A stretch of DNA of 64,000 nt from Hyphomicrobiales bacterium (GTDB lineage: Bacteria; Pseudomonadota; Alphaproteobacteria; Rhizobiales; Xanthobacteraceae): assembly GCA_017305715.1 (NCBI GenBank), contig JAFKKG010000008.1, forward strand, positions 124,001 to 188,000. The letters run 5' to 3'. The position numbers and the translations under genes were made by a program. Position 1 is the stretch's first letter. Each line of letters starts with the position of its first letter. The notes below the pieces were generated by a model. It did no database searches and was not told where the DNA came from. It was given only the letters and a program-made list of their open reading frames with translations. Of this stretch, positions 1 through 64,000 are shown in pieces.

Positions 1-2
1 CG

Positions 3-683
3 TTCGTCTACACCAGCACCACCAGCGTGTTCGGCGACGCGCTGGTGCCGCCGCCGGACGAGCCGGCTGCCTGGGTGACGGAGGACGTCGTCCCGGTGCC
101 GAAAAACATCTACGGCGTCACCAAGGCGGCGGCCGAGGATCTGTGCCAGTTGTTTTCGCGCAACCGTTCCCTGCCCGCGGTCGTCTTGCGCACCTCGCGC
201 TTTTTTCCCGAGGAGGACGACAATCGCGCCGTCCGCGAAGGTTTTGCGGACGCCAACACCAAGGCCAACGAGTTTCTCTATCGCCGGGTCGATCTCGAGG
301 ATGTGGTGAGCGCGCATCTCGTCGCCATCAGCCACGCGCCATCTGCGGGCTTTGCAAAATACATCATCAGCGCCACGACGCCGTTCTCGCATGGGGACGT
401 CGCGGAATTGCGCCGCGGCGTCACGCTTGTGCTGCGACGCTACCTGCCCGATTTTGAACTGGAATATGCCCGGCGCGGCTGGCGCATGATCTCCGGCATC
501 GACCGGGTTTACGTCAACGACCGAGCGCGCGCCGAGCTCGGCTGGCGGCCGCGCCACGATTTCCGCGCCCTGCTGGCGCGGCTGCAGGCCGATGACGACA
601 TCCGCAGCCCGCTTGCGCGCGCCGTCGGCAGCAAGGGCTATCACGACCGGACTTTCCGCGACGGCCCCTATCCGCTGGAGTGA
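3..683 (+). CDS. NAD-dependent epimerase/dehydratase, 5' end missing
   Basis: Carboxy-terminal 226 residues of an extended short-chain dehydrogenase/epimerase; the start lies left of the window. The visible part opens with a TSTTSVFGD-like strand and soon has YGVTK, the Tyr-xxx-Lys catalytic pair of the family. The later segments (VVLRTSRFFPE, then VDLEDVVSAHL) match the substrate-binding half of sugar-nucleotide epimerases. The Rossmann GxxGxxG motif is outside the window, so cofactor type is inferred from the family. The substrate cannot be told. A 1 kb repeat-rich gap follows, so no operon partner is visible downstream. Confidence 0.85.
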   Translation, partial: FVYTSTTSVFGDALVPPPDEPAAWVTEDVVPVPKNIYGVTKAAAEDLCQLFSRNRSLPAVVLRTSRFFPEEDDNRAVREGFADANTKANEFLYRRVDLEDVVSAHLVAISHAPSAGFAKYIISATTPFSHGDVAELRRGVTLVLRRYLPDFELEYARRGWRMISGIDRVYVNDRARAELGWRPRHDFRALLARLQADDDIRSPLARAVGSKGYHDRTFRDGPYPLE

Positions 684-870
684 ACGCCGCGCCGGCATTC
701 GCCCGTCTTCTGAATTGAAAATTGAAGGCGTTTCGTGTAAATTCTCCTGCAACGACCTCTGCACGACCGAATCAAAACGCTGCCCAATTCCGGGCGGCGT
801 TTTTATTTGGCACCCTCGCCTCATGCGTTCCAATTCAAATTTCAAACAACAGAACGATTTCAGTTCAACA

Positions 871-952
871 CCCGTCATTGCGAGCGCAGCGAAGCAATCC
901 ATCTATCCGCTTGCCGAGGCGTGGATTGCTTCGCTGCGCTTGCAATGACGGG
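871..952. repeat. Short palindromic intergenic repeat (CATTGCGAGCGCAGCG type)
   Basis: The arms CCCGTCATTGCGAGCGCAGC and, near the right end, its inverse ending in CAATGACGGG form a long inverted repeat around a non-matching centre. Both arms also carry GAAGCAATCCA/TGGATTGCTTC. This is the familiar REP-like element of Bradyrhizobium-type genomes. It lies about 110 bp before the long repeat; a different palindrome precedes the second copy of the long repeat at a similar distance. Confidence 0.8.
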
Positions 953-1060
953 GCAAGGTATCGGATCCAGCGGTCGAACACCGGGAGGATGCGAGTCAGC
1001 GTTCTCGCGACGCATTGCGCCCGGAGTTTTTCATTTCGTTGTCCCTCTCCTAAACAGAGG

Positions 1061-1511
1061 GCGCAGGGAATGCCGGATGCGCGCTGCACCCGCGGTCTCA
1101 TGTGCAATGTGCACGAAGAAATGCGCACATGAGCATACAGGGCAGCGGAGAACATCCGACATTCCCTGCGCGATGGCTTTACGGCTTATAACGTGCTCTC
1201 CCCGGAGAACGGCTCTTTTGCCTCCGTTGCGCCCTGGGAAGTCAGACGCCTCCCAGGTGCATCGACGCCAGCAACGCGGCGTCAGGACCACACGTCTTTG
1301 CCGTACGCTTTGGCCGCGCGCGTCAGGCGACAACCTCCACGTCCACCGCTCCCCGCCCAACGTCCGTGACGACGGCCGACGCCCTTCTGACCAGGGCGGG
1401 ATGGGCAAAGTCGTAGCCCTGATTTGCCATTTCTGAAAAGCAAAATATTTTTAATTTTGGGGCTTGACACGACTTCCGTAAATCGGAAGTGATGATTTGC
1501 CCGTCGGGCCA
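1061..1511 (+). repeat. Long structured dispersed repeat, copy A
   Basis: About 450 bp, roughly 93% identical by eye to 48034-48481, same orientation. It opens with a near-continuous long hairpin: outer stem 1061-1079 with 1153-1171 (one mismatch), middle stem 1082-1087 with 1142-1147, inner stem CTCATGTGC 1097-1105 with 1125-1133. A second stem is CCTGGGA (1233-1239) with 1251-1257. A third is CTTCCG (1473-1478) with CGGAAG (1484-1489). The third stem keeps pairing in copy B through a C-to-T change that gives a G-U pair. It could be a non-autonomous mobile repeat or a transcribed structured RNA. Confidence 0.8.
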
Positions 1512-1727
1512 GCGTGCCGCCCTCGCCCCACTACGGTGCCGCCAGCGCAGGGCGGGTTCACTTTGGGACTACGGCGCCAGTGCCGCTCAGTTAACGATGG
1601 CTCAATTAAATGAGCCGCACCGTCATCCGGACATCAACCAAACGGCCCGCGCCGAATCCGTTGAAAATGACCCGGATCTTCCCGCAGCGCGTTTGTGCCT
1701 TCAAATCGATTTCGATACACATGCATC

Positions 1728-2783
1728 ATGGTCATTGACGAGCGGATACGCCTCCTGATCCCGAGAATCCTGGCCTTCGCCGTGATCAGCGCGGCGATCG
1801 GAGCCGGTTACGGATATGAGACGTCGTTTGCCACTGCCGCCGGACTGCGGGGCCTGGTCCGCGGCGCCCTGACCGGTGCGCTCATTGGCGCCGCCGTGAG
1901 TTCGCTCGTCGCCTTTGTCCTGGAGGCGCCCGGTGCGCGACTCGCTCGGGCATCGTTTATGGTCACCGTCGCGGTTCGCTCCCTCGTCTATCTCGTGATT
2001 TTCCTGGCGGCCATCGCCGTCGGGCAACTCATCGTGCCCAACCATCCGCTGGACCGCGCCGTGAACATCTCTCGCGACGACATCCTGTTTTGCTTCGGAG
2101 CCACCATCGTCGTCAGTTTCCTGTTCGAGGTGAACAGCCTGCTGGGTCCGAACGTACTCCTGTCTTTCGTAACCGGACGATATCACCGCCCTCAGGTCGA
2201 GCAGCGTGTATTCCTGATCATGGACATGAAAAACTCGACCGCGGCCGCCGAACGATTGGGCGAGGTTGACTTTCATCGGCTGGTCAATCGCCTGGTGTCC
2301 GATCTGACCGGGCCGATCGTGTTGCGCGAGGGGGAGATACACAAATATGTCGGCGACGAACTGATCGCGACCTGGCCGCTTGCGACAGGGCTAAAGAATG
2401 CGGCGTGCGTGCGCGCCTGCTTCATGGCGCTCGCGCGACTGGTCGAGCATGGCGCGGAATATGAGCGCGAGTTCGGCGCGGCGGCGCAGGTTCGTGCCAG
2501 CCTGCATTGCGGGCCGGTGGTGGTGGGCGAAATGGGATCGGTCAAGAAGGAGATCGCGATGCTGGGGGATACGCTCAACACCGCGGCACGTCTGGTCGAT
2601 GCCTGCCGCGACAGCGGCGAATCCGTCGTCGCCTCGGTCAGCCTGCTCGACCAGCTTGAGCTCCCGCCCAACGTCATAGCGCGGCCACTGGGCCTCATCC
2701 GGCTGCGGGGCAAGGAACAGGCCATCGACCTTTGCGCACTGGACCAGGCGACGTCTGACCGAAAACCCGTCCCGCATGCTTGA
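1728..2783 (+). CDS. Membrane-anchored class III adenylate/guanylate cyclase
   Basis: A 351-residue protein with about 140 residues of hydrophobic segments (four or five membrane helices) followed by a class III nucleotide cyclase domain. Metal-binding aspartates are visible at D166 (in FLIMDMKNST) and D210 (in YVGDE). The transition-state pair is N284 and R288 in DTLNTAARL, so the domain should be active. It would make cAMP or cGMP at the inner face of the membrane. The ATG at 1728 is chosen over one 33 bp upstream because the protein then begins just before the first helix. It stands alone, with no receptor or effector gene beside it. Cyclic-nucleotide choice (A versus G) cannot be settled by eye. 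Confidence 0.88.
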   Translation: MVIDERIRLLIPRILAFAVISAAIGAGYGYETSFATAAGLRGLVRGALTGALIGAAVSSLVAFVLEAPGARLARASFMVTVAVRSLVYLVIFLAAIAVGQLIVPNHPLDRAVNISRDDILFCFGATIVVSFLFEVNSLLGPNVLLSFVTGRYHRPQVEQRVFLIMDMKNSTAAAERLGEVDFHRLVNRLVSDLTGPIVLREGEIHKYVGDELIATWPLATGLKNAACVRACFMALARLVEHGAEYEREFGAAAQVRASLHCGPVVVGEMGSVKKEIAMLGDTLNTAARLVDACRDSGESVVASVSLLDQLELPPNVIARPLGLIRLRGKEQAIDLCALDQATSDRKPVPHA

Positions 2784-3019
2784 GCGCACCATGCCGTTTC
2801 CCCGCTCTTTCCGTCACTTGCTGCGGCTAGGTCCTTGAGGCCGCGACCCTGTGCCAGGCAATCCTATTCTCCTTGACAGGGATTGCGAATGCGCGGATTC
2901 TTGACGCTATAACCGATAGGCAATTGATAGCGACGCTGCCCGAACCTCGGCGGTCCGATTTTGCCGGCCGCCCTCCGGGAAAACATTTTTGATCGATGGA
3001 AGCTTTTACGGAGGTGCCC

Positions 3020-4615
3020 ATGCGTGCACTCGCCTTGAGGACCGTCTCACTTTTCGCCCTGGCCGCGGGTTTGTTCACCGGACCCGCCGCGCGCGCCGAC
3101 GACGGCACCGACGAGCAGTTCGGCAAGGTTCATTTCCAAACATCGTGCAACGAGGTGGCGCAACGCCGCTTCGATCGCGGGATGCGCTATCAGCACTCGT
3201 TCTGGTATGGACCCGCGAGAGAGATCTTCGAAGAGACGCTCAAGGCCGATCCGGAATGCGCGATCGCCTATTGGGGCATTGCCCTCAGCCTGCTGTCGAA
3301 TCCGCATTTCCCCGCACCGAAGGAGAACGTCGTCGAAGGTCTGGCAGCCTTGCAAAAGGCCAAGACGGTCGGCGCCAAGAGCGAACGCGAGCGCGACTAT
3401 ATCGACGCGCTGCTCGCTTTCTACTCGGGCGACGAGAAGACGACGTTCGGCCAGCGCGTTCAAGCCTACCTCAAGGCCGCGGAAACCGTCGCAGCGCGCT
3501 ATCCTGATGATGACGAGGCGCAGATCGCCTACGCCATCACCCTGAATGTCGCGGCATCACCCAATGACAAGACCTATGCCAACCAGCTCAAGGGAACGGC
3601 CATCCTGGAGCCGATCTTCAAGCGGCAGCCGCGTCATCCGGGCGTCGCGCATTACCTCATTCACCTCTACGACTACCCGCCGATCGCGGAAAAGGGCCTC
3701 GATGCCGCCATGCGATACGCCGAGATCGCGCCCGCGGCGCCGCACGCCCTGCATATGCCTTCGCACATCTTCACCCGCGTCGGCTATTGGAAGGAATCGA
3801 TCGCGGCGAACAGCCGTTCGGCAAAGGCCGCACGAGAAGGCAAGGAGTTCCACGAGCAGCTGCATGCCGAGGACTACATGGTCTACGCCCTCCTTCAACT
3901 GGCGCAGGACAAGGAGGCCCGCGCGGTTATCGAGGACATGATCGCAACCAAGGGCTATCCCGCGAACTACCGCACCGGCTTCTACGCGATAGCGGCGAGC
4001 CAGGCGCGCTATGTGGTCGAGCGCGGCGATTGGACGGGCGCGGCCGCATTGAAGGTCGAGCCAACCAGGTTCGCCTATGTCGACGCGATCACCCACTTTG
4101 CGCGCGCGCTTGGCGCGGCGCGCTCGGGCGAGCCCGATGCGGCGCAGGCCGACATCGCAAAGCTTGCGGAATTGCGCGACAGGCTGCGACAGGACAAGGA
4201 CGCCTATTGGGCCGAGATCGTCGACATCCAGCGGCAGGTCGCTGCCGCCTGGCTGCTCAACGCACAGAGCAAGCATGCCGAAGCGCTGGATGCCATGCGC
4301 GCCGCAGCGGACGCCGAAGACAAGACGGAGAAGTCCGTTGTCACGCCGGGACCGCTCGCCCCTGCCCGCGAGCTTTACGGCACCATGCTGCTCGAACGGG
4401 GCATGGCAACCGAAGCGCTTGCCGCGTTCGAGGCCACGCTACGCAAGGAGCCGAACCGCTTTGGTGCAACCATCGGCGCCGCGCAGGCCGCCGACAGAGC
4501 GGGCGACCCGGCGAAGGCGCGGCAGTATTACGCCAAGGTCCTCGAGTTGGCTGGAAATGGCGACCCATCCCGGCAGGAACTCGCGGCGGCGCGGACCTTC
4601 ATGGCCAGGAATTAG
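3020..4615 (+). CDS. Secreted tetratricopeptide-repeat protein
   Basis: 531 residues starting with a clear signal peptide (MRALALRTVSLFALAAGL, cleavage near ARA-DD). The rest is helical repeats: blocks such as ARELYGTMLLERG and ATEALAAFEATL show the TPR spacing of small and large residues. An N-terminal block has CNEVAQRRFDRGMRYQHSF and ALKADPECAIAYWGIALS, typical of a widespread uncharacterised proteobacterial family. The start at 3020 has GGAGG eight bases upstream; an in-frame ATG 24 bp earlier lacks one. The next gene starts 11 bp downstream, so the two are probably co-transcribed. Function unknown; a periplasmic scaffold role is inferred only. Confidence 0.85.
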   Translation: MRALALRTVSLFALAAGLFTGPAARADDGTDEQFGKVHFQTSCNEVAQRRFDRGMRYQHSFWYGPAREIFEETLKADPECAIAYWGIALSLLSNPHFPAPKENVVEGLAALQKAKTVGAKSERERDYIDALLAFYSGDEKTTFGQRVQAYLKAAETVAARYPDDDEAQIAYAITLNVAASPNDKTYANQLKGTAILEPIFKRQPRHPGVAHYLIHLYDYPPIAEKGLDAAMRYAEIAPAAPHALHMPSHIFTRVGYWKESIAANSRSAKAAREGKEFHEQLHAEDYMVYALLQLAQDKEARAVIEDMIATKGYPANYRTGFYAIAASQARYVVERGDWTGAAALKVEPTRFAYVDAITHFARALGAARSGEPDAAQADIAKLAELRDRLRQDKDAYWAEIVDIQRQVAAAWLLNAQSKHAEALDAMRAAADAEDKTEKSVVTPGPLAPARELYGTMLLERGMATEALAAFEATLRKEPNRFGATIGAAQAADRAGDPAKARQYYAKVLELAGNGDPSRQELAAARTFMARN

Positions 4616-4626
4616 GCGTTGCGCAC

Positions 4627-5205
4627 ATGCGCCTGACGGGCAGAACCTTTGCAATCGTCGTGAGCGCCGCGCTCGCTTGCGCAGCAGCGATCGCGGTTGC
4701 GGCGGTTCGCTCCAGCGATGGTTCAAGCGAGAGCGCCCCGCGCGCGTTCCAACCCGTGTGGACTGAAGCGAACTGGCCCTTTCCTGTTGACCCCTGGGGC
4801 AAGGGTAAGGCGTTCCGCTGCAAGGCGGCCGATTGCGGCGGCGAAGTCCAGCTTTACGTTCGCGCCAAGCTGGGCTTTTGCAACTGCGCCACCGGCATCG
4901 CCGACGATACGGACCTCGAACAAATGGGCGATCTGGCGATGATCGGCGGCCAGGCGAAACCCATCGGCGCCGGCCGGCCGATCACCGTGGGCATCATGCA
5001 GGGCCGCGCCCGGGCCTATGGCGTCAGCGGCGCTCCAGGCCAGAGCCAGAGCGCGATCTCGCTCGCCTACAACCAGCGGTGCGACATGGTGGCGGCGACG
5101 GTCTTGCTGCAGCATGGCGCGCCTGCGTCGGTCGAGCCGGCCGTGCTGGCGTTCCTGAACAGCGACGTCATGCTGAAATGGGCCGAGATCACCCTCGGGC
5201 TCTGA
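4627..5205 (+). CDS. Secreted or membrane-anchored hypothetical protein with cysteines
   Basis: 192 residues. The N-terminus (MRLTGRTFAIVVSAALACAAAIAVAAV) is a signal peptide or anchor. The mature part has CKAADCGGE and GFCNCATG, four cysteines that could form disulphides or bind a metal, and a further cysteine in YNQRCDM. It lies 11 bp after the TPR gene on the same strand and is probably translated from the same mRNA. I do not recognise the family. Its stop lies 28 bp from the stop of the convergent peptidase gene. Confidence 0.75.
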   Translation: MRLTGRTFAIVVSAALACAAAIAVAAVRSSDGSSESAPRAFQPVWTEANWPFPVDPWGKGKAFRCKAADCGGEVQLYVRAKLGFCNCATGIADDTDLEQMGDLAMIGGQAKPIGAGRPITVGIMQGRARAYGVSGAPGQSQSAISLAYNQRCDMVAATVLLQHGAPASVEPAVLAFLNSDVMLKWAEITLGL

Positions 5206-5233
5206 GCGGCCCAAGCGTGCCTTTGCCATCCCT

Positions 5234-6637
5234 CTACTTCGGCGCCTCCGCGAATGCCGCCAGGATCCGCGCCCAGGAGCGGATGCCCTTGTGAAAACTC
5301 TTGAGGTCATACTTCTCGTTCGGCGAGTGGATGTTGTCGTCGTCGAGGCCGAAGCCGACCAGCACGGTATCGAGCCCGAGCGTGCGCTTGAAATCCGCCA
5401 CGATCGGGATCGAGGCACCGGAGCCGATCAAGAGCGCTTCCTTGCCCCATTCATCGGTCAGCGCCTGCTTGGCGGCGGCGAGCGGCTTCATGTTCCAGTC
5501 GAGCGCAATCGCCGGGGCGCTGGAGTGATCGACGAATTCGGCCTTGCAATCGCCGGGGAGCCGCGACGTCACATAATCGCGAAAGGCCTTGCGGATTTTC
5601 TCCGGGTCCTGTCCCTCGACCAGGCGGAACGAGATTTTTGCCGAGGCCTCCGCCGCGATGACCGTCTTGGAGCCTTCGCCGGTGTAGCCGCCGACGATGC
5701 CATTGATGTCGCAGGTCGGGCGCGAGGACACCTGCTCGATCAGCAGGCGGTCCTTTTCACCGGCCGGAATGGAAAGGCCGATCGGTTTCAGGAATGATTC
5801 CGGCGTGAGGTTGAGATTCTTCCACTGCGCCAGGATTTCCGGCGGCAGATCCTTCACGCCGTCATAGAAGCCGGGAATGGTGATGTGGCCGTTGTCGTCG
5901 TGCAGGCCACCGAGAATCCGCGTCAGCACCCGGATCGGGTTTTGCGCGCCGCCGCCGAAGATGCCGGAATGCAGATCGCGGTTGGCGGCCTTGATCTTGA
6001 CCTCGTCATAGACGAGCCCGCGCAGCGCGGTGGTGATCGCCGGGGTGTTCTGGTCCCACATGCTGGTGTCGCAGACGAGGGCAAAATCCGCCTTCAGGTC
6101 GGACTTGTTGCTTTCGAGGAAGGGGACGAAATTCTTCGAGCCGACTTCCTCCTCGCCCTCGATCACGATGGTGATGTCGACCGGCAGCGATCCCGTCACC
6201 GATTTCCACGCGCGGCAGGCCTCGACGAAGGTCATCAATTGCCCCTTGTCGTCCTCGGCGCCGCGCGCGACGATGATCTTGCGGCCATCGGCATGGTCGG
6301 TCACGGCGGGTTCGAACGGCGGACGGTGCCACAGGTTCAGCGGGTCGACCGGCTGCACGTCGTAGTGACCGTAGAACAGCACATGCGGCCGCCCGCCGCT
6401 GCCGCCATTGGCTTTGGCGACGATGGCCGGATGACCCGCCGTCGGCCGCACCTCCGCTGTGAAGCCGAGCGTCGCGATGTCCCTGGCCAGATGATCGGCG
6501 GCGGCCTTGCAGTCGCCGGTGAAGGCCGGATCGGCCGAGATCGACTTGATCCGCAACAGGGCAAACAGCCGTTCGAGAGAATTGTCGAAATCGGCATCGA
6601 TGCGGTCGAGGACCGGCTGAAGATTTGCGTTGGCCAT
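5234..6637 (-). CDS. M20 family metallopeptidase (dipeptidase)
   Basis: 467 residues, full length for the M20 dipeptidase/CNDP group. The two-zinc site is visible in order: His and Asp in FYGHYDVQP, Asp in ARGAEDDKGQ, catalytic and bridging Glu pair in VIEGEEEVGS, Asp in LVCDTSMWD, and a C-terminal His in NIHSPNEKY. It should hydrolyse dipeptides or related amide substrates in the cytoplasm; no signal peptide is present. GGGGAA lies upstream of the ATG at 6637. The gene behind it on the same strand ends 12 bp away, so they may form a pair, although the functions are not obviously linked. Confidence 0.9.
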   Translation of the reverse strand: MANANLQPVLDRIDADFDNSLERLFALLRIKSISADPAFTGDCKAAADHLARDIATLGFTAEVRPTAGHPAIVAKANGGSGGRPHVLFYGHYDVQPVDPLNLWHRPPFEPAVTDHADGRKIIVARGAEDDKGQLMTFVEACRAWKSVTGSLPVDITIVIEGEEEVGSKNFVPFLESNKSDLKADFALVCDTSMWDQNTPAITTALRGLVYDEVKIKAANRDLHSGIFGGGAQNPIRVLTRILGGLHDDNGHITIPGFYDGVKDLPPEILAQWKNLNLTPESFLKPIGLSIPAGEKDRLLIEQVSSRPTCDINGIVGGYTGEGSKTVIAAEASAKISFRLVEGQDPEKIRKAFRDYVTSRLPGDCKAEFVDHSSAPAIALDWNMKPLAAAKQALTDEWGKEALLIGSGASIPIVADFKRTLGLDTVLVGFGLDDDNIHSPNEKYDLKSFHKGIRSWARILAAFAEAPK

Positions 6638-6649
6638 CGCGTGTTTCCC

Positions 6650-7972
6650 CTAATTGTGGGCGGTGGTGTTGGCGTGGATTTGTAGCCCGCTTGTGGCTTC
6701 AGGCAAAGCGGCGGCAGCACCGGCCGGCGCCGGATCCAGGATGTGCCAGACCAGCCCCGCCGTCAGCAGCGCGGTCGCGGCGAGATTGTTGCCATAGGCC
6801 TGCAAATCGTTCGGAAACACCGGCAGCGACAGCAACAGCAGCAAACCCGCAACGGCCAGCAGCGCCCAGGTGGCGGCCTTGACCGCGGGCCGCGGATCAT
6901 AGGCCGCGCGGTGCATCAGGACCGTCATCGGGAAGAACAGCCACAGGAAATAATATTGGCGCGCCAGCGGCGACGCCACCGTCATCAGGCAGAACAGGAT
7001 GCCGATTTCCTCGGCGTCCGATTTTTCCGTTCGGCGCGAGGCCGGCGGCATCACCGCGAGATAGCCGAGGCCGATCAGGAGCGACACCGCGAGCACGATC
7101 AGGTTCGCCGTCTTGAAATCGACGTCGACGATATTCATGGTGCGCACGGGTTTCGACGGATCGTCCTGATTGTAATTCACCGGCCGCGTCAGGCGGTGCG
7201 TCACCGCGATGATGGACTGGTTGACCCAGCACCAGTTCTGCTCGTCGCGCTGGCCGAACCCTTTCTCCGAGCTCGAACCGACCATGCCCTGGTACCAGTT
7301 CTTCAGTTCCGTGACATTGTGCTGAAAGCCGCGAAACGGCGCCGGCAGCACGAACAGGAACACGACGAGGAATACCAGCATGCTGGCGGCAGAAGCCCAC
7401 TGCCGGCGCCAGATCAGATAGGGGAACACCGCGACCGGAAACACCTTGATGGCGGTCGCGAGCGCGAACATGCCGCCCGCCATCCAGCCACGCCGATCGC
7501 GCAGCAGCCAGAAGCCGTACAGCATCAGGGCCAGCAAAACGAGATTCGGCTGCCCGAGATCGAACATGTCGAACACAAAGGTGACGGTGACGAAGCCCGG
7601 TAGCGCTTCCAGCCAAGGACCGGGCTTGTGTCCCGACCCCGCCATCGCGTGCGAGTACTGCGCCGTCATCCACCACGCGACGATGTTGAGGAATGACAGG
7701 CAGAGATAGAGCGGGATCTTGCCGAAGTAACTCGGGATCGCCAGCAGCAGCGCCGACAGCGGTGGATAGATGAAGTCGAAATAGGTGGCGGGATTGTCGG
7801 GATAGAGGCTCTTGCCTTGCAGCACCTGCTGGCCGGCCCAGAACCACAGCGGATAATCCTTGGTCTTGCCGTTGCCCCAGATTTCCGGGACCAGCACGTC
7901 CGCGGTCAAGGCGATGCAGCAGAGCAGGAACAGGATATCGAGCGGCGCTCGCAACGACGGATATCTCAGCAC
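6650..7972 (-). CDS. GT87-type (DUF2029) polytopic membrane glycosyltransferase
   Basis: 440 residues with about ten hydrophobic segments spread over the whole length. The N-terminal stretch LFLLCCIALTADVLVPEIW and the following loop with DYPLWFWAGQQVLQGKSLYP and the FDFIYPPLSALLLA segment match the glycosyltransferase family 87 pattern (polyprenyl-phosphate-sugar-dependent mannosyltransferases of the PimE type). The start is GTG. The acceptor is unknown. It lies 12 bp upstream of the M20 dipeptidase and is read into it. Confidence 0.75.
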   Translation of the reverse strand: MLRYPSLRAPLDILFLLCCIALTADVLVPEIWGNGKTKDYPLWFWAGQQVLQGKSLYPDNPATYFDFIYPPLSALLLAIPSYFGKIPLYLCLSFLNIVAWWMTAQYSHAMAGSGHKPGPWLEALPGFVTVTFVFDMFDLGQPNLVLLALMLYGFWLLRDRRGWMAGGMFALATAIKVFPVAVFPYLIWRRQWASAASMLVFLVVFLFVLPAPFRGFQHNVTELKNWYQGMVGSSSEKGFGQRDEQNWCWVNQSIIAVTHRLTRPVNYNQDDPSKPVRTMNIVDVDFKTANLIVLAVSLLIGLGYLAVMPPASRRTEKSDAEEIGILFCLMTVASPLARQYYFLWLFFPMTVLMHRAAYDPRPAVKAATWALLAVAGLLLLLSLPVFPNDLQAYGNNLAATALLTAGLVWHILDPAPAGAAAALPEATSGLQIHANTTAHN

Positions 7973-8057
7973 GCGCCCGTTCCGGAAGTCAGAGGGAGAT
8001 CACGCCAAGAATCAAAGTATGACGATTTCGAGTTGAATGGGTGCGGCCGCACCCGCC

Positions 8058-8184
8058 ACCTCGCCCCGCTTGCGGGGAGAGGTCGACGCGAAGCGTCGGG
8101 TGAGGGGCTACAGGTCCTTCGACAATCTTTGCTCGGGGACAGGCCCCTCACCCCAACCCTCTCCCCGCAAGCGCGGGGCGAGGG
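8058..8184. repeat. Palindromic repeat, unit pair of the GGGGAGAGG / GGGTGAGGGG family
   Basis: Two inverted copies of one unit: a small hairpin built on CCCCGCTTGCGGGGAGAGG, a spacer hairpin, then GGGTGAGGGG. The right half repeats the same unit on the other strand. The same family sits in frame inside dnaE2 (52750-52871) and, in a variant form, imuB (56958-57059). Here it is intergenic, between the HerA-like gene and the GT87 gene, both on the minus strand. Confidence 0.85.
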
Positions 8185-8198
8185 AGAACTACCACTCA

Positions 8199-9821
8199 TC
8201 ATCGCCGCAGCAATCCGCCGAGCGCGCCGCGCACCAGCGCACGGCCGACCGAGCTGCCGAGCGAGCCGCCGACCGATTTGCCGAGATCCGCCACCACGCC
8301 GCCGATCACCTTGTTGGTGACCGACCGTGTCACGTCCCGCGCAATGACCTGGCCGGTCGACATCTTGCCGCGCTTGACGTTGGTGCCGAAGATCGATCCG
8401 ACAATGCCGCCGATCTGCCCGAAGATTCCACCGCCATCGCCTGCGCCCGGTGCATCGGCATGGGCCGCGGTGCCCGAGATGCGCTTCTGAATCATCTCAT
8501 AGGCGGATTCGGCGTCGATCGCGGTGTCGTATTTGCCCTTCACCGGGCTCTTGTCCATGATCGCCTTGCGCTCCTCCGGCGTGATCGGGCCGATCCGCCC
8601 CGTCGGCGGCCGGACCATGACGCGTTCGACCATGGCCGGCGTGCCGCCGCCTTCGAGGAAGGACACCAGCGCTTCACCCTTGCCGAGTTCCATGATGACA
8701 CGGGCGGTGTCGAGCTTGGGATTGGGGCGGAAGGTCTGGGCCGCGGCCTGCACCGCCTTCTGGTCGCGCGGCGTGAACGCCCGCAGCGCATGCTGCACGC
8801 GGTTGCCGAGCTGGGCGAGCACCTTGTCCGGCACGTCGATCGGGTTTTGCGTGACGAAATAAACGCCGACGCCCTTGGAACGGATCAGGCGCACCACCTG
8901 CTCGATCTTGTCCATCAGCGCCTTCGGCGCGTCGTTGAACAACAGATGCGCCTCGTCGAAGAAGAACACCAGTTTCGGTTTCGGCAGGTCGCCGGCTTCC
9001 GGCAATTCCTCGAACAGTTCCGACAGCATCCACAACAGGAAGGTCGCATAGAGGCGCGGGCTCTGCATCAGCTTGTCCGCGACCAGGATATTGACCATGC
9101 CGCGGCCGTCGCTGTCGGTCTTCATGAAATCCTTCAGCGTCAGCGCCGGTTCGCCGAAGAATTTCGCGCCGCCCTGGTTCTCCAGCACCAGAAGCGCGCG
9201 CTGGATGGTTCCGACCGTCGCCTTGGAGACGTTGCCAAAACCCTGCGCGGCCTTGCGGATATCGGCCAACGGGTCTTCCTCGGCGTCGGGACCCTTCTTG
9301 ACGGTCGCCGGCACGATCGCGTCGAGCAGCGCGCGCAGATCCTTCATGTCGATCAGCGTCAGGCCGCTTTCATCCGCGACACGGAATGCGACATTGAGCA
9401 CGCCCTCCTGGACGTCGTTCAGATCGAGCATCCGGGACAGCAGCAGCGGTCCCATTTCGGTAACGGTGGCGCGGACCGGATGGCCCTGCTCGCCGAACAC
9501 GTCCCAGAACACGGTCGAGAACTGGTCAGGCTGGAATTTCAGTCCCATCTCGCCCGCCCGCTTGAGGATGAAGTCCTTGGCCTCGCCGACTTCGGAGATC
9601 CCGGACAGGTCGCCCTTGATATCGGATGCGAAGACGGGAACACCGGCGCGCGCGAACCCTTCCGCCATCACCTGCAGCGTCACCGTCTTGCCGGTTCCGG
9701 TCGCCCCGGTGACGAGGCCGTGCCGATTGGCGAGCGCAAGCGTCAGCCATGCCATCTGATCGCCCTTACCGATGAAAATCTTCTCGTCGGTATCGGTCGT
9801 CTTGCTGTCGGGGGTCGCCAT
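8199..9821 (-). CDS. HerA-like (DUF853) ATPase
   Basis: 540 residues. Walker A GATGTGKT lies near residue 39 and Walker [10 protein letters not shown] about 290 residues in, the layout of the DUF853 branch of the HerA/FtsK ATPases. The C-terminal 70 residues are glycine- and valine-rich ([15 protein letters not shown]) as in this family. Its substrate is unknown; the wider family moves DNA or peptides. The ATG at 9821 is preferred to upstream in-frame ATGs because MATPDSK begins the family's usual N-terminus and GAGG lies just before it. A 339 bp gap separates it from a divergent small gene. Confidence 0.88.
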
Positions 9822-10160
9822 CACATCGCCTCTTCGCGTACACTGAGAAAGGTGGTCGCCAAACGACACCATCATATCGCATCCTGCCGGTCGATTGAAA
9901 CCATCTATGGACGAGCTCGCAGCTTGATCCCGCCAACACCGCGGCGTCGCGGTTTTCTCCAACCGGGCAAAAACGGAGGCCGCGGTGCGGCAACACACCC
10001 TGAATCCGGCCATCACTCTTGCATTGCTGCAACACTCGACGGGCGATCTGGAGCGAAAATCGTCCTCGCATGCGCGGATCGCTTGTATTTCAAATCGTGG
10101 ACGCTCAAGATAAATTCACAAGGAACGACCCGGTAACAAACCGGCTGAGGGCGGGGCCAT
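9822..10160. other. Divergent intergenic region, 339 bp
   Basis: Lies between the HerA-like gene (minus) and the 121-residue gene (plus), so it must hold both promoters. I see no named site, no repeat family and no RNA gene in it. Confidence 0.5.
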
Positions 10161-10526
10161 ATGGACGAACTGATTGGACGGCTGGCCACCAAGGCCGGCA
10201 TCGATAGCGCTGTCGCTGAAAAAACCATCGGCATCGTTCTGGGATTCCTCCGTAACGAGGGTCCCGCCGACAAGGTCCAGGCTCTGATCGACCAAATTCC
10301 AGGCGCCGAGGCTGCGATCGCGGCATCGAACAGCAGCAGCGGCCTCTCCAGGTTGATGGGCGGCGGACTGATGGCGCTCGGCACCAAGCTGATGGCGCTT
10401 GGTCTGGGCATGAACGACATTCAGAACGTGGCGCGTGAACTTTTTCGGTTCGGCCGCGACAAAATCGGAGCGGACAAAATGGGCGAGATCATTTCGGGGA
10501 CGCCGGGGCTGAGCCAGTTCGCGTAG
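10161..10526 (+). CDS. Small conserved hypothetical protein (DUF2267/DUF2780-like)
   Basis: 121 residues beginning MDELIGRLATKAGID. The pattern of a helical N-terminal half with AEKTIGIVLGFLRNEGP, then a glycine-rich linker (RLMGGGLMALGTKLMALG) and a helical C-terminal part ending in EIISGTPGLSQF resembles the DUF2267/DUF2780 group of small bacterial proteins. No membrane segment or signal peptide. The domain name is from memory of the pattern and should be taken as tentative. Function unknown. Confidence 0.75.
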   Translation: MDELIGRLATKAGIDSAVAEKTIGIVLGFLRNEGPADKVQALIDQIPGAEAAIAASNSSSGLSRLMGGGLMALGTKLMALGLGMNDIQNVARELFRFGRDKIGADKMGEIISGTPGLSQFA

Positions 10527-10570
10527 ACCACCCTCCCCCTGCCTGCGTATCTTCTTTTACATCGAGTATC

Positions 10571-10978
10571 ATGACATATCCCCTCTCCGAGATCGAAGGC
10601 CTCACCGCCTATTCCGCCTCGAAACTCAAATCGCTCGGCATCCGCACGACCGAGGCGCTGCTCGAAGCCGCCCGCACCGTCAAGGGACGCAAGGCGCTCG
10701 CCGCGAAGACCGGGATCAGCGAACAGCAACTGCTCGATTGGGCCAATTTCTCCGACTACATGCGGATTCCCGGGATGGGCAAGGCAAAGGTCGGGCTGGT
10801 GCGCGCCGCCGGCGTGCCGACGGTGCGCGAACTCGCACTCCGCAACCCGGCCCGCCTCGCCCAGAACATGAAAGACGTCAATATCCGGCGCAAGCTGGTC
10901 CGCGTCATGCCGTCGGAGAAGTCGGTCGAGCAACTGATCGCGCAGGCGCGCAAGCTGCCGCCGAAAATCAGCTACTGA
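10571..10978 (+). CDS. DUF4332 domain protein with helix-hairpin-helix motifs
   Basis: 135 residues. It opens SEIEGLTAYSASKLKSLGIRT and later has MRIPGMGKAKVGLVRAAGV, two helix-hairpin-helix-like blocks as in the DUF4332 family. Such motifs usually bind DNA backbones, but nothing is known of this family's task. The gene follows the previous one by 44 bp on the same strand. No signal peptide. Confidence 0.8.
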   Translation: MTYPLSEIEGLTAYSASKLKSLGIRTTEALLEAARTVKGRKALAAKTGISEQQLLDWANFSDYMRIPGMGKAKVGLVRAAGVPTVRELALRNPARLAQNMKDVNIRRKLVRVMPSEKSVEQLIAQARKLPPKISY

Positions 10979-11015
10979 AATCAGCCAAAAAAGGCTCTTG
11001 CCGGCTTGAACCTTT

Positions 11016-11106
11016 CCGTTTCGATTGAATCGAAACGGGCGCGCGATTCCCTTGTTTGGACGCGTTTTCTGATCGCGAACCGGGTCCACTTCGCTGGAAA
11101 ACGCCA
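11016..11106 (+). repeat. Hairpin plus GTCCACTTCGCT block repeat, copy A
   Basis: A perfect 11-bp stem (11016-11026 with 11028-11038) is followed by a conserved block containing TTGTTTGGACGCG, CGCGAACC and GTCCACTTCGCTGGAAAACG. A second copy at 44504-44592 has the same block, but its hairpin has a different sequence that still pairs. A third, interrupted copy is at 21636-21695. Copy A lies upstream of folP and ends 57 bp before its chosen start. Confidence 0.65.
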
Positions 11107-11163
11107 TGGCCCCGCCGCGCCCGCATGCTTGACTCGTCAGCGCGGACCGCGCAAAGCGACCGC

Positions 11164-12033
11164 ATGATCGCAACCACGTCCAGACCCGCCAAGGAGCCGG
11201 ACAAGGCGGCCGGCCCGGCCGGTCAATTCGACCTGCCAGCGCTGTTGTCGCGGCCCTATCCGGCCGTGATGGGCGTGCTGAACCTGACGCCTGATTCATT
11301 TTCGGATGGCGGACGGTTCACAGCCCCCGAAAGCGCGCTGGCGCAGGCGCGGCGGATGGTCGCCGAGGGCGCCGACATCATCGACATCGGTGCGGAATCG
11401 ACCAGGCCATACGGATCGGAACCGATTTCGGCGGATGAGGAACTCGCCCGGTTGCGTCAGGTGCTACCGGACGTTGTTTCGCTCGGAGTTCCCGTCTCGA
11501 TCGACAGCATGAAGTCGGCCGTGGTGGCCTGGGCGCTCGACCATGGCGCCGTGATCGCCAACGACGTCTGGGGCTTGCAGCGCGATGCCGGCATGGCGGG
11601 CCTCGTCTCGGAACGCCAGGTGCCCGTCATCATCATGCACAACCGCGACAGCGCTGATGCGGCCATAGATATCATGAAGGATATCAGTTCCTTTTTCGCG
11701 CGCTCGCTCGACATCGCCGCCAGGGCCGGAATTGCCTCGGGCAAGATCGTGCTCGACCCCGGCATCGGCTTCGGCAAGACGCCGGAGCAGAGCATGACGG
11801 CCCTGGCGCGCCTGCATGAATTGCAATCGTTCGGCCTGCCGCTGCTGGTCGGCGCCTCGCGCAAGCGCTTCATCAGCACGGTGACGCCGTCGGAACCGCA
11901 TCAGCGCCTCGGCGGCTCGATTGCCGCCCATCTCATTGCCGCAAGGGGCGGCGCCCGCATCATCCGCGCCCATGATGTCGCGGAAAACGTTCAGGCGCTG
12001 CGTGTCGCATCAGCCATCGGGGAATGCGAATGA
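11164..12033 (+). CDS. folP: Dihydropteroate synthase
   Basis: 289 residues. It joins 4-aminobenzoate to dihydropterin pyrophosphate in folate synthesis. Signatures are the N-terminal VMGVLNLTPDSFSDGG, IIDIGAESTRPYG, the HNRDS loop and the C-terminal GASRKRF. The start at 11164 gives the usual short lead before the PYPAVMGVLN strand; in-frame ATGs at 11056 and 11125 would add an unusual tail. Its stop overlaps the folB start by ATGA, so folP-folB-folK form one operon covering three folate steps. Confidence 0.95.
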   Translation: MIATTSRPAKEPDKAAGPAGQFDLPALLSRPYPAVMGVLNLTPDSFSDGGRFTAPESALAQARRMVAEGADIIDIGAESTRPYGSEPISADEELARLRQVLPDVVSLGVPVSIDSMKSAVVAWALDHGAVIANDVWGLQRDAGMAGLVSERQVPVIIMHNRDSADAAIDIMKDISSFFARSLDIAARAGIASGKIVLDPGIGFGKTPEQSMTALARLHELQSFGLPLLVGASRKRFISTVTPSEPHQRLGGSIAAHLIAARGGARIIRAHDVAENVQALRVASAIGECE

Positions 12034-12401
12034 CCGATACGATCTTCATCTCCGGCATCGTGATCCATGCCCGCCACGGCGTGATGGAACACGAGACCGA
12101 AGTCGGCCAGCGCTTCGTGATCGATCTCGAGCTCTCGGTCGACCTGTCGGAATCCTCGCGCACCGACCGCCTGTCCGATACCGTGTCCTATTCCAACGTG
12201 GTCGCGACCGCGACCGCGGCGTTCAAGAACACCAATTACAAGCTGCTGGAACGCGCGGCGGGCGCCGTGGCCGATGCCATCCTGGCCGCGTTCCCCCGCA
12301 TCAACGCGGTCGAGGTCACCGTCCACAAACCGCACGCGCCGATCGCGGCGATCTTCGACGACGTCGGCGTGGTGTTGACGCGCACCCGGCAGTCGCCCTG
12401 A
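12030..12401 (+). CDS. folB: Dihydroneopterin aldolase
   Basis: 123 residues, the normal length. It converts dihydroneopterin to hydroxymethyldihydropterin and glycolaldehyde. Recognised by the opening IFISGIVIHARHGVMEHE, SYSNVV in the middle, and VTVHKPHAPI near the end, which hold the substrate-binding Glu and catalytic Lys of the family. The ATG overlaps the folP stop by four bases, so translational coupling is likely. Confidence 0.93.
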   Translation: MTDTIFISGIVIHARHGVMEHETEVGQRFVIDLELSVDLSESSRTDRLSDTVSYSNVVATATAAFKNTNYKLLERAAGAVADAILAAFPRINAVEVTVHKPHAPIAAIFDDVGVVLTRTRQSP

Positions 12402-12415
12402 AAGGATTATATTTC

Positions 12416-12907
12416 ATGGCGGACGTGCTGATCGCGCTCGGCGGCAATGTCGGCGACGTCCGCGCGACGTTTCGGAAGGCCATCTCCAATATCTGCGGCA
12501 TGACGCAGGCGGCGTTGCTGGCGCGGTCGTCGGACTACACCACGCCGCCCTGGGGCAATGAGGCGCAGGCGCCCTTCGTCAACGCCTGCATCGAGATCGA
12601 CACCAGCCTCGATCCGCATGCGCTGCTGTTCACGCTGCACAAGATCGAGAAGAAGTTCGGCCGCGACCGCGCCATCGAGCAGCATTGGGGACCACGCACC
12701 CTCGACCTCGATCTGATCGCCTATGATGACGTCAAGATCGACAAACCGGAGCTGACGCTGCCGCATCCGCGCCTGTTCGAGCGCGCGTTCGTGCTGGTGC
12801 CGCTCGCCGAGATCGTGCCCGACCGTATCATTGCGGGACGCCGTGTCGGGGACGCCGTGGCGGCGCTTTCGACCGACGGTATTTTGCGACTTCCCGACCT
12901 CGGCTGA
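12416..12907 (+). CDS. folK: 2-amino-4-hydroxy-6-hydroxymethyldihydropteridine pyrophosphokinase
   Basis: 163 residues, standard size for HPPK. It transfers pyrophosphate from ATP to hydroxymethyldihydropterin, the step before folP. The signature GPRTLDLDLIAYDD is intact, with the two magnesium-binding aspartates, and the N-terminus IALGGNVGD is typical. It starts 14 bp after folB and ends the operon; the mutase gene begins 103 bp further on. Confidence 0.95.
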   Translation: MADVLIALGGNVGDVRATFRKAISNICGMTQAALLARSSDYTTPPWGNEAQAPFVNACIEIDTSLDPHALLFTLHKIEKKFGRDRAIEQHWGPRTLDLDLIAYDDVKIDKPELTLPHPRLFERAFVLVPLAEIVPDRIIAGRRVGDAVAALSTDGILRLPDLG

Positions 12908-13010
12908 CCCGGATGGGCCGAAAACTACCGTTTGGCTTGGCGGCCGCCCCGTGGCAATTTCCGACCAAATCAAGCGGCGCCCAGGAAAACTTCAAGGAAC
13001 AACTTTCTCG

Positions 13011-14876
13011 ATGACCACGACAACTGACGACCTCCGACTGGCGGCGGATTTTGCGCCCGCAAATTACGAAGATTGGCGCAAGCTGGTCGACGGGGTGCTG
13101 AAGGGCGCGCCGTTCGAGAAACTCGTGGGCAAGACCTCCGATGGGCTGAAGATCGATCCGATCTACCCACGCGCGCAAGGCGCGGCTGCGGTGGCAGGCC
13201 GGCCCGCGGCTGCGCCCTGGCTGATCATGCAGCGGGCCGATCATCCGGACGCCAAAGCCGCCAATGCGCAGGCGCTGCACGATCTCGAGAACGGCGCGAC
13301 CGGGCTCACGCTGGTGTTCGCCGGCGCCAATGGCGCCCATGGCTTCGGGCTCGATCCCTCGCCGGAAGCCGTCGCGCAGGTCCTCGACGGTATCTATCTC
13401 GATGCCGGTATCGGCATTGAACTTCAGGTCGGGCCGCAGTCGCGGATGGCGGCGATCCACATCGCGGAATATATCAAACGCAAGGGATTTGATCCCGCCG
13501 CCTGCGACATCCGTTTCGGTCTCGATCCGCTCGGGGCCGTCGCGGTGTGGGGATCCAGCCCCTATGGCTGGGCCGAGATCGTGCCGGCGGTGACCGGCGC
13601 CATCAAGGGCCTCGCCGCGCTCGGCTTCCAGGGGCCATTTGCGGCGGCCGACGGGCGCCTCATCCACGATGCCGGCGGATCGGAAGTCCAGGAGCTGGCA
13701 TTCACCCTGGCCGCAGGCGTCGCCTATCTGCGTGCGATCGAGGCCGCCGGCGTGCCGCTCGAAGATGCGCAAGGCATGGTCTATGCGCGGCTTTCCGCCG
13801 ATGCCGATCAGTTCCTGACGCTGGCAAAATTCCGCGCGCTGCGGCTGTTGTGGGCGAGGGTCGAGCAGGCCTGCGGCCTCGCGCCAAAACCGCTGTTCGT
13901 CGCGGCCGATACCGCCTGGCGCATGCTGACGCAGCGCGACGCCTACGTGAACATGCTGCGGGCGACGATGGCGACCTTCTCCGCCGGCCTCGGCGGCGCC
14001 AACGCCATCACCGTGCTGCCGCATACGCTGGCGCTGGGGCTGCCCGATCCGTTCGCCCGCCGCGCCGCGCGCAACACCCAACTGGTGCTGCTGGAAGAAT
14101 CCAACCTCGCCAAGGTGTCCGATCCCGCCGCCGGCTCCGGCGGCATCGAGACGCTGACAAAGCAGCTTTGCGAAGCCGCTTGGTCGCTGTTCCAGGAGAT
14201 CGAAAAAGCCGGGGGTCTGTTCGCGTCCCTTGAACAGAACCTGATCCAGCGCAAGGTCGCCGCCACGCGGGCGGTACGCGAGGCCAATATTGCAAAACGG
14301 CGCGACGTGCTGACCGGCGCCAGCGAATTTCCGAACCTGCACGAGGCGGAGGTTGCGGTGCTGGATGCGACGCCGATTGCGCTCGCGCCCTATGGCGACG
14401 CCAGGATCAAGTTCGATGCGCTGCCGCCGATGCGGCTGGCGGCCCCGTTCGAAGCATTGCGCGACAAATCAGACGCCAAACTCAAGGGCGCCGGCGCGCG
14501 GCCAAAAATCTTCCTCGCCAATCTCGGCACGCCGGCCGACTTCACGGCGCGGGCGACATTTGCAAAAAGCTTTTTCGAGACCGGCGGCATCGAGGCCGTT
14601 GATACGCAGGGGTTTGTCGACCCGGCCGCGCTTGGTGCCGCGTTCAAAGCCTCCGGTGCGGCCATGGCGTGCCTCTGCTCGTCCGACAAGGTTTACGGCG
14701 GCCATGCCGAAGCGGCCGCGCGGGCCCTTCAAGCGGCGGGCGCCGGGCATATCTATCTGGCAGGACGTCCCGGCGAGCAGGAAGCAGCCCTTCGAGCGGC
14801 CGGTGTCGGCGACTTCGTCTTTGCCGGCGGCGATGCGCTCAAGATGTTGCAGGACGCCTGGAAGCGGATGGAGTGA
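13011..14876 (+). CDS. mutA: Methylmalonyl-CoA mutase, small (beta) subunit
   Basis: 621 residues. Non-catalytic partner of the B12-dependent mutase that turns (R)-methylmalonyl-CoA into succinyl-CoA in propionate and odd-chain or branched-chain breakdown. The TIM-barrel half is clear (DIRFGLDPLGAVAVWG, GGANAITVLPHTLALG), while the C-terminal flavodoxin-like half lacks the DxHxxG cobalamin motif seen in the large subunit. That loss is normal for this subunit. The start at 13011 (MTTTTDDLRL) fits family length; upstream in-frame extension would cover the folK end. A GFA gene starts 2 bp after the stop. Confidence 0.93.
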   Translation: MTTTTDDLRLAADFAPANYEDWRKLVDGVLKGAPFEKLVGKTSDGLKIDPIYPRAQGAAAVAGRPAAAPWLIMQRADHPDAKAANAQALHDLENGATGLTLVFAGANGAHGFGLDPSPEAVAQVLDGIYLDAGIGIELQVGPQSRMAAIHIAEYIKRKGFDPAACDIRFGLDPLGAVAVWGSSPYGWAEIVPAVTGAIKGLAALGFQGPFAAADGRLIHDAGGSEVQELAFTLAAGVAYLRAIEAAGVPLEDAQGMVYARLSADADQFLTLAKFRALRLLWARVEQACGLAPKPLFVAADTAWRMLTQRDAYVNMLRATMATFSAGLGGANAITVLPHTLALGLPDPFARRAARNTQLVLLEESNLAKVSDPAAGSGGIETLTKQLCEAAWSLFQEIEKAGGLFASLEQNLIQRKVAATRAVREANIAKRRDVLTGASEFPNLHEAEVAVLDATPIALAPYGDARIKFDALPPMRLAAPFEALRDKSDAKLKGAGARPKIFLANLGTPADFTARATFAKSFFETGGIEAVDTQGFVDPAALGAAFKASGAAMACLCSSDKVYGGHAEAAARALQAAGAGHIYLAGRPGEQEAALRAAGVGDFVFAGGDALKMLQDAWKRME

Positions 14877-14878
14877 GC

Positions 14879-15343
14879 ATGGCACCGGAGACCAAGCCCG
14901 TTCTGACTGGCGGCTGCCAATGTGGCGCGGTCCGCTTTGCGCTGTCGGCGCCGCCGGCCAAGATCAGCATCTGTCACTGCCGGATGTGCCAGAAGGCTTC
15001 CGGCGCGCCGTTCGCCTCGCTGGCCGACGTCGAACATGCCAATTTCAGCTGGACCCGCGGCAAGCCGGCCGCATTCAAATCCTCCTCGATCGCGATGCGG
15101 GATTTCTGCGCCGAATGCGGTACGCCGCTGACCTACCGCCTCATCGATGGCCCGCGGATCGAGATCATGACCGGCACCTTCGACCGGCCCGACCGCATCG
15201 TGCCGACGCGGCAGTATGGCACCGAATCCCGGCTCGGCTGGGTTGTCGGCATCGCCAATCTACCAAGCCAGACCACATTGCAGAATTACGGCCCGGAAAA
15301 GCTCGGCAGCATCGTCAGCCACCAGCATCCGGACCATGATTGA
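14879..15343 (+). CDS. GFA (glutathione-dependent formaldehyde-activating) family protein
   Basis: 154 residues with the zinc ligands of the GFA/CENP-V fold: C13 and C15 in GGCQCGAV, C32/C34/C37 in [12 protein letters not shown], and a later CAECGTPL pair. Most family members have unknown substrates; formaldehyde-glutathione adduct formation applies only to the founding enzyme. It starts 2 bp after mutA and ends 38 bp before mutB, so it is built into the mutase operon. That placement makes it a candidate accessory of propionate metabolism, which is inference. Confidence 0.88.
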
Positions 15344-15381
15344 AGCACCCCCCAATCGTCACATGTGCTATGTTGGACACT

Positions 15382-17538
15382 ATGAGCCGCATCCCTGACT
15401 TCGCGAATATCGCGTTTGAAAAGACCGCCCCTGCAAATCCGGCCGGCGGCGCCGAGCCGTGGCTGACGCCGGAAGGAATCCTGGTAAAACCCGGCTACAC
15501 CGAGGCCGATCTCGCGGGCATTGATTTCCTCGACACCTGGCCGGGGATTGCGCCCTATCTGCGCGGCCCCTACCCGACCATGTATGTCAACCAGCCCTGG
15601 ACCATCCGGCAATATGCCGGCTTCTCCACGGCGGAAGATTCCAACGCGTTCTACCGCCGCAACCTCGCCGCCGGGCAAAAGGGCCTTTCGGTCGCGTTCG
15701 ATCTGGCGACGCATCGCGGCTATGACAGCGACCATCCGCGCGTGTCCGGAGACGTGGGCATGGCGGGCGTTGCCATCGATTCCATCTACGACATGCGCAC
15801 GCTGTTCGCCGGCATTCCGCTCGACCAGATGAGCGTGTCGATGACCATGAACGGCGCGGTGCTGCCGATCCTGGCGCTGTTCGTGGCCGCCGCCGAGGAA
15901 CAGGGCGTGCCGCCGGAAAAACTGTCGGGCACCATTCAGAATGACATTCTGAAAGAGTTCATGGTGCGTAACACCTATATCTATCCGCCGACGCCCTCGA
16001 TGCGGATCATCTCCGACATCTTTGCCTACACCTCGCAGAAGATGCCGAAGTACAATTCGATTTCGATTTCCGGCTATCACATGCAGGAAGCCGGCGCGAC
16101 CCAGGACCTCGAACTCGCTTATACGCTGGCGGACGGCGTCGAATATCTCCGTGCCGGATTGGCGGCCGGGCTCGACGTCGACCGCTTTGCCCCAAGGCTG
16201 TCGTTCTTCTGGGCCATCGGCATGAACTTCTTCATGGAAGTTGCAAAAATGCGCGCGGCGCGGCTGCTATGGGCCAAGCTGCTGACGCAGTTCAACCCGA
16301 AGGATCCGCGCTCGCTGTCGCTGCGCACGCATTGCCAGACGTCGGGCTGGTCGCTGACCGCGCAGGACGTGTTCAACAATGTGATGCGCACCACCATCGA
16401 GGCAATGGCGGCGACGCAAGGCCACACCCAATCGCTGCACACCAACGCGCTCGACGAGGCGCTGGCATTGCCGACCGATTTTTCGGCGCGCATCGCCCGC
16501 AACACGCAATTGTTCCTGCAGCAGGAAAGCGGCACCAACCGCATCATCGATCCCTGGGGCGGCTCCTATTATGTCGAGCGGCTGACCCGCGATCTCGCCG
16601 CCAAGGCCTGGGGCCATATCCAGGAGGTCGAAGAACTCGGCGGCATGGCCAAGGCGATCGAGGCCGGCGTGCCAAAATTGCGGATCGAGGAAGCGTCAGC
16701 CAAGACGCAGGCGCGGATCGATGCCGGACGGCAGGCCGTGATCGGCGTCAACAAGTTCAAGCCGGTCAATGAGGCCGCCATCGATGTGCTGAAGGTGGAG
16801 AACTCCACCGTGCGGCGGCTGCAGATCGACAAGCTCAAGCGGCTGCGCTCCGAACGCAGCCAGAAGGACGTCGATGCGGCGCTGGCGGCGCTGACGCGTT
16901 CGGCCGGCGAAGGCAACGGCAATTTGCTGGCGCTGGCGATCGACGCGGCACGCGCCAAAGCCACCGTCGGCGAGATTTCGGACGCGATGGAGAAGGTGTT
17001 CGGGCGGCACCGGGCCGAGATCAAATCCATCACCGGCGTCTACAAGCGGGAGGCCTCCGCCATGTCCAACCGGGTCGAAAAAGTGCAGGCGCTGATCGAT
17101 GCGTTCGAGGACGCCGAGGGCCGCCGGCCCCGCATTCTCGTCGCCAAGATCGGCCAGGACGGCCACGACCGCGGCCAGAAGGTGATCGCGTCGGCTTTCG
17201 CCGATGTCGGCTTCGACGTCGATATCGGGCCGCTGTTCGCCACCGCCGATGAAGCGGCGCGGCAGGCGGTCGAGAACGACGTGCATATCCTCGGCGTCTC
17301 GTCGCTGGCGGCAGCCCACCTCACCGCGGTGCCGGAACTGAAAGCCGCACTGAAGAAGCAGGGCCGCGAGGACATCATGATCATCATCGGCGGCGTGGTA
17401 CCGCCGCAGGATTATGAGGCACTCTACGCGGCCGGCGCCGAAGCGATCTTCCCGCCGGGCACCGTGATTTCGGACGCCGCCGAAGAGCTGATCCACAAGC
17501 TCAACGCCAGGCTCGGGCATAGCGAGGCGGCGGAGTAA
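15382..17538 (+). CDS. scpA: Methylmalonyl-CoA mutase, large (alpha, catalytic) subunit
   Basis: 718 residues, the family size. Catalytic B12 subunit. The barrel has the substrate-channel landmarks [17 protein letters not shown] and [15 protein letters not shown]. The C-terminal domain carries the base-off cobalamin motif DxHxxG as D593, H595 and G598 (DGHDRG), followed by GVSSLAAAH. The start [14 protein letters not shown] at 15382 matches the family. It works with mutA upstream and with meaB downstream, which protects and reloads the enzyme. Confidence 0.96.
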
Positions 17539-17569
17539 ATCCGCGGCCCGCGACTCCAGAGGATCGTCC

Positions 17570-18364
17570 TTGCGCAGCATCGCATTCGTCATATTCGCCC
17601 GGACATTGGCTTTCACGGGCGTCATCGCATGCGCTGTGCCGCTTGGCACCGCGTTTGCGGCCGAGCCCAAGCCCGACTTTTCCATCAAGACCAAATGGGT
17701 CGAAGCCAGCGTTTTCCTCGACGCGAAGATCAAGTCCGATCCGCTGCTGGCCGCGAACTGCCTGGCCGAAGGCAAGGCGTGGGCCGCCAAGAACCGCGCC
17801 GATGCCGACAAGGAACGCAAGCAGGACCCTGACCTGTTTCGCAACGCGTGGTCGTATGAGCGGAAATACCAGACGCGCTCGGTGGTCGACGGCCGCTATG
17901 TCAGCATCGTCAGGGCCGACTACGAATATACGGGTGGCGCGCACCCCAACAGCTCCTCCGACACGATTCTGTGGGACAGGTCAGCGCGCAAACGCATCAG
18001 CATCCGTCCGTTCTTCATCGAAACAGCCGACAACGGTCCGACGCTGAAAGCGATGCGGCAAGGCGTCATTGCATCCCTCAAGGCCGAGAAAAAGAAGCGC
18101 GGCGCGGAAGGCGCGGATGCCGGCGCCATCGAAGGCATCGAGCCAAAGCTTCTGAAGATCGGGCCGGTCTCGCTCGCGCCGTCGACCGAGGAAGGCAAGA
18201 GCTCCGGCCTGACCTTTCACTACGCACCCTACGCGGTCGGCTCCTATGCCGAAGGCGGGTATCTCGCCTTCGTGCCGTGGGAGACGTTGAAGCCTTATCT
18301 GACGCCGGAGGGGATCAAGATATTCGGCGGCGCGCGGCCGGAGGGCGATGATGACGATGGGTAG
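17570..18364 (+). CDS. DUF3298/DUF4163-type secreted protein
   Basis: 264 residues with a signal peptide ending near AFAAEP. The mature part has YEYTGGAHPNSSSDTILWD and a C-terminal FHYAPYAVGSYAEGGYLAFVPW, the typical blocks of the DUF4163-DUF3298 pair (RsiV/PdaC-like). The start is TTG with AGAGGA seven bases upstream; there is no in-frame ATG before the signal peptide. It sits between the mutase large subunit and meaB on the same strand, although its envelope location makes a shared task unlikely. Confidence 0.82.
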   Translation: MRSIAFVIFARTLAFTGVIACAVPLGTAFAAEPKPDFSIKTKWVEASVFLDAKIKSDPLLAANCLAEGKAWAAKNRADADKERKQDPDLFRNAWSYERKYQTRSVVDGRYVSIVRADYEYTGGAHPNSSSDTILWDRSARKRISIRPFFIETADNGPTLKAMRQGVIASLKAEKKKRGAEGADAGAIEGIEPKLLKIGPVSLAPSTEEGKSSGLTFHYAPYAVGSYAEGGYLAFVPWETLKPYLTPEGIKIFGGARPEGDDDDG

Positions 18365-18466
18365 CCGTGATCCGCTCTTCTCTCACGCAGCTTGGCACTC
18401 CAATAGATGGGGATGCCAGGGCTCCGGCCCCCTCGCCTGTACCGCGCAGGCGTTGTAAACCAAGGC

Positions 18467-19456
18467 ATGACCCGGCCGGATTCTTCCCCCGACATTGACA
18501 AATTCGCCAACAACCTCCGCACCGGCCAGCGCGCGGCGCTGGCGCGGGCGATCACGCTGATCGAGAGCCGCCGCTCCGATCACCAGGCCGCCGCGCGCGA
18601 TCTGGTGCAGGCGCTGCTGCCCGATACCGGCAAGGCGGTACGCGTCGGCATCACCGGCTCGCCGGGGGTCGGCAAGTCGACCACCATCGATGCGCTCGGC
18701 ATGTTCCTGATCGAGCGCGGCCACAAGGTGGCGGTGCTGGCGGTGGACCCATCGTCGGCACGCACCGGCGGTTCCATCCTCGGCGACAAGACGCGAATGG
18801 CAAGACTGTCGGCCTCCGACGATGCCTTCATCCGGCCCTCGCCCGCGTCAGGCACGCTCGGCGGGGTCGCCGCGAAAACCCGCGAGGCGATGCTGCTCTG
18901 CGAGGCCGCCGGCTTCGACGTGGTGCTGGTGGAGACGGTCGGCATCGGCCAGTCCGAGACCGCGGTCTGCGACATGACCGATTTCTTCCTGGCCTTGATG
19001 CTGCCCGGCGCCGGCGACGAATTGCAAGGCATCAAGAAGGGCCTGGTCGAACTTGCCGACATGATCGCGATCAACAAGGCCGACGGCGACAACATCAAGC
19101 GCGCCAATCTGGCGGCCGCCGAATATCGCGGCGCGCTGCATATCCTGACACCCCGTTCGGAGCACTGGCATCCGCCGGTCCTGACTTATTCGGCGCTGAC
19201 CGGCAAAGGCATGGATGTGCTGTGGCAGAAAATCCTGGATCACCGCACCGCGATGAATGCATCGGGTGAATTCGCCGGTCGGCGGCGCGAGCAGCAGGTG
19301 AAATGGATGTGGTCGATGCTGGAGCAGCGGATGATGGCGCGGCTGCGCTCGGACGCCGCGATCCGCGCCAGGGTGAAAAAGACCGAGGCGGAGGTCGCCG
19401 ATGGCCGCATCACGCCAGCGGTTGCCGCCGAGCAGATCGCGGAGATGCTGCGGTGA
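18467..19456 (+). CDS. meaB: Methylmalonyl-CoA mutase-associated GTPase MeaB (ArgK family)
   Basis: 329 residues. G-protein chaperone that controls cofactor loading and repair of methylmalonyl-CoA mutase. Walker A GSPGVGKST lies near residue 61, followed by VLAVDPSS, SILGDKTRM and the base-recognition NKADGDN. The start at 18467 gives the usual N-terminal arm. Its neighbours mutA and scpA confirm the pairing. The stop overlaps the next gene's GTG start by four bases. Confidence 0.95.
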   Translation: MTRPDSSPDIDKFANNLRTGQRAALARAITLIESRRSDHQAAARDLVQALLPDTGKAVRVGITGSPGVGKSTTIDALGMFLIERGHKVAVLAVDPSSARTGGSILGDKTRMARLSASDDAFIRPSPASGTLGGVAAKTREAMLLCEAAGFDVVLVETVGIGQSETAVCDMTDFFLALMLPGAGDELQGIKKGLVELADMIAINKADGDNIKRANLAAAEYRGALHILTPRSEHWHPPVLTYSALTGKGMDVLWQKILDHRTAMNASGEFAGRRREQQVKWMWSMLEQRMMARLRSDAAIRARVKKTEAEVADGRITPAVAAEQIAEMLR

Positions 19457-20127
19457 GCGACAGGCTTCGGATTCTCGTCACCGGCTTCGGCCCGTTTCCG
19501 GGCGCGCCCTATAATCCGACGCAGGCGCTGGTCGAGCGGCTGATGCGGCTGCGCCGCCCGGCCTTCAGCGACGTGGATATTTCGAGCCACATCTTTCCCG
19601 TGACCTACAAGGCCGTCGACCGCGAATTGCCGCAAGCGCTGGCACAACACCGGCCACAGGCGCTCTTGATGTTCGGCCTGGCGGGCCGCGCGGCTCATCT
19701 GCGCATCGAGACCCGTGCGCGCAACGCGGTCACGATGTTGTGGCCCGATGCCGCGCAAACGCGTGTTTGCAAGGGATCGATCGGTCCCGGCCCCGATGCG
19801 ATGCGGTTCGGCCCGCATACGCTGCGGCTGTTGCGCGCCGCACTCGGCACCGGCATCGATGCGCGGCCGTCGCGCGATGCCGGCAGCTATCTCTGCAATT
19901 ATCTGAGCTGGCGCGCGATCGAGGCGGTTAGGTCAGACGATCAACTCCGGCTGGTGTCATTCGTGCACATTCCTCCGCTCGCGCGCGGCGGCGCACCGCG
20001 GCGCAAGGGCAGCCCGCGGATCACGCTGGAAGAACTGGTCGACGCCGGCGAGGCGATGCTGCTGGAGACAGTGGTGCTGGCGAGGCAGGCGGTCCGTGAA
20101 ACCGCCCAGCCGTCAAAGCCGGATTAA
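19453..20127 (+). CDS. pcp: Pyroglutamyl-peptidase I (C15 family)
   Basis: 224 residues. Removes N-terminal pyroglutamate from peptides. The opening ILVTGFGPFPG and NPT are classical. The catalytic triad is readable as E86 (in HLRIETRARN), C148 (in DAGSYLCNYL) and H172 (in SFVHIPPL). The GTG start overlaps the meaB stop (GTGA), implying coupling, though the link to propionate metabolism is not obvious. Sequence around E86 is somewhat divergent from well-studied enzymes (GLAGRAAHL instead of QAGGR). Confidence 0.88.
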   Translation: MSDRLRILVTGFGPFPGAPYNPTQALVERLMRLRRPAFSDVDISSHIFPVTYKAVDRELPQALAQHRPQALLMFGLAGRAAHLRIETRARNAVTMLWPDAAQTRVCKGSIGPGPDAMRFGPHTLRLLRAALGTGIDARPSRDAGSYLCNYLSWRAIEAVRSDDQLRLVSFVHIPPLARGGAPRRKGSPRITLEELVDAGEAMLLETVVLARQAVRETAQPSKPD

Positions 20128-20244
20128 CCCTACCCCCAACAATCGCCTTGTTCCGCCGTCGCGTTCACCGTGCGACGGCCCATTTTCGCGCTACCTTTAC
20201 GCCTGCGAATGCCGTGGCCTGCATGGCGCGAGGACATCAAAATC

Positions 20245-21615
20245 ATGGACGTCAAACGCCGCCAGTTCATGGGCGTTTCCGCCGCCGGTATCGCCGGCGC
20301 AATGGCGATGTCGCCGGACAGCGCGCGCGCTGCGCCGCCGGCCTCGGCGTTCGGGCGTGACGCCACCCAGTATGGCGTGCGTCCCGGCAGCCCCGACGAT
20401 CAAACCAAGGCGTTGCAGCGCGCGATCGATGAAGCCGCGCGCGCGCAAATGCCGCTGTCGCTGCCGCCGGGCGTCTACCGCACCGGGATGTTACGCCTGC
20501 AAAACGGCTCGCAACTGGTTGGCGTGCGCGGCGCGACCAGGTTCGTCTTCTATGGCGGCGCATCGATGCTGCAGAGCGAGGGTGCCGGCAGCATCGGCCT
20601 CTCCGGTATCACATTCGACGGCGGCGCGATTCCGCTGCCGGCGCGGCGCGGCTTGATTCACTGCCTCGGCGGGCGCGACGTCCGCATCACCGACTGCGAA
20701 ATCACCGCCAGCGGCGGCAATGGCATCTGGCTCGAGCAGGTCTCCGGCGATATCAGCGGCAATATCTTCAGCAAGATCGCGACCACGGCGGTGGTGTCGT
20801 TCGATGCAAAGGGCCTGATCGTCTCGCGCAACACCATCATCGACACCAACGACAACGGCATCGAGATCCTGCGCACCGCGATCGGCGACGACGGCACGCT
20901 GGTGGCGGATAACCGGATCGAGGACATCAAGGCCGGGCCCGGCGGCTCCGGACAATATGGCAACGCCATCAACGCGTTCCGCGCCGGCAATGTGATCGTG
21001 CGCGGCAATCGCATCAGCAATTGCGATTATTCGGCGGTGCGCGGCAATTCGGCGTCCAACATCCAGATAACCGGCAACAGCGTTAGCAATGTCCGCGAGG
21101 TGGCGCTGTATTCGGAATTCTCGTTTGAGGGCGCCGTGATCGCCAACAACACCGTCGACGGCGCCGCCGTCGGCGTCTCCGTCTGCAATTTCAACGAGGG
21201 TGGCCGCATCGCGGTGGTCCAGGGCAACATCATCCGCAATCTGTTGCCGAAGCGTCCGGCCGGCACCATTCCGGACGATGATGCCGGCATCGGCATCTAT
21301 GTCGAGGCGGACAGTTCCGTGACCGGCAATGTGATCGAGAACGCCCCTTCGTTCGGGATCATCGCCGGCTGGGGCAAGTATCTGCGCGACATCGCCATCA
21401 CCGGCAATGTGATCCGCAAGGCCTTCGTCGGCGTCGGTGTCTCGGTGGTGCCGGGCGCGGGCACGGCGCTGGTCAACAACAACATGATCTCCGAAACCCC
21501 GCGCGGCGCGGTGGTCGGCCTCGACCACGCCCGCACCATCACGACCGATCTGTCCGCCGAGGGCGCCCAGCGCTACGCGCAGGTGGTGATCGGGAATAAC
21601 GCGGTGCGGCGATAG
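20245..21615 (+). CDS. TIGR03808-type Tat-exported right-handed repeat protein
   Basis: 456 residues with a twin-arginine leader (KRRQFMGVSAAG) and cleavage near ARAAPP. The body is a pectate-lyase-like parallel beta-helix: many short repeats such as ITGNSVSNVREVAL, VIRGNRISNCD-like and ITGNVIRKAF, plus a YGVRPGSPDDQTKALQRAID opening typical of the fold. This is the family described as TAT-translocated repetitive protein in Rhizobiales. It should bind or cleave a polysaccharide outside the cytoplasm; the substrate is unknown. The TIGR03809-like gene lies next to it, convergent. Confidence 0.85.
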   Translation: MDVKRRQFMGVSAAGIAGAMAMSPDSARAAPPASAFGRDATQYGVRPGSPDDQTKALQRAIDEAARAQMPLSLPPGVYRTGMLRLQNGSQLVGVRGATRFVFYGGASMLQSEGAGSIGLSGITFDGGAIPLPARRGLIHCLGGRDVRITDCEITASGGNGIWLEQVSGDISGNIFSKIATTAVVSFDAKGLIVSRNTIIDTNDNGIEILRTAIGDDGTLVADNRIEDIKAGPGGSGQYGNAINAFRAGNVIVRGNRISNCDYSAVRGNSASNIQITGNSVSNVREVALYSEFSFEGAVIANNTVDGAAVGVSVCNFNEGGRIAVVQGNIIRNLLPKRPAGTIPDDDAGIGIYVEADSSVTGNVIENAPSFGIIAGWGKYLRDIAITGNVIRKAFVGVGVSVVPGAGTALVNNNMISETPRGAVVGLDHARTITTDLSAEGAQRYAQVVIGNNAVRR

Positions 21616-21635
21616 TTTTTCGTTCGACGGGTTTT

Positions 21636-21695
21636 ATTGACGCGAACCGGAATCCACCCCGGATCAAGTCCGGGGCAGGCTTTCGCTTGAAAACG
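21636..21695 (+). repeat. Interrupted copy of the hairpin/TCCACTTCGCT repeat with a nested palindrome
   Basis: Reads TTGACGCGAACCGGAATCCAC, then a hairpin CCCCGGA-TCAAG-TCCGGGG (21657-21675), then TTTCGCTTGAAAACG. The outer parts match the block at 11050-11100 and 44540-44586, where TCCAC runs straight into TTCGCT. The palindrome therefore seems to have landed inside an older repeat. It lies between the stops of two convergent genes, where it may also end transcription. Confidence 0.5.
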
Positions 21696-21698
21696 GCT

Positions 21699-22199
21699 CT
21701 ACAGCGCGTTGCGCAGCAACGGGTAGCGTTCCTGCATGATTTCGAGATCGAGTAACGGCAGATCCGGATCGTCCAGCACCGGTGCGTCGGGCACCGTGGG
21801 CGCCGCGGCAGAATCGGCCAGTACGCCTTCAAGCGCGATCAGCACGTCGCCCGGGACATCGCGCGGCGGCGGCCTGACGACGACCGGCGCCGGCGCTGGC
21901 GGAAGCCGGTCGCGCAACAACGCCGCTCCCGTCGATTGGCGGCGTCCGAGCCAGGACAGATCGACGGCGCTGTTGTCGAGCGAGGCTTCGCGTGTTTCCA
22001 GGCTGCGCCAGAGCTCGACCGCGGCCTTGGCTTCCCGGATGTTTTCGAGGAAGGCCTGTTCGGTGTGAAAGCGGCGCCAGCGGCCGCTCTCGAACAGTTC
22101 GGTGAGGTATTCCAGGCGTTGCTCGGCCAGATGGCACCAGCGGGAAACGATTTCGCGGCCGCGTGCCAGGTCCGCATGTGCGTCTGCGTGATGTGTCAT
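21699..22199 (-). CDS. TIGR03809-type protein with N-terminal coiled coil
   Basis: 166 residues. The first 80 are charged helix (GREIVSRWCHLAEQRLEYLT and on) likely to form a coiled coil. The rest is proline-rich (RLPPAPAPVVVRPPPRD) and ends in DLEIMQERYPLLRNAL. The size and pattern match the TIGR03809 family known next to TIGR03808 in Bradyrhizobium and Rhodopseudomonas. No signal peptide or membrane helix. Function unknown. Confidence 0.75.
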   Translation of the reverse strand: MTHHADAHADLARGREIVSRWCHLAEQRLEYLTELFESGRWRRFHTEQAFLENIREAKAAVELWRSLETREASLDNSAVDLSWLGRRQSTGAALLRDRLPPAPAPVVVRPPPRDVPGDVLIALEGVLADSAAAPTVPDAPVLDDPDLPLLDLEIMQERYPLLRNAL

Positions 22200-22682
22200 A
22201 AACCTGCCCGTAAAAAGGAGAACGGACGCAGACGCAACCGAGACGAATCACTTGGGCGTGATGGATGATATTCTGTGGAAAACTTGTTCCTTGTCCAGTA
22301 CGTGACTTTACGGGTCGTCGTGCGGCGCAAGAAACCCGCATGAACAAAGGGTTATTTGCACACCCGCGCGGTCAAGCCGCCAAGGCGCATGGCCGCCTTG
22401 CAGGCGCTTTCCAGAACGGAAGCGGGCAAAGCAACGCCCGCCCTCGCCTCAATCACACGAACCACTGCCGGAAAAGCATGCTGAAATGAAAAGACCCGTC
22501 CGGGGGGACAACCGGACGGGTCAAGCCATATGGGCGCTTGGGGTGGATGGGCGCTCGCGCCGAATACAGCCGATGGGGAGGGATAACCGCTCCCACATTG
22601 ATTAGTCGCAGCAGCTTCGCCGGACGTTCAAAAGGTCGGTCGATTTTTTTAACGCTTTGTTCGGGGCCTTGATGCCCGAAAA
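22200..22682. other. Intergenic region, 483 bp, with a terminator
   Basis: Lies between the S8 protease stop and the TIGR03809 start, both on the minus strand. It holds the terminator at 22493-22522 and must hold the promoter of the TIGR03809 gene. Short open frames here lack ribosome binding sites and family signatures. Confidence 0.5.
22493..22522 (-). terminator. Rho-independent terminator after the ECF/anti-sigma/protease operon
   Basis: Perfect 11-bp stem GACCCGTCCGG with CCGGACGGGTC around an 8-base loop. Read on the minus strand it is followed by TTTTCATTT. It lies about 160 bp after the protease stop and fits the end of that transcript. Confidence 0.75.
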
Positions 22683-24476
22683 TCACTGCGCGGTGGGGCG
22701 ATTGACGCCATTTGCGGCCGATTTGTCCGACGCCATCGCCGGGGCGGCGTCGTTCATCGCCCGGCTCACGGAAGCGTTATCCGGCGCCGGCGCTTTTGGC
22801 GAAGCCGGATTGCCCGAGACCGCGGCGAGCGGCACCGCAGGCGCAGCGGTCGCGGCGGTGACCGCAGCGTAGGCGTCGGCCTCGCCGGCCCCGAACTGAT
22901 CGTCGCGGCCGGGTGCACCGAGATCGCGGGCGGTCTTCTCCAAAATCCGGCGCAGGTCATTCGGCTTCAACGCTGGATTGCGCTCCAGCATCAAGGCCGC
23001 AACGCCGCTGACATAGGCGGCGGAAAACGAGGTGCCCGACGTGATCTGGTATTTCTCGTCCGGCGCCGGCAGGAAGATATCGGCGCCGGGCGCCGCGACG
23101 GAGATGTGGGCGCCACGGTTCGATGCCGCGAACAGCTTTTCCTGCGCGTCGGTTCCGCTCACCGCAATGACGTTCGGATTGGCCGCGGGATAAAGCGGCG
23201 GCGATTTGGCGCCGCCATTGCCGACGGCCGCCACCATCAGAATGCCCCTGGATGCGGTCGCGGCAACGCCACGCTCGATCAGGGGATCCTTCGGACCGGC
23301 GAAACTCATATTGATGATCTGCGCGCCGTGCTCGGTCGCATAATCCAGGCTTTTCAGGATCACATAGCTGGTGCTTCCCGCACCGTTGGCGCCGCCACCG
23401 AATGCGCGGATCGCGAGCAGCCGCGCCTCCGGCGCGCTGCCCATCAGTCTGCCATGCGCGGCGATCGCGCCGGCGATGCCGGTGCCGTGGACATGCGGGC
23501 CTTCCTTGCTGCCGAGCGCATCGAAGCTGTCGGCCACCGAGTTGACGAGTTCGGGATGTTTGACGTCGACGCCTGAATCGATCACCGCAATGGTGACGTT
23601 CATGCCGCGGACCAATTTGTGCGCCGGCGGCAGGCGAAGCTGGGCGACCGCATATTGCGCGGCGTCGCCCTCGGTCACCGTCCGCTTCTGGTCCTTCTGG
23701 TCCTGCAGCAGATAGCGGAAATTGAGCTGGACCGATTTCACGCTGCCGTCGGCCGCGAATTCGCGGCGTACGATGTCCACCGGGCGCTGATCGACGATGC
23801 GGAACAGGCCGATGGTGCTGCCGATCAGACGGAATTCCTGCGACGCGATCCGCTCCAGGCCGTGGCGCCGGGCCAATTCATCCGCATCCGCCGGCGACAA
23901 CGCGCCGTCGATCTCCGCCACCAGTTCATTCGGGACCGTGCGCAGATCGATCGCCGCCTGCGGGGATGCATTGCTAGGCGAACTGGTGTTGCCATTTTGG
24001 GCCGCGGGACCGTTGCCCCCGCCGCCCGTCGAGACGACGGTAACAGCACGGTCGAAACATTCACCGTCCGGACCGCGATTGGCGTATTCGCAAACCGGAT
24101 AAAGATTGGGCGAATAGCGGGGGTAAAGCGTGCCCACACCGACACGCGAAATCGCTCCCCCCTTCGGTATCCGCGCAATCGTCGCCGGCCGGTCGCCGAC
24201 ATTGTTCGGCCGGTTCGCGATCATGGGCCGATTGACCCTGACCGCATTGAGCCGCCCGGCAGCCCCCGGATTGACCCGGGCACCGATCGCGGGATTGACC
24301 CGCACGTTCTGATTGATAGTCGGCACCCTTGAACCAAGGTTCAGGTTCGGCGTGCGCATGATGCTTTGCGCGTAAGCCACAGATCCGCCGAGAAGCACGA
24401 GCGGCAACGCCACCGCCGACAATGCCCATGCCGCGCGCTGCGTCCTTTTCCGCCAGTTCACGCCAATATGGACCAT
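22683..24476 (-). CDS. Secreted subtilisin-like (S8) serine protease
   Basis: 597 residues with a signal peptide (ALSAVALPLVLLGGSVAYAQ). A low-complexity Asn/Arg-rich segment follows, then a pro-domain-like block (NELVAEIDGALSPADADELA), then the S8 catalytic domain. The triad is visible: Asp in AVIDSGVDVKHPE, His in HVHGTGIAGAI, Ser in SGTSFSAAYVSG. The tail is Ala/Pro-rich. GAGG precedes the ATG. It starts 35 bp after the anti-sigma gene and is probably the last gene of the ECF operon, so its synthesis should rise with that sigma factor. Confidence 0.92.
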   Translation of the reverse strand: MVHIGVNWRKRTQRAAWALSAVALPLVLLGGSVAYAQSIMRTPNLNLGSRVPTINQNVRVNPAIGARVNPGAAGRLNAVRVNRPMIANRPNNVGDRPATIARIPKGGAISRVGVGTLYPRYSPNLYPVCEYANRGPDGECFDRAVTVVSTGGGGNGPAAQNGNTSSPSNASPQAAIDLRTVPNELVAEIDGALSPADADELARRHGLERIASQEFRLIGSTIGLFRIVDQRPVDIVRREFAADGSVKSVQLNFRYLLQDQKDQKRTVTEGDAAQYAVAQLRLPPAHKLVRGMNVTIAVIDSGVDVKHPELVNSVADSFDALGSKEGPHVHGTGIAGAIAAHGRLMGSAPEARLLAIRAFGGGANGAGSTSYVILKSLDYATEHGAQIINMSFAGPKDPLIERGVAATASRGILMVAAVGNGGAKSPPLYPAANPNVIAVSGTDAQEKLFAASNRGAHISVAAPGADIFLPAPDEKYQITSGTSFSAAYVSGVAALMLERNPALKPNDLRRILEKTARDLGAPGRDDQFGAGEADAYAAVTAATAAPAVPLAAVSGNPASPKAPAPDNASVSRAMNDAAPAMASDKSAANGVNRPTAQ

Positions 24477-24511
24477 GGGACCTCGGCTCGGTCAGTCTTG
24501 CGACCTGCGCC

Positions 24512-25225
24512 CTACGGCGTCGGCACCGCAAGATTGACGATCTTCTCGCCTTGCAATCTGCTCATCAGGCTCGCGACTTCGTCCTTGCCGAGCGCGCGGT
24601 TGCCGAACTGCAGGCGGAACATGCCGCCCTTGGCGCCATCGACGATCGAGGCCTGATAATTGTCCAGGAGCGCGGTGATGTCGGAGATGCGCGCTTCCGG
24701 CGTAAACCGCACCAGCGCGCGCGGCGGCACTGTCGCGCCGAGATCGCGGGTAAGGGGCGCATTGCGCTCCCTCACATCGAGCGAAGCGGTCTGGAACGAA
24801 GCGGTCTGGTTCTTCATCAGCACCGCGCCGATCACGCCGGCCTGCAACAGCAACGCCACGGCGCCGAGGCTCGCCGACCAGGCCAGCGTCCGCGGCGAAA
24901 GCCTGCTGAAGAAGCCCGAGATCCGCGCCGAGAGATTGGTCGACACCGATGGCTTGCGCACGGGCTCTCCGTCGATCGCAGCAAACAGCTTCTGCATGGC
25001 GCGCACGGACGGCGCACCCAGGCTCTCGTTGAGGCGAATGGTCTCGGCGTATTCTTCCCTTATCACGGCATATTGCCGGGCCAGTGCGGGGTCGGAGGCA
25101 AGCGCTTCATCGACGCGGCGCGCATCGCGCGCATTCAGCGTCCCGGCCGCATGGAATGGCAGCAGCATCTCGATTTCGCTGGGCTCTTGATCCAGCATTT
25201 TTTTGCTCATCGCCATCATGGCCAA
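24512..25225 (-). CDS. Transmembrane anti-sigma factor with pro-domain-like periplasmic end
   Basis: 237 residues. The N-terminal cytoplasmic part has the LLPFHAAGTLNARDARRVDE pattern of zinc-free anti-sigma domains. One membrane helix (ASLGAVALLLQAGVIGAVLM) lies near residues 115-137. The periplasmic end (VRFTPEARISDITALL, then GGMFRLQFGNRAL) resembles the I9/fervidolysin-type pro-domain of S8 proteases. The start overlaps the sigma stop by 10 bases, so the pair is coupled. It should hold the ECF factor at the membrane until a signal acts outside. The neighbouring S8 protease makes proteolytic or pro-domain control an attractive guess. Confidence 0.82.
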   Translation of the reverse strand: MAMMAMSKKMLDQEPSEIEMLLPFHAAGTLNARDARRVDEALASDPALARQYAVIREEYAETIRLNESLGAPSVRAMQKLFAAIDGEPVRKPSVSTNLSARISGFFSRLSPRTLAWSASLGAVALLLQAGVIGAVLMKNQTASFQTASLDVRERNAPLTRDLGATVPPRALVRFTPEARISDITALLDNYQASIVDGAKGGMFRLQFGNRALGKDEVASLMSRLQGEKIVNLAVPTP

Positions 25226-25785
25226 CCTCGTTCAATGCCGGCTGCCTTGAGCAGTTCGGCCAATTTCTTGCGCGCATAAAACAAGCGCGTCTTGACGGTG
25301 TTCTCGGGAATTCCGACGATCTCCGCCACTTCTTCCACGGACTTCTCGTGGTAGTAGACGAGATCGACGATCTCCCGATGCTCAGGCGAAAGTGACGTCA
25401 GGCACTTGCGCAACGCGTCACCGGTATCTTTCTTCTGCACCACCACTTCCGGATCATCGGACGTATCCTCGATCGCGTTCGCGGTCTCATCGTCCAGCCC
25501 AACGTCCTTCCGGCGCCGCAGTGCCGACAGGGCCTTGAACCGTGTAATCGCCAACAGCCAGGTGGTAACGGCAGAGCGGCCTTCGAACTTGCCGGCCTGA
25601 CGCCATACATCGAGAAAGACCTCGCTGATGAGGTCTTCCGCAACCTGTTCGTCCCTGACGAGCCGAAGTCCGAAACGGAACACCCTGACATGGTGCCGTC
25701 CGTACAGCACCTGCATGGCAAGCCGGTCGCCTTGAGCGATCCGGGCGATCAGAATTTCGTCTGAAGCCGCCTGTGTCGCGCTCAA
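25216..25785 (-). CDS. ECF-type RNA polymerase sigma factor
   Basis: 189 residues with both DNA-binding halves. Region 2 has RDEQVAEDLISEVFLDVWRQ and WLLAITRFKALSALRRR. Region 4 has SVEEVAEIVGIPENTVKTR with a helix-turn-helix. The start is TTG at 25785 (no in-frame ATG), with GAGACGG upstream. It heads an operon with an anti-sigma factor and an S8 protease. Expected to be released under envelope stress, by analogy with RpoE-like pairs; the actual signal is unknown. Confidence 0.92.
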   Translation of the reverse strand: MSATQAASDEILIARIAQGDRLAMQVLYGRHHVRVFRFGLRLVRDEQVAEDLISEVFLDVWRQAGKFEGRSAVTTWLLAITRFKALSALRRRKDVGLDDETANAIEDTSDDPEVVVQKKDTGDALRKCLTSLSPEHREIVDLVYYHEKSVEEVAEIVGIPENTVKTRLFYARKKLAELLKAAGIERGWP

Positions 25786-26221
25786 TTGCCGTCTCGCAAG
25801 ATTGGTCTGAGGGAGGTGGCGGAGGGTTCGACGCCGCGGGCAAGATTCTTCACATTACGGCAATGACCGGGCCGCATATGTGATCTACCCCACACAGTCC
25901 GTGATCTGCCGCACAGACAAACGCCAGCCGGCATCGCGACCGGGGAGAATGAACGAAACCCCAAAATCGGTATCATAATACGGAATTACTTTCTTAAAAG
26001 CCGCACCACCCGGTGCCACCATACCAAGCCTTGGTTCCCAAGGCAGCATCTGCTTGCAGCCCGGGTTGCCATGCAACGGTTACGGTCGTCCGAAGCCGAC
26101 GAATTCCCGTTGTGAAACAGGGCAATGGCAGGGCTTTAGCGGATCAGATTCGACCGAAAGATACCAAACCTAAAGGCTTTCCCACTTAGATTTTTTGCGG
26201 CGTTCCACCAACGGCGAGACC
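25786..26221. other. Divergent intergenic region, 436 bp
   Basis: Separates the ECF operon (minus) from the GGDEF gene (plus) and must hold both promoters. Reading the minus strand, CGTCGAA near 25830 sits where an ECF -10 box could be, but I cannot match a -35 with confidence. A 63-residue open frame on the minus strand (25885-26076) has no recognisable family and no good ribosome binding site, so I do not call it a gene. Confidence 0.5.
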
Positions 26222-27364
26222 ATGGCCACCGCGGCGTCTTCATTCGTGAATCCAGCCGATCTGGATGACGTCGGCTCCCTCCCGGCGGCGCAGGCGCTGG
26301 CGCGCCGCGCCCGGCAGCGCCGCCATATCCTGATCATGATCGGCGCCAGCTACGTGATCGACGCTGCCGTCCTGTTGCTCTATGCGCAGGCCGGCTCGAT
26401 CCCGCTGATGATCGCCCCGGCCTACGCCGCGTCCGGCCTGACGCTGGTGATCTTCAGCATCATCCTTTCGGAGTTCGGCTTCAACGAACGCTTCAAGGAT
26501 CACTATCTGGTCGCCCCGCAGGCGACCGTTTGCATGCTGATCGCGCTGGCCTTCACCTATATCGCGCCGGAAGTCGGCGGCATGTTCCTCTGCACCCTAT
26601 TCATCGTGTTCAGCTTCAGCTCGCTGCGCTCGACGCCGGCGCAGACCATCATGATCTGGACTGCGATGACGAGCGGCCTCGCCGGTCTGTTCCTTTTGAC
26701 CGACAAGCCGATCTCGATGCCGCATGGCAGCCACCTCGAGCGCTTTGCCACCCTGCTGGTGTTCATCCTCACCCTCGGGCGCTGCATGTTCCTCGGGATG
26801 TTCTCGAGCTCACTGAAGCAATCGCTGTATCAGAGCGGGCAGAAGCTCAGGGAAGCCTACCGGCGGATCGAGGAGCTCGCCGAACTCGACGAACTGACGG
26901 GATCGCACAACCGCCGCTGCATCATGCGGATGCTGGACGAAGAGATCGCCCGCGCCGGCCGCAATGGCGCGCCCTGCTCGATTGCGCTGATCGATCTCGA
27001 CTGGTTCAAGCGCATCAACGACGTTTTCGGTCATCCGACCGGCGACGAGGTGCTGCGCACATTCGCCATCACCATGTTCGCCAACATCCGCGGCATCGAC
27101 CGCTTCGGCCGCTACGGCGGCGAGGAATTCCTGCTGGTGCTGCCCGGCATGAGCACCGACAACGCCGTGCGCGCGCTCGACCGGCTGCGTGCGATCATTG
27201 CAGAGCTCGACTGGAGCGCATTTTCGCCAGACATGAGCGTGACGATTTCCGCCGGCGTCGCAACGCTGCAGGCGGAGGAAACGCCGGACACATTCCTCGC
27301 GCGCGCCGATCGCGCGCTTTATGCAGCCAAGGCACGGGGACGCAATCGCATCGCCAGTGCCTGA
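26222..27364 (+). CDS. Membrane diguanylate cyclase (GGDEF)
   Basis: 380 residues. About 150 residues of hydrophobic segments (five or six helices) are followed by a GGDEF domain that makes cyclic di-GMP. The active-site loop is RYGGEEFLLVLPG, a catalytically competent GGEEF. The product-inhibition site RxxD is present as RGID five residues before it. The domain begins at DELTGSHNRRCIMRML. No receiver or PAS domain is visible, so the membrane part is the likely sensor. It is followed 64 bp later by a DUF2336 gene. Confidence 0.93.
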   Translation: MATAASSFVNPADLDDVGSLPAAQALARRARQRRHILIMIGASYVIDAAVLLLYAQAGSIPLMIAPAYAASGLTLVIFSIILSEFGFNERFKDHYLVAPQATVCMLIALAFTYIAPEVGGMFLCTLFIVFSFSSLRSTPAQTIMIWTAMTSGLAGLFLLTDKPISMPHGSHLERFATLLVFILTLGRCMFLGMFSSSLKQSLYQSGQKLREAYRRIEELAELDELTGSHNRRCIMRMLDEEIARAGRNGAPCSIALIDLDWFKRINDVFGHPTGDEVLRTFAITMFANIRGIDRFGRYGGEEFLLVLPGMSTDNAVRALDRLRAIIAELDWSAFSPDMSVTISAGVATLQAEETPDTFLARADRALYAAKARGRNRIASA

Positions 27365-27428
27365 TCCAGCCATTTCAATAAGGGTACCGGAGAATCCGTT
27401 GCCGGCTTTTGCTCCAGGACAGAGTCAT

Positions 27429-28544
27429 ATGAGTTCGAAATCCGCCATTGCCCCGATCAACCTGCTCGACGAGTTGCAAGCAACGCTCGCGCACGGAACC
27501 GTCGCCCGCCGGGTCGAGACCCTGCGCCGCGTGACCGACCTCTTCATCAATGGCGCGGTGGACTATTCGGACGAACAGGTCGGCCTGTTTGACGATGTTT
27601 TCCAGTGCCTGATCGAGCACATCGAAACGTCGGCCAGGACGTTGCTTGCCAATCGCCTCGCCCCGATCGACATCGCGCCGCCGATGACGATCCGGGCGCT
27701 CGCGTTCGACGACGTGATCGAGGTTGCCGGACCGGTGCTGTCGCAATCGGCGCGGCTCGACGACAACACCCTGATCGAGAATGCGCGCAGCAAGAGCCAG
27801 GCGCATCTGATGGCGATCTCGACGCGAAAAGTATTGAGCGGCGCGGTCACCGACGTGCTGGTCCAGCGCGGCAATGACGCGGTGGTCCAGAGCACCGTCA
27901 ATAATCCGGGCGCCGAATTCACCGAACGCGGTTTCACGCGGCTGGTCAGTCGCGCCGAGGGCGACGACGACCTCGCGACCTGCGTCGGCCTGCGCCCGAC
28001 CATTCCGCGGCATCTCTATCTGAAGCTGCTGGCCAAGGCGTCGGACACGGTGCGGCAACGGCTGGAGACGGCCAACCCGCAGCAGGCGGCCGAGGTGCCG
28101 ACCGCGGTCAAGGAAGCGGCGCGGCGCGCGCGCGCGGCGCCGTCGGCGATCACCAAGAACACTGCGATCGCCCATGCGCTGGTCAAATCCCTCTACGAGG
28201 ACGGCCGGCTCGATGAATTCCAGGTGGCGTCATTTGCCGAGGCCGGCAAATTCGACGAGGCCAACGCTTCGGTCGCGGCGCTCGCCAACGTGCCGGTGGC
28301 GATCGCCGAGAACATGATGATCGAAACCCGCGCCGAAGGCGTGATGATCCTGGCGAAAGTGGCGAGCCTTTCATGGTCCACCGTCCGCGCGATCATCGAC
28401 ATGCGCGATAACTTGTCGGGCGGCGAGCCGACCGATCTTGCGGCATGCAAGGACACCTACGAACGGCTGCGGCCGTCGACCGCCCAGCAGGTGCTGCGCT
28501 TCCACCGCATGCAGCAGAACGCGCCCGCAGCGCCCCCGCGCTAG
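27429..28544 (+). CDS. DUF2336 domain protein
   Basis: 371 residues, soluble, mostly helical. The pattern ATLAHGTVARRVETLRRVTDLFINGA at the start and SFAEAGKFDEANASVAALANVPV near the end matches the DUF2336 family, common in Bradyrhizobium and Methylobacterium with several copies per genome. In other alphaproteobacteria members are linked to cyclic di-GMP or cell-cycle control. The GGDEF gene just upstream on the same strand fits that, but it is inference. The stop overlaps the stop of the convergent NrsF gene by four bases. Confidence 0.82.
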   Translation: MSSKSAIAPINLLDELQATLAHGTVARRVETLRRVTDLFINGAVDYSDEQVGLFDDVFQCLIEHIETSARTLLANRLAPIDIAPPMTIRALAFDDVIEVAGPVLSQSARLDDNTLIENARSKSQAHLMAISTRKVLSGAVTDVLVQRGNDAVVQSTVNNPGAEFTERGFTRLVSRAEGDDDLATCVGLRPTIPRHLYLKLLAKASDTVRQRLETANPQQAAEVPTAVKEAARRARAAPSAITKNTAIAHALVKSLYEDGRLDEFQVASFAEAGKFDEANASVAALANVPVAIAENMMIETRAEGVMILAKVASLSWSTVRAIIDMRDNLSGGEPTDLAACKDTYERLRPSTAQQVLRFHRMQQNAPAAPPR

Positions 28545-29185
28545 AATTTGAGCAGCTTCGATCCGGCGAGCGCGCCGATCGCCGCCACCAGCGCGGTTGA
28601 GAGCGTGTACCAGGTCGCCACGAACAGCGGCGAATCATCCGTGCAATGCGACGCGTACAGGGTTGCGGCCAATCCCGCCGACAACATTCCGGCGATGCCG
28701 CCGGCGAGGGCCGGCCGCGCCGACGCGCCGTGACGCAGCCCGATCAGCGCGCCAGCCAGGATCGGCAACGACAATAGCGGGATCGCGGTCATGCAGACCC
28801 GCGAATTATTGCCGACCAGCCGCGTCATCATCGGCAGCCGCTGCGGCATCATCATCTCGCCGCCGATGCCCGCGGTCAGCAGCCCGGCCGGGATCAGCAA
28901 CAGCCAGCCGAAGCCACGCAGCGAGGCCTCCGGCCGCGACAAATGCAGGCTGACGGCAATGGCCGCGCTCGCCAGCGCCAGCGTCACCGCGAATTTCAGG
29001 TCGAAGAACGGATTGCGTATCGCGGTCATCACGTCGGGCCGGATGCCAAGCTCGGTGAAGAACATCAACAGCGACACCGGCGCTGCCGCCACCAGCGCCA
29101 GCATCAAGGCAAAGCCGACCGGGCGCGCACGGTGCGTATTGTCGGCCGCCAGGGTCTTGATGAGCTGATCGGTATCCATTCTCAT
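28541..29185 (-). CDS. nrsF: NrsF-family (DUF1109) membrane anti-sigma factor
   Basis: 214 residues with six hydrophobic segments, the NrsF/DUF1109 layout. Two cysteines lie in periplasmic-side loops: C131 in NSRVCMTA and C181 in YASHCTDDS. In Caulobacter the equivalent cysteines of NrsF are needed to sense oxidants and metals such as chromate. It should keep SigF inactive at the membrane until those cysteines react. The ATG overlaps the sigF stop (ATGA), so the pair is translationally coupled. Confidence 0.92.
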   Translation of the reverse strand: MRMDTDQLIKTLAADNTHRARPVGFALMLALVAAAPVSLLMFFTELGIRPDVMTAIRNPFFDLKFAVTLALASAAIAVSLHLSRPEASLRGFGWLLLIPAGLLTAGIGGEMMMPQRLPMMTRLVGNNSRVCMTAIPLLSLPILAGALIGLRHGASARPALAGGIAGMLSAGLAATLYASHCTDDSPLFVATWYTLSTALVAAIGALAGSKLLKF

Positions 29186-29727
29186 TGTTCCCGTAACTTG
29201 GCGGTCAGGGCGGCCAACCCCCGATGCAGCGCCACCCGCACCGCGCCTTCGCTCATCGCCAGCTTGGCCGCGGTATCCTTGATCGAAGCGCTTTCGACCG
29301 CAATCGACTGCAACACATCGCGCTGGCGCGCCGGCAGCGACTGCAACTGCGTGGCAACCTCGCTTGCCGACGCCGTCTCGACCGGGGCTTCGCCCGGCAG
29401 CACCTCGACGAAATCCTCGATATTGACGAATACCCGCCGGCCGCGGCGCCGCAACGCGTCAATCAGCTTGTTGCGGGCGATCGCAAACAGCCATGGGGCA
29501 AACGGGGCGCTGGCGTCCCAGGTATGCCGCTTCAAATGGACTGCCAGCAAAATGTCCTGCACGATGTCCTCGGATTGATCGACCGGTTGTCCTGCACGCG
29601 CGAGCCCGCGGCGCGCCGCGGCCCGGAGCACCGGCGTGACGGCCTTGAGCAGGCGATGATACGCCGCACCGTCGCCGGCAATGGCCGACCGCATCAGGCC
29701 GGTCCATTCGTCCTCACGTTCGCGCAC
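29182..29727 (-). CDS. sigF: SigF-like ECF RNA polymerase sigma factor
   Basis: 181 residues from a GTG at 29727. Region 2 contains DQSEDIVQDILLAVHLKRHTWD and FAPWLFAIARNKLIDALRRR. Region 4 contains KDTAAKLAMSEGAVRVALHRGL. The longer reading from a TTG at 29763 is rejected because the promoter's -10 box lies inside it (29746-29750). GGGAG sits five bases before the GTG. With nrsF it forms the oxidative and metal-stress switch known from Caulobacter and Bradyrhizobium. Confidence 0.88.
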   Translation of the reverse strand: MREREDEWTGLMRSAIAGDGAAYHRLLKAVTPVLRAAARRGLARAGQPVDQSEDIVQDILLAVHLKRHTWDASAPFAPWLFAIARNKLIDALRRRGRRVFVNIEDFVEVLPGEAPVETASASEVATQLQSLPARQRDVLQSIAVESASIKDTAAKLAMSEGAVRVALHRGLAALTAKLREQ

Positions 29728-29745
29728 GCGCGCTCCCACCTTGCA

Positions 29746-29771
29746 ATTCGTTCGTTCTTTCAAATTGTTAC
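29746..29771 (-). promoter_or_regulatory. SigF-type autoregulatory promoter
   Basis: On the minus strand GTAAC (29771-29767) and CGAAT (29750-29746) are separated by 16 bases, the -35/-10 pattern described for SigF promoters. Transcription would start near 29739, 12 bases before the chosen GTG of sigF. Confidence 0.7.
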
Positions 29772-30083
29772 GTCAGGACGCCGAGATCACGAAACCGTGA
29801 TCAACTACCCCTGACATTCGCTTCACGCCTTCTCGTCCGGGAATCGGGATGGCCAGTACCTTGCCGGCTGGCTCATACCATCGATCGCCGCCGCTCGCAT
29901 CCGCGGGCTCCCGTCCCCGCCAAATTGCCCTGCGGAGAATACGACGGGCCCAACCGGCTGTTGCAACACTGCTGCCCGGTTTTTGCCGGGTGTTGCCCGA
30001 AGATTCCCTTTTTCTGCCCCGCTGTGGACACGAGGCGGGGTCTCATTTCGCCTGTGGGGACGGGCAAACGGGGAGACTGCCAC
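29772..30083. other. Intergenic region, 312 bp
   Basis: Lies between the sigF promoter and the start of the 211-residue gene. I see no repeat of the families found elsewhere and no RNA gene. It is too gapped in all frames for a convincing small protein. Confidence 0.45.
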
Positions 30084-30719
30084 ATGACGATCAAAGCCAG
30101 CGGGCGCGCGGCCTTGATATTTGCAACCGGACTCTTCGTCTATTTCGCGGGGCCGACGCCGATAACGGCTACCCGGTCGGCCCTCGCGGCCACATCGAAT
30201 TCGGACAGCGCGACGCCGGCGAAAAACGTCCGGCAAAGCACACGGCACGGGAAACGTTATTCACGTCGATCAGGCAAGGCCACGGCGAAGCCAGCCGAGA
30301 CCCAGAAAGCCGCTGAGAAGGATGCGGCTTCGACCGATGGGTCGTTCGCGATCCCGGCGACGGTGGCCAACGCCAATGCGCAGCTAGCGTCTGCGGATGC
30401 CACCCCCGCCCCCGGCAGCGCCCAGGCAATGACGGCAAAGGCCAACATCCTGCTGGCGGCAGCCGACAAACCGGGAGAAGCGCAGCCCGATACGGTGGTC
30501 TCCTCCGATCAGCTCAACGATGTCGACCGGGCCCTCCAGCAAAACCCGGCCACGCAGACCGTAGCGACGGCCGCGGCCAAACCAGCCCAGGCGGCGCCGG
30601 TGCTGGCTTCCAGCAGTGACAGCAAGACCTGGGATCAGACCTCGCTGATCGGGAAGATTTTCATCGCCTTCGGCGCGTTGCTGACGATGGCCTCCGCCGC
30701 GCGCATGTTCATGGCGTAA
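30084..30719 (+). CDS. Hypothetical membrane-anchored Ala-rich protein
   Basis: 211 residues. A hydrophobic N-terminus (RAALIFATGLFVYFAG) is a signal or anchor. It is followed by a basic stretch (RHGKRYSRRSGKATAKPAE) and a long Ala/Pro/Thr-rich low-complexity middle. A second hydrophobic segment (LIGKIFIAFGALLTMASAARMFM) ends the protein. The ATG at 30084 is chosen because an upstream in-frame extension is Cys/Pro-rich and has no ribosome binding site, while GGGGAGA lies about nine bases before 30084. Family not recognised. Confidence 0.7.
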   Translation: MTIKASGRAALIFATGLFVYFAGPTPITATRSALAATSNSDSATPAKNVRQSTRHGKRYSRRSGKATAKPAETQKAAEKDAASTDGSFAIPATVANANAQLASADATPAPGSAQAMTAKANILLAAADKPGEAQPDTVVSSDQLNDVDRALQQNPATQTVATAAAKPAQAAPVLASSSDSKTWDQTSLIGKIFIAFGALLTMASAARMFMA

Positions 30720-30835
30720 TTGAGTAAGCCGGATGCCGGACGCGGCGAAAAGCGTCCGGGCCGCGGCTTTGAGCCACTTGAAGCCCATCCCGCCAGCGGG
30801 CACATTGCCTGCCAGATCAGACACCGGGGTGGACC

Positions 30836-31615
30836 ATGGCTACGTTCGAACACATCATTGTCGAAAGCAAAGGCGCGGTTGGCATTATCACGCTAAACCG
30901 TCCGAAAATGCTTAACGCGCTGTCGTTCGGCGTGTTTCGCGAGATCGCCGCCGCCGTCGATGACCTCGAAGCCGACGACGCGATCGGATGCATCCTGGTC
31001 ACCGGCAGCGAAAAGGCCTTTGCGGCCGGCGCCGACATCAAGGAAATGCAGCCGAAGACCTTCATCGATATGTTTTCCAGCGATTTCACCGCCATCGGCG
31101 GTGACCGGATCGCCACCTGCCGCAAGCCGACGATTGCGGCTGTCAGCGGCTATGCGCTCGGCGGCGGCTGCGAACTCGCGATGATGTGCGACATCATCAT
31201 TGCCTCCGACACCGCCAAATTCGGCCAGCCGGAAATCAACCTCGGCACCATCCCCGGCATCGGCGGCACCCAGCGGCTGACGCGCGCGATCGGAAAATCC
31301 AAGGCGATGGATCTGTGCCTCACCGGCCGCATGATGGACGCGGCCGAAGCCGAACGCTCGGGCCTCGTCAGCCGCATCGTGCCGGCAGACAAATTGATGG
31401 AAGAGGCGCTGGCGGCGGCGGAGAAGATCGCGTCGATGTCGCGTCCCGCAGCCGCGATGGCCAAGGAAGCCGTCAACCGCGCGTTCGAGACGCCGCTGTC
31501 GGAAGGCATGAATGTCGAGCGCAACCTGTTCCACTCGACCTTCGCGCTGGAAGACCGTTCCGAAGGCATGGCCGCGTTCATCGAGAAACGCAAACCGGTG
31601 AACAAGAACAGGTAG
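30836..31615 (+). CDS. Enoyl-CoA hydratase
   Basis: 259 residues, the crotonase size. It hydrates 2-enoyl-CoA in beta-oxidation. Both catalytic glutamates are present, in [11 protein letters not shown] and [10 protein letters not shown], and the oxyanion-hole segments AAGADIKEM and ALGGGC are intact. The N-terminus [20 protein letters not shown] is typical. It resembles the short-chain enoyl-CoA hydratase of the FadB1x/EchA group; exact chain-length preference is not readable. A 51-residue membrane peptide gene follows 11 bp downstream. Confidence 0.92.
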
Positions 31616-31626
31616 CTACGGAGTGC

Positions 31627-31782
31627 ATGTCGTCACAACCGCTTGGATTCAATTCGAGAAGACGATGGAAGATCGTCCTTGTGATCTACCTCGTCGGTTT
31701 CCTGATATGCGAGTTGCTTCTGCTCTGGGGCGCTTACGAGGCAGGGGGTTCGATCGCCCACACACTCTGGCCGAATATTTGA
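31627..31782 (+). CDS. Small single-helix membrane protein
   Basis: 51 residues. A basic N-terminal part (FNSRRRWK) is followed by one hydrophobic helix (IVLVIYLVGFLICELLLLW) and a short polar end. The positive-inside rule fits. GGAG sits before the ATG, 11 bp after the hydratase stop, so it may share that transcript. Such small proteins are often overlooked. Function unknown; moderate confidence because size gives little statistical support. Confidence 0.5.
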   Translation: MSSQPLGFNSRRRWKIVLVIYLVGFLICELLLLWGAYEAGGSIAHTLWPNI

Positions 31783-31890
31783 AGATCGGGTGCTTACACT
31801 TGATCATCGGGCAGCTGGGGCCAGTTGTTCTGGTGGTATTCGTTCTGCAGTTGGCAGGACTTCTTCCTCATCCAATTGAGTTCTAGCTTC

Positions 31891-31977
31891 GTAGGTGGGC
31901 AAAGCGCAGCGTGCCCACCCTTCCCTGCGTTGCTCGTGATGGTGGGCACGGCCCAAGCGCGCCTTTGCCCACCCTAC
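31891..31977. repeat. Palindromic repeat, GTGGGCAAAG family
   Basis: Arms begin GTAGGTGGGCAAAGCGCAGC on the left and end in the inverse GCCTTTGCCCACCCTAC on the right, with GTGCCCACC / GGTGGGCAC inside. The right end supplies the last coding bases and the TAG stop of the acetyl-CoA hydrolase-type gene (stop at 31974-31976 on the minus strand). Confidence 0.8.
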
Positions 31978-33830
31978 GATTTTCTGCCCCGCACCAACGC
32001 CGCATTGACCAGCGCGCGATACGCGCGCTCGGCAAACGTTGTTGGCTTGTCGAGGCCGAGCCGCGCCAGGCATTCGAGACCCGCGCGGTCGGGCGGCTGC
32101 GTCATTCCCTGCCACAGCATCCCGGGCAATCGCAGCGGCGTGCGCTGCGTGGCCTGCAGCAATTGCAGGGCCGGGATCAGCCGCTGTTCGACCTCGGTGA
32201 AATCGCTGCCGAACGGGAATGACGGCAGCAGGCCTGCCTCGCGCGCGGGCTTTAGCGCGGCCGCGATCGCTTCCGGAAAATTCTCGCGATGCGCGCGCGG
32301 GATCTCAAAATCCTTCGGCAATTTGCCGGCATCCTTGGCGACCTTGGCCAGTTCGGCCTGGAAACGCGAGTCCGCTATTGAAAGCATCGCCGCGATGGTC
32401 TCGGTGTCGGATTTCCCCTTGACGTCGGCGACGCCATATTCGGTGACGAAGACGTCGCGCAGATGCCGCGGAATGGTGGTGTGGCCGTAGTTCCAGAGGA
32501 TGTTGGATTGCGGCTTGGCGCCGGTCTGCCGCGTTGCTTCCAGCGCCAGGATCGATCGTGCGCCCTGCAGCGCGAAGGCCTGCGCCACGAAATTATACTG
32601 ACCGCCGACGCCGCTCACGATCTGACCGTTCTCGAGGCCGTCGGAAATCGCTGCCCCCATCAGGGTCGCCATCATCGCATTGTTGACGAAGCGGGCATCG
32701 ACCCGCGCGCGGCGTTTGGTCTCCTCGTCGCCATAGAGCTGGTTGGTGAACGAAACCGGCATCATCTGGATGCGGGCGATCTGTTGCGGCGACATCTCGC
32801 GCAAGCTGCGATAGAACGCTTTCGGTCCGAGGAAAAACGCGCCGTGCAGCGTCACGCCATCGACTTCGCGCGTGAGGATGCCGGCGTCGATCAGGCCCAG
32901 AAACGCCTCGAACAGCATTTCGCTGACGCCGTAGAGACCCTTCTCGAAGGAGCCGGTCTGCGGCACCGGTTGTTCCGGCGCGAGCCGCTTCATGATGGCG
33001 TGGAATTCGGCGTTGTCGCGGTGGCGAACGATCAGGCCCTGCGCCAGGGCGTCGCCGACCTGTCCGATACCGATCTGCAGCGTGCCGCCATCGGGCACGA
33101 GGCCCGCGGCGTGGAGGCCGATGGCATATTTGGTGTCGCTGATCGGCTCGGCCGGCGGCGCGAACAGCGGAAAATCCGTCTCGGGGCTGTGGAGCACCGC
33201 GCTGAATTCATCGCCCGCAAGATCGCCCAAGCCGGGCATGAACGGCAGTTCGGAATTGACCTGGCCAACCAGCCTGAACGACGCCCGGCCCTCGGCGCGG
33301 GCGCGCAAAATATCCAGCGTGGTGTCGGTATTGCAGCTCAGGCTGTAGCGCGCGACGCCACCCTCGACGCGCCTGGCCACCAATTGGGTGACGACATTGA
33401 GCCCGCGCGCCAGAAGATAGGACGCAGCGTGGGTGTAATTCGCGGAGATATAATGCTGCTGCGCATAAGGCACCCGCAGCCACTTTCCGGCGAGGAAGAA
33501 GAATTCGATCACCTGGATGTTCGGCGGCAACGCGCCTGCATGCAGGGCTGTGGCGTAGTTGAGGTCCGGATAGCCTCCGAACAGCCGATCGATCACCGGA
33601 CCGATGAAGCGCTTTTCCAGCAGACTGCCGGGCCGCGGCTTTTCCAGCGTCAGCGCGGAAAACAAGGTCAGGTTGATCGAACGATCGGCCGCGGCGCGGG
33701 CGTAGAGCGCGTTGATGATGTGATTGGCCTTGCCAAGCCCGAGTGGCAACCCGACCACGAGGTTGGTTCCGACATCGCGGATGATGTCTTCCGCGATCGC
33801 TTCGGGGTCGGAAAACAGCTTTGGCATCAA
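31974..33830 (-). CDS. Acetyl-CoA hydrolase/transferase family protein
   Basis: 618 residues. Class I CoA-transferase fold with the acetyl-CoA hydrolase/4-hydroxybutyrate CoA-transferase pattern: VVGLPLGLGKANHIINALY at the N-terminus, LQIGIGQVGDALAQGL in the middle, GVSEMLFEAFLGLID around the position of the catalytic glutamate, and GVGGQYNFVAQA near the C-terminus. Longer than the ~430-residue hydrolases because of N-terminal and C-terminal extensions seen in a proteobacterial subgroup. The acyl substrate is not readable. The stop codon lies within a palindromic repeat. Confidence 0.82.
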   Translation of the reverse strand: MMPKLFSDPEAIAEDIIRDVGTNLVVGLPLGLGKANHIINALYARAAADRSINLTLFSALTLEKPRPGSLLEKRFIGPVIDRLFGGYPDLNYATALHAGALPPNIQVIEFFFLAGKWLRVPYAQQHYISANYTHAASYLLARGLNVVTQLVARRVEGGVARYSLSCNTDTTLDILRARAEGRASFRLVGQVNSELPFMPGLGDLAGDEFSAVLHSPETDFPLFAPPAEPISDTKYAIGLHAAGLVPDGGTLQIGIGQVGDALAQGLIVRHRDNAEFHAIMKRLAPEQPVPQTGSFEKGLYGVSEMLFEAFLGLIDAGILTREVDGVTLHGAFFLGPKAFYRSLREMSPQQIARIQMMPVSFTNQLYGDEETKRRARVDARFVNNAMMATLMGAAISDGLENGQIVSGVGGQYNFVAQAFALQGARSILALEATRQTGAKPQSNILWNYGHTTIPRHLRDVFVTEYGVADVKGKSDTETIAAMLSIADSRFQAELAKVAKDAGKLPKDFEIPRAHRENFPEAIAAALKPAREAGLLPSFPFGSDFTEVEQRLIPALQLLQATQRTPLRLPGMLWQGMTQPPDRAGLECLARLGLDKPTTFAERAYRALVNAALVRGRKS

Positions 33831-34066
33831 AATGCGGACCCGGGCACCACTGGACAGCCAACCGCCTGGAATCGGGAGCGGGCCACTGAAAACTATAACT
33901 CATTTGTCATATGGGCGCGTCTGTGACGAACCGGCAACAGCCCGCCGCCGAATTCCTGTGGTGATGTCGCGCGGCCGTTTGCCAGTGGCGGCCCCGCGCC
34001 CTAAACAGGTAGATGTGACATGGCCGTCGGCGGGGGCGGACGGGGCTTGAGTAGTTGCGGGATCAA

Positions 34067-35482
34067 ATGGTTGGGCGTGCCGCTATTGTTGGCCACGTGA
34101 CAGGGCGCGTGCTTCGATCGGGCATCTGCCTTGGTGCGATGATTTGCGCGCTTTTCACCGCCAGCGCACATGCCGAAACCCTGCCGGAGGCACTGGCCAA
34201 GGCCTATCAGACCAACCCGCAACTGAATGCCGAACGGGCGCGCCAGCGCGCTACCGACGAGAACGTGCCGCAGGCACTGGCGGGCTACCGGCCGCAGATC
34301 GTCGCCAGCCTGACCGCCGGCCTGCAGGCGGTCCGCAATTTGCTGCCCGACAACACCATCCAGTCGGCGACCCTGAAACCCTGGACGATCGGGGTGACGG
34401 TGACCCAGACCCTGTTCAACGGATTCAAGACCGCCAACAGCGTCCGCGTCGCGGAACTGCAGGTCTCATCCGGCCGGGAGGCGCTGCGCAATGTCGGCCA
34501 GGGCGTGTTGCTCGATGCCGTCACCGTCTACACCAACGTGCTGGCCAATCAGTCGCTGGTCACGGCGCAGCGTTCCAACGTCGCCTTCCTGCGCGAGACC
34601 CTCGCCATCACCCAGAAGCGCCTCAACGCCGGCGATGTGACGCCGACCGACACCGCGCAGGCCGAGGCGCGCCTCAGCCGTGGCCTTGCCGACCTCAACG
34701 CCGCCGAGGTTGCCTTGGCGATCAGCCAGGCGACCTATGCCCAGGTGATCGGCAACCCGCCCGCGCAGCTGAGCCCCGCCGAGACCGTGGACCGCTACCT
34801 GCCGCGCAGCCGCGATGACGCCACCGGCCTTGCCTTTCGGGAACATCCGGCGGTGATGGCGGCCGCCTTCGACGTCGACGTCGCCTTCACCAGCATCCGC
34901 GTCGCCGAAAGCAGCCTGATGCCGACGATTACGCTGCAAGGTTCCGCCAGCCGCAGCAAGCAGTCGGATTCCACGCTCGGCACGTTCGGGACCGACCAGG
35001 CGTCCATTGCCGGCCAGCTCAACCAGCCGATCTACGATGGCGGCATGGCGGCTTCGCAGACCCGGCAGGCCAAGGAAGTTTCCGCCCAAAGCCGGCTGGT
35101 GCTCGATCAGGTCCGCAACCAGGCGCGCACCGCCGCGGTCGGCGCCTGGGTGGCCAATGAAGGCGCCAAGGTCGCGGTGTCCGCGTCGGAATCCGAAGTG
35201 CGCGCCGCGACCATTGCCCTGCAGGGCGTGCAGCGCGAGGCCGCGGGCGGCCAGCGCACCACGGTCGACGTGCTGAACTCGCAGCAGGATCTGATCCTGG
35301 CCAAGGCGCGCCTGATCGGCGCTCAGCGCGACCGCGTGATCGCCTCCTACACCCTGCTCAGCGCCATCGGCCGGCTCGACGTCAAGACGCTGGCCCTCAA
35401 CACCCCGGATTATCTGCCGGAGGTGCACTACCATCAGGTGCGCGACGCCTGGCATGGCCTGCGCACGCCCTCGGGACAGTAG
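34067..35482 (+). CDS. TolC-family outer membrane efflux/secretion protein
   Basis: 471 residues with a signal peptide ending in ASAHAE. Two repeated halves follow, each with long coiled helices; the opening TLPEALAKAYQTNPQLNAERARQRATDE and the second half starting AFREHPAVMAAAFDVD show the internal duplication. GGQRTTVDVLNSQQDLILAK is the classical TolC block. It forms the outer-membrane tunnel for type I secretion or multidrug export. No adaptor or ABC gene is adjacent. ATG at 34067 is preferred over an upstream TTG in frame. Confidence 0.9.
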   Translation: MVGRAAIVGHVTGRVLRSGICLGAMICALFTASAHAETLPEALAKAYQTNPQLNAERARQRATDENVPQALAGYRPQIVASLTAGLQAVRNLLPDNTIQSATLKPWTIGVTVTQTLFNGFKTANSVRVAELQVSSGREALRNVGQGVLLDAVTVYTNVLANQSLVTAQRSNVAFLRETLAITQKRLNAGDVTPTDTAQAEARLSRGLADLNAAEVALAISQATYAQVIGNPPAQLSPAETVDRYLPRSRDDATGLAFREHPAVMAAAFDVDVAFTSIRVAESSLMPTITLQGSASRSKQSDSTLGTFGTDQASIAGQLNQPIYDGGMAASQTRQAKEVSAQSRLVLDQVRNQARTAAVGAWVANEGAKVAVSASESEVRAATIALQGVQREAAGGQRTTVDVLNSQQDLILAKARLIGAQRDRVIASYTLLSAIGRLDVKTLALNTPDYLPEVHYHQVRDAWHGLRTPSGQ

Positions 35483-35575
35483 TTCGCAAATTTTCTGCGG
35501 TTATTAACCGGCCGCTGATCATGTCCGCCATTTCCCGTCGTCCGGAGTCTGCCCTAGCCTGGAACCCGGTACGAT

Positions 35576-36575
35576 GTGTTTGCTCCCGATTTTGATCTGC
35601 GAGGCCGCGTGATCTCAAACATTCTGCGCTGGTCGGGCCACACGCTGCTGGCGCTCCTGATATTGATCGTGTTGGTGATCGCAGCGTTCCGGATGGCCGC
35701 ATCGATCCGCGAAACCCACACGCGCGCCGACCTCGCGCCGTCGTCGGGCCATCTGGTGCCGACCCGCTCCGGCGGCGTGTTCGTGCAGGAACAAGGCCCG
35801 CCGGATGGAATTCCAGTGGTGCTGTTTCACGGCACCGCGGCGTGGAGCGAACTCTGGCGGCACACCAGCAGCGCGCTGGCTGCGGCGGGTTTTCACGTCA
35901 TCGCGCTCGACCTGCCGCCATTTGGATTTTCGGATCGTCCCGGCAGCTATACGCGGCAGGACCAGGCGGTGCGCATCAATGACGTGCTGCTTTATCTGAA
36001 GGCCAAGCCTGCGATCATCGTCGGTCACTCCTTTGGCGCGGCGACCGAACTCGTGATGCGCCATCCGGACCGGGCGCGGGGGCTCGTGCTGGTGGATGCG
36101 GCGCTGGGACTGACCGCGGCGCCATCCGACGCGCCATGGATCGTCGGGCCGAAATGGATTCGCGAAATACTGGTATCGCTGACCATCACCAATCCGGTGG
36201 CGACGAAGACGCTGCTCGAATCCCTGATCGCGAAAAAGGAACGGGCGCTGCCCGAATTCGTCGCCATCCTGCAGCGGCCGACGACGCAGCAGGGCACCAC
36301 CTCCGATATCGCCGACTGGCTGTATTACTTCCTCGGCGCCGACCGCGACGCTGCGAGCGCCGACCGCTCGGCCTATGCGCGGGTGAAACTGCCCGTCGCG
36401 ATCCTGTGGGGCGACAAGGATAACGTGACCCCGGTCGAGCAGGCGCTCGATCTGCGAACGCTGTTTGCCGCCGGAGACCGCCCTCGTTTTGCTGCCCGGT
36501 CTCGGTCACATTCCGCAAATAGAGGACCCCGCTTTGTTCAACGACGCCCTGCTCAAGGCGCTCGGAAAACTTTAA
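35576..36575 (+). pseudogene. Alpha/beta hydrolase with a frameshift near its C-terminus
   Basis: An N-terminal membrane helix (LLALLILIVLVIAAFRMAAS) leads into an alpha/beta hydrolase fold: VVLFHGTAAWSELW, nucleophile elbow VGHSFGAATE, and acid-loop region AILWGDKDNVTPVEQ. After the codons for LFAAGD the frame breaks near 36475-36480. The expected tail LLPGLGHIPQIEDP, with the catalytic His, continues in the +1 frame to a TAA at 36573. Deleting one C restores a full gene. Either a recent mutation or a base-calling error; the protein as read would lack its His. The start may be GTG at 35576 or 35609. Confidence 0.8.
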
Positions 36576-36608
36576 ACTCGGGACAGATTCGACGAGGGCG
36601 AAGACATC

Positions 36609-37031
36609 ATGGATATCATCAGATTATGCGCTTGGGGCTATGCGGCGCTGCTCGGCTGCGTGATCCTGACCGGTTACATCCCCGCCTTCATCGACCAGAA
36701 CGACATGATCTTCGGCCTGTTCCGTCGTACCTGGTATGCCGACGGGTTGCATCTGGTTTCCGCCTTGTGGGCGCTGGCGGCCGCGCTGACCTCGCGCCGG
36801 GCTTCGGAACTGTTCTTCCAGCTGTTCGGCGTGTTCTACTTTGCCGACGGCGTGCTCGGCCTGCTCACCGGTTCGGGCTATCTCGACTTCGGCATCCTCA
36901 TCAACGGCATCCGCGACCTGCCGCTGATGACGCGGGTGTTCACCAATGCACCGCATCTTGGCCTTGGCGGCGTCGCCATCCTGATCGGCTATCTGCTGGC
37001 GCCGCGGACCCGGGCCGCCGTCCATGCTTAA
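36609..37031 (+). CDS. Small polytopic membrane protein, unknown
   Basis: 140 residues with four hydrophobic segments (LCAWGYAALLGCVILTGYIP, WYADGLHLVSALWALAAAL, LFFQLFGVFYFADGVLGLL, LGLGGVAILIGYLL) and an acidic/basic loop QNDMIFGLFRRTW. I do not recognise the family; the layout resembles DoxX/DUF4383-like small membrane proteins. The next gene starts 8 bases before its stop, so the two are translationally coupled. Confidence 0.75.
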   Translation: MDIIRLCAWGYAALLGCVILTGYIPAFIDQNDMIFGLFRRTWYADGLHLVSALWALAAALTSRRASELFFQLFGVFYFADGVLGLLTGSGYLDFGILINGIRDLPLMTRVFTNAPHLGLGGVAILIGYLLAPRTRAAVHA

Positions 37032-38124
37032 GCGCCTGGGGCGCATTCTTGCCGTCATCGCGATCCTGATCGCGTCGTCGGTGCTTGTGCCGCTGGCCTA
37101 TATCGAGGGCACCTGCCGCCCATCTTCATCGGCCTCCGTGGCATCCGCGCCGTCCGTGACGCTGCCCGCGATCAATGAGCCACGCTACCAGCGCAAGCAG
37201 AACAACACGTACTTCACCTTTCCCGAATGGTACATCGTCTATTCGTTCGAGGATTTCGGCCGCTTCCTCGACCACTCCAGCGAAAGCCATTTCAACTATC
37301 TCGGGCATATTTTCGGGTTCTGGCGCAGCTTCTGCACCATCAACCAGGCGGTGCCTCGAACCGGAGAATCGCTCACCGAAGTCAAGACCATGATCTACAT
37401 CATCGGCATCAGCTATTCGGCCGAATATGCGATCAAGGGGTTTTATGAAAACACCATCGGCCGTGTCTTCGAATGGATCAGGGGCGAGGAGCGGACCCCG
37501 CAGGACGTCTATGCGCGCAAGGTGCTGCAGGACTATGCCGCGTTTCTCTACACGGTCCCCTGGTTCAAATTTCCGTTTCGCGAGAAGCTCGACGGCTTGA
37601 TGGCGATCACGGCGCGGACCGAAAGTCCCTTGCGAACCTGGGAGCGCACGTTTGCGCTCGGCACCGAATATTACGTCAAAATCGGCTATGCCGCGCTGAT
37701 CCGGAAAATGCTCGATGCCTCCGGCGACGACGAGCCGCGCGATATCATGTTCGTGGTCGCGACATTGCCGCCGGACGTGCTGGCAAGGGAGCCGCGCCTA
37801 AAACCGATCCGCACGCTGACGCCGCAATGGCAACTGGTGCAAGCACCGCGCTACAAGGATCTGACCGAAATCCTGCGGAGCCTGCTGGATCAGGGGTTTG
37901 GCCTGGCCGAGATCGCCGGCAACCACGACATCCTGATCACCGTGATCGCGCCTGACGCAGCGAAGCTCGACGTCAAGGGAACCACGGAACTGTTTTCACT
38001 GGAGCTTGATGCCAGACCCGGCTTCCGCCGCGCCGGCCTGAAGGCTAGGATCGGCCAACTTGTCGAGATCAACCGCGATCTCAAGGCCAAGGGCGTGAGC
38101 ATCGAGCATTTCTATGATTACTGA
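37024..38124 (+). CDS. Unknown membrane-anchored protein, 366 residues
   Basis: One N-terminal membrane helix (ILAVIAILIASSVLVPLAYI) and a large soluble part rich in aromatic residues: TYFTFPEWYIVYSFEDFGRFL, NYLGHIFGFWRSFC, YSAEYAIKGFYENTIG. The C-terminal third (ITVIAPDAAKLDVKGTTELFSL) looks like a mixed alpha/beta domain. Probably faces the periplasm. I do not recognise it. It overlaps both neighbours by 8 and 11 bases, the sign of a tight operon (36609-38458). Confidence 0.75.
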   Translation: MLKRLGRILAVIAILIASSVLVPLAYIEGTCRPSSSASVASAPSVTLPAINEPRYQRKQNNTYFTFPEWYIVYSFEDFGRFLDHSSESHFNYLGHIFGFWRSFCTINQAVPRTGESLTEVKTMIYIIGISYSAEYAIKGFYENTIGRVFEWIRGEERTPQDVYARKVLQDYAAFLYTVPWFKFPFREKLDGLMAITARTESPLRTWERTFALGTEYYVKIGYAALIRKMLDASGDDEPRDIMFVVATLPPDVLAREPRLKPIRTLTPQWQLVQAPRYKDLTEILRSLLDQGFGLAEIAGNHDILITVIAPDAAKLDVKGTTELFSLELDARPGFRRAGLKARIGQLVEINRDLKAKGVSIEHFYDY

Positions 38125-38458
38125 CGCACGACATCAAAGCCGGCTGCGGCCGCTGCGCCGGATCGCGGGCGCGATCACGCTCGTGGCGTGCGGCTGGCTG
38201 ACGGTCGTGATCGCGCTGACCTTCGGATCGGCGCCGGGCAAATCGATGGCCATCATCGGCCCGCAAGCACAGGCGCTCGCCGCGATCGCCAAGGCCAATG
38301 GCCGCGTGCTCGCGGCGAACGACTTCGTCACCTTCGCGCGCTCCGACGATGCCGGCTTCGTCGCCCGCCTCTATGCGGCGGGCGCGCTGTTGGTGCTGGA
38401 TGCCGAGCAAGCCGGCGGCTGCAGCGGCCTGCCGCCGAAACGCATCGCGGAGCTATGA
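38114..38458 (+). CDS. Small membrane-anchored hypothetical protein
   Basis: 114 residues. Basic N-terminus, one membrane helix (ITLVACGWLTVVIALTFGS), then a compact alpha/beta part (AIIGPQAQALAAIAKANGRVLAAND, FVARLYAAGALLVLDAE) and a short Cys-containing end. Last gene of the unknown operon; its start overlaps the 366-residue gene by 11 bases and its stop overlaps the convergent oxidoreductase stop. Family not recognised. Confidence 0.7.
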   Translation: MITDARHQSRLRPLRRIAGAITLVACGWLTVVIALTFGSAPGKSMAIIGPQAQALAAIAKANGRVLAANDFVTFARSDDAGFVARLYAAGALLVLDAEQAGGCSGLPPKRIAEL

Positions 38459-40051
38459 CGCGTACTTCTGATACATCGTATTCGTGAACAGTTCCGCCGG
38501 ATCGTATTTCTTCTTGGCCGCGAAGAAATCGTTGATCTGCGGATAGGACCGCTGCAACTGGTCCTTCGAATAATAGAGCTGATAGGGCAGGAAAAACCGG
38601 CCCTTGTGCGCGATGGTGAGATCGATCAGCTCTTCGGTCGCCTTCTTCATCCGCTGGTTGCCCTCATCGTCCGTGGTCTGGTTGATGTAGAGCACCAGCG
38701 AGAAGGCCGGCTCCGGCGAATAGGTCAAGAAATTGTCCTCCTGATGCACGATGCGTACCGACGCGTTGAGCAGATTGGTCTTGTTGTCGGTCAGTACCTT
38801 GCGCATGCCGTCGACGAAGGAGACGAACTGGCTGCGCGGGATGAAATATTCGTGCAGGATATCGGTGTCGTTGGGCAGCGAATTGCGCAGATACGGCACC
38901 GAATCGTGCATTGGGTCGTTGCGGTTGACCAGACACGCCTCCGCCGAGCCGATCGCCTGCGCCCGCGTCACCGTACAATTTTCCATCCGGTGTTCGATGT
39001 GCTTCTCCGACAGCCATTTCATTTCCTGGAACAGCGGACCTTGTTTGGACAGATTGATCGTCAGCCGCCGCAGCTTGGTGCCTGAAACTTCGCCCAGCGG
39101 CCCGCGCTTGAAATCCGATCCGTCGACCCGGGTGTAGGTATAGAGCAGCAATTCCCTGAGGAAGCTGCTGGGCGCCGTCGAGAGGTGGCCGTACATCAGG
39201 CCGATATTGGCGTCCTTCTCGATCTCCTTGGCGAACAGGTCCGGGAATTCCTTGTAGTCCATCACGCGCCGGCCGGTCTGGTAGACCAGGTTATCGGCGA
39301 TATCGAGTTCGGCTTCGACGATGACGCCGAACAGGCCGTAGCCGCCGACCACAAGGTTGAACAAATCCGTGTTCTCGGTCGCCGACACCGTGCGCAGCGA
39401 GCCATCGGCCAGCATCACGCGCATCGACTTGATCGATTTGCGCAGCGCGCCGGCCTGATGGTCCATGCCATGAGCGTTGACCGAGATCGAACCGCCGACG
39501 CTGAAAATATCGGTCGATTGCATGGCGCGAACCGCAAAACGCGGATGCAACACGTTCTGGATGTCGTGCCAGGTTGCACCCGGCTGTACGGTGATCGATC
39601 GCGCATTCTCGTTGAGCGCGATCTTGTTGAACCCACGCATGTCGAGCACGATGCCGCCCTTGCGAAAGGCCTGTCCGCCCATGCTGTGGCGCACGCCGGC
39701 GGTGGTGATCGAGAGCTTGTTGTCGCGCGCAAACGCTAATGTCCTGGCGATGTCGTCGATGCTGCGCACCTCGACGACGCCGTAGATTTCGGTCTTGTTG
39801 AGGCAGCTGGCGTCATTGATGCTGCCGCCGAGCTGCGACCATTTCACGTCCTGCAGCGGCGCAATCGCCCTGATCCGCTCCAGATCGATTTTGGCCTGCT
39901 CTCCACCCCCGACCGGCGGCCCGCAATCCTTTTCGCCGCTGGGGTCGGCGGCAAGCGCCTGCAGTTTGCGGTAGCCGTAAACGCCGAACAGCACCACGAC
40001 CACGGCAGCAACCGACGCGCCGGTTTTGAATCTCTGTGAGAATTTTCGCAT
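38453..40051 (-). CDS. FAD-binding oxidoreductase (aldonolactone oxidase/BBE-like)
   Basis: 532 residues. An N-terminal membrane anchor (VAAVVVVLFGVYGY) precedes an FAD PCMH-type domain: EVRSIDDIARTLAFARDN, TTAGVRHSMGG, MRGFNKIALNENARSITVQPGATW and SVGGSISVNAHGMD. The His in GVRHSMGG is where related enzymes may bind FAD covalently. The C-terminal half fits the D-arabinono-1,4-lactone oxidase group. Substrate unknown; the anchor suggests the periplasmic face. The ATG at 40051 removes an odd 15-residue extension. Confidence 0.85.
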   Translation of the reverse strand: MRKFSQRFKTGASVAAVVVVLFGVYGYRKLQALAADPSGEKDCGPPVGGGEQAKIDLERIRAIAPLQDVKWSQLGGSINDASCLNKTEIYGVVEVRSIDDIARTLAFARDNKLSITTAGVRHSMGGQAFRKGGIVLDMRGFNKIALNENARSITVQPGATWHDIQNVLHPRFAVRAMQSTDIFSVGGSISVNAHGMDHQAGALRKSIKSMRVMLADGSLRTVSATENTDLFNLVVGGYGLFGVIVEAELDIADNLVYQTGRRVMDYKEFPDLFAKEIEKDANIGLMYGHLSTAPSSFLRELLLYTYTRVDGSDFKRGPLGEVSGTKLRRLTINLSKQGPLFQEMKWLSEKHIEHRMENCTVTRAQAIGSAEACLVNRNDPMHDSVPYLRNSLPNDTDILHEYFIPRSQFVSFVDGMRKVLTDNKTNLLNASVRIVHQEDNFLTYSPEPAFSLVLYINQTTDDEGNQRMKKATEELIDLTIAHKGRFFLPYQLYYSKDQLQRSYPQINDFFAAKKKYDPAELFTNTMYQKYAS

Positions 40052-40386
40052 GGAATGATTCCAGATGATATCGGATGGTCGTGGCGCGTGGATCATTAGT
40101 CAAATGAGGGCCGCTTTGGTTCGATAGACCGCGCGCCGTTACCGAAACGATAAGCGCGCCGATCAAGTTGGGCCAATTTCGTCCGACCGGCCTGGGGCAC
40201 GGCCGGCCGTGCTTGCGATGTCGCATGGCACGGGCCTTCCCGATGGCCTGTTATCTCGATAGTCTGGCGCGCACGACCGCGGCGGATAACGCCCGGCGCA
40301 AATGGGGAAACGCTATCGCTGAGATCAATCCGCCACGCGCTCCGTGGAGCGGACAATCAACAATACTCATCGCAGGGAGAACACCA

Positions 40387-41352
40387 ATGCTGACACGACG
40401 CAGTATGATGCTTGCCTCCATCGCCGCCGGAGTAGCCATGAACAGCCGGACCGCATCTGCCAAAGCATCCCAGCCGGCGACTCCGGTGAATTTCGACGTT
40501 CCCGCCGGCGCCTGCGACTGCCATACCCACATCCACCCGGACCCCGCAAAATTCCCGTTCTTCGCCGGCCGCGTCTATACGCCGGAACTGGCCTCGCCCG
40601 AGGAGATGACCGCCTTGCACAAGGCGCTGAAGATGGAACGCGTGGTGATCGTCACCCCGAGCATCTATGGCCCGGATAACTCCGCCACCCTGTTCGGGAT
40701 GGCCGCGCGGGGAGCCACGGCGCGCGGAGTCGCCGTGATCGACGACAAGACGTCGGAAGCTGACCTCGACGCCATGGGCAAAGCGGGCATCCGCGGCATC
40801 CGGCTCAACCTCGCCACCGGCGGCGTCAACGATCCGAACGTCGGCCGGCCGCGGTTTTCCGCCGCCATCGAGCGCATGAAGGCGCGCGGCTGGCATGTGC
40901 AGCTGTTCACCAGCCTTGCCATGATCACCGCGATCAAGGATCTGGTCGCGGCCTCGCCGGTGCCGGTCGTGTTCGACCATTTCGGCGGCGCGCAGGCTGA
41001 ACTCGGCGTCGGCCAGCCCGGCTTTGCGGATCTGGTCGAGCTGGTGAAATCAGGCAAGGCCTATGTGAAGATCTCCGGCGCTTACCGCGCCTCCAAGCGC
41101 GGGCCGGACTTTGCCGATGTCACCCCGCTGGCGCAGGCCTTGATTGCGGCCAATGCCGACCGCATCGTCTGGGGCACCGATTGGCCGCATCCGGATTCGG
41201 TGACGCCGCCGGGCAAGCAGATCAGCGACGTGACGCCGCTGTTCCAGATCGACGACGGACTGCTGCTCAACCAGCTCGCGGTGTGGTCGCCCGATGCCGG
41301 TGTGCGCCAGAAGATCCTGGTCGCCAATCCGGCGCAGCTCTACGGGTTCTAG
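40387..41352 (+). CDS. Exported amidohydrolase-family TIM-barrel hydrolase
   Basis: 321 residues. The N-terminus LTRRSMMLASIAAGVAM has a twin-arginine-like leader. The barrel opens with CDCHTHIHPDPAKFPF, the first metal-binding HxH, and has VVFDHFGG (His) and VWGTDWPHPD (Asp) later. This is the pattern of the 2-pyrone-4,6-dicarboxylate lactonase-like branch. Substrate unknown. It starts well away from the divergent oxidoreductase and its stop overlaps the convergent RND pump stop by four bases. Confidence 0.85.
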   Translation: MLTRRSMMLASIAAGVAMNSRTASAKASQPATPVNFDVPAGACDCHTHIHPDPAKFPFFAGRVYTPELASPEEMTALHKALKMERVVIVTPSIYGPDNSATLFGMAARGATARGVAVIDDKTSEADLDAMGKAGIRGIRLNLATGGVNDPNVGRPRFSAAIERMKARGWHVQLFTSLAMITAIKDLVAASPVPVVFDHFGGAQAELGVGQPGFADLVELVKSGKAYVKISGAYRASKRGPDFADVTPLAQALIAANADRIVWGTDWPHPDSVTPPGKQISDVTPLFQIDDGLLLNQLAVWSPDAGVRQKILVANPAQLYGF

Positions 41353-44300
41353 CGCGTCTTTCGCGAGAACACCGAGATCAGCACCGGCAGCGTCACCAGA
41401 ATCACGATCGGCGCCAGCATCATGCCGGTGACGACCACGATCGCCAGCGGCTTTTGCACCTGCGAACCGATCCCTTCCGAGACCGCCGCCGGCAACAGCC
41501 CGATGCCGGCGACGATGCAGGTCATCAGCACCGGCCGCAACTGCAGCTCGCCGGTGCGGACCACGGCTTTCATTCGCTCGTAACCTTCGTCGATCAGCTG
41601 GTTGTACTGCGACAGGATGATGATGCCGTCCATCACCGCAATGCCGAACAGCGCGATGAAACCGATCGCCGCCGACACGCTGAACGGAATCCCCGTAAGG
41701 AATAGTCCGAGCACGCCGCCGAAGATCGCCATCGGGATCACGCTCATCGCAAGCATCGTGTCGACCATCGAGCCGAAATTGAAGAACAACAGCACCCCGA
41801 TCAGCGCCAGACTGATCGGCACCACGATCGACAGCCGCTTGATGGCGTCCTGCAGATTGCCAAATTCGCCGACCCATTCGACGCGCGATCCCGGCGGCAG
41901 CTGAACCTGGCTTTCGACCTTGTCCTGGGCTTCCCGGATCGCGCTGCCGAGGTCGCGGTTGCGGACCGAGAACTTGATCGGCAGATAGCGTTCCTGCTGT
42001 TCACGATAGATATAGGCGGCGCCCGAGATCAGGTTGATCGAAGCGACTTCGCTGAGCGGTATCTGCGTGATCGCGCCGCCCTGCCCGGCCACCCCGATCC
42101 GCAAATTCTGGATAGCCTCCGCGCTCTTGCGGTATTCGGGCGCCAGCCGGACGATGATCGGGAAGTGCCGGTCGCTGCCGGGCTCGTAGATGTCGCCGGC
42201 GGTGTCGCCGCCGATCGCGACCTTGATCGTGGCGTTGATGTCGCCGGGCGACAGACCGTAGCGCGCCGCGCGCGCGCGGTCGACGTCGATCTGGATGGTG
42301 GGCTGGCCGAGCGAGGTGAACACCGCAAGATCGGTGACGCCCTGCACGGTGCCGAGCACCGACTTGATCTTGTTGGCGGTGTCGGTCAGCGCCTGCAGAT
42401 CGTTGCCGTAGAGCTTGATCGAGTTCTCGCCCTTGACGCCCGAAACCGCTTCCGAGACGTTGTCCTGCAGATATTGCGAGAAATTGAATTCGACGCCCGG
42501 GAACTTGTCCTGCAACTGGCCCAGCAACTCCGAGGTCAGTTCGTCCTTGTCCTTGGTGCCCGGCCATTCGCTGTTGGGCTTCAGGGGCGCGAAGAATTCG
42601 GCGTTGAAGAGGCCGGCGGCGTCGGTGCCGTCATCGGGGCGGCCGTGCTGCGACACCACCGATTCCACCTCGGGACGGCTGCGGATCAGCTTGCGCATCT
42701 CGTTGACATAGGCATTGCCCTCCTGCAGCGAGATGGTGGGCGGCAACGTGGCGCGGATCCACAGATTGCCCTCTTCCAGCTTGGGCAGGAATTCCAGTCC
42801 GAGCAGCCGTGCGAGCACGATCGTCAGCACCACGAGACCGGCGGCGCCGGTCATCACCAGCTTGCGGTTCGCAAGCGCCCAGTTCAGCACCGGTACGTAG
42901 AGACGATCGAGCTTCTTCACGATCCAGGTTTCGGCCTCCGCCATGTGCGAGGGCAGAATGATCGCGCTCAGCGCCGGCGTAATCGTGAAGGTCGCCAGCA
43001 GTCCTCCCGCCAGGGCGTAGGCATAGGTCCGCGCCATCGGCCCGAAGATGTTGCCCTCGACGCCGCTCAGCGTGAACAGCGGCAGGAAGGCCGCGATGAT
43101 GATGGCCGCGGCGAAGAAGATCGAGCGCGACACGTCGGCGGCGGCAGAGAGGATGGCGTGGCTTTTCATCCCCATCGTGGTGTCGAAGGAGATGTGGCTC
43201 TGCTCGGCCTCCGACAGCGCCGTGGTCTGCGACAGCCGCCGGAAGATCGCCTCCACCATGATCACGGTGGCATCGACGATCAGCCCGAAATCGATCGCGC
43301 CGACCGACAGCAGATTGGCGGACTCGCCGCGCAGCACCAGAATGATGACGGCGAAAAACAGTGCGAAGGGGATCGTCGCGCCGACGATCAGCGCGCTGCG
43401 GAGGTCGCCGAGGAAAATCCATTGCAGCAGCACGATCAGGATGATGCCGACCACCATGTTGTGCAGCACGGTGTGGGTGGTGAGGTCGATCAGGTCCTTG
43501 CGGTCGTAGATCCGCTCGATCTTCACGCCGGGCGGCAGGATCGAGGAGTTGTTGATCTGGCGGACGAGCTGCTCGACGCGGGCAATCGTGGGCGAACTCT
43601 GCTCGCCGCGCCGCATCAGCACGATGCCCTGCACGATGTCGTCGTCCTGGTCGATGCCGGCGATGCCGAGCCGCGGCTTCTCGCCGATCGTCACATTGGC
43701 GATGTCCCTGATCAGGACCGGATTGCCGCCGGATTGCGACACCATGGTGTTGTTGAGGTCGTCGATCGAGCGGATCAGCCCGACGCCGCGCACCACGGCG
43801 GATTGCGCGCCGATGTTCACCGTGTTGCCGCCGACATTGATGTTGGCGTTGCTGACCGCCTGTAACACCTGCGGCAGCGTCAGCCCGTTGGCGACCAGCT
43901 TGTTGAAATCGACCTGCAGCTCATAGGTTTTGGTCTTGCCGCCCCAGCCGGTGACGTCGATCACGCCGGGCACGGCGCGGAAGCGGCGTTGCAGCACCCA
44001 GTCCTGCAGCGTCTTGAGGTCGAGCACGCTGTAATTCGGCGGGCCCTTGAGGCGGTAACGAAAAATCTCGCCGATCGGGCTGAGCGGCGAGATGGTCGGC
44101 TGGACGTTGCCAGGCAGCGGCGCTAGCTGCGACAGGCGGTTCAACACCTGTTGCAGCGCCTCTTCATAGGTGTAATCGAACGAGAACTGCAGTTTGACGT
44201 CCGACAGGCCGTACAGCGAGATGGTGCGGATCGTGCGCAGGTTCTTGATGCCGGCGACCTGGGTCTCGATCGGAATGGTGATGTAGCGCTCGATCTCTTC

Positions 44301-44471
44301 CGCCGACAGGCCCGGACTTTGCGTCACGATATCGACCATCGGCGGGGTCGGATCGGGGTAGGCCTCGATGTTGAGCTGCTTGAACGCAAGCAGGCCACCG
44401 ATCATCACCACGATGAACATGCCTACCATCAGATAACGGCGGCTTACGGCGAGAGCAACGAGGCGATCCAT
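41349..44471 (-). CDS. Heavy-metal-type RND efflux pump (CusA/CzcA family)
   Basis: 1040 residues, twelve predicted membrane helices in the RND pattern. The proton-relay segment GAIDFGLIVDATVIMVE keeps the two Asp and one Glu typical of the HME (metal) branch. The porter domain opens NIEAYPDPTPPMVDIVTQSPGLS as in CzcA/CusA. Expected to export divalent or monovalent metal from the periplasm using proton motive force. The adaptor gene lies 127 bp upstream on the same strand. No outer-membrane component is in this operon; a TolC-like protein is encoded 6 kb away. Metal specificity is not readable. Confidence 0.9.
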   Translation of the reverse strand: MDRLVALAVSRRYLMVGMFIVVMIGGLLAFKQLNIEAYPDPTPPMVDIVTQSPGLSAEEIERYITIPIETQVAGIKNLRTIRTISLYGLSDVKLQFSFDYTYEEALQQVLNRLSQLAPLPGNVQPTISPLSPIGEIFRYRLKGPPNYSVLDLKTLQDWVLQRRFRAVPGVIDVTGWGGKTKTYELQVDFNKLVANGLTLPQVLQAVSNANINVGGNTVNIGAQSAVVRGVGLIRSIDDLNNTMVSQSGGNPVLIRDIANVTIGEKPRLGIAGIDQDDDIVQGIVLMRRGEQSSPTIARVEQLVRQINNSSILPPGVKIERIYDRKDLIDLTTHTVLHNMVVGIILIVLLQWIFLGDLRSALIVGATIPFALFFAVIILVLRGESANLLSVGAIDFGLIVDATVIMVEAIFRRLSQTTALSEAEQSHISFDTTMGMKSHAILSAAADVSRSIFFAAAIIIAAFLPLFTLSGVEGNIFGPMARTYAYALAGGLLATFTITPALSAIILPSHMAEAETWIVKKLDRLYVPVLNWALANRKLVMTGAAGLVVLTIVLARLLGLEFLPKLEEGNLWIRATLPPTISLQEGNAYVNEMRKLIRSRPEVESVVSQHGRPDDGTDAAGLFNAEFFAPLKPNSEWPGTKDKDELTSELLGQLQDKFPGVEFNFSQYLQDNVSEAVSGVKGENSIKLYGNDLQALTDTANKIKSVLGTVQGVTDLAVFTSLGQPTIQIDVDRARAARYGLSPGDINATIKVAIGGDTAGDIYEPGSDRHFPIIVRLAPEYRKSAEAIQNLRIGVAGQGGAITQIPLSEVASINLISGAAYIYREQQERYLPIKFSVRNRDLGSAIREAQDKVESQVQLPPGSRVEWVGEFGNLQDAIKRLSIVVPISLALIGVLLFFNFGSMVDTMLAMSVIPMAIFGGVLGLFLTGIPFSVSAAIGFIALFGIAVMDGIIILSQYNQLIDEGYERMKAVVRTGELQLRPVLMTCIVAGIGLLPAAVSEGIGSQVQKPLAIVVVTGMMLAPIVILVTLPVLISVFSRKTR

Positions 44472-44503
44472 TCAGACCGAAGCTTTCAGTGAGAGGCCTG
44501 TCG

Positions 44504-44592
44504 GTTCTGATGAATCAGAACAGGACTTCCGTTGTTTGTTTGACGCGCCTTCTTCACGCGAAATGGTGTCCACTTCGCTCGAAAACGCTATG
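44504..44592 (+). repeat. Hairpin plus GTCCACTTCGCT block repeat, copy B
   Basis: Stem GTTCTGAT (44504-44511) with ATCAGAAC (44514-44521), then TTGTTTGTTTGACGCG, CACGCGAA and GTGTCCACTTCGCTCGAAAACG. It matches the block at 11016-11106, while the stem sequence differs and still pairs. It sits in the short gap between the RND pump and its adaptor, antisense to them. Confidence 0.6.
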
Positions 44593-44598
44593 AAGAGA

Positions 44599-45846
44599 TC
44601 AACTGGCGGACGCCGCCCGGTCGATGAACAGCGCCCCCTTGGTCACGATCAGTTCGCGGGGCTTCAGATTGCCGACCACTTCGACGAGATCGCCATTGGC
44701 GAGGCCGACCTTGATCTGGCGCAGTTCGATCGTCTTGTCCTCATGCGCGACCCAGATCCGGACCTGATCGCCCTCGTAGATCAACGCCGTCTTCGGCACG
44801 CCCACCGCCGGATGATCGCTGTGCGAATAGATCGTGACATTGGCGAACATTTCCGGCTTGAGCATGCCATCCTTGTTGTCGATCGTGGCGCGGACCAGGA
44901 GCCGGCGCGACGCCGGATCGATGGCGGTGGAAACGTAATTGATGCGCGCCGACAACGTCTGGTTCGGCATGGCCAGCACCTTGAACGTCACGTCCTGCCC
45001 GATCGCCACGGTGGCGGCATCGGTCTCGCGCACGAAGGCGACCATCCAGACCGTCGAGAGATCGCCGATCACATAGACCGGATCGCTGGCGCCGGAATTG
45101 ACATATTGGCCGGGGCCGATCTTGCGCTGGACCACGGTGCCGCCGATCGGCGCGAAGATGGTGGTTTCCGGATTGATGCGGCCCTTCTCCTGGAAGGTCG
45201 CGATGTCCTCATCGGTGAGGCCGAGAATGCGCAGCTTGTTGCGCGCCGCCTCCAGCGCCGTCTGCGACGAGCGCATGTCGTTCTGTGCCTGGATCAGCGT
45301 GGCCTGGCTCTGCTGATAGTCCTTGAGCGGAACGGCCTTGCCTTCGTACAGGTCCTTGGCGCGCTGGCCCTGCAACTGCGCCAGATCGAGCGCGGATTTC
45401 GCCTTGTTCATCGCGGTCATCGCGCCGATGAAATCATTTTGCGCCTGAACGTTGTCGGCGGCCTCGATGACGAACAGCGGCTGGCCCTTGACGACGTTGT
45501 CGCCGGGCCGGACCAGCAGCCTGGTGACACGGCCGGCATAGGGCGAGAACACCGGCGTCGAGCGATCCTCATCGATCGCGATCTTGCCTTCAGTGATGTG
45601 CTCGGCCCGGAAGCCCCGCTCGGTGCAGGGCTCGATGGTCAGGCTGTTCCATTCGGCTTGCGATGGCTTGTAGTGCTGCTGTCCTCCCTTGCGGGACTGG
45701 CTCGACACCTCGGAATGCCCGGGCTTGCTGGCGCCAAATTGCGGGAAGCCGTAAGCGCCCGCGCCAATGAGCGCGAGCACGGCCACGGCGATCGCCATTC
45801 GACGGTAGCTAACCGACTGAATTTTCTGAATAAATCCGTTATTCAT
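44599..45846 (-). CDS. Periplasmic adaptor of the RND pump (CusB/CzcB, HlyD-like)
   Basis: 415 residues with an N-terminal anchor (MAIAVAVLALIGAGAYGF). Barrel-sandwich hybrid strands (SPYAGRVTRLLVRPGDNVVKGQPLFVIEA), a long alpha-hairpin (QAQNDFIGAMTAMNKAKSAL onward) and the closing TTIFAPIGGTVVQRKIGPGQYV are all in order. A C-terminal membrane-proximal domain ends with GDLVEVVGNLKPRELIVTKG. It links the pump to an outer-membrane tunnel. It is first in the operon, so any metal-responsive promoter should lie in 45847-45981. Confidence 0.92.
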   Translation of the reverse strand: MNNGFIQKIQSVSYRRMAIAVAVLALIGAGAYGFPQFGASKPGHSEVSSQSRKGGQQHYKPSQAEWNSLTIEPCTERGFRAEHITEGKIAIDEDRSTPVFSPYAGRVTRLLVRPGDNVVKGQPLFVIEAADNVQAQNDFIGAMTAMNKAKSALDLAQLQGQRAKDLYEGKAVPLKDYQQSQATLIQAQNDMRSSQTALEAARNKLRILGLTDEDIATFQEKGRINPETTIFAPIGGTVVQRKIGPGQYVNSGASDPVYVIGDLSTVWMVAFVRETDAATVAIGQDVTFKVLAMPNQTLSARINYVSTAIDPASRRLLVRATIDNKDGMLKPEMFANVTIYSHSDHPAVGVPKTALIYEGDQVRIWVAHEDKTIELRQIKVGLANGDLVEVVGNLKPRELIVTKGALFIDRAASAS

Positions 45847-45981
45847 GCGATCCGATCACACCAGCAATACCGGTAATATGCCTCACCGGGCTAATAGTGC
45901 CCAATCGAAGTTTCAAACAAGCAAAAAAACCATGACAGCCGCTAAACTTTGGAAGAGTCGGCCTGAATGGCCGCTGAATGA

Positions 45982-47379
45982 TTAATCTCGCACCGGCCAT
46001 TGTGGTGGATGACTGCCGAGCGGCATCGCCGGGCGAGCCCAATATGCCGGAGTCTTCGACAACAGCGCCGAATGCCGGACCGACCGCAATGCACCAAAAC
46101 CGGAAGGCGCGTCCTCGATCAACGGCATCACCGTCTCCTCCTTCAAATCCTCGGTTTTCATGCCGTCGGCGATGCGACCGAGATTCCACAGCCACCGGCC
46201 CGTTTGCGCCAGCGACACCCGCACGTGCCAACTGCCGCCTTCACGCGCCTGCCGCGCTTTGGCCATCATGGCGCCGAACGCCATGAAATAACCGGTGGCG
46301 TGGTCGAGCATTTGCGCCGGTAATTCCTTCGGCCCGTCGATGCCCGCCGCCTGTCCTTCGGCGTGATTGAAGCCCGTGGACGTCTGCACCAGCGAATCGA
46401 AGCCGCGGCGCGCCGCCCAGGGGCCGGCGTGACCATAGGCCGACAGCGTCACATAGACGACACCCGGAGAAATACGGGCCGCCTCCTCTGCCGAGAAGCC
46501 GAGGCCGGCGATCGCGCTCGGACGGTAGCCCTGCGAAAGGATATCGGCCTCCGCCAACAGACCGCGAAACATTTCGCGGCCCTGCGCGCTCTTGAGTTCG
46601 ACAAAGCTCGTCAGCTTGCCGCGCCCGGTATCGATGGTCAGCCAGGGGATCGCCGGGAGATCAGGCCCTGAAATCAGCAGCACGTCGGCGCCGTGGGCGG
46701 CAAGCGTGCGGCCCGCAACGGGACCTGCGATCACGCGCGACAAATCGAGCACGCGGATGCCCGCGAGCGGCCGGCCGCCCTTCGGCCACGGTTTTGGCGC
46801 GGCGTCGCCGATTTTCTCGATGACGATCAACGGCAGTTCGGCGAGCGCCTTGGCGTGCGGCGTCGCCGACCACTCGTCGTGCGAACGCATCATCGACACC
46901 ACACAGCCGCCGGCATAGGCCGCGGTCTCGAACGCCTCGCCATCCCATTGCATCAGCGCGGCCTGGACGTCGTCGCGCTCCGGCTTGCAGTTCAACACCT
47001 TGCAGACGGCGTCGCGGTGATGCCTGAAATTGGTGTGCAGCCGCACGAAGCGCGCATCGCGCGTCTTGTAGACGCCGGCGATCGCGTCCCAGGCCGGCGG
47101 CGGCGGCTTGTCGTCGACGCGCAGGTAGCGCTCGGAACGGCATTCAACGACCGCATGGCGCATGTCGACCGCAACCTCCTGCGATTGCCCGCTGCGCAAT
47201 TTCCAGATCTCGGCGGCGGCGAGGCCGCTCGCGGCGACGCTGGCCTGCGCCGCGGCCGCGAGGCGAAAGGACGACGGCAATTGCGGTTCGTCACCCGTCA
47301 ACTTGACGGCGCCGAGCGCCGCCGGGTCGCCACCAGCGGATCTCCAGATATCGCCGAGAATTTCTCTTGTGTTTTTCAT
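45982..47379 (-). CDS. CaiB/BaiF family III CoA-transferase
   Basis: 465 residues. The family III block GGRPLAGIRVLDLSRVIAGPVAGRTLAAHGADV lies about residue 205 and is followed by the usual TSFVELKSAQGREMF, GLGFSAEEAARISPGVVYVTLSAYG and GPKELPAQMLDHATGYF. An extra ~200-residue N-terminal half (a second, degenerate domain of the same fold) precedes it, as in some double-domain members. The acyl groups moved between CoA thioesters are not readable. Confidence 0.85.
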   Translation of the reverse strand: MKNTREILGDIWRSAGGDPAALGAVKLTGDEPQLPSSFRLAAAAQASVAASGLAAAEIWKLRSGQSQEVAVDMRHAVVECRSERYLRVDDKPPPPAWDAIAGVYKTRDARFVRLHTNFRHHRDAVCKVLNCKPERDDVQAALMQWDGEAFETAAYAGGCVVSMMRSHDEWSATPHAKALAELPLIVIEKIGDAAPKPWPKGGRPLAGIRVLDLSRVIAGPVAGRTLAAHGADVLLISGPDLPAIPWLTIDTGRGKLTSFVELKSAQGREMFRGLLAEADILSQGYRPSAIAGLGFSAEEAARISPGVVYVTLSAYGHAGPWAARRGFDSLVQTSTGFNHAEGQAAGIDGPKELPAQMLDHATGYFMAFGAMMAKARQAREGGSWHVRVSLAQTGRWLWNLGRIADGMKTEDLKEETVMPLIEDAPSGFGALRSVRHSALLSKTPAYWARPAMPLGSHPPQWPVRD

Positions 47380-47412
47380 GGGCGTTATTCTTCCCTGACG
47401 CTGCCGCTACCG

Positions 47413-47500
47413 TAGCCCGGATGGAGCGCGAGCGAAATCCGGGACTATCCTGTCAAACAGATCGACCTAACCCGGGTTTCGCTCCGCTTCATCCGGGCTA
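47413..47500. repeat. Palindromic repeat, TAGCCCGGATG family
   Basis: Left arm TAGCCCGGATGGAGCGCGAG and right arm ending CGCTTCATCCGGGCTA are inverted copies with a few differences, around a short centre. It lies between the CoA-transferase start and the next gene. Confidence 0.8.
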
Positions 47501-47525
47501 GGGTCCTCAACGCGAAGGAGTTGCA

Positions 47526-47813
47526 ATGGCCGCCGTCGACCCCCTGACCGCCGGAGCGGTCTTGCTCGCAACCGCCGCCACCGATGCGGTCTATGTCATG
47601 TTCACCTCGGCCGTGGTGGCGCGCAAGCGCGTGCCGGCGGCGACCTGGAGCAGCATCTGGTATCTGCTCTCGTCCTACGCGGTCATCAGCTACACCGAGA
47701 ACTGGATCTATGTGGCTTTTGCGGCGGTCGGTTCGTGGGTCGGCGCCTTTGCGACGATCACGTTCCTGCATCGGCCTCCGGGTGGCCCGCCGGTCGGCGC
47801 GTCGCCGGAGTGA
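47526..47813 (+). CDS. Small membrane protein, unknown
   Basis: 95 residues, with three hydrophobic segments (LTAGAVLLATAATDAVYVMF, IWYLLSSYAVISYTENWIYV, VAFAAVGSWVGAFATITFL) and a Pro/Gly-rich tail. GAAGGAG lies six bases before the ATG, a strong ribosome binding site. No close neighbour on the same strand. I do not recognise the family. Confidence 0.75.
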   Translation: MAAVDPLTAGAVLLATAATDAVYVMFTSAVVARKRVPAATWSSIWYLLSSYAVISYTENWIYVAFAAVGSWVGAFATITFLHRPPGGPPVGASPE

Positions 47814-47838
47814 CGGCGTCAGGTTCGACATGCTCAAC

Positions 47839-47957
47839 CGTCGTCCCGGCGAACGCCGGACCCATACCGCGCGATCTTTCGGTGAAGACTTGGTAGCGGA
47901 GACCGTTCGCAAAACTTCTTCCTGTGGTTATGGCTCCCGGCGTTCGCCGGGACGACG
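47839..47957. repeat. Palindromic repeat, CGTCGTCCCGGCGAACGCCGG family
   Basis: Left arm CGTCGTCCCGGCGAACGCC and right arm GGCGTTCGCCGGGACGACG are inverted copies about 75 bases apart, each followed inward by CCATA or its inverse. It precedes the long repeat copy B by about 80 bp. Confidence 0.8.
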
Positions 47958-48033
47958 TGGAAATAGTTTCACGATCCCGCGGCGCATTGCGCCCGAGCTT
48001 TGCCAGAACTTCTCCGCCCTCTTCAAATGGAGG

Positions 48034-48481
48034 GCGCAGGGAATGCCGGATGCGCGCTGCACCCGCGGTCTCATGTGCAATGTGCACAAGGAAGTGCGCA
48101 CATGAGCATACAGGGCAGCGGAGAACATCCGACATTCCCTGCGCGATGGCTTTACGGCTTATAACGTGCTCTCCCCGGAGAACGGCTCTTTTGCCTCCGT
48201 TGCGCCCTGGGAAGTCAGACGCCTCCCAGGTGCTTTGACGCCAGCAACGCGACGTCGGGACCACACGCTTTTGCCGTACGCCTTTGTCGCGCGCGTCAAG
48301 CGCCACATCAGCGTCCACCGCTCCCCGCCCAACGTCCGTGACGACGGCCGACGCCCTTCTGACCAGGACGGGATGGGCACAGTCGTAGCCCTGATTTGGC
48401 ATTTCGGAAAAGCGAAATATTTTTTATTTTGGGCCTTGACACGACTTCTGTAAATCGGAAGGTGATTTGCCCGTCGGGCCA
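48034..48481 (+). repeat. Long structured dispersed repeat, copy B
   Basis: Same orientation as copy A (1061-1511) and about 93% identical by eye. The outer stem is 48034-48052 with 48126-48144. The small 3' stem is CTTCTG (48445-48450) with CGGAAG (48456-48461), where a G-U pair replaces the G-C pair of copy A. Differences concentrate in loops and in the middle part. It ends 41 bp before the stop of the double-glycine peptide gene 48523-48705. Confidence 0.8.
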
Positions 48482-48522
48482 TCTGGTCGCAAGCGCACGT
48501 CCTATTCGCGGCGCTCTACCCG

Positions 48523-48705
48523 CTATTTCCTGCAGGCGCCGCCGACGAATTCCTTGCCGTACCAGATAGCCCAGCAACCGCTGTCGGGATTGATCTGGAT
48601 CGTCACCGGCCCAATGCCGACTTCGAGCACCTTGCCGCCACTGACCTGATCGAGTTCATTATCACCGAGGATAGGGACGTTCTGAGCCGCGATGTACCCC
48701 GTCAT
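48523..48705 (-). CDS. Double-glycine leader peptide, C-x13-C core (peptide 1)
   Basis: 60 residues. A leader of 24 ends in NELDQVSGG, the double-glycine motif cut by C39 peptidase exporters in bacteriocin-type peptides. The 36-residue core begins KVLEVGIGPV and has C44 and C58 separated by 13 residues, with FVGG just before the second Cys. GGAG lies eight bases before the ATG. A TGTGA-N6-TCACG palindrome is 77 nt upstream. The divergent SDR gene shares that region. Whether it kills, signals or is modified is unknown. Confidence 0.75.
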   Translation of the reverse strand: MTGYIAAQNVPILGDNELDQVSGGKVLEVGIGPVTIQINPDSGCWAIWYGKEFVGGACRK

Positions 48706-48782
48706 GCTGGTTCTCCGTTGATTTGCACGTCAAGTCGCCGAGAGATCGACCATGAGCCATAGGAGGTTCGCGTCATTTAGTC

Positions 48783-48798
48783 TGTGAGCTTCGTCACG
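48783..48798. promoter_or_regulatory. CRP-like palindrome TGTGA-N6-TCACG, site 1
   Basis: Lies between divergent genes: 77 nt upstream of the peptide-1 start (minus strand) and 40 nt upstream of the SDR start (plus strand). Same core as the two other sites upstream of peptides 2 and 3. Confidence 0.65.
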
Positions 48799-48838
48799 CC
48801 ATCTGCTACAGTGCCTCGAAACAACAAAGGAAAACAAA

Positions 48839-49609
48839 ATGGATCTGGGTCTGAAGGGAAGAAGCGCCGTCGTGCTCGGCGGCACGCGCGGCATCGGAAG
48901 GGCGATCGCTGATACGCTGGCCGGCGAAGGCGGCAACGTCGCGGTTTGCGCGCGCAACGCCGAACAGGTCGCGGGCACCGTTGCCGAGCTGAAAGCAAGG
49001 GGCGTGAAGGCCACCGGCGCACCGGTCGACATCACCGACGCGGCCGCGCTGAAATCATGGATCGGCCATGCCGCCGCCGAACTCGGCAGCATCGACATGC
49101 TGTTCTCCAACGCCGGCGCGATGGCGCAAGGCGGCGATCCCGCATCCTGGGAGCAGAATTTCCGGCTCGACGTGCTGGGCGCGGTCAATGCGTTCGAAGC
49201 GGCGCGGCCGTTCCTCGAAGCCAGCGGCGAGAAGAGCGGCGATGCCGCCTTCGTCATCATCTCCTCGGTTTCGGCGGCACAGGCCGAAAACGCCAGTTCC
49301 TACGGTCCGATCAAGGCTGCGCTGGTGCACATGGCCAAGGGACTGGCGCGGCAATACGCGGCAAAGAAGATCCGGGTCAACGTGGTGTCGCCGGGCACGG
49401 TCTATTTCAAGGGCGGCGTCTGGCACATGGTCGAGCAGAACATGCCGAAGCGCTATCAGGACACGCTGGCGCGCAACCCGACCGGCCGCATGGCAACGCC
49501 GCAGGAGATCGCCAACGCCGCCGTATTTCTGGCGAGCCCGGCATCCTCGTTCACGACGGGCTCAAACCTGATCGTCGACGGCGCGATCTCGAATCGCGTG
49601 AATTTCTGA
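48839..49609 (+). CDS. Short-chain dehydrogenase/reductase
   Basis: 256 residues, classical SDR. The cofactor motif is GGTRGIG (residues 14-20), followed by the NAGA structural motif at 91-94. The catalytic Ser lies in IISSVSA, with Y155 and K159 in SSYGPIK. The C-terminus RMATPQEIANAAVFLASPAS, then TTGSNLIVDGA, is typical of enzymes acting on 3-oxoacyl or sugar substrates. It sits among the double-glycine peptide genes and has the first TGTGA-N6-TCACG site 40 nt upstream. A role in that system is possible but unproven. Confidence 0.9.
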   Translation: MDLGLKGRSAVVLGGTRGIGRAIADTLAGEGGNVAVCARNAEQVAGTVAELKARGVKATGAPVDITDAAALKSWIGHAAAELGSIDMLFSNAGAMAQGGDPASWEQNFRLDVLGAVNAFEAARPFLEASGEKSGDAAFVIISSVSAAQAENASSYGPIKAALVHMAKGLARQYAAKKIRVNVVSPGTVYFKGGVWHMVEQNMPKRYQDTLARNPTGRMATPQEIANAAVFLASPASSFTTGSNLIVDGAISNRVNF

Positions 49610-49655
49610 GGCGTGGTTTTACGCGGCAACGCGACGCACGCCGCAACGCCGGCAT

Positions 49656-49671
49656 CGTGATCGCTGTCACG
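49656..49671. promoter_or_regulatory. CRP-like palindrome CGTGA-N6-TCACG, site 2
   Basis: A perfect inverted repeat in its arms, 74 nt upstream of the ATG of peptide 2 (49746) and 46 bp after the SDR stop. Confidence 0.65.
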
Positions 49672-49745
49672 CCGGCGCGCGGCGCCGTCCGGCATGTTCT
49701 CCGTCGCGGTGAACAATGGTGTTCATCGCCAGCAAGATTGAGATC

Positions 49746-49949
49746 ATGACCATAACAACACGCAACCTGACGGACACCGACCTGAACGAAGTTTCGGGCG
49801 GCAAGCCCAATCTGGGCGGTTACACCTACTGCTTCATTCCCGGCACCAGGGAGGGTCTTTATGTCGGCGGCTGCCCCTCGGCGCCGATGACATGGGGAGA
49901 TTTCATGGGTGCTTTCACCAGCATCGTCCGATCGGGCGGCAGGCGGTAA
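49746..49949 (+). CDS. Double-glycine leader peptide, C-x13-C core (peptide 2)
   Basis: 67 residues from the ATG at 49746. The leader MTITTRNLTDTDLNEVSGG is 19 residues and ends in the double-glycine cut site; it closely resembles peptide 1 (ELDQVSGG). The core has C29 and C43, again 13 residues between, with YVGG before the second Cys. It is otherwise richer in Gly/Pro and ends SIVRSGGRR. An ATG at 49716 would add ten hydrophobic residues (MVFIASKIEI) and fits the leader type less well. A strong terminator follows. Confidence 0.75.
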   Translation: MTITTRNLTDTDLNEVSGGKPNLGGYTYCFIPGTREGLYVGGCPSAPMTWGDFMGAFTSIVRSGGRR

Positions 49950-49956
49950 TCGCCGC

Positions 49957-49987
49957 GAAAGAGGCCACCCGGTCGGTGGCCTCTTTC
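49957..49987 (+). terminator. Rho-independent terminator after peptide 2
   Basis: Perfect 13-bp stem GAAAGAGGCCACC with GGTGGCCTCTTTC and a 5-base loop, starting 8 bases after the stop codon. The A-rich 5' side and T-rich 3' side are inside the stem, so it could work in both directions. Confidence 0.8.
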
Positions 49988-50000
49988 ACCTCGCCGGCTA

Positions 50001-50016
50001 TGTGACGTCAGTCACG
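50001..50016. promoter_or_regulatory. CRP-like palindrome TGTGA-N6-TCACG, site 3
   Basis: 80 nt upstream of the ATG of peptide 3 (50097) and 13 bp after the terminator of peptide 2, so peptide 3 appears to have its own promoter. Confidence 0.65.
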
Positions 50017-50096
50017 GCGGCGACCCGACCCGTGTCGTATCCCTGCCATCACGGATGGCGGGAATGGTCTCGCTCCAACGATAACGGGAGACGTCA

Positions 50097-50279
50097 ATGA
50101 CCAAGTTCAAGCATTTCGATCGCAACGACCAGTCGGCCCTGATCGACGACGCACAGCTCGATGTCGTTGTGGGCGGTACCCAGGCGGATGATTTTGCCAA
50201 ATTCCGTGCGGCCGGTGAAGTTGGCGGATGGTTCATGAAGGACATCTGGACCAAGCCCACGCTCGGCACCTTCCACTAA
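50097..50279 (+). CDS. Double-glycine leader peptide without cysteines (peptide 3)
   Basis: 60 residues. The leader ends in DDAQLDVVVGG and is followed by a 33-residue core TQADDFAKFRAAGEVGGW and on, with no cysteine, two tryptophans and a second GG. GGGAG sits before the ATG. The leader has the same acidic, Leu-Val-GG pattern as peptides 1 and 2, but the core is unrelated to theirs. A LuxR-type gene is convergent 59 bp downstream. Confidence 0.7.
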   Translation: MTKFKHFDRNDQSALIDDAQLDVVVGGTQADDFAKFRAAGEVGGWFMKDIWTKPTLGTFH

Positions 50280-50338
50280 CAAACGAGAGATTGAAACGAT
50301 GGAGCTCGCTCCGGTCGGCGGCCTCCATCCTGTCCGGC

Positions 50339-51442
50339 TCATCGCAGGCGGCTGACAACGGCGATCAGTTCGCCCTGCCGGTGCGTCGCGGTCTTGCGGA
50401 ATACCGACTTCAGATGCGATCGCGCCGTTTCCTGCGCAATCGCCATTTCCTGCGCCGCTTGCTCGAGCGATTTACCGCCGGCCAGACACAGCGCAAGCCG
50501 CGCTTCCGAAGGCGTGAGCAGGAATGCCTGGCGCAGCATGGTCAATTGCTCGGGCTCGCGTTCGTCAAAGCCGGAAAAGATCAGAATGGCCCGGGCGCCG
50601 AGAAACGGGCTGCGCGCCGCGCCATCGACCGGGAGAACACGCACGACGACCGGCAGCTTGCCGTCGCGGCGGATCACGATGGGCGCCACAGCAAGCGCGT
50701 CGCGGTCGGTGGCCGTTCGCAAGCGATCGAGGAATGCGTTGAAGGCGGATTGCGCCCGCCTGTCGCGGATGACGAGGCGCTGACCCGCCAGGCTGATATC
50801 GTCACCGAAGATGACTTCCGCCACCGGATTGACGTCGAGCACCGATCCGAAACGATCGAGCGCAATGGCGGGCCGCTGGATGAAGGCGAGCGCATTCGTG
50901 ACGTTGGATAACACCGCCCTTCCTACCGACGTGGACAGGGTCGCGGTCTCCGTCAACCGTTGCGACAGATTGGCGAGCGCGATCTTTTCAGATTCGTCAA
51001 AAGCGCCCTCGCCGATCGTGCGCTGAATGGAAAAACCCCAGAGCGCCGGGCCTGCAAAAAAGCCGACCGCCGCAAACCAGCGCAGCCCGTAGCCGTTCAG
51101 ATGCGCGTAAAGCGGATCGCGGAGCATTTCGCTTTCGGACGTGAAGATGTCCTGGTCGCTGACGACCTGGCGCCCGGCCAACAACAACGGCACGGCGCGG
51201 GCCGCGCGGATGTCGGCTTCATGATAGTGACCGTCGAAATAGGATTTGAAATATTCCCGCGCGGACTCCGTCATGGGAACGTCGGGCGTGCGGACGTCGC
51301 TTTGCAGCAGGCACGCTCCCATCGCGCCGCTGGCGCTGCAAATGTCCTGCATCAGGACAGGCCACATCGCAGGATCGATCACCGCATCGCCCAGCCGGTT
51401 GCTGATCGACTGCAACCGCTCAATGTCCACCTTGCCTGCCAT
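50339..51442 (-). CDS. LuxR-type transcriptional regulator
   Basis: 367 residues. The C-terminal helix-turn-helix (LTPSEARLALCLAGGKSLEQAA, then AIAQETARSHLKSVFRKT) is of the LuxR/NarL class. The rest includes a PAS-like middle (NALAFIQRPAIALDRFGSVLDVNP) and an N-terminal ligand or signal domain (ICSASGAMGACLLQSD). No receiver domain or autoinducer-domain signature is evident. It lies beside the double-glycine peptide genes, convergent with peptide 3, and is the only regulator gene there; control of those genes is inference. Confidence 0.88.
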   Translation of the reverse strand: MAGKVDIERLQSISNRLGDAVIDPAMWPVLMQDICSASGAMGACLLQSDVRTPDVPMTESAREYFKSYFDGHYHEADIRAARAVPLLLAGRQVVSDQDIFTSESEMLRDPLYAHLNGYGLRWFAAVGFFAGPALWGFSIQRTIGEGAFDESEKIALANLSQRLTETATLSTSVGRAVLSNVTNALAFIQRPAIALDRFGSVLDVNPVAEVIFGDDISLAGQRLVIRDRRAQSAFNAFLDRLRTATDRDALAVAPIVIRRDGKLPVVVRVLPVDGAARSPFLGARAILIFSGFDEREPEQLTMLRQAFLLTPSEARLALCLAGGKSLEQAAQEMAIAQETARSHLKSVFRKTATHRQGELIAVVSRLR

Positions 51443-51895
51443 TGCCCCGGACTTCTCTTCTCAACTGGCCGGAGAACCCCCGTATCCCCCGAACAGGTCA
51501 GCAGGGCCGAGGATAGCCATGAGGGCCGGCTCTGAAAACATCTATTCAGATGAGACGCGGCCTGGCGCTCATGGGAGGGACCGGGAAACGTTTTTCGGAG
51601 GTGGTTCAGGCTGTTGAATTGGCGAACGGCCCCGCGTTTCGAAACCGGTGAGGGAGGATCGTGCGCCGATTGAGATGTACCGTGACGATGCCGGCTACAC
51701 CCATTTGGGTGAGACCAGCAGGTAACGTTACCCATCGCTTTTGCCGCAGCGCGCCAGTTTGGACTCGAAGCCGTGTGATGCCTCGGATAGTACTGATCTA
51801 ACCGGGGGCTAGAGGATTTCACACCAAACCATTTTTCCCGGAACGGCCGCTGGAGTATTCCAGCGGCCATTTTCATTTCGCGCACGATCGCCGCT
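51443..51895. other. Intergenic region, 453 bp, with a plus-strand terminator-like hairpin
   Basis: No gene is supported. It must hold the promoter of the LuxR-type gene (minus strand). Near its right end lies a hairpin followed by a T-rich run on the plus strand (51845-51878), although no plus-strand gene precedes it. A small RNA between about 51450 and 51840 is possible but nothing else supports it. Confidence 0.45.
51845..51878 (+). terminator. Terminator-like hairpin
   Basis: Perfect 10-bp stem GGCCGCTGGA with TCCAGCGGCC and a 4-base loop, followed on the plus strand by ATTTTCATTT. On the minus strand it lies 18 bases after dnaE2 and may serve that gene too, but the T-run is on the other side. 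Confidence 0.6.
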
Positions 51896-54800
51896 TCAGT
51901 GAAAATCCCGTGACGGCGGCAGGATGCGGACGTTGCGCGGATGGCGGATCTTTTGCGCCGGCGCATCGGGATGAGCGCGGCGATCATCGTTGAGCGGCTC
52001 GATCAGCGCAGGTCCCGCCGGCACCGGATGCTTGCGGCTCAGCGCATCGTTGGCAAGGCTGATCAGATCGTCCGAGCGGTCGAACATCCGCTGCGCCACC
52101 AGATGCGTCACGTGCTCCGGGCTGCTCTGGATGTATCCCTCGACCAGGATCAGGCGCGCGCCCATCACCTCCTTGCGGTACTTCTCCATCACCGCCGGCC
52201 ATACCACGATGTTGGCGATCCCGGTTTCATCCTCCAGCGTCATGAAGACGACGCCCTTGGCGCTGCCCGGACGCTGCCGCACCAGCACCACGCCGGCGCA
52301 GCGGACCTGCCGCCGGTCGTTGCGATGCGCGATATGCTCGCACGGCACGACGCGTTCTTTCGAAAACATCGCGCGCAAAAATTCCATCGGGTGGCCCTTC
52401 AGCGACAGCCGGATGGTCTGATAGTCGGCGACCACCTGCTCCGGCAGGGGCATCTCAGGCAACGGTTTTGCGTCCTCATCGGGCTGCTCGCGCGCGACCG
52501 CTGCCTTGAACAGCGGCAGCGGCACGTCGTCGGGCAGCCGGCGCACCGCCCATAACGCGGCGCGGCGATTGAGCCCGAGGGAACGGAACGCGTCGGCATC
52601 GGCCAGTTGAATCAGCGCGCGTTTTGGCAGCGCGGTGTCGCGCGCGAATTCCTCCAGCGAGGTGAAGGGTCGGCGGTTGCGGGCGGCGATGATGCGATCG
52701 GCCCAGTCTTCCGCTTTTGCATCACCATGCCGCGGCATCGGCAGTGCTACACCTCTCCCACAGGGAGAGGTCGCGCCGAAGGCGCGGGTGAGGGGCGCGG
52801 TCTCTCGTGGGACCTGAGCCCCCTCACCCGATTTGCTGCGCAAATCGACCTCTCCCCGTTGGGGAGAGGTGGTCCGGGACCGCAGCGCCGCTTCGCCTCG
52901 AAATGACGCCTGAATTCGCTTTAGTCCTTCCTCATCCTCATCGAGCCAGTGAAACCCGTCGATCTGCCGGAAGCCGAGCCGCACCGCATGGTAATCTCCA
53001 TCCCTTTCCTCCAGCGTATTCTGCGCGGAGCTGTAGGAGACATCGATCTCTCTGACTTTGACGCCGTTCTTGCGGGCGTCGCTGACGATCTGCGCCGGTG
53101 CATAAAAGCCCATCGGCTGCGAGTTGAGCAGCCCGCAGCAGAACGCATCGGGATGGTAATGCTTGAGCCATGACGAGATATAGACGAGCTGCGCGAAGCT
53201 CGCGGCGTGGCTTTCCGGGAAACCATAGGAGCCAAAACCCTTGATCTGCTCGAAACAGTTTTTGGCGAATTCCGGCGCGTAGCCGCGCGCGATCATGTTG
53301 CCGATCATCTTGTCCTCGAACTTGCCGATGGTGCCGACATTGCGAAAGGTCGCCATCGAACGGCGCAGGCCGTTGGCTTCTTCGGACGTGAATTTCGCGG
53401 CCTCGATCGCGATCCGCATCGCCTGTTCCTGGAACAACGGCACGCCGAGCGTCTTGTGCAGCACCTTGTACAATTCATCGGGGTCACCGTGCTCGGGCGA
53501 CGGCGACGGATAGCTCTCCTTCTCAATTTTGTTTCGGCGCCTGAGATAGGGATGCACCATATCGCCCTGGATCGGGCCGGGGCGCACGATCGCGACCTCG
53601 ATGACGAGATCGTAGAAGGTGCGCGGCTTCAAGCGCGGCAGCATGTTCATCTGGGCGCGGCTTTCGACCTGAAACACGCCGAGCGATTCACCCCGGCACA
53701 GCATGTCGTAAACCGGCTCGTCGTCCTGCGGCACCGTCTCCAGTCTGTAGCGCTTGCCCTTGTGATCGGCGATCAGGTCAAAGCATTTGCGGATGCAGGT
53801 CAGCATGCCCAGCGCCAGCACGTCGACCTTCATCATGCGCAAGGCATCGACATCGTCCTTGTCCCATTCAATGAAGGTGCGGTCGTCCATCGCGGCGTTG
53901 CCGATCGGCACATAGGTATCGAGCCGGTCCTGGGTCAGCACATAGCCGCCGACATGCTGCGACAGATGCCGCGGGAATTCGATCAGTTCGGTGGCCAGCG
54001 CCACCGCAAGCTCGATCATCGCATTCTTTGGATCGAGCCCGGCCTGCCGGACCTGCATCTCGTTGAGGCCCTTGCCCCAACTCCCCCACACCGTATCGGC
54101 CAAAGCCGCGGTGACGTCCTCCGTCAGCCCCAGCGCCTTGCCGACATCGCGGATCGCGCTGCGCGGCCGGTAGTGGATGACGGTGGCGATGACAGCGGCA
54201 CGGTGGCGGCCATAGCGCCGGTAGATATACTGCATCACCTCTTCGCGGCGCGAATGTTCGAAATCGACGTCGATGTCGGGCGGCTCCAGCCGCTCCTTGG
54301 AAATGAACCGCTCGAACAGCAGATCGACCTTGGTCGGATCGACCGAGGTGATGCCGAGCACGTAGCAGACCGCCGAATTTGCCGCCGATCCCCGGCCCTG
54401 GCAGAGGATGTTGTGGTTGCGTGCGTAATGGACGATGTCGTGCACGGTGAGGAAATAATGCGCGTATTGGAGCTTCCTGATCAGGCGCAATTCCTTGTGA
54501 AGCGTTTTTTTGGTTCTCGGAGGAATCCTGACCGGAAACTTTGTATGCGCGCCAGTCCACGTCAGATCTTCCAGATGGCGCTGCGCGGTCTTGCCGGGCG
54601 GCACCGGCTCGTCCGGATATTGATATCTGAGCTGATCCATCGAGAAGGTGATGCGATCGGCAAATCGCATGGTTTCCGCGATCGCGTCCGGCAGATCGCG
54701 AAACAGCCGCGCCATTTCCTCCGGCGGCTTGAGATAGCGCTCCGCATTGGCTTCCAGCCGCCTGCCGACCGCCTCGATCGTGGTCTTCTCGCGGATGCAG

Positions 54801-55435
54801 GTCAGCACGTCCTGCAGCGGACGGCGCGCGGGGTGGTGATAGAGCACTTCATTGGTGGCCAATAGCGGCACCTTTGAGGTCAGCGACAGCAAATGCAGCC
54901 GCGCCAGCCGGCGGCGGTCGTCGCCGCGGTACAACAGGCTCGCGGCCAGCCACACGCCATCGGCGCGGCTGTCCTTCAGACGGTCGAGGATTTTCAGGGC
55001 GTCCACTGAGGCGAAGCGGTGCGGCAGCGTCAGCACCAGGAGCTGGCCTTCGGAAAATTCCAGGAGGTCACCGAGTTTCAGGTGACACTCACCCTTGGCA
55101 ACCCTGTCAGCATCGCCGCCGCGCTTGCCGCGGGTGAGCAATTGGCACAGACGGCCATAGGCGGCGCGGTCGCGCGGATAGACAAAAATGTCCGGCGTGC
55201 CGTCGATGAAGACGAGGCGCGAGCCGACCAGAAGTTTTGGCTTGTGCAGAACCTCGGGGTTGCCGAGTTCCTTGTAGGCGCGCACCACGCCGGCCAGCGT
55301 GTTGTGGTCGGCGATGCCGATCACGGGGATCCGGAGCCTGCTCGCCTGCTGCACATAGGCGCGCGGATCGGAGCCGCCGCGCAGGAAGGAGAAATTCGTG
55401 GTGATGCCGATCTCGGCATATGACGTGTCGTTCAT
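51896..55435 (-). CDS. dnaE2: Error-prone DNA polymerase (alpha subunit homologue) with in-frame palindromic insertion
   Basis: 1179 residues. Catalytic polymerase of the ImuA-ImuB-DnaE2 mutasome used in SOS translesion synthesis. The PHP domain opens EIGITTNFSFLRGGSDPRAY. The polymerase core has PPDIDVDFEHSRREEV, the catalytic aspartates, near residue 388. SYGFPESHAASFAQLVY and the C-terminal OB domain (DETGIANIVVWP) follow. Between about residues 848 and 898 lies an inserted stretch encoded by a palindromic repeat. The ATG overlaps the imuB stop (ATGA). Damage-induced through the LexA box upstream of imuA. Confidence 0.96.
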   Translation of the reverse strand: MNDTSYAEIGITTNFSFLRGGSDPRAYVQQASRLRIPVIGIADHNTLAGVVRAYKELGNPEVLHKPKLLVGSRLVFIDGTPDIFVYPRDRAAYGRLCQLLTRGKRGGDADRVAKGECHLKLGDLLEFSEGQLLVLTLPHRFASVDALKILDRLKDSRADGVWLAASLLYRGDDRRRLARLHLLSLTSKVPLLATNEVLYHHPARRPLQDVLTCIREKTTIEAVGRRLEANAERYLKPPEEMARLFRDLPDAIAETMRFADRITFSMDQLRYQYPDEPVPPGKTAQRHLEDLTWTGAHTKFPVRIPPRTKKTLHKELRLIRKLQYAHYFLTVHDIVHYARNHNILCQGRGSAANSAVCYVLGITSVDPTKVDLLFERFISKERLEPPDIDVDFEHSRREEVMQYIYRRYGRHRAAVIATVIHYRPRSAIRDVGKALGLTEDVTAALADTVWGSWGKGLNEMQVRQAGLDPKNAMIELAVALATELIEFPRHLSQHVGGYVLTQDRLDTYVPIGNAAMDDRTFIEWDKDDVDALRMMKVDVLALGMLTCIRKCFDLIADHKGKRYRLETVPQDDEPVYDMLCRGESLGVFQVESRAQMNMLPRLKPRTFYDLVIEVAIVRPGPIQGDMVHPYLRRRNKIEKESYPSPSPEHGDPDELYKVLHKTLGVPLFQEQAMRIAIEAAKFTSEEANGLRRSMATFRNVGTIGKFEDKMIGNMIARGYAPEFAKNCFEQIKGFGSYGFPESHAASFAQLVYISSWLKHYHPDAFCCGLLNSQPMGFYAPAQIVSDARKNGVKVREIDVSYSSAQNTLEERDGDYHAVRLGFRQIDGFHWLDEDEEGLKRIQASFRGEAALRSRTTSPQRGEVDLRSKSGEGAQVPRETAPLTRAFGATSPCGRGVALPMPRHGDAKAEDWADRIIAARNRRPFTSLEEFARDTALPKRALIQLADADAFRSLGLNRRAALWAVRRLPDDVPLPLFKAAVAREQPDEDAKPLPEMPLPEQVVADYQTIRLSLKGHPMEFLRAMFSKERVVPCEHIAHRNDRRQVRCAGVVLVRQRPGSAKGVVFMTLEDETGIANIVVWPAVMEKYRKEVMGARLILVEGYIQSSPEHVTHLVAQRMFDRSDDLISLANDALSRKHPVPAGPALIEPLNDDRRAHPDAPAQKIRHPRNVRILPPSRDFH
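52750..52871. repeat. Palindromic repeat lying in frame inside dnaE2
   Basis: Left half: small hairpin ACCTCTCCC-ACA-GGGAGAGGT, then a spacer hairpin, then CGGGTGAGGGG. The right half is the same unit inverted, with its own ACCTCTCCCC-GTT-GGGGAGAGGT hairpin. The element is translated without a stop codon as part of DnaE2. Same family as 8058-8184. Confidence 0.88.
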
Positions 55436-57186
55436 GCGAACAGCCCGTGCACGAACCATTTCGGCAGAGCAGGTTCACCCTCGTCGTTGCTTTTGAGTTC
55501 GCCTTCATAGAGCCCATCGCGAAAAATCCAGAAGCGCAGGCCTTGCGTGTCCTCGATGCGAAAATAATCCCGCGTCAGCGCTTGGCCATTCTGCTTCCAC
55601 CATTCCATCGCGATGCGCTCGGGGCCTTCCACCCGCACCACCGCATGGGTGACGCGCCGCCAGGTGAATTGATGCGGCGGCCCGTCCGGCACGGATGCAA
55701 ACGGCACCTTGATCGGCTCCGGCTTTTCGAACAGCCGCAGCGGCCGCAACGGCGGCTCGCCTTCGATCCGCATCGGCCAGGCCGCTTGCGTCGCGGCGGC
55801 CAGATGATGCTGCGCCGAGGCGGCCAATACCGCGCGTTCGGGAATATGGGTGTCCTGCGGCAAATGCACGACGACGCGCTTGCCGCCGATCCGCGCGGCG
55901 ATGCGGTCGATCAGGGCGGCCAGTTCGTCATTGTCATGGACGTTGGCGTCGAGATCGCGCTGCTGCTGCACCACGATCTCGGTGCGGCTGGCGGACAAAC
56001 GGATCAGATCGAAGCCGAAGCCGGGATCGAGCGGATCGTTCAGGGCATCGAGCCGCTCGCGAAACAGCCGGTCGATCATTTCGGGCTTCGTCACGGGGCG
56101 GCCGGTATCGACCGTGATCGTGCGCACCGCGCCGTCGGTGCGGAAGAAGCTCGCCTCCAGCCGCCGCGCGCCCTTGCCCTGCTTGTCCATCGCCGTGACC
56201 AGCATTTTGGCGAGCGCCGACAGATTGACCGCGATCACATGGTCGGTCGCGACCGGTTCGGGAAAGCGCTTCTCGACGATGTAATCCGGCAGCGGTTTTC
56301 GGGGGCTGATCGGCGCATCGCCCTGCCCCAGCGCGTGTTCGAGCAGCGTGGTAAAACCGGCGCCGAACCGTGCCGTGATCTCGTGGCGGGCGCGCGCGGC
56401 GACATCGCCAATGGTTTTCAATCCGGCACGGCGAAGACCACTGATGATGGCGACATCGGCGCCGAGCGCCGAGACTGGCAGCGGGCCGACGGCGTCTGCC
56501 TCCTCGCCATCGGCAATGATCTTTCCCGACGCATGGCGCGTCAGGGTGCGGGCGCAGACCGAGGTGCCGGCGATGGCGGCGCTGACGACAAAACCTCTTC
56601 GCGTCAGCGCGCCGCATACGCTTTGCAGCAGCGCGCGTTCGCCGCCGAACAGATGGGCGCAGCCGGTAATGTCGAGATAGAGCCCATGCGGTGGATCGAG
56701 CGCCACCAGCGGCGTGAAGCGATCGCACCAGTCGGCGATATCGTTCAATGTCTTGGCGTCCGCGACGGGATCGGCATCGAACACCGTCAGCTCGGGGCAG
56801 ATGGCGCGGGCATTGGCGAGCGGCAGGCCGACCTCGAGACCGGAACGGGCCGCGAGATCGTCGAGCGCATAGATCTGCAGCGCGTTGTTTTGTTTGGCGA
56901 CGACGACGGTGGGAGCGTCACTTGGTGTACTCAAACCATCGGCTGGCTCAGGTATGTTCCCTCCCCCCTTGCGGGGGAGGGTTAGGGAGAGGGGTAAGCC
57001 ACACGCACTACCGTTGCCGCCACCCCTCTCCCCGACCCTCCCCCGCAAGGGGGGAGGGAGCGCACCGTTCGTGTCGTGAAAGCATGCTTCACGCGCTTCG
57101 TCTGAAAACTTGCGCTTGATGCGGTCGATGGGCAGGCGTGGCAGAAAGAGGCTGAGAATTCGCCGGTTCGCTGAAAAGGCACGCAT
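55432..57186 (-). CDS. imuB: ImuB, inactive Y-family polymerase-like mutasome subunit
   Basis: 584 residues. Links DnaE2 to the sliding clamp. The N-terminus RRILSLFLPRLPIDRIKRK is the family opening; the acidic triad of active Y-family polymerases is not seen, as usual for ImuB. The C-terminal part has GPERIAMEWWKQNGQ and RDYFRIEDTQGLRFWIFRDG. PLRPLRLF resembles a clamp-binding motif. About residues 43-76 are encoded by a palindromic repeat (56958-57059). The ATG at 57186 is chosen by the family N-terminus; the reading frame stays open 87 bp further upstream. Overlaps imuA by 98 bp. Confidence 0.92.
   Translation of the reverse strand: MRAFSANRRILSLFLPRLPIDRIKRKFSDEAREACFHDTNGALPPPLRGRVGERGGGNGSACGLPLSLTLPRKGGGNIPEPADGLSTPSDAPTVVVAKQNNALQIYALDDLAARSGLEVGLPLANARAICPELTVFDADPVADAKTLNDIADWCDRFTPLVALDPPHGLYLDITGCAHLFGGERALLQSVCGALTRRGFVVSAAIAGTSVCARTLTRHASGKIIADGEEADAVGPLPVSALGADVAIISGLRRAGLKTIGDVAARARHEITARFGAGFTTLLEHALGQGDAPISPRKPLPDYIVEKRFPEPVATDHVIAVNLSALAKMLVTAMDKQGKGARRLEASFFRTDGAVRTITVDTGRPVTKPEMIDRLFRERLDALNDPLDPGFGFDLIRLSASRTEIVVQQQRDLDANVHDNDELAALIDRIAARIGGKRVVVHLPQDTHIPERAVLAASAQHHLAAATQAAWPMRIEGEPPLRPLRLFEKPEPIKVPFASVPDGPPHQFTWRRVTHAVVRVEGPERIAMEWWKQNGQALTRDYFRIEDTQGLRFWIFRDGLYEGELKSNDEGEPALPKWFVHGLFA
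56958..57059. repeat. Palindromic repeat lying in frame inside imuB
   Basis: 102 bp, exactly 34 codons. The left half CCCTCCCCCCTTGCGGGGG with AGGGAGAGGGGT, and the right half the inverse of the same unit. It is read without stop codons as part of ImuB, in a linker-like stretch between the first strand and PTVVVAKQNNAL. Confidence 0.88.
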
Positions 57187-57868
57187 CACATTTCCATTCC
57201 ATGATCCACCGCCCCACCGGGCCATGACGGTTACGAGCGAGTTCGGCGTCGAACCTCGGCGCGCCCCACGCATGCCAGGGCGCGGATGGCGGTGAATGCG
57301 CCGCGCGGACGATCCATCGGGTCTCCGCCGTCGAGGGCTGCGGCACGGCCGCCAGGCGCAGCAGCAATGCGGTGACGCCGGAAGCCTGGGCTGCCAAAGT
57401 CAGCTTGCGGCTGGCGACGAGATCGAGCTGGCGCGGCTCGCCCCAGACTTCCAGCACCACCGCGCCCAGCGCATCGCAGGCCAGCGCGTCGGCGGCAGTT
57501 CGGAGCGCCGCGTCGACATCGGCGGCGCGCACGGTGACCAACCGCCGCGGATCAAGCCCGAGTTCAACAAGTCCGCTCATCGACACCGCGCCGGATTCGA
57601 TTTCGGAAAAATCCTGCCGCACCCAGACCAGCGGCCGGCGCGAGGTCACCCGTCCCGCAAGCCCTGCGATAAATCCCGTCGCCGCCGCCCCCTGATGTCC
57701 TTCGGCGAACACTTCATGCACCGCGGCGCGGGCGAGCCCGCCGCACAGCGTCGCATCGGCCTCGGCATGGCCGAGCGCCACCCGGTGAAGCGCATGCGCA
57801 TCCGCGCCCGCTTCGAGGCGCTCGATGCGGCCGCGCAACTGCGCAAGCGTGCTCATGCGTGCGCTCAT
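57089..57868 (-). CDS. imuA: ImuA, RecA-like mutasome subunit
   Basis: 259 residues. Member of the SOS cassette whose product works with ImuB and DnaE2. Recognised by LARAAVHEVFAEGHQGAAATGF, RPLVWVRQDFSEIESG, LDLVASRKLTLAAQASGVTALLL and the ending RHGPVGRWIMEWKCD. The start is 57868 or 57856 (a second Met). The 3' end overlaps imuB by 98 bases, so its last 30 residues are probably fixed by the other reading frame. The LexA box lies 66 nt upstream. Confidence 0.92.
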   Translation of the reverse strand: MSARMSTLAQLRGRIERLEAGADAHALHRVALGHAEADATLCGGLARAAVHEVFAEGHQGAAATGFIAGLAGRVTSRRPLVWVRQDFSEIESGAVSMSGLVELGLDPRRLVTVRAADVDAALRTAADALACDALGAVVLEVWGEPRQLDLVASRKLTLAAQASGVTALLLRLAAVPQPSTAETRWIVRAAHSPPSAPWHAWGAPRFDAELARNRHGPVGRWIMEWKCDACLFSEPANSQPLSATPAHRPHQAQVFRRSA

Positions 57869-57934
57869 CCGCGCCGCTCCCTGGAAAATCGTGGGCCAGT
57901 TCGGTTTTGGAGAGAACCAGAAGCTGGCTCATTT

Positions 57935-57949
57935 GTTCATGATATGTTC
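57935..57949. promoter_or_regulatory. LexA (SOS) box GTTC-N7-GTTC between divergent genes
   Basis: Alphaproteobacterial SOS boxes read GTTC-N7-GTTC, or GAAC-N7-GAAC on the other strand. This one lies 66 nt upstream of imuA and 79 nt upstream of the radical SAM gene, in an AT-rich stretch, so LexA could control both directions. Confidence 0.85.
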
Positions 57950-58028
57950 TAGTATAAAGCTAACAGGGCCAGCGGAGTCAATCGGGATTGCTACTCGAGC
58001 GATTCATGAGCGGAATCAAAGGGATTGG

Positions 58029-59270
58029 ATGATGGACGTACAACGCAAGCTGGAAATCCTGGCGGATGCCGCCAAATACGACGCGTCCTGCGCCTCCAGC
58101 GGCACCGAGAAGCGGGATTCCAGCGACGGCCGTGGCCTCGGCTCGACTGCGCCGGGCATGGGCATCTGTCATTCCTATGCGCCGGACGGACGCTGCATCT
58201 CGCTGTTGAAAGTCCTGCTTACCAACGCCTGCAATTACGATTGCCTTTATTGCGTCAACCGCACTTCCAGCAACGTGCCGCGGGCGCGCTTCACGACAGA
58301 TGAAGTGGTGAAGCTGACGATCGACTTCTATCGGCGCAATTACATCGAAGGATTGTTTCTCTCCTCCGGCATCATCCGCAGCGCCGACTACACCATGGAG
58401 CAAGTGGTGTCTGTCGCGCGAAAACTGCGCGAGGAACATCATTTCCGCGGCTACATCCACCTGAAGACCATTCCGGAAGCCGACGATGCGCTGATCACCG
58501 AAGCCGGCAAATATGCCGACCGGCTCAGCATCAACATCGAAGTGCCCGAGGAAGAAAGCCTTGCCAGGCTCGCGCCGGAAAAGAACGTGCGCGCGATCCG
58601 CCGCACCATGGGAAGGTTGCGGCTCAAGCTCGATGAAGCGCAGGACAGCACCAGGAACGTCACCAAGGCAAAGCCGCCGCGCTTCGCGCCGGCCGGCCAG
58701 AGCACGCAGATGATCATCGGCGCGGATGCGGCGGATGACAAAACCATTCTCCATACCAGCGTCAATCTCTATGGCTCCTACAAACTCAGGCGCGTGTATT
58801 ATTCGGCCTTCAGCCCGATCCCGGATGCCAGCCGCGCGCTGCCGCTATCAGCCCCGCCGTTGGTCCGGGAGCACCGGCTTTACCAGGCCGACTGGCTGAT
58901 GCGGTTTTATGGTTTCGAGGCCGGCGAGATCGTCGATGAGACCGCCGGCATGCTGCCGCTCGACATCGACCCGAAACTGGCCTGGGCGCTGCGGCACCGC
59001 GACCGCTTTCCGCTCGACGTCAACCGCGCCAGCCGCGAAGATTTGCTGCGTGTGCCCGGTTTCGGCCGCAAGGCGGTCGATCGCATCATCGCCACGCGCC
59101 GCGTCACATCGATCCGATCAGCCGACCTCGCCCGGTTGCACATTCCGCGAAACAAGGCACTGCCCTTCATCGTGCTCAGCGATCACCGCCCGCAGCCACA
59201 TCTGCTCGACGGCGCACGATTGGCGGAGCGGTTCAAGCCGAAAGCAACGCAATTGGGGTTTGGGTTCTAA
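58029..59270 (+). CDS. Radical SAM DNA modification/repair protein (TIGR03916-type)
   Basis: 413 residues. The radical SAM [4Fe-4S] motif is CNYDCLYC (C-x3-C-x2-C). The family opening KLEILADAAKYDASCASSG and GICHSYAPDGRCISLLKVLLTN are the TIGR03916 pattern. A helix-hairpin-helix motif (REDLLRVPGFGRKAVDRII) near the C-terminus should bind DNA. The family is genetically linked to the UdgX/TIGR03915 proteins, found here 64 bp downstream. The ATG at 58029 is immediately followed by a second. It faces imuA across a LexA box, suggesting SOS control. Confidence 0.9.
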   Translation: MMDVQRKLEILADAAKYDASCASSGTEKRDSSDGRGLGSTAPGMGICHSYAPDGRCISLLKVLLTNACNYDCLYCVNRTSSNVPRARFTTDEVVKLTIDFYRRNYIEGLFLSSGIIRSADYTMEQVVSVARKLREEHHFRGYIHLKTIPEADDALITEAGKYADRLSINIEVPEEESLARLAPEKNVRAIRRTMGRLRLKLDEAQDSTRNVTKAKPPRFAPAGQSTQMIIGADAADDKTILHTSVNLYGSYKLRRVYYSAFSPIPDASRALPLSAPPLVREHRLYQADWLMRFYGFEAGEIVDETAGMLPLDIDPKLAWALRHRDRFPLDVNRASREDLLRVPGFGRKAVDRIIATRRVTSIRSADLARLHIPRNKALPFIVLSDHRPQPHLLDGARLAERFKPKATQLGFGF

Positions 59271-59277
59271 GCACAGC

Positions 59278-59313
59278 CGTCATGGATGCCCGGGACAAGC
59301 CCCGGGCATGACG
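59278..59313. repeat. Short palindromic repeat, CGTCATGG...CCCGGG family
   Basis: CGTCAT (59278-59283) with ATGACG (59308-59313) around a CCCGGG-ACAAGC-CCCGGG hairpin. It lies between the radical SAM stop and the UdgX gene and includes a possible upstream ATG of the latter. Confidence 0.75.
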
Positions 59314-59334
59314 AAAAATAGAGGCCGTGTCTGC

Positions 59335-60771
59335 ATGCACCACATCATCCTCGAGCACGACACTGATTTTGACGGCTGGCGCAAAGCGGCACGAAGTCTG
59401 GTGCTGAACCATGTGAGCCCGTCCGATGTAACGTGGCTCGTGCAAGGTGACGCACCTGAATTGTTCGAACCGACGGCCCTCCCGCCGGAACCGCCAAATG
59501 GCACGTTCAACGTCCCGGCCAAATTCGTCGAACTGGCGAAGGCGGCGATCCTGCATCGGAACCACGAACGTTTCGCCCTGCTCTATCGCCTGCTGTGGCG
59601 GCTGCGCAGCCATCACGACCTGCTGATGGTTGCGACCGATCCGGACGTGGCCCAGGTCGCGGCGATGGCAAGGGCCGTGCATCACGACGAGCACAAGATG
59701 CACGCCTTTGTCCGCTTCCGCGAAATCGGCCGCGAGCAGAACGCGCATTACGTCGCCTGGTTCGAGCCGGAGCATCATATCGTCGAGCTCGCCGCGCCGT
59801 TTTTCGCCCGCCGCTTCGCCGATATGCCCTGGTCGATCCTGACGCCGGATGCCTGCGCGCATTGGGACGGCCATGCCGTCTCGATCACGCCGGGGGTCGC
59901 CAAGGCCGAAGCGCCGACCGAGGACCGGCTGGAAGAAACCTGGCGGCGTTACTACGCCAGCATTTTCAACCCCGCCCGGCTGAAGGTGAAGGCCATGCAG
60001 ACCGAAATGCCGAAGCGATATTGGAGGAACCTGCCGGAGGCTTCGTTGATTAAGCCCTTGATCGAAAGCGCCGGGCGGTCCGCGAGCGCGATGATCGCGG
60101 GTGCTGCGACCGAACCGCATAAATCGCAGAAGCGGGAGGAACCGCCCATGGTTCGCAAACAGGCGGCCGACGACATCGAAGCGCTGCGCGACGAAGCCGC
60201 CGGTTGCCGCGCATGCCCGCTCTGGAAAGACGCCACCCAGACCGTGTTCGGCGAAGGCCCGCAAGCCGCAGAGATCATGCTGGTCGGCGAACAACCCGGC
60301 GACAAGGAAGACCTTGCGGGCAAGCCGTTCGTCGGTCCGGCCGGCCAGATGCTTGATCGTGCGCTGGATGAGACAGGCATCGACCGGTCGAAGGTCTACG
60401 TCACCAATGCCGTGAAGCACTTCAAGTTTGTGCCGCGCGGCAAAATCCGCCTGCACCAGAAGCCCAACACATCCGAGATCAGGACTTGCCGGCAATGGTA
60501 CGAGCGCGAACGCGCCGCGATCAAACCTGCCCTGGTGGTGGCGATGGGCGCTACCGCAGCGCAATGCGTGTTGGGCAAGACCACGCCGATCAACAAAAGC
60601 CGCGGCCGCCTGATCGATCTCGAGGACGGTACCCGGGTCCTCGTGACCGTGCACCCGTCATACTTGTTGCGATTGCCGGACGCCGACGCCAAGGCGCGGG
60701 AATATCAGCGTTTTGTCGACGATCTCAAAATCGCGGCGGCGCACCTGCGAAGATCGGTGCGCGCGGCCTGA
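59335..60771 (+). CDS. udgX: DUF4130/TIGR03915 - UdgX (uracil-DNA glycosylase) fusion protein
   Basis: 478 residues. The first ~250 are the DUF4130/TIGR03915 DNA-metabolism domain (DTDFDGWRKAARSLV, then AFVRFREIGREQNAHYVAWFEPEHH, RRFADMPWSILTPD). The rest is a UdgX-type uracil-DNA glycosylase: iron-sulphur cysteines (CRACPLW, TCRQWY), active-site GEQPGDKEDLAGKPF, and HPSYLLR. In UdgX the KRRIH loop's His bonds covalently to DNA; here it reads K370-I-R-L-H374, keeping the His. Works with the radical SAM protein upstream. The start at 59335 avoids the palindrome; an ATG at 59308 is possible. Confidence 0.9.
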   Translation: MHHIILEHDTDFDGWRKAARSLVLNHVSPSDVTWLVQGDAPELFEPTALPPEPPNGTFNVPAKFVELAKAAILHRNHERFALLYRLLWRLRSHHDLLMVATDPDVAQVAAMARAVHHDEHKMHAFVRFREIGREQNAHYVAWFEPEHHIVELAAPFFARRFADMPWSILTPDACAHWDGHAVSITPGVAKAEAPTEDRLEETWRRYYASIFNPARLKVKAMQTEMPKRYWRNLPEASLIKPLIESAGRSASAMIAGAATEPHKSQKREEPPMVRKQAADDIEALRDEAAGCRACPLWKDATQTVFGEGPQAAEIMLVGEQPGDKEDLAGKPFVGPAGQMLDRALDETGIDRSKVYVTNAVKHFKFVPRGKIRLHQKPNTSEIRTCRQWYERERAAIKPALVVAMGATAAQCVLGKTTPINKSRGRLIDLEDGTRVLVTVHPSYLLRLPDADAKAREYQRFVDDLKIAAAHLRRSVRAA

Positions 60772-61402
60772 CGTTCGGGGAAAAGTGGAACCGCAACTTT
60801 TCCACTTCCCGCCCCCTCAAAAAATGACAAATAGATGTACAACCTTCAATTGATAGTTGATACTGTCCACATTCAGTGGGGCAAAGTTTGGGGCGTCCTG
60901 TTCACGCCAAGACGTTCCCATGAGGTCCGCGCGCTGTATGGCGTCCTCTAGCCCCGGTGTTGTACAGCGCGCGACCTTTCTCCCTTCCGCGAAATGCGGC
61001 TTCTCCTCCTTGAACAGTGCCTGGTGCGCGCTCTGACGCGGGGTCGGATCGATCCTCCTGCGATCGGTCCTGCACATCTGCTTTGGGGAGCTGGCGGCCC
61101 ATCGCGTCGAACTCCTTGTATTCGTTGACAATGAACGGGCCCATCGGACGTACCTCAGAACAGGATTTGCCGAGGAAGGCGTGGTTCGTGACCTGCACCG
61201 GGACGCCGATGGAACCTTCCGCTCGATGCGCCTGATGTCCATGCTCCGACGGGAATGGACCGCGCATCTCTGACGCCGCGGGACGAGCGGCATCGGCCCT
61301 TGGCCTCCATCCGGTCGCCCCGGATACCGTTGTCATTGTCATCTAACCTTCAACTCCATCGGTCAAAGATTAACCGCCGTTAGTATTTCAAGGGGGTTCG
61401 TT
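60772..61402. other. 631 bp region with possible degenerate coding
   Basis: The left part has a lower GC content than the surroundings. Two overlapping minus-strand open frames (60817-61293 and 60902-61342) exist, but neither shows a family signature or good start. Phrases such as HFAEGRKVARC (first frame) and MGPFIVNEYKEFDAMGRQ (second frame) look protein-like in different frames. This may be a frameshifted remnant. A small hairpin AAGTGGA (60783-60789) with TCCACTT (60801-60807) may end the udgX transcript. Confidence 0.45.
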
Positions 61403-63031
61403 ATGACCGATATGACGCTCAATTCCTCGATGACAGAGGGAGCGCCGATCCAGCCCGCTTCCAGGCCCAATCTCGACAAGGGTTTCAATCCGCTCACGAT
61501 GATCCTGTTCTTCGGCATCCTCGCCGCCGGATTCCTGTTCGTGATGTACAGCATCTATGCCGACGTCGATGCCACCGGCGTCAAGGTCACGACCTATTTG
61601 CCCTACATCCTGCTGCTGATCGCGCTCGTGATTGCGCTCGGCTTCGAGTTCGTCAACGGCTTCCATGACACCGCCAACGCGGTCGCGACCGTGATCTACA
61701 CCCACTCGCTGCCGGCCGAATTCGCTGTGATGTGGTCGGGCTTCTTCAACTTCCTCGGCGTGCTGCTCTCCTCGGGCGCGGTGGCGTTCGGCATCGTTTC
61801 GCTGCTGCCGGTGGAACTGATCCTGCAGGTCGGAAGCAGCGCCGGCTTTGCCATGGTGTTCGCGCTGCTGATCGCCGCGATCATCTGGAATCTCGGCACC
61901 TGGTGGCTGGGCCTGCCGGCCTCGAGCTCCCACACCCTGATCGGTTCGATCATCGGCGTCGGCATCGCCAACGCCGTGATGCGCGGCCGCGACGGCACCT
62001 CGGGCGTCGACTGGAGCAAGGCGACCGAAATCGGCTACGCCCTGCTGTTGTCGCCGTTGTTCGGCTTCTGCATGGCGGCTATCCTGCTGCTGGTGCTGAA
62101 GTTCATCGTGCGCAACCCGGCGCTGTACGCGGCCCCCGAAGCCGACAAGCCGCCGCCGCTGTGGATCCGCGGCATCCTGATCGCCACCTGCACCGGCGTC
62201 AGCTTCGCGCATGGTTCGAACGACGGCCAGAAGGGAATGGGCCTGATCATGCTGATCCTGATCGGCACCGTGCCGACCGCCTACGCGCTGAACCGCGCGC
62301 TGCCGGAATCGCAGATCGCGCAGTTCCAGAAGAGCTCGGAAGCCGCTGCCAAGGTGATCGCGGCCAAGGGCGCCGGCCATAGCATCATCGGCGATCCCCG
62401 TCCGGCGGTGACGCAGTATGTCGCGGCGCACAAGATCAGCGAAGGCACCTATCCATCGCTGGCCGTGCTGGTGAAGGATGTCGGCGACCAGGTGCAGAAA
62501 TACGGCTCGCTCAACAAGGTGCCCGCCGAAGCCGTAGGCAACACCCGTAACGACATGTACCTGACCTCCGAAGCGATCCGTTTCCTGATGAAGGACAAGG
62601 AGAACGACCTCAAGAAGGAAGAGGTCGCGACCCTGAACGCCTACAAGCAATCGCTCGACTCGGCCACCAAGTTCATCCCGACCTGGGTCAAGATCGCGGT
62701 TGCGATCGCGCTCGGCCTTGGCACCATGATCGGCTGGAAGCGCATCGTCATCACCGTCGGCGAGAAGATCGGCAAGACCCATCTGACCTACGCGCAGGGC
62801 GCCTCTGCCGAACTCGTTGCCGCCGCCACCATCGGCGCCGCCGACGTGTTCGGCCTGCCGGTCTCGACCACCCACGTGCTGTCGTCCGGCGTCGCCGGAA
62901 CGATGGCGGCGAACGGCTCTGGCCTGCAGCTTGCCACCATCCGCAACCTGCTGATGGCCTGGGTGCTGACGCTGCCCTGCGCGATCATGCTGTCGGCCAG
63001 CCTCTACGTGCTGTTCTCGCATATTTTCTGA
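61403..63031 (+). CDS. pit: PiT-family inorganic phosphate transporter
   Basis: 542 residues with about ten membrane helices in two homologous halves. The first PiT signature is GFEFVNGFHDTANAVATVIYT with PASSSHTLIGSIIG; the second half has GSNDGQKGMGL and GLPVSTTHVLSSGVAG. The mid-protein loop (about residues 300-420) is soluble. It imports phosphate, often as metal-phosphate, with protons. No adjacent PhoU-like (DUF47) gene is visible, which is unusual since the two are often together. GGGGG precedes the ATG. A terminator follows the stop. Confidence 0.95.
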   Translation: MTDMTLNSSMTEGAPIQPASRPNLDKGFNPLTMILFFGILAAGFLFVMYSIYADVDATGVKVTTYLPYILLLIALVIALGFEFVNGFHDTANAVATVIYTHSLPAEFAVMWSGFFNFLGVLLSSGAVAFGIVSLLPVELILQVGSSAGFAMVFALLIAAIIWNLGTWWLGLPASSSHTLIGSIIGVGIANAVMRGRDGTSGVDWSKATEIGYALLLSPLFGFCMAAILLLVLKFIVRNPALYAAPEADKPPPLWIRGILIATCTGVSFAHGSNDGQKGMGLIMLILIGTVPTAYALNRALPESQIAQFQKSSEAAAKVIAAKGAGHSIIGDPRPAVTQYVAAHKISEGTYPSLAVLVKDVGDQVQKYGSLNKVPAEAVGNTRNDMYLTSEAIRFLMKDKENDLKKEEVATLNAYKQSLDSATKFIPTWVKIAVAIALGLGTMIGWKRIVITVGEKIGKTHLTYAQGASAELVAAATIGAADVFGLPVSTTHVLSSGVAGTMAANGSGLQLATIRNLLMAWVLTLPCAIMLSASLYVLFSHIF

Positions 63032-63073
63032 GACACGAGAGACCAGCGGCTCCTTTCCGCCGCAACGCAACAG

Positions 63074-63104
63074 AAGGCCCGCACCACCGGCGCGGGCCTT
63101 TCTC
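63074..63104 (+). terminator. Rho-independent terminator after the phosphate transporter
   Basis: 9-bp stem AAGGCCCGC with GCGGGCCTT (63074-63082 and 63092-63100), followed by TCT. It lies 43 bp after the stop codon. Confidence 0.75.
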
Positions 63105-63162
63105 ATAAGCCCGGTGGTGTGACGAAAAGGCTCGAGCCTCCACCTCGCCGGTATCCAAAAGC

Positions 63163-63192
63163 ACAACGCCTGCATGGACATGCAGGCGTTGT
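63163..63192 (-). terminator. Terminator for the minus-strand M20 gene
   Basis: Perfect 13-bp stem ACAACGCCTGCAT with ATGCAGGCGTTGT, 4-base loop. Read on the minus strand it is followed by GCTTTTGG. It lies 33 bp past the stop of the amidohydrolase gene. Confidence 0.7.
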
Positions 63193-63225
63193 CTCAAGTT
63201 CATGCGAAACTGTATCGTTCGGCCG

Positions 63226-64000
63226 TCATGCCGGCAGCGCGTTCTCCACCAGCTTGATCCAGTACGACGTGCCGTGGACGATCGCCTCATCGTTGAAATT
63301 ATATTCGGGGTGATGCAGGCCCGCGGTATCGCCGTTGCCGCAGAAGATGAACGCGCCCGGCCGCGCCTCCAGCATGTAGGAAAAATCCTCCGCGCCCATC
63401 AGCGGCGGGGTCTCGTGCACATTGGCCTCGCCGGCGATTTCCTTGGCGATCCGGGTCGCGAAGTCGGTCTGGGATGCATGGTTGACCGTGACGGGATAAC
63501 CGCGCTTGTAGACGAGGTCGATCTTCGCCCCTGATATCTGCGCCACGCCGGCGACAACCTCGCGGACCCGCTTCTCGACCAATGCGCGAACTTCCGGAGT
63601 CAAAGTACGGATAGTACCGCGTAATTCGGCGGTTTGCGGGATCACGTTGCGGGCATTGCCGGCATGAAATTCGCAGACCGAAATGACGGCGGATTCCAAG
63701 GGATCGATGCTGCGCGACACGATGGATTGCAGCGCCGTGACCACCTGGGCGCCGACCAATACGGAATCGATGCAGATATGCGGCCGCGCGGCGTGGCCGC
63801 CGAGCCCGGTGATCTTGATGTCGAGTTCGTCGGTGGCCGCCATGATCGGCCCGGTGCGAATGGCGAAGCTGCCGACCGGAATCCCCGGACCATTGTGCAT
63901 GCCGTAAACCTGCTCGATGCCGAAACGGTCCATCAGGCCGTCCTTGATCATCGCGTCAGCCCCCGCGCCGCCCTCCTCGGCGGGCTGGAAGATCACGACC
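63226..64000 (-). CDS. M20D family amidohydrolase, 5' end missing
   Basis: C-terminal 258 residues of an M20D amidohydrolase (hippurate hydrolase or N-acyl amino acid deacylase type); the start is right of the window. The catalytic Glu pair is in FQPAEEGGAGA, metal-binding His in YGMHNGP and GLGGHAARPH, and the C-terminal His in LHHPEYNFND. The dimerisation domain (ALQSIVSRSIDPLESAVISV) is intact. Substrate not readable. Terminator follows on the minus strand. Confidence 0.9.
   Translation of the reverse strand, partial: VVIFQPAEEGGAGADAMIKDGLMDRFGIEQVYGMHNGPGIPVGSFAIRTGPIMAATDELDIKITGLGGHAARPHICIDSVLVGAQVVTALQSIVSRSIDPLESAVISVCEFHAGNARNVIPQTAELRGTIRTLTPEVRALVEKRVREVVAGVAQISGAKIDLVYKRGYPVTVNHASQTDFATRIAKEIAGEANVHETPPLMGAEDFSYMLEARPGAFIFCGNGDTAGLHHPEYNFNDEAIVHGTSYWIKLVENALPA

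What the first reader, a model, noticed from the sequence alone, without database searches (positions are those of the whole stretch)
48783..50016. Same TGTGA-N6-TCACG palindrome upstream of all three peptide genes
Sites at 48783-48798 (TGTGA-N6-TCACG), 49656-49671 (CGTGA-N6-TCACG) and 50001-50016 (TGTGA-N6-TCACG) lie 77, 74 and 80 nt before the start codons of peptides 1, 2 and 3. GTGA-N6-TCAC should occur about once by chance in 64 kb, and I noticed one other match, inside the RND pump gene (43951). Three at matched distances before one gene class point to a shared regulator of the CRP/FNR type, or to another factor with the same half-sites. Site 1 could also drive the divergent SDR gene.
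Basis: partly seen in the sequence, partly recalled or inferred. Interest (0 to 1): 0.85.

Follow-up and report, generated by a model that had tools for sequence, protein, structure and literature searches.

The report
CRP-type switch shared by peptide genes
In this soil bacterium the same DNA switch, of the well-known CRP (cyclic-AMP receptor) kind, stands in front of most of about thirty scattered genes for small, probably exported peptides, so these peptides are probably turned on together.

Summary
The three palindromes lie 77, 74 and 80 nt before three double-glycine (GG)-leader peptide genes and belong to a genome-wide pattern. A leader-only HMM finds 30 GG peptides in the own, probably Bradyrhizobium, genome: 21 of 30 have an exact GTGA-N6-TCAC 65-95 nt upstream, 3 have one just outside that range, 4 match 7 of 8 arm bases, 2 have none. 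In 13 other genus genomes 19 of 23 examined GG peptides have it. Arms are kept while the spacer varies (47 distinct N6 in 53 sites). An A lies exactly 23 nt after the site in 52 of 53 stacked promoters, the exception being an artefact. This implies a -10 box with the site centred at -41.5: class II CRP geometry. A profile of two CRP-type paralogues with the R-E helix pair has two or more matches in 58 of 60 genus genomes; these are the likely activators. GG peptides look accessory, the CRP promoters core. Site 1 fits the divergent SDR gene poorly. Binding, ligand, activation and peptide function are inferred.

The parts
48783..48798 (-). Operator 1, CGTGACGAAGCTCACA read towards peptide 1, 77 nt before its ATG
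   Evidence: an intact palindrome also precedes the peptide-1 homologues in G090 and G012
48756..48761 (-). Predicted -10 hexamer TATGGC of peptide 1, at +22..27 after the operator
   Evidence: consensus from 53 promoters
48523..48705 (-). Peptide 1 gene (60 aa), leader ...NELDQVSGG then core KVLEV...
   Evidence: leader HMM E 4.6e-6
49656..49671 (+). Operator 2, CGTGATCGCTGTCACG, 74 nt before the peptide 2 ATG at 49746
49693..49698 (+). Predicted -10 hexamer CATGTT of peptide 2
49706..49729 (+). Predicted stem-loop in the mRNA leader of peptide 2 (10 bp stem, loop ATGG); the loop holds the upstream ATG (49716) of the longer reading, so 49746 is the likelier start
   Evidence: z -3.0
49746..49949 (+). 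Peptide 2 gene (67 aa), leader ...DTDLNEVSGG
50001..50016 (+). Operator 3, TGTGACGTCAGTCACG, 80 nt before the peptide 3 ATG
   Evidence: orthologue alignment
50038..50043 (+). Predicted -10 hexamer TATCCC of peptide 3
50057..50074 (+). Predicted stem-loop in the mRNA leader of peptide 3 (GGCGGGA-ATGG-TCTCGCT)
   Evidence: RNAalifold on 8 homologues; 2 of 9 pairs with a change on both sides
50097..50279 (+). Peptide 3 gene (60 aa), leader ...DDAQLDVVVGG
48839..49609 (+). Divergent SDR oxidoreductase gene; neighbour, poorly fitted by operator 1
50339..51442 (-). LuxR-type HTH protein gene; neighbour, also found beside peptide 3 in G085 and G012

Best explanation
Each palindrome is the operator of a class II promoter of the CRP kind. 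A cyclic-nucleotide-activated CRP-like dimer binds YGTGAY-N4-RTCACR centred at about -41.5, overlapping the -35 region, and recruits RNA polymerase to a -10 box of the form YA(T)nnY. Transcription then starts about 34 nt after the site and about 40-46 nt before the ATG of the three window genes, through a short leader that often folds into a stem-loop. The three window peptides belong to a regulon of about 30 dispersed GG-leader peptide genes in this genome, set among non-GG targets that include type I secretion parts. The likeliest activator is the CRP-like protein at C40:392149-392889 (helix TRESINK) or its paralogue at C41:261136-261810 (helix ARESVNR). The peptides are probably trimmed after GG and exported by the one C39-peptidase (NHLP-type) ABC exporter found in the genome. 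Shown here by computation: sites, spacing, conservation, -10 block, co-occurrence with GG peptides. Inferred: which CRP binds, its ligand, activation, transcript start, export and peptide function.
For: Chance expectation and coordinates. Conservation in homologues with changing spacer. Leader-HMM hits in the own genome (E up to 10 allowed, weakest 0.4): 21 of 30 exact at 65-95 nt, 3 of 30 exact at 56, 57 and 104 nt, 4 of 30 with 7 of 8 arm bases, 2 of 30 none. Among the 12 own hits not picked through the site, 8 have 7 or 8 arm bases at 65-95 nt, against 1.5% of all 46-nt stretches of the window and 2.4% of random stretches of site-enriched own loci. Relatives: 19 of 23 loci exact, 16 of 20 without the three already picked through the site; several of these loci are copies of one another, so they are not all independent. 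-10: A at +23 in 52 of 53, the exception being a wrong-strand artefact. The coupled pattern YA...Y peaks at +23 in 45 of 53 GG promoters (mean over offsets 2.2) and in 22 of 98 non-GG oriented sites (mean 4.4, next highest 9). Promoter pattern counts: 68 in G000 and 69 in G012, the two genomes with most GG peptides, against mean 28.2 (11-44) in the other 58. CRP candidates: best solved matches 3i54 (E 8e-39; M. tuberculosis CRP, recalled) and 7pza (E 9e-32), R-E of the candidates aligned with R-E of 3i54; TRESINK in 79 and SRESINK in 1 of the 80 kept of 231 named relatives of the C40 protein; a profile of both proteins has two or more matches in 58 of 60 genomes and one in G006 and G041 (which paralogue each match is was not checked). 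The C41 CRP gene has a 7-of-8 site 67 nt before its presumed start with TAGGGC at +22. PMC5449483 (section 5 and passages read) lists M. tuberculosis CRP as binding TGTGA-N6-TCACA-like sites and places Bradyrhizobium CRP sequences with Actinobacteria.
Against: No binding or transcript data. The exporter operon has no 7- or 8-base site within about 550 nt before its HlyD gene, so peptide and exporter expression may not be coupled. GG peptides L131 and L134 (own) and L143, L148, L158 and L162 (relatives) have no site of 7 or 8 arm bases. The -10 block is off by one nt in two further promoters outside the 53: L008 (peptide-1 homologue of G012) and L133. The excess of promoters with GG peptides rests on two genomes; among the other 58 the rank correlation is 0.15, p 0.26. 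The two CRP paralogues cannot be told apart here. Most of the leader HMM was trained on peptides first found through the site.
Confidence: 0.83

Rival explanations
1. The site is bound by another CRP/FNR member (FixK, NnrR or FNR type) that senses oxygen or nitric oxide rather than a cyclic nucleotide.
For: 13 PF13545 matches are over the cut-off, about 10 of which look like CRP/FNR proteins (L018-L027, read by eye); class II geometry is common in that superfamily (recalled).
Against: FixK/FNR boxes have TTGA-TCAA arms (recalled); here the outer G and C of the arms are kept in the intact homologues. The FixK-like proteins L019 and L020 have IETVSR and LETVSR helices without the Arg-Glu pair. 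Two others (L024, L027) have Arg-Gln and are not excluded.
Confidence: 0.1
2. The local LuxR-type protein (50339-51442) binds the palindromes and controls the peptides, as a peptide or quorum circuit.
For: It lies beside peptide 3 and a relative (75-82% identical) is found there in G085 and G012.
Against: Not found in 8 of 10 related peptide loci tested, although these are about 3 kb or shorter; its HTH match is just below the Pfam cut-off (22.4 against 23.5 bits); the promoter pattern occurs in 60 of 60 genus genomes, of which 14 have GG-leader hits at E 1e-4.
Confidence: 0.04
3. Duplication only: the three sites are alike because the peptide genes are recent copies of one another.
For: All three downstream genes share a leader type.
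Against: Spacers and peptide cores differ; 47 distinct N6 among 53 sites; columns more than 6 nt upstream of the site carry almost no information; unrelated non-GG genes share the site and -10 block.
Confidence: 0.02

Closest known systems
E. coli / M. tuberculosis CRP class II promoters (TGTGA-N6-TCACA)
   Same: Arm sequence and length; site centre deduced at -41.5; R-E pair in the recognition helix of the candidate proteins
   Different: Target class: dispersed GG-leader peptide genes; outer bases relaxed to Y and R; loose -10; ligand and binding untested
Sinorhizobium meliloti Clr regulon (PMC10127613, passages read)
   Same: CRP-like regulator of a rhizobium; the C41 paralogue's best solved match is 7pza, a code that occurs in that paper; Clr consensus GTNNCNNNNGNNAC overlaps GTGAC-N4-GTCAC
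   Different: Here GA and TC at the inner arm positions are kept in intact homologues, whereas the Clr core leaves them free; helix RESVNR against RPKVNR
Bradyrhizobium FixK2 / NnrR regulons
   Same: Same superfamily, same genus (inferred)
   Different: Different arm sequence (recalled) and different helix
NHLP / GG-leader peptide and C39 exporter systems (PMC3140520, passages read)
   Same: GG leaders and a TIGR03794/03796/03797 exporter over its cut-offs
   Different: Precursors are scattered over the genome, with one found at the exporter; few leaders match the NHLP (3 of 21 scanned) or Nif11 (1 of 21) leader models, weakly

Membership tests
CRP-type operator | Palindromic GTGA-N6-TCAC arms conserved with free spacer | tested here: met
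CRP-type operator | A CRP protein with the Arg-Glu recognition-helix pair in the genome | tested here: met
   the meaning of the pair for GTGA is recalled
CRP-type operator | Cyclic-nucleotide-dependent binding | not testable with these tools
   needs EMSA or ITC; both candidates match the CRP equivalog model below its cut-off (65.5 and 106.1 against 266 bits)
Class II CRP promoter | Site centred near -41.5 with a fixed -10 | tested here: met
   A at +23 in 52 of 53; off by one in L008 and L133; start point deduced, not mapped
FixK/FNR box | TTGA-N6-TCAA arms | tested here: not met
   GTGA/TCAC arms; the TTGA rule is recalled
GG-leader (class II bacteriocin-like) peptide | LxxxELxxVxGG-type leader on a short ORF | tested here: met
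   window peptides 1 and 2 match the bacteriocin signal model below its cut-off and peptide 3 not at all
GG-leader (class II bacteriocin-like) peptide | Export and antimicrobial or signal activity | not testable with these tools
   needs secretome and activity assays
NHLP exporter | HlyD, peptidase-ABC and second ABC subunit in one gene run | tested here: met
   all three over curated cut-offs

The most novel reading that the evidence does not exclude
A dispersed peptide regulon built from a movable module: CRP class II operator, -10, leader-RNA hairpin and GG leader stay together while the peptide core behind GG changes, so that a core cyclic-nucleotide CRP fires dozens of different exported peptides at once through one exporter, with the RNA hairpin as a second shared control layer.
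Probability: 0.3. Interest if true: 0.78.

Novelty: new variant of a known kind. Interest (0 to 1): 0.62.

Why it matters
It gives about thirty orphan peptide genes in one genome a common switch, a predicted transcript start and two named candidate regulators, so their expression conditions and functions become directly testable. It also provides a promoter signature for finding unannotated GG peptides in Bradyrhizobium. The ten literature searches made here showed no paper that, by its listed title or abstract start or the passages read, describes a CRP regulon of GG peptides in this genus; three of the listings were cut (20 of 203, 12 of 38, 12 of 67 papers) and most subscription papers are not in that library.

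Tried and rejected
Site 1 as an SDR promoter: poor fit. LuxR as general regulator: not supported. Exporter operon as a target: no site close before HlyD; the exact site first thought to drive it (C40:286980-287087) lies about 870 nt upstream of the HlyD start. An adenylate cyclase beside the C40 CRP gene was looked for among neighbouring ORFs of 180 aa or more and not seen (by eye, no domain search). Order-wide search for the leader HMM at E 1e-4: 1 of 150 genomes, the own one. The search for related loci with peptide 3 in genome contigs found no relative. Pfam on ten non-GG targets gave matches for 5 of 10: caspase-like, ABC, HlyD, RTX and OmpA. Passages of PMC10454721 and PMC6515984 added nothing used here. 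Structure prediction was not used.

Full report
Observation. The three palindromes are at the stated places. The window has 4 GTGA-N6-TCAC matches against 0.49 expected, and no shuffle of 100 reaches 4. They stand 77, 74 and 80 nt before the ATG of three short genes. The genes encode GG-leader peptides: peptides 1 and 2 match the bacteriocin signal model below its cut-off and peptide 3 not at all, but all three match a leader HMM built here.

Host. The closest named relatives of its C40 CRP protein, 96% identical, are Bradyrhizobium strains, so I infer Bradyrhizobium.

Homologues. Peptide 3 has matches in 9 of 146 genus genomes including the own one, peptide 1 in 3 of 146, peptide 2 only in the own. 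In 8 of 9 peptide-3 loci the arms GTGA and TCAC are intact at the aligned place while the spacer differs; the ninth copy (G012) has a stop codon in the gene and a damaged left arm, though its -10 block is intact. All three peptide-1 loci have an intact palindrome, 77, 62 and 106 nt before the ATG.

Genome-wide association. In the own genome GTGA-N6-TCAC occurs 209 times against 5 for the reversed control; how many of the 209 lie in coding DNA was not counted. Looking behind sites followed by an ATG revealed many further GG peptides. I then searched by leader alone with E up to 10: 30 hits, the weakest at 0.4. Exact site at 65-95 nt: 21 of 30. Exact at 56, 57 or 104 nt: 3. Seven of eight arm bases: 4. 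None: 2. Since most HMM rows came from site-selected peptides, the fair subset is the 12 own hits not picked through the site: 4 exact and 4 with 7 of 8 within 65-95 nt, 2 exact outside, 2 none. By comparison 1.5% of all 46-nt stretches of the window, and 2.4% of random stretches of the site-enriched own loci, hold 7 or more. In relatives, 23 of the 28 non-own hits came with DNA; 18 of 23 have the exact site and one more (L152, 66 nt). Leaving out three that were in the HMM through the site gives 16 of 20. L143, L148, L158 and L162 lack it. Some of these loci are copies of one another (L149, L154, L156 and L159; L146 and L153; L147 and L151), so they are not all independent.

Promoter anatomy. 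Stacking 53 promoters on the site (one is a wrong-strand artefact, L117 +) shows a second conserved block at a fixed distance: Y at +22 (49 of 53), A at +23 (52 of 53, the exception being the artefact), T at +24 (27 of 53), T or C at +27 (49 of 53). The stack was selected on the arms, the start distance and the GG reading frame, not on this block, so the block is independent evidence. Outside the stack, the three own exact sites at 56, 57 and 104 nt and three of the four 7-of-8 sites also have A at +23; L133 and L008 are off by one nt. If that A is the -11 base of a -10 box (recalled), the site centre is at -41.5, which is class II CRP geometry (recalled; PMC5449483 passages describe class II sites as overlapping -35). 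The same block is found at +23 in 22 of 98 non-GG oriented sites, the mean over offsets being 4.4 and the next highest 9. Sites 2 and 3 have the block only towards their peptides; site 1 has TATGGC towards peptide 1 and AACAAC towards the SDR gene.

Regulon. The pattern site plus -10 occurs in 60 of 60 genus genomes, 11-44 times (mean 28.2) in 58 of them, but 68 and 69 times in G000 and G012, the two with most GG peptides (17 and 11 at E 1e-4). The simplest reading is a core CRP regulon into which GG peptides were recruited in bulk in some species. This rests on two genomes: among the other 58 the rank correlation is 0.15 (p 0.26). Non-GG targets with the -10 block include type I secretion ABC and HlyD proteins, an RTX protein, a caspase-like protein, an OmpA-domain protein and small proteins with N-terminal hydrophobic stretches seen by eye.

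Regulator. Thirteen PF13545 matches exceed the cut-off; about ten (L018-L027) look like CRP/FNR proteins. In two of these (L021 at C41, L022 at C40) the recognition helix has Arg-Glu in the CRP place (ARESVNR, TRESINK), as read by eye. L022 aligns best to 3i54, which I recall as M. tuberculosis CRP (SRETVNK in the alignment), L021 to 7pza, a code that occurs in PMC10127613 on S. meliloti Clr (passages). Both keep the FGE...RSADATA stretch of the nucleotide pocket (meaning recalled). A profile of the two gives two or more matches in 58 of 60 genomes and one in G006 and G041; the helix is TRESINK in 79 of 80 kept named homologues and SRESINK in one. The C41 gene has a 7-of-8 site 67 nt before its presumed start (the site overlaps a longer possible reading frame) with TAGGGC at +22, so it may be autoregulated. 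I cannot say which of the two acts at the window sites.

Export. One C39-peptidase match is found in the genome, in an NHLP-type exporter gene run (TIGR03794, 03796, 03797 over cut-offs), on another contig. Its HlyD gene has no site of 7 or 8 arm bases within about 550 nt upstream, while a GG peptide at the end of the run has its own. That this exporter serves the scattered peptides is inference.

Leader RNA. The GG transcripts' predicted leaders fold more than expected: mean z -1.19 in 52 GG leaders, -0.39 in 26 non-GG sites with the -10 block, -0.07 in 117 sites without it (first made). The stem often closes an ATGG, ATGA or ACGG loop and varies in sequence; in 8 peptide-3 homologues 2 of 9 pairs show changes on both sides, a modest signal. 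In peptide 2 the loop contains the upstream ATG, so 49746 is the more likely start.

Novelty. Operator and mechanism are of a known kind. A dispersed set of GG peptides under one CRP-type class II promoter is, as far as the ten searches named under Why it matters show, not described for this genus. PMC10253576 (listing only) reports CRP control of bacteriocin export in another bacterium, so CRP and bacteriocins have been linked before.

Noticed in passing
window 49706-49729 and 50057-50074; leaders: Many GG-peptide mRNA leaders share a predicted stem-loop soon after the predicted transcript start, often with an ATGG-type loop; role unknown.
   Followed up: partly
L021:956-971 (C41 crp gene): The C41 CRP-like gene carries a 7-of-8 CRP site 67 nt before its presumed start with a -10-like TAGGGC, suggesting autoregulation.
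   Followed up: partly
L012 / L162 (G012:C170): A peptide-3 homologue with a stop codon in the gene also has a damaged operator arm, while its -10 block is intact: gene and switch seem to decay together.
   Followed up: no
L072:1757-1772 and 1794-1809: Two exact palindromes 21 nt apart before the GG peptide at the end of the NHLP exporter gene run.
   Followed up: no
L086:6037-6052, 6135-6150 and 7915-7930: Several exact sites around a divergent type I secretion ABC / HlyD pair, some with the -10 block.
   Followed up: partly
window 48159-48482 and L001 minus strand near the site at 490: Similar reading frames (RRPSSRTLGGERWT... SQGATEAKEPFSGEST) beside two separate GG-peptide loci look like a dispersed repeat.
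   Followed up: no
L049:1593-1656: Two palindromes (CGTGAACGGGTTCACG and CGTGAAGGACCTCACG) 32 nt apart within a locally repeated stretch, of another make-up than the GG operators.
   Followed up: no
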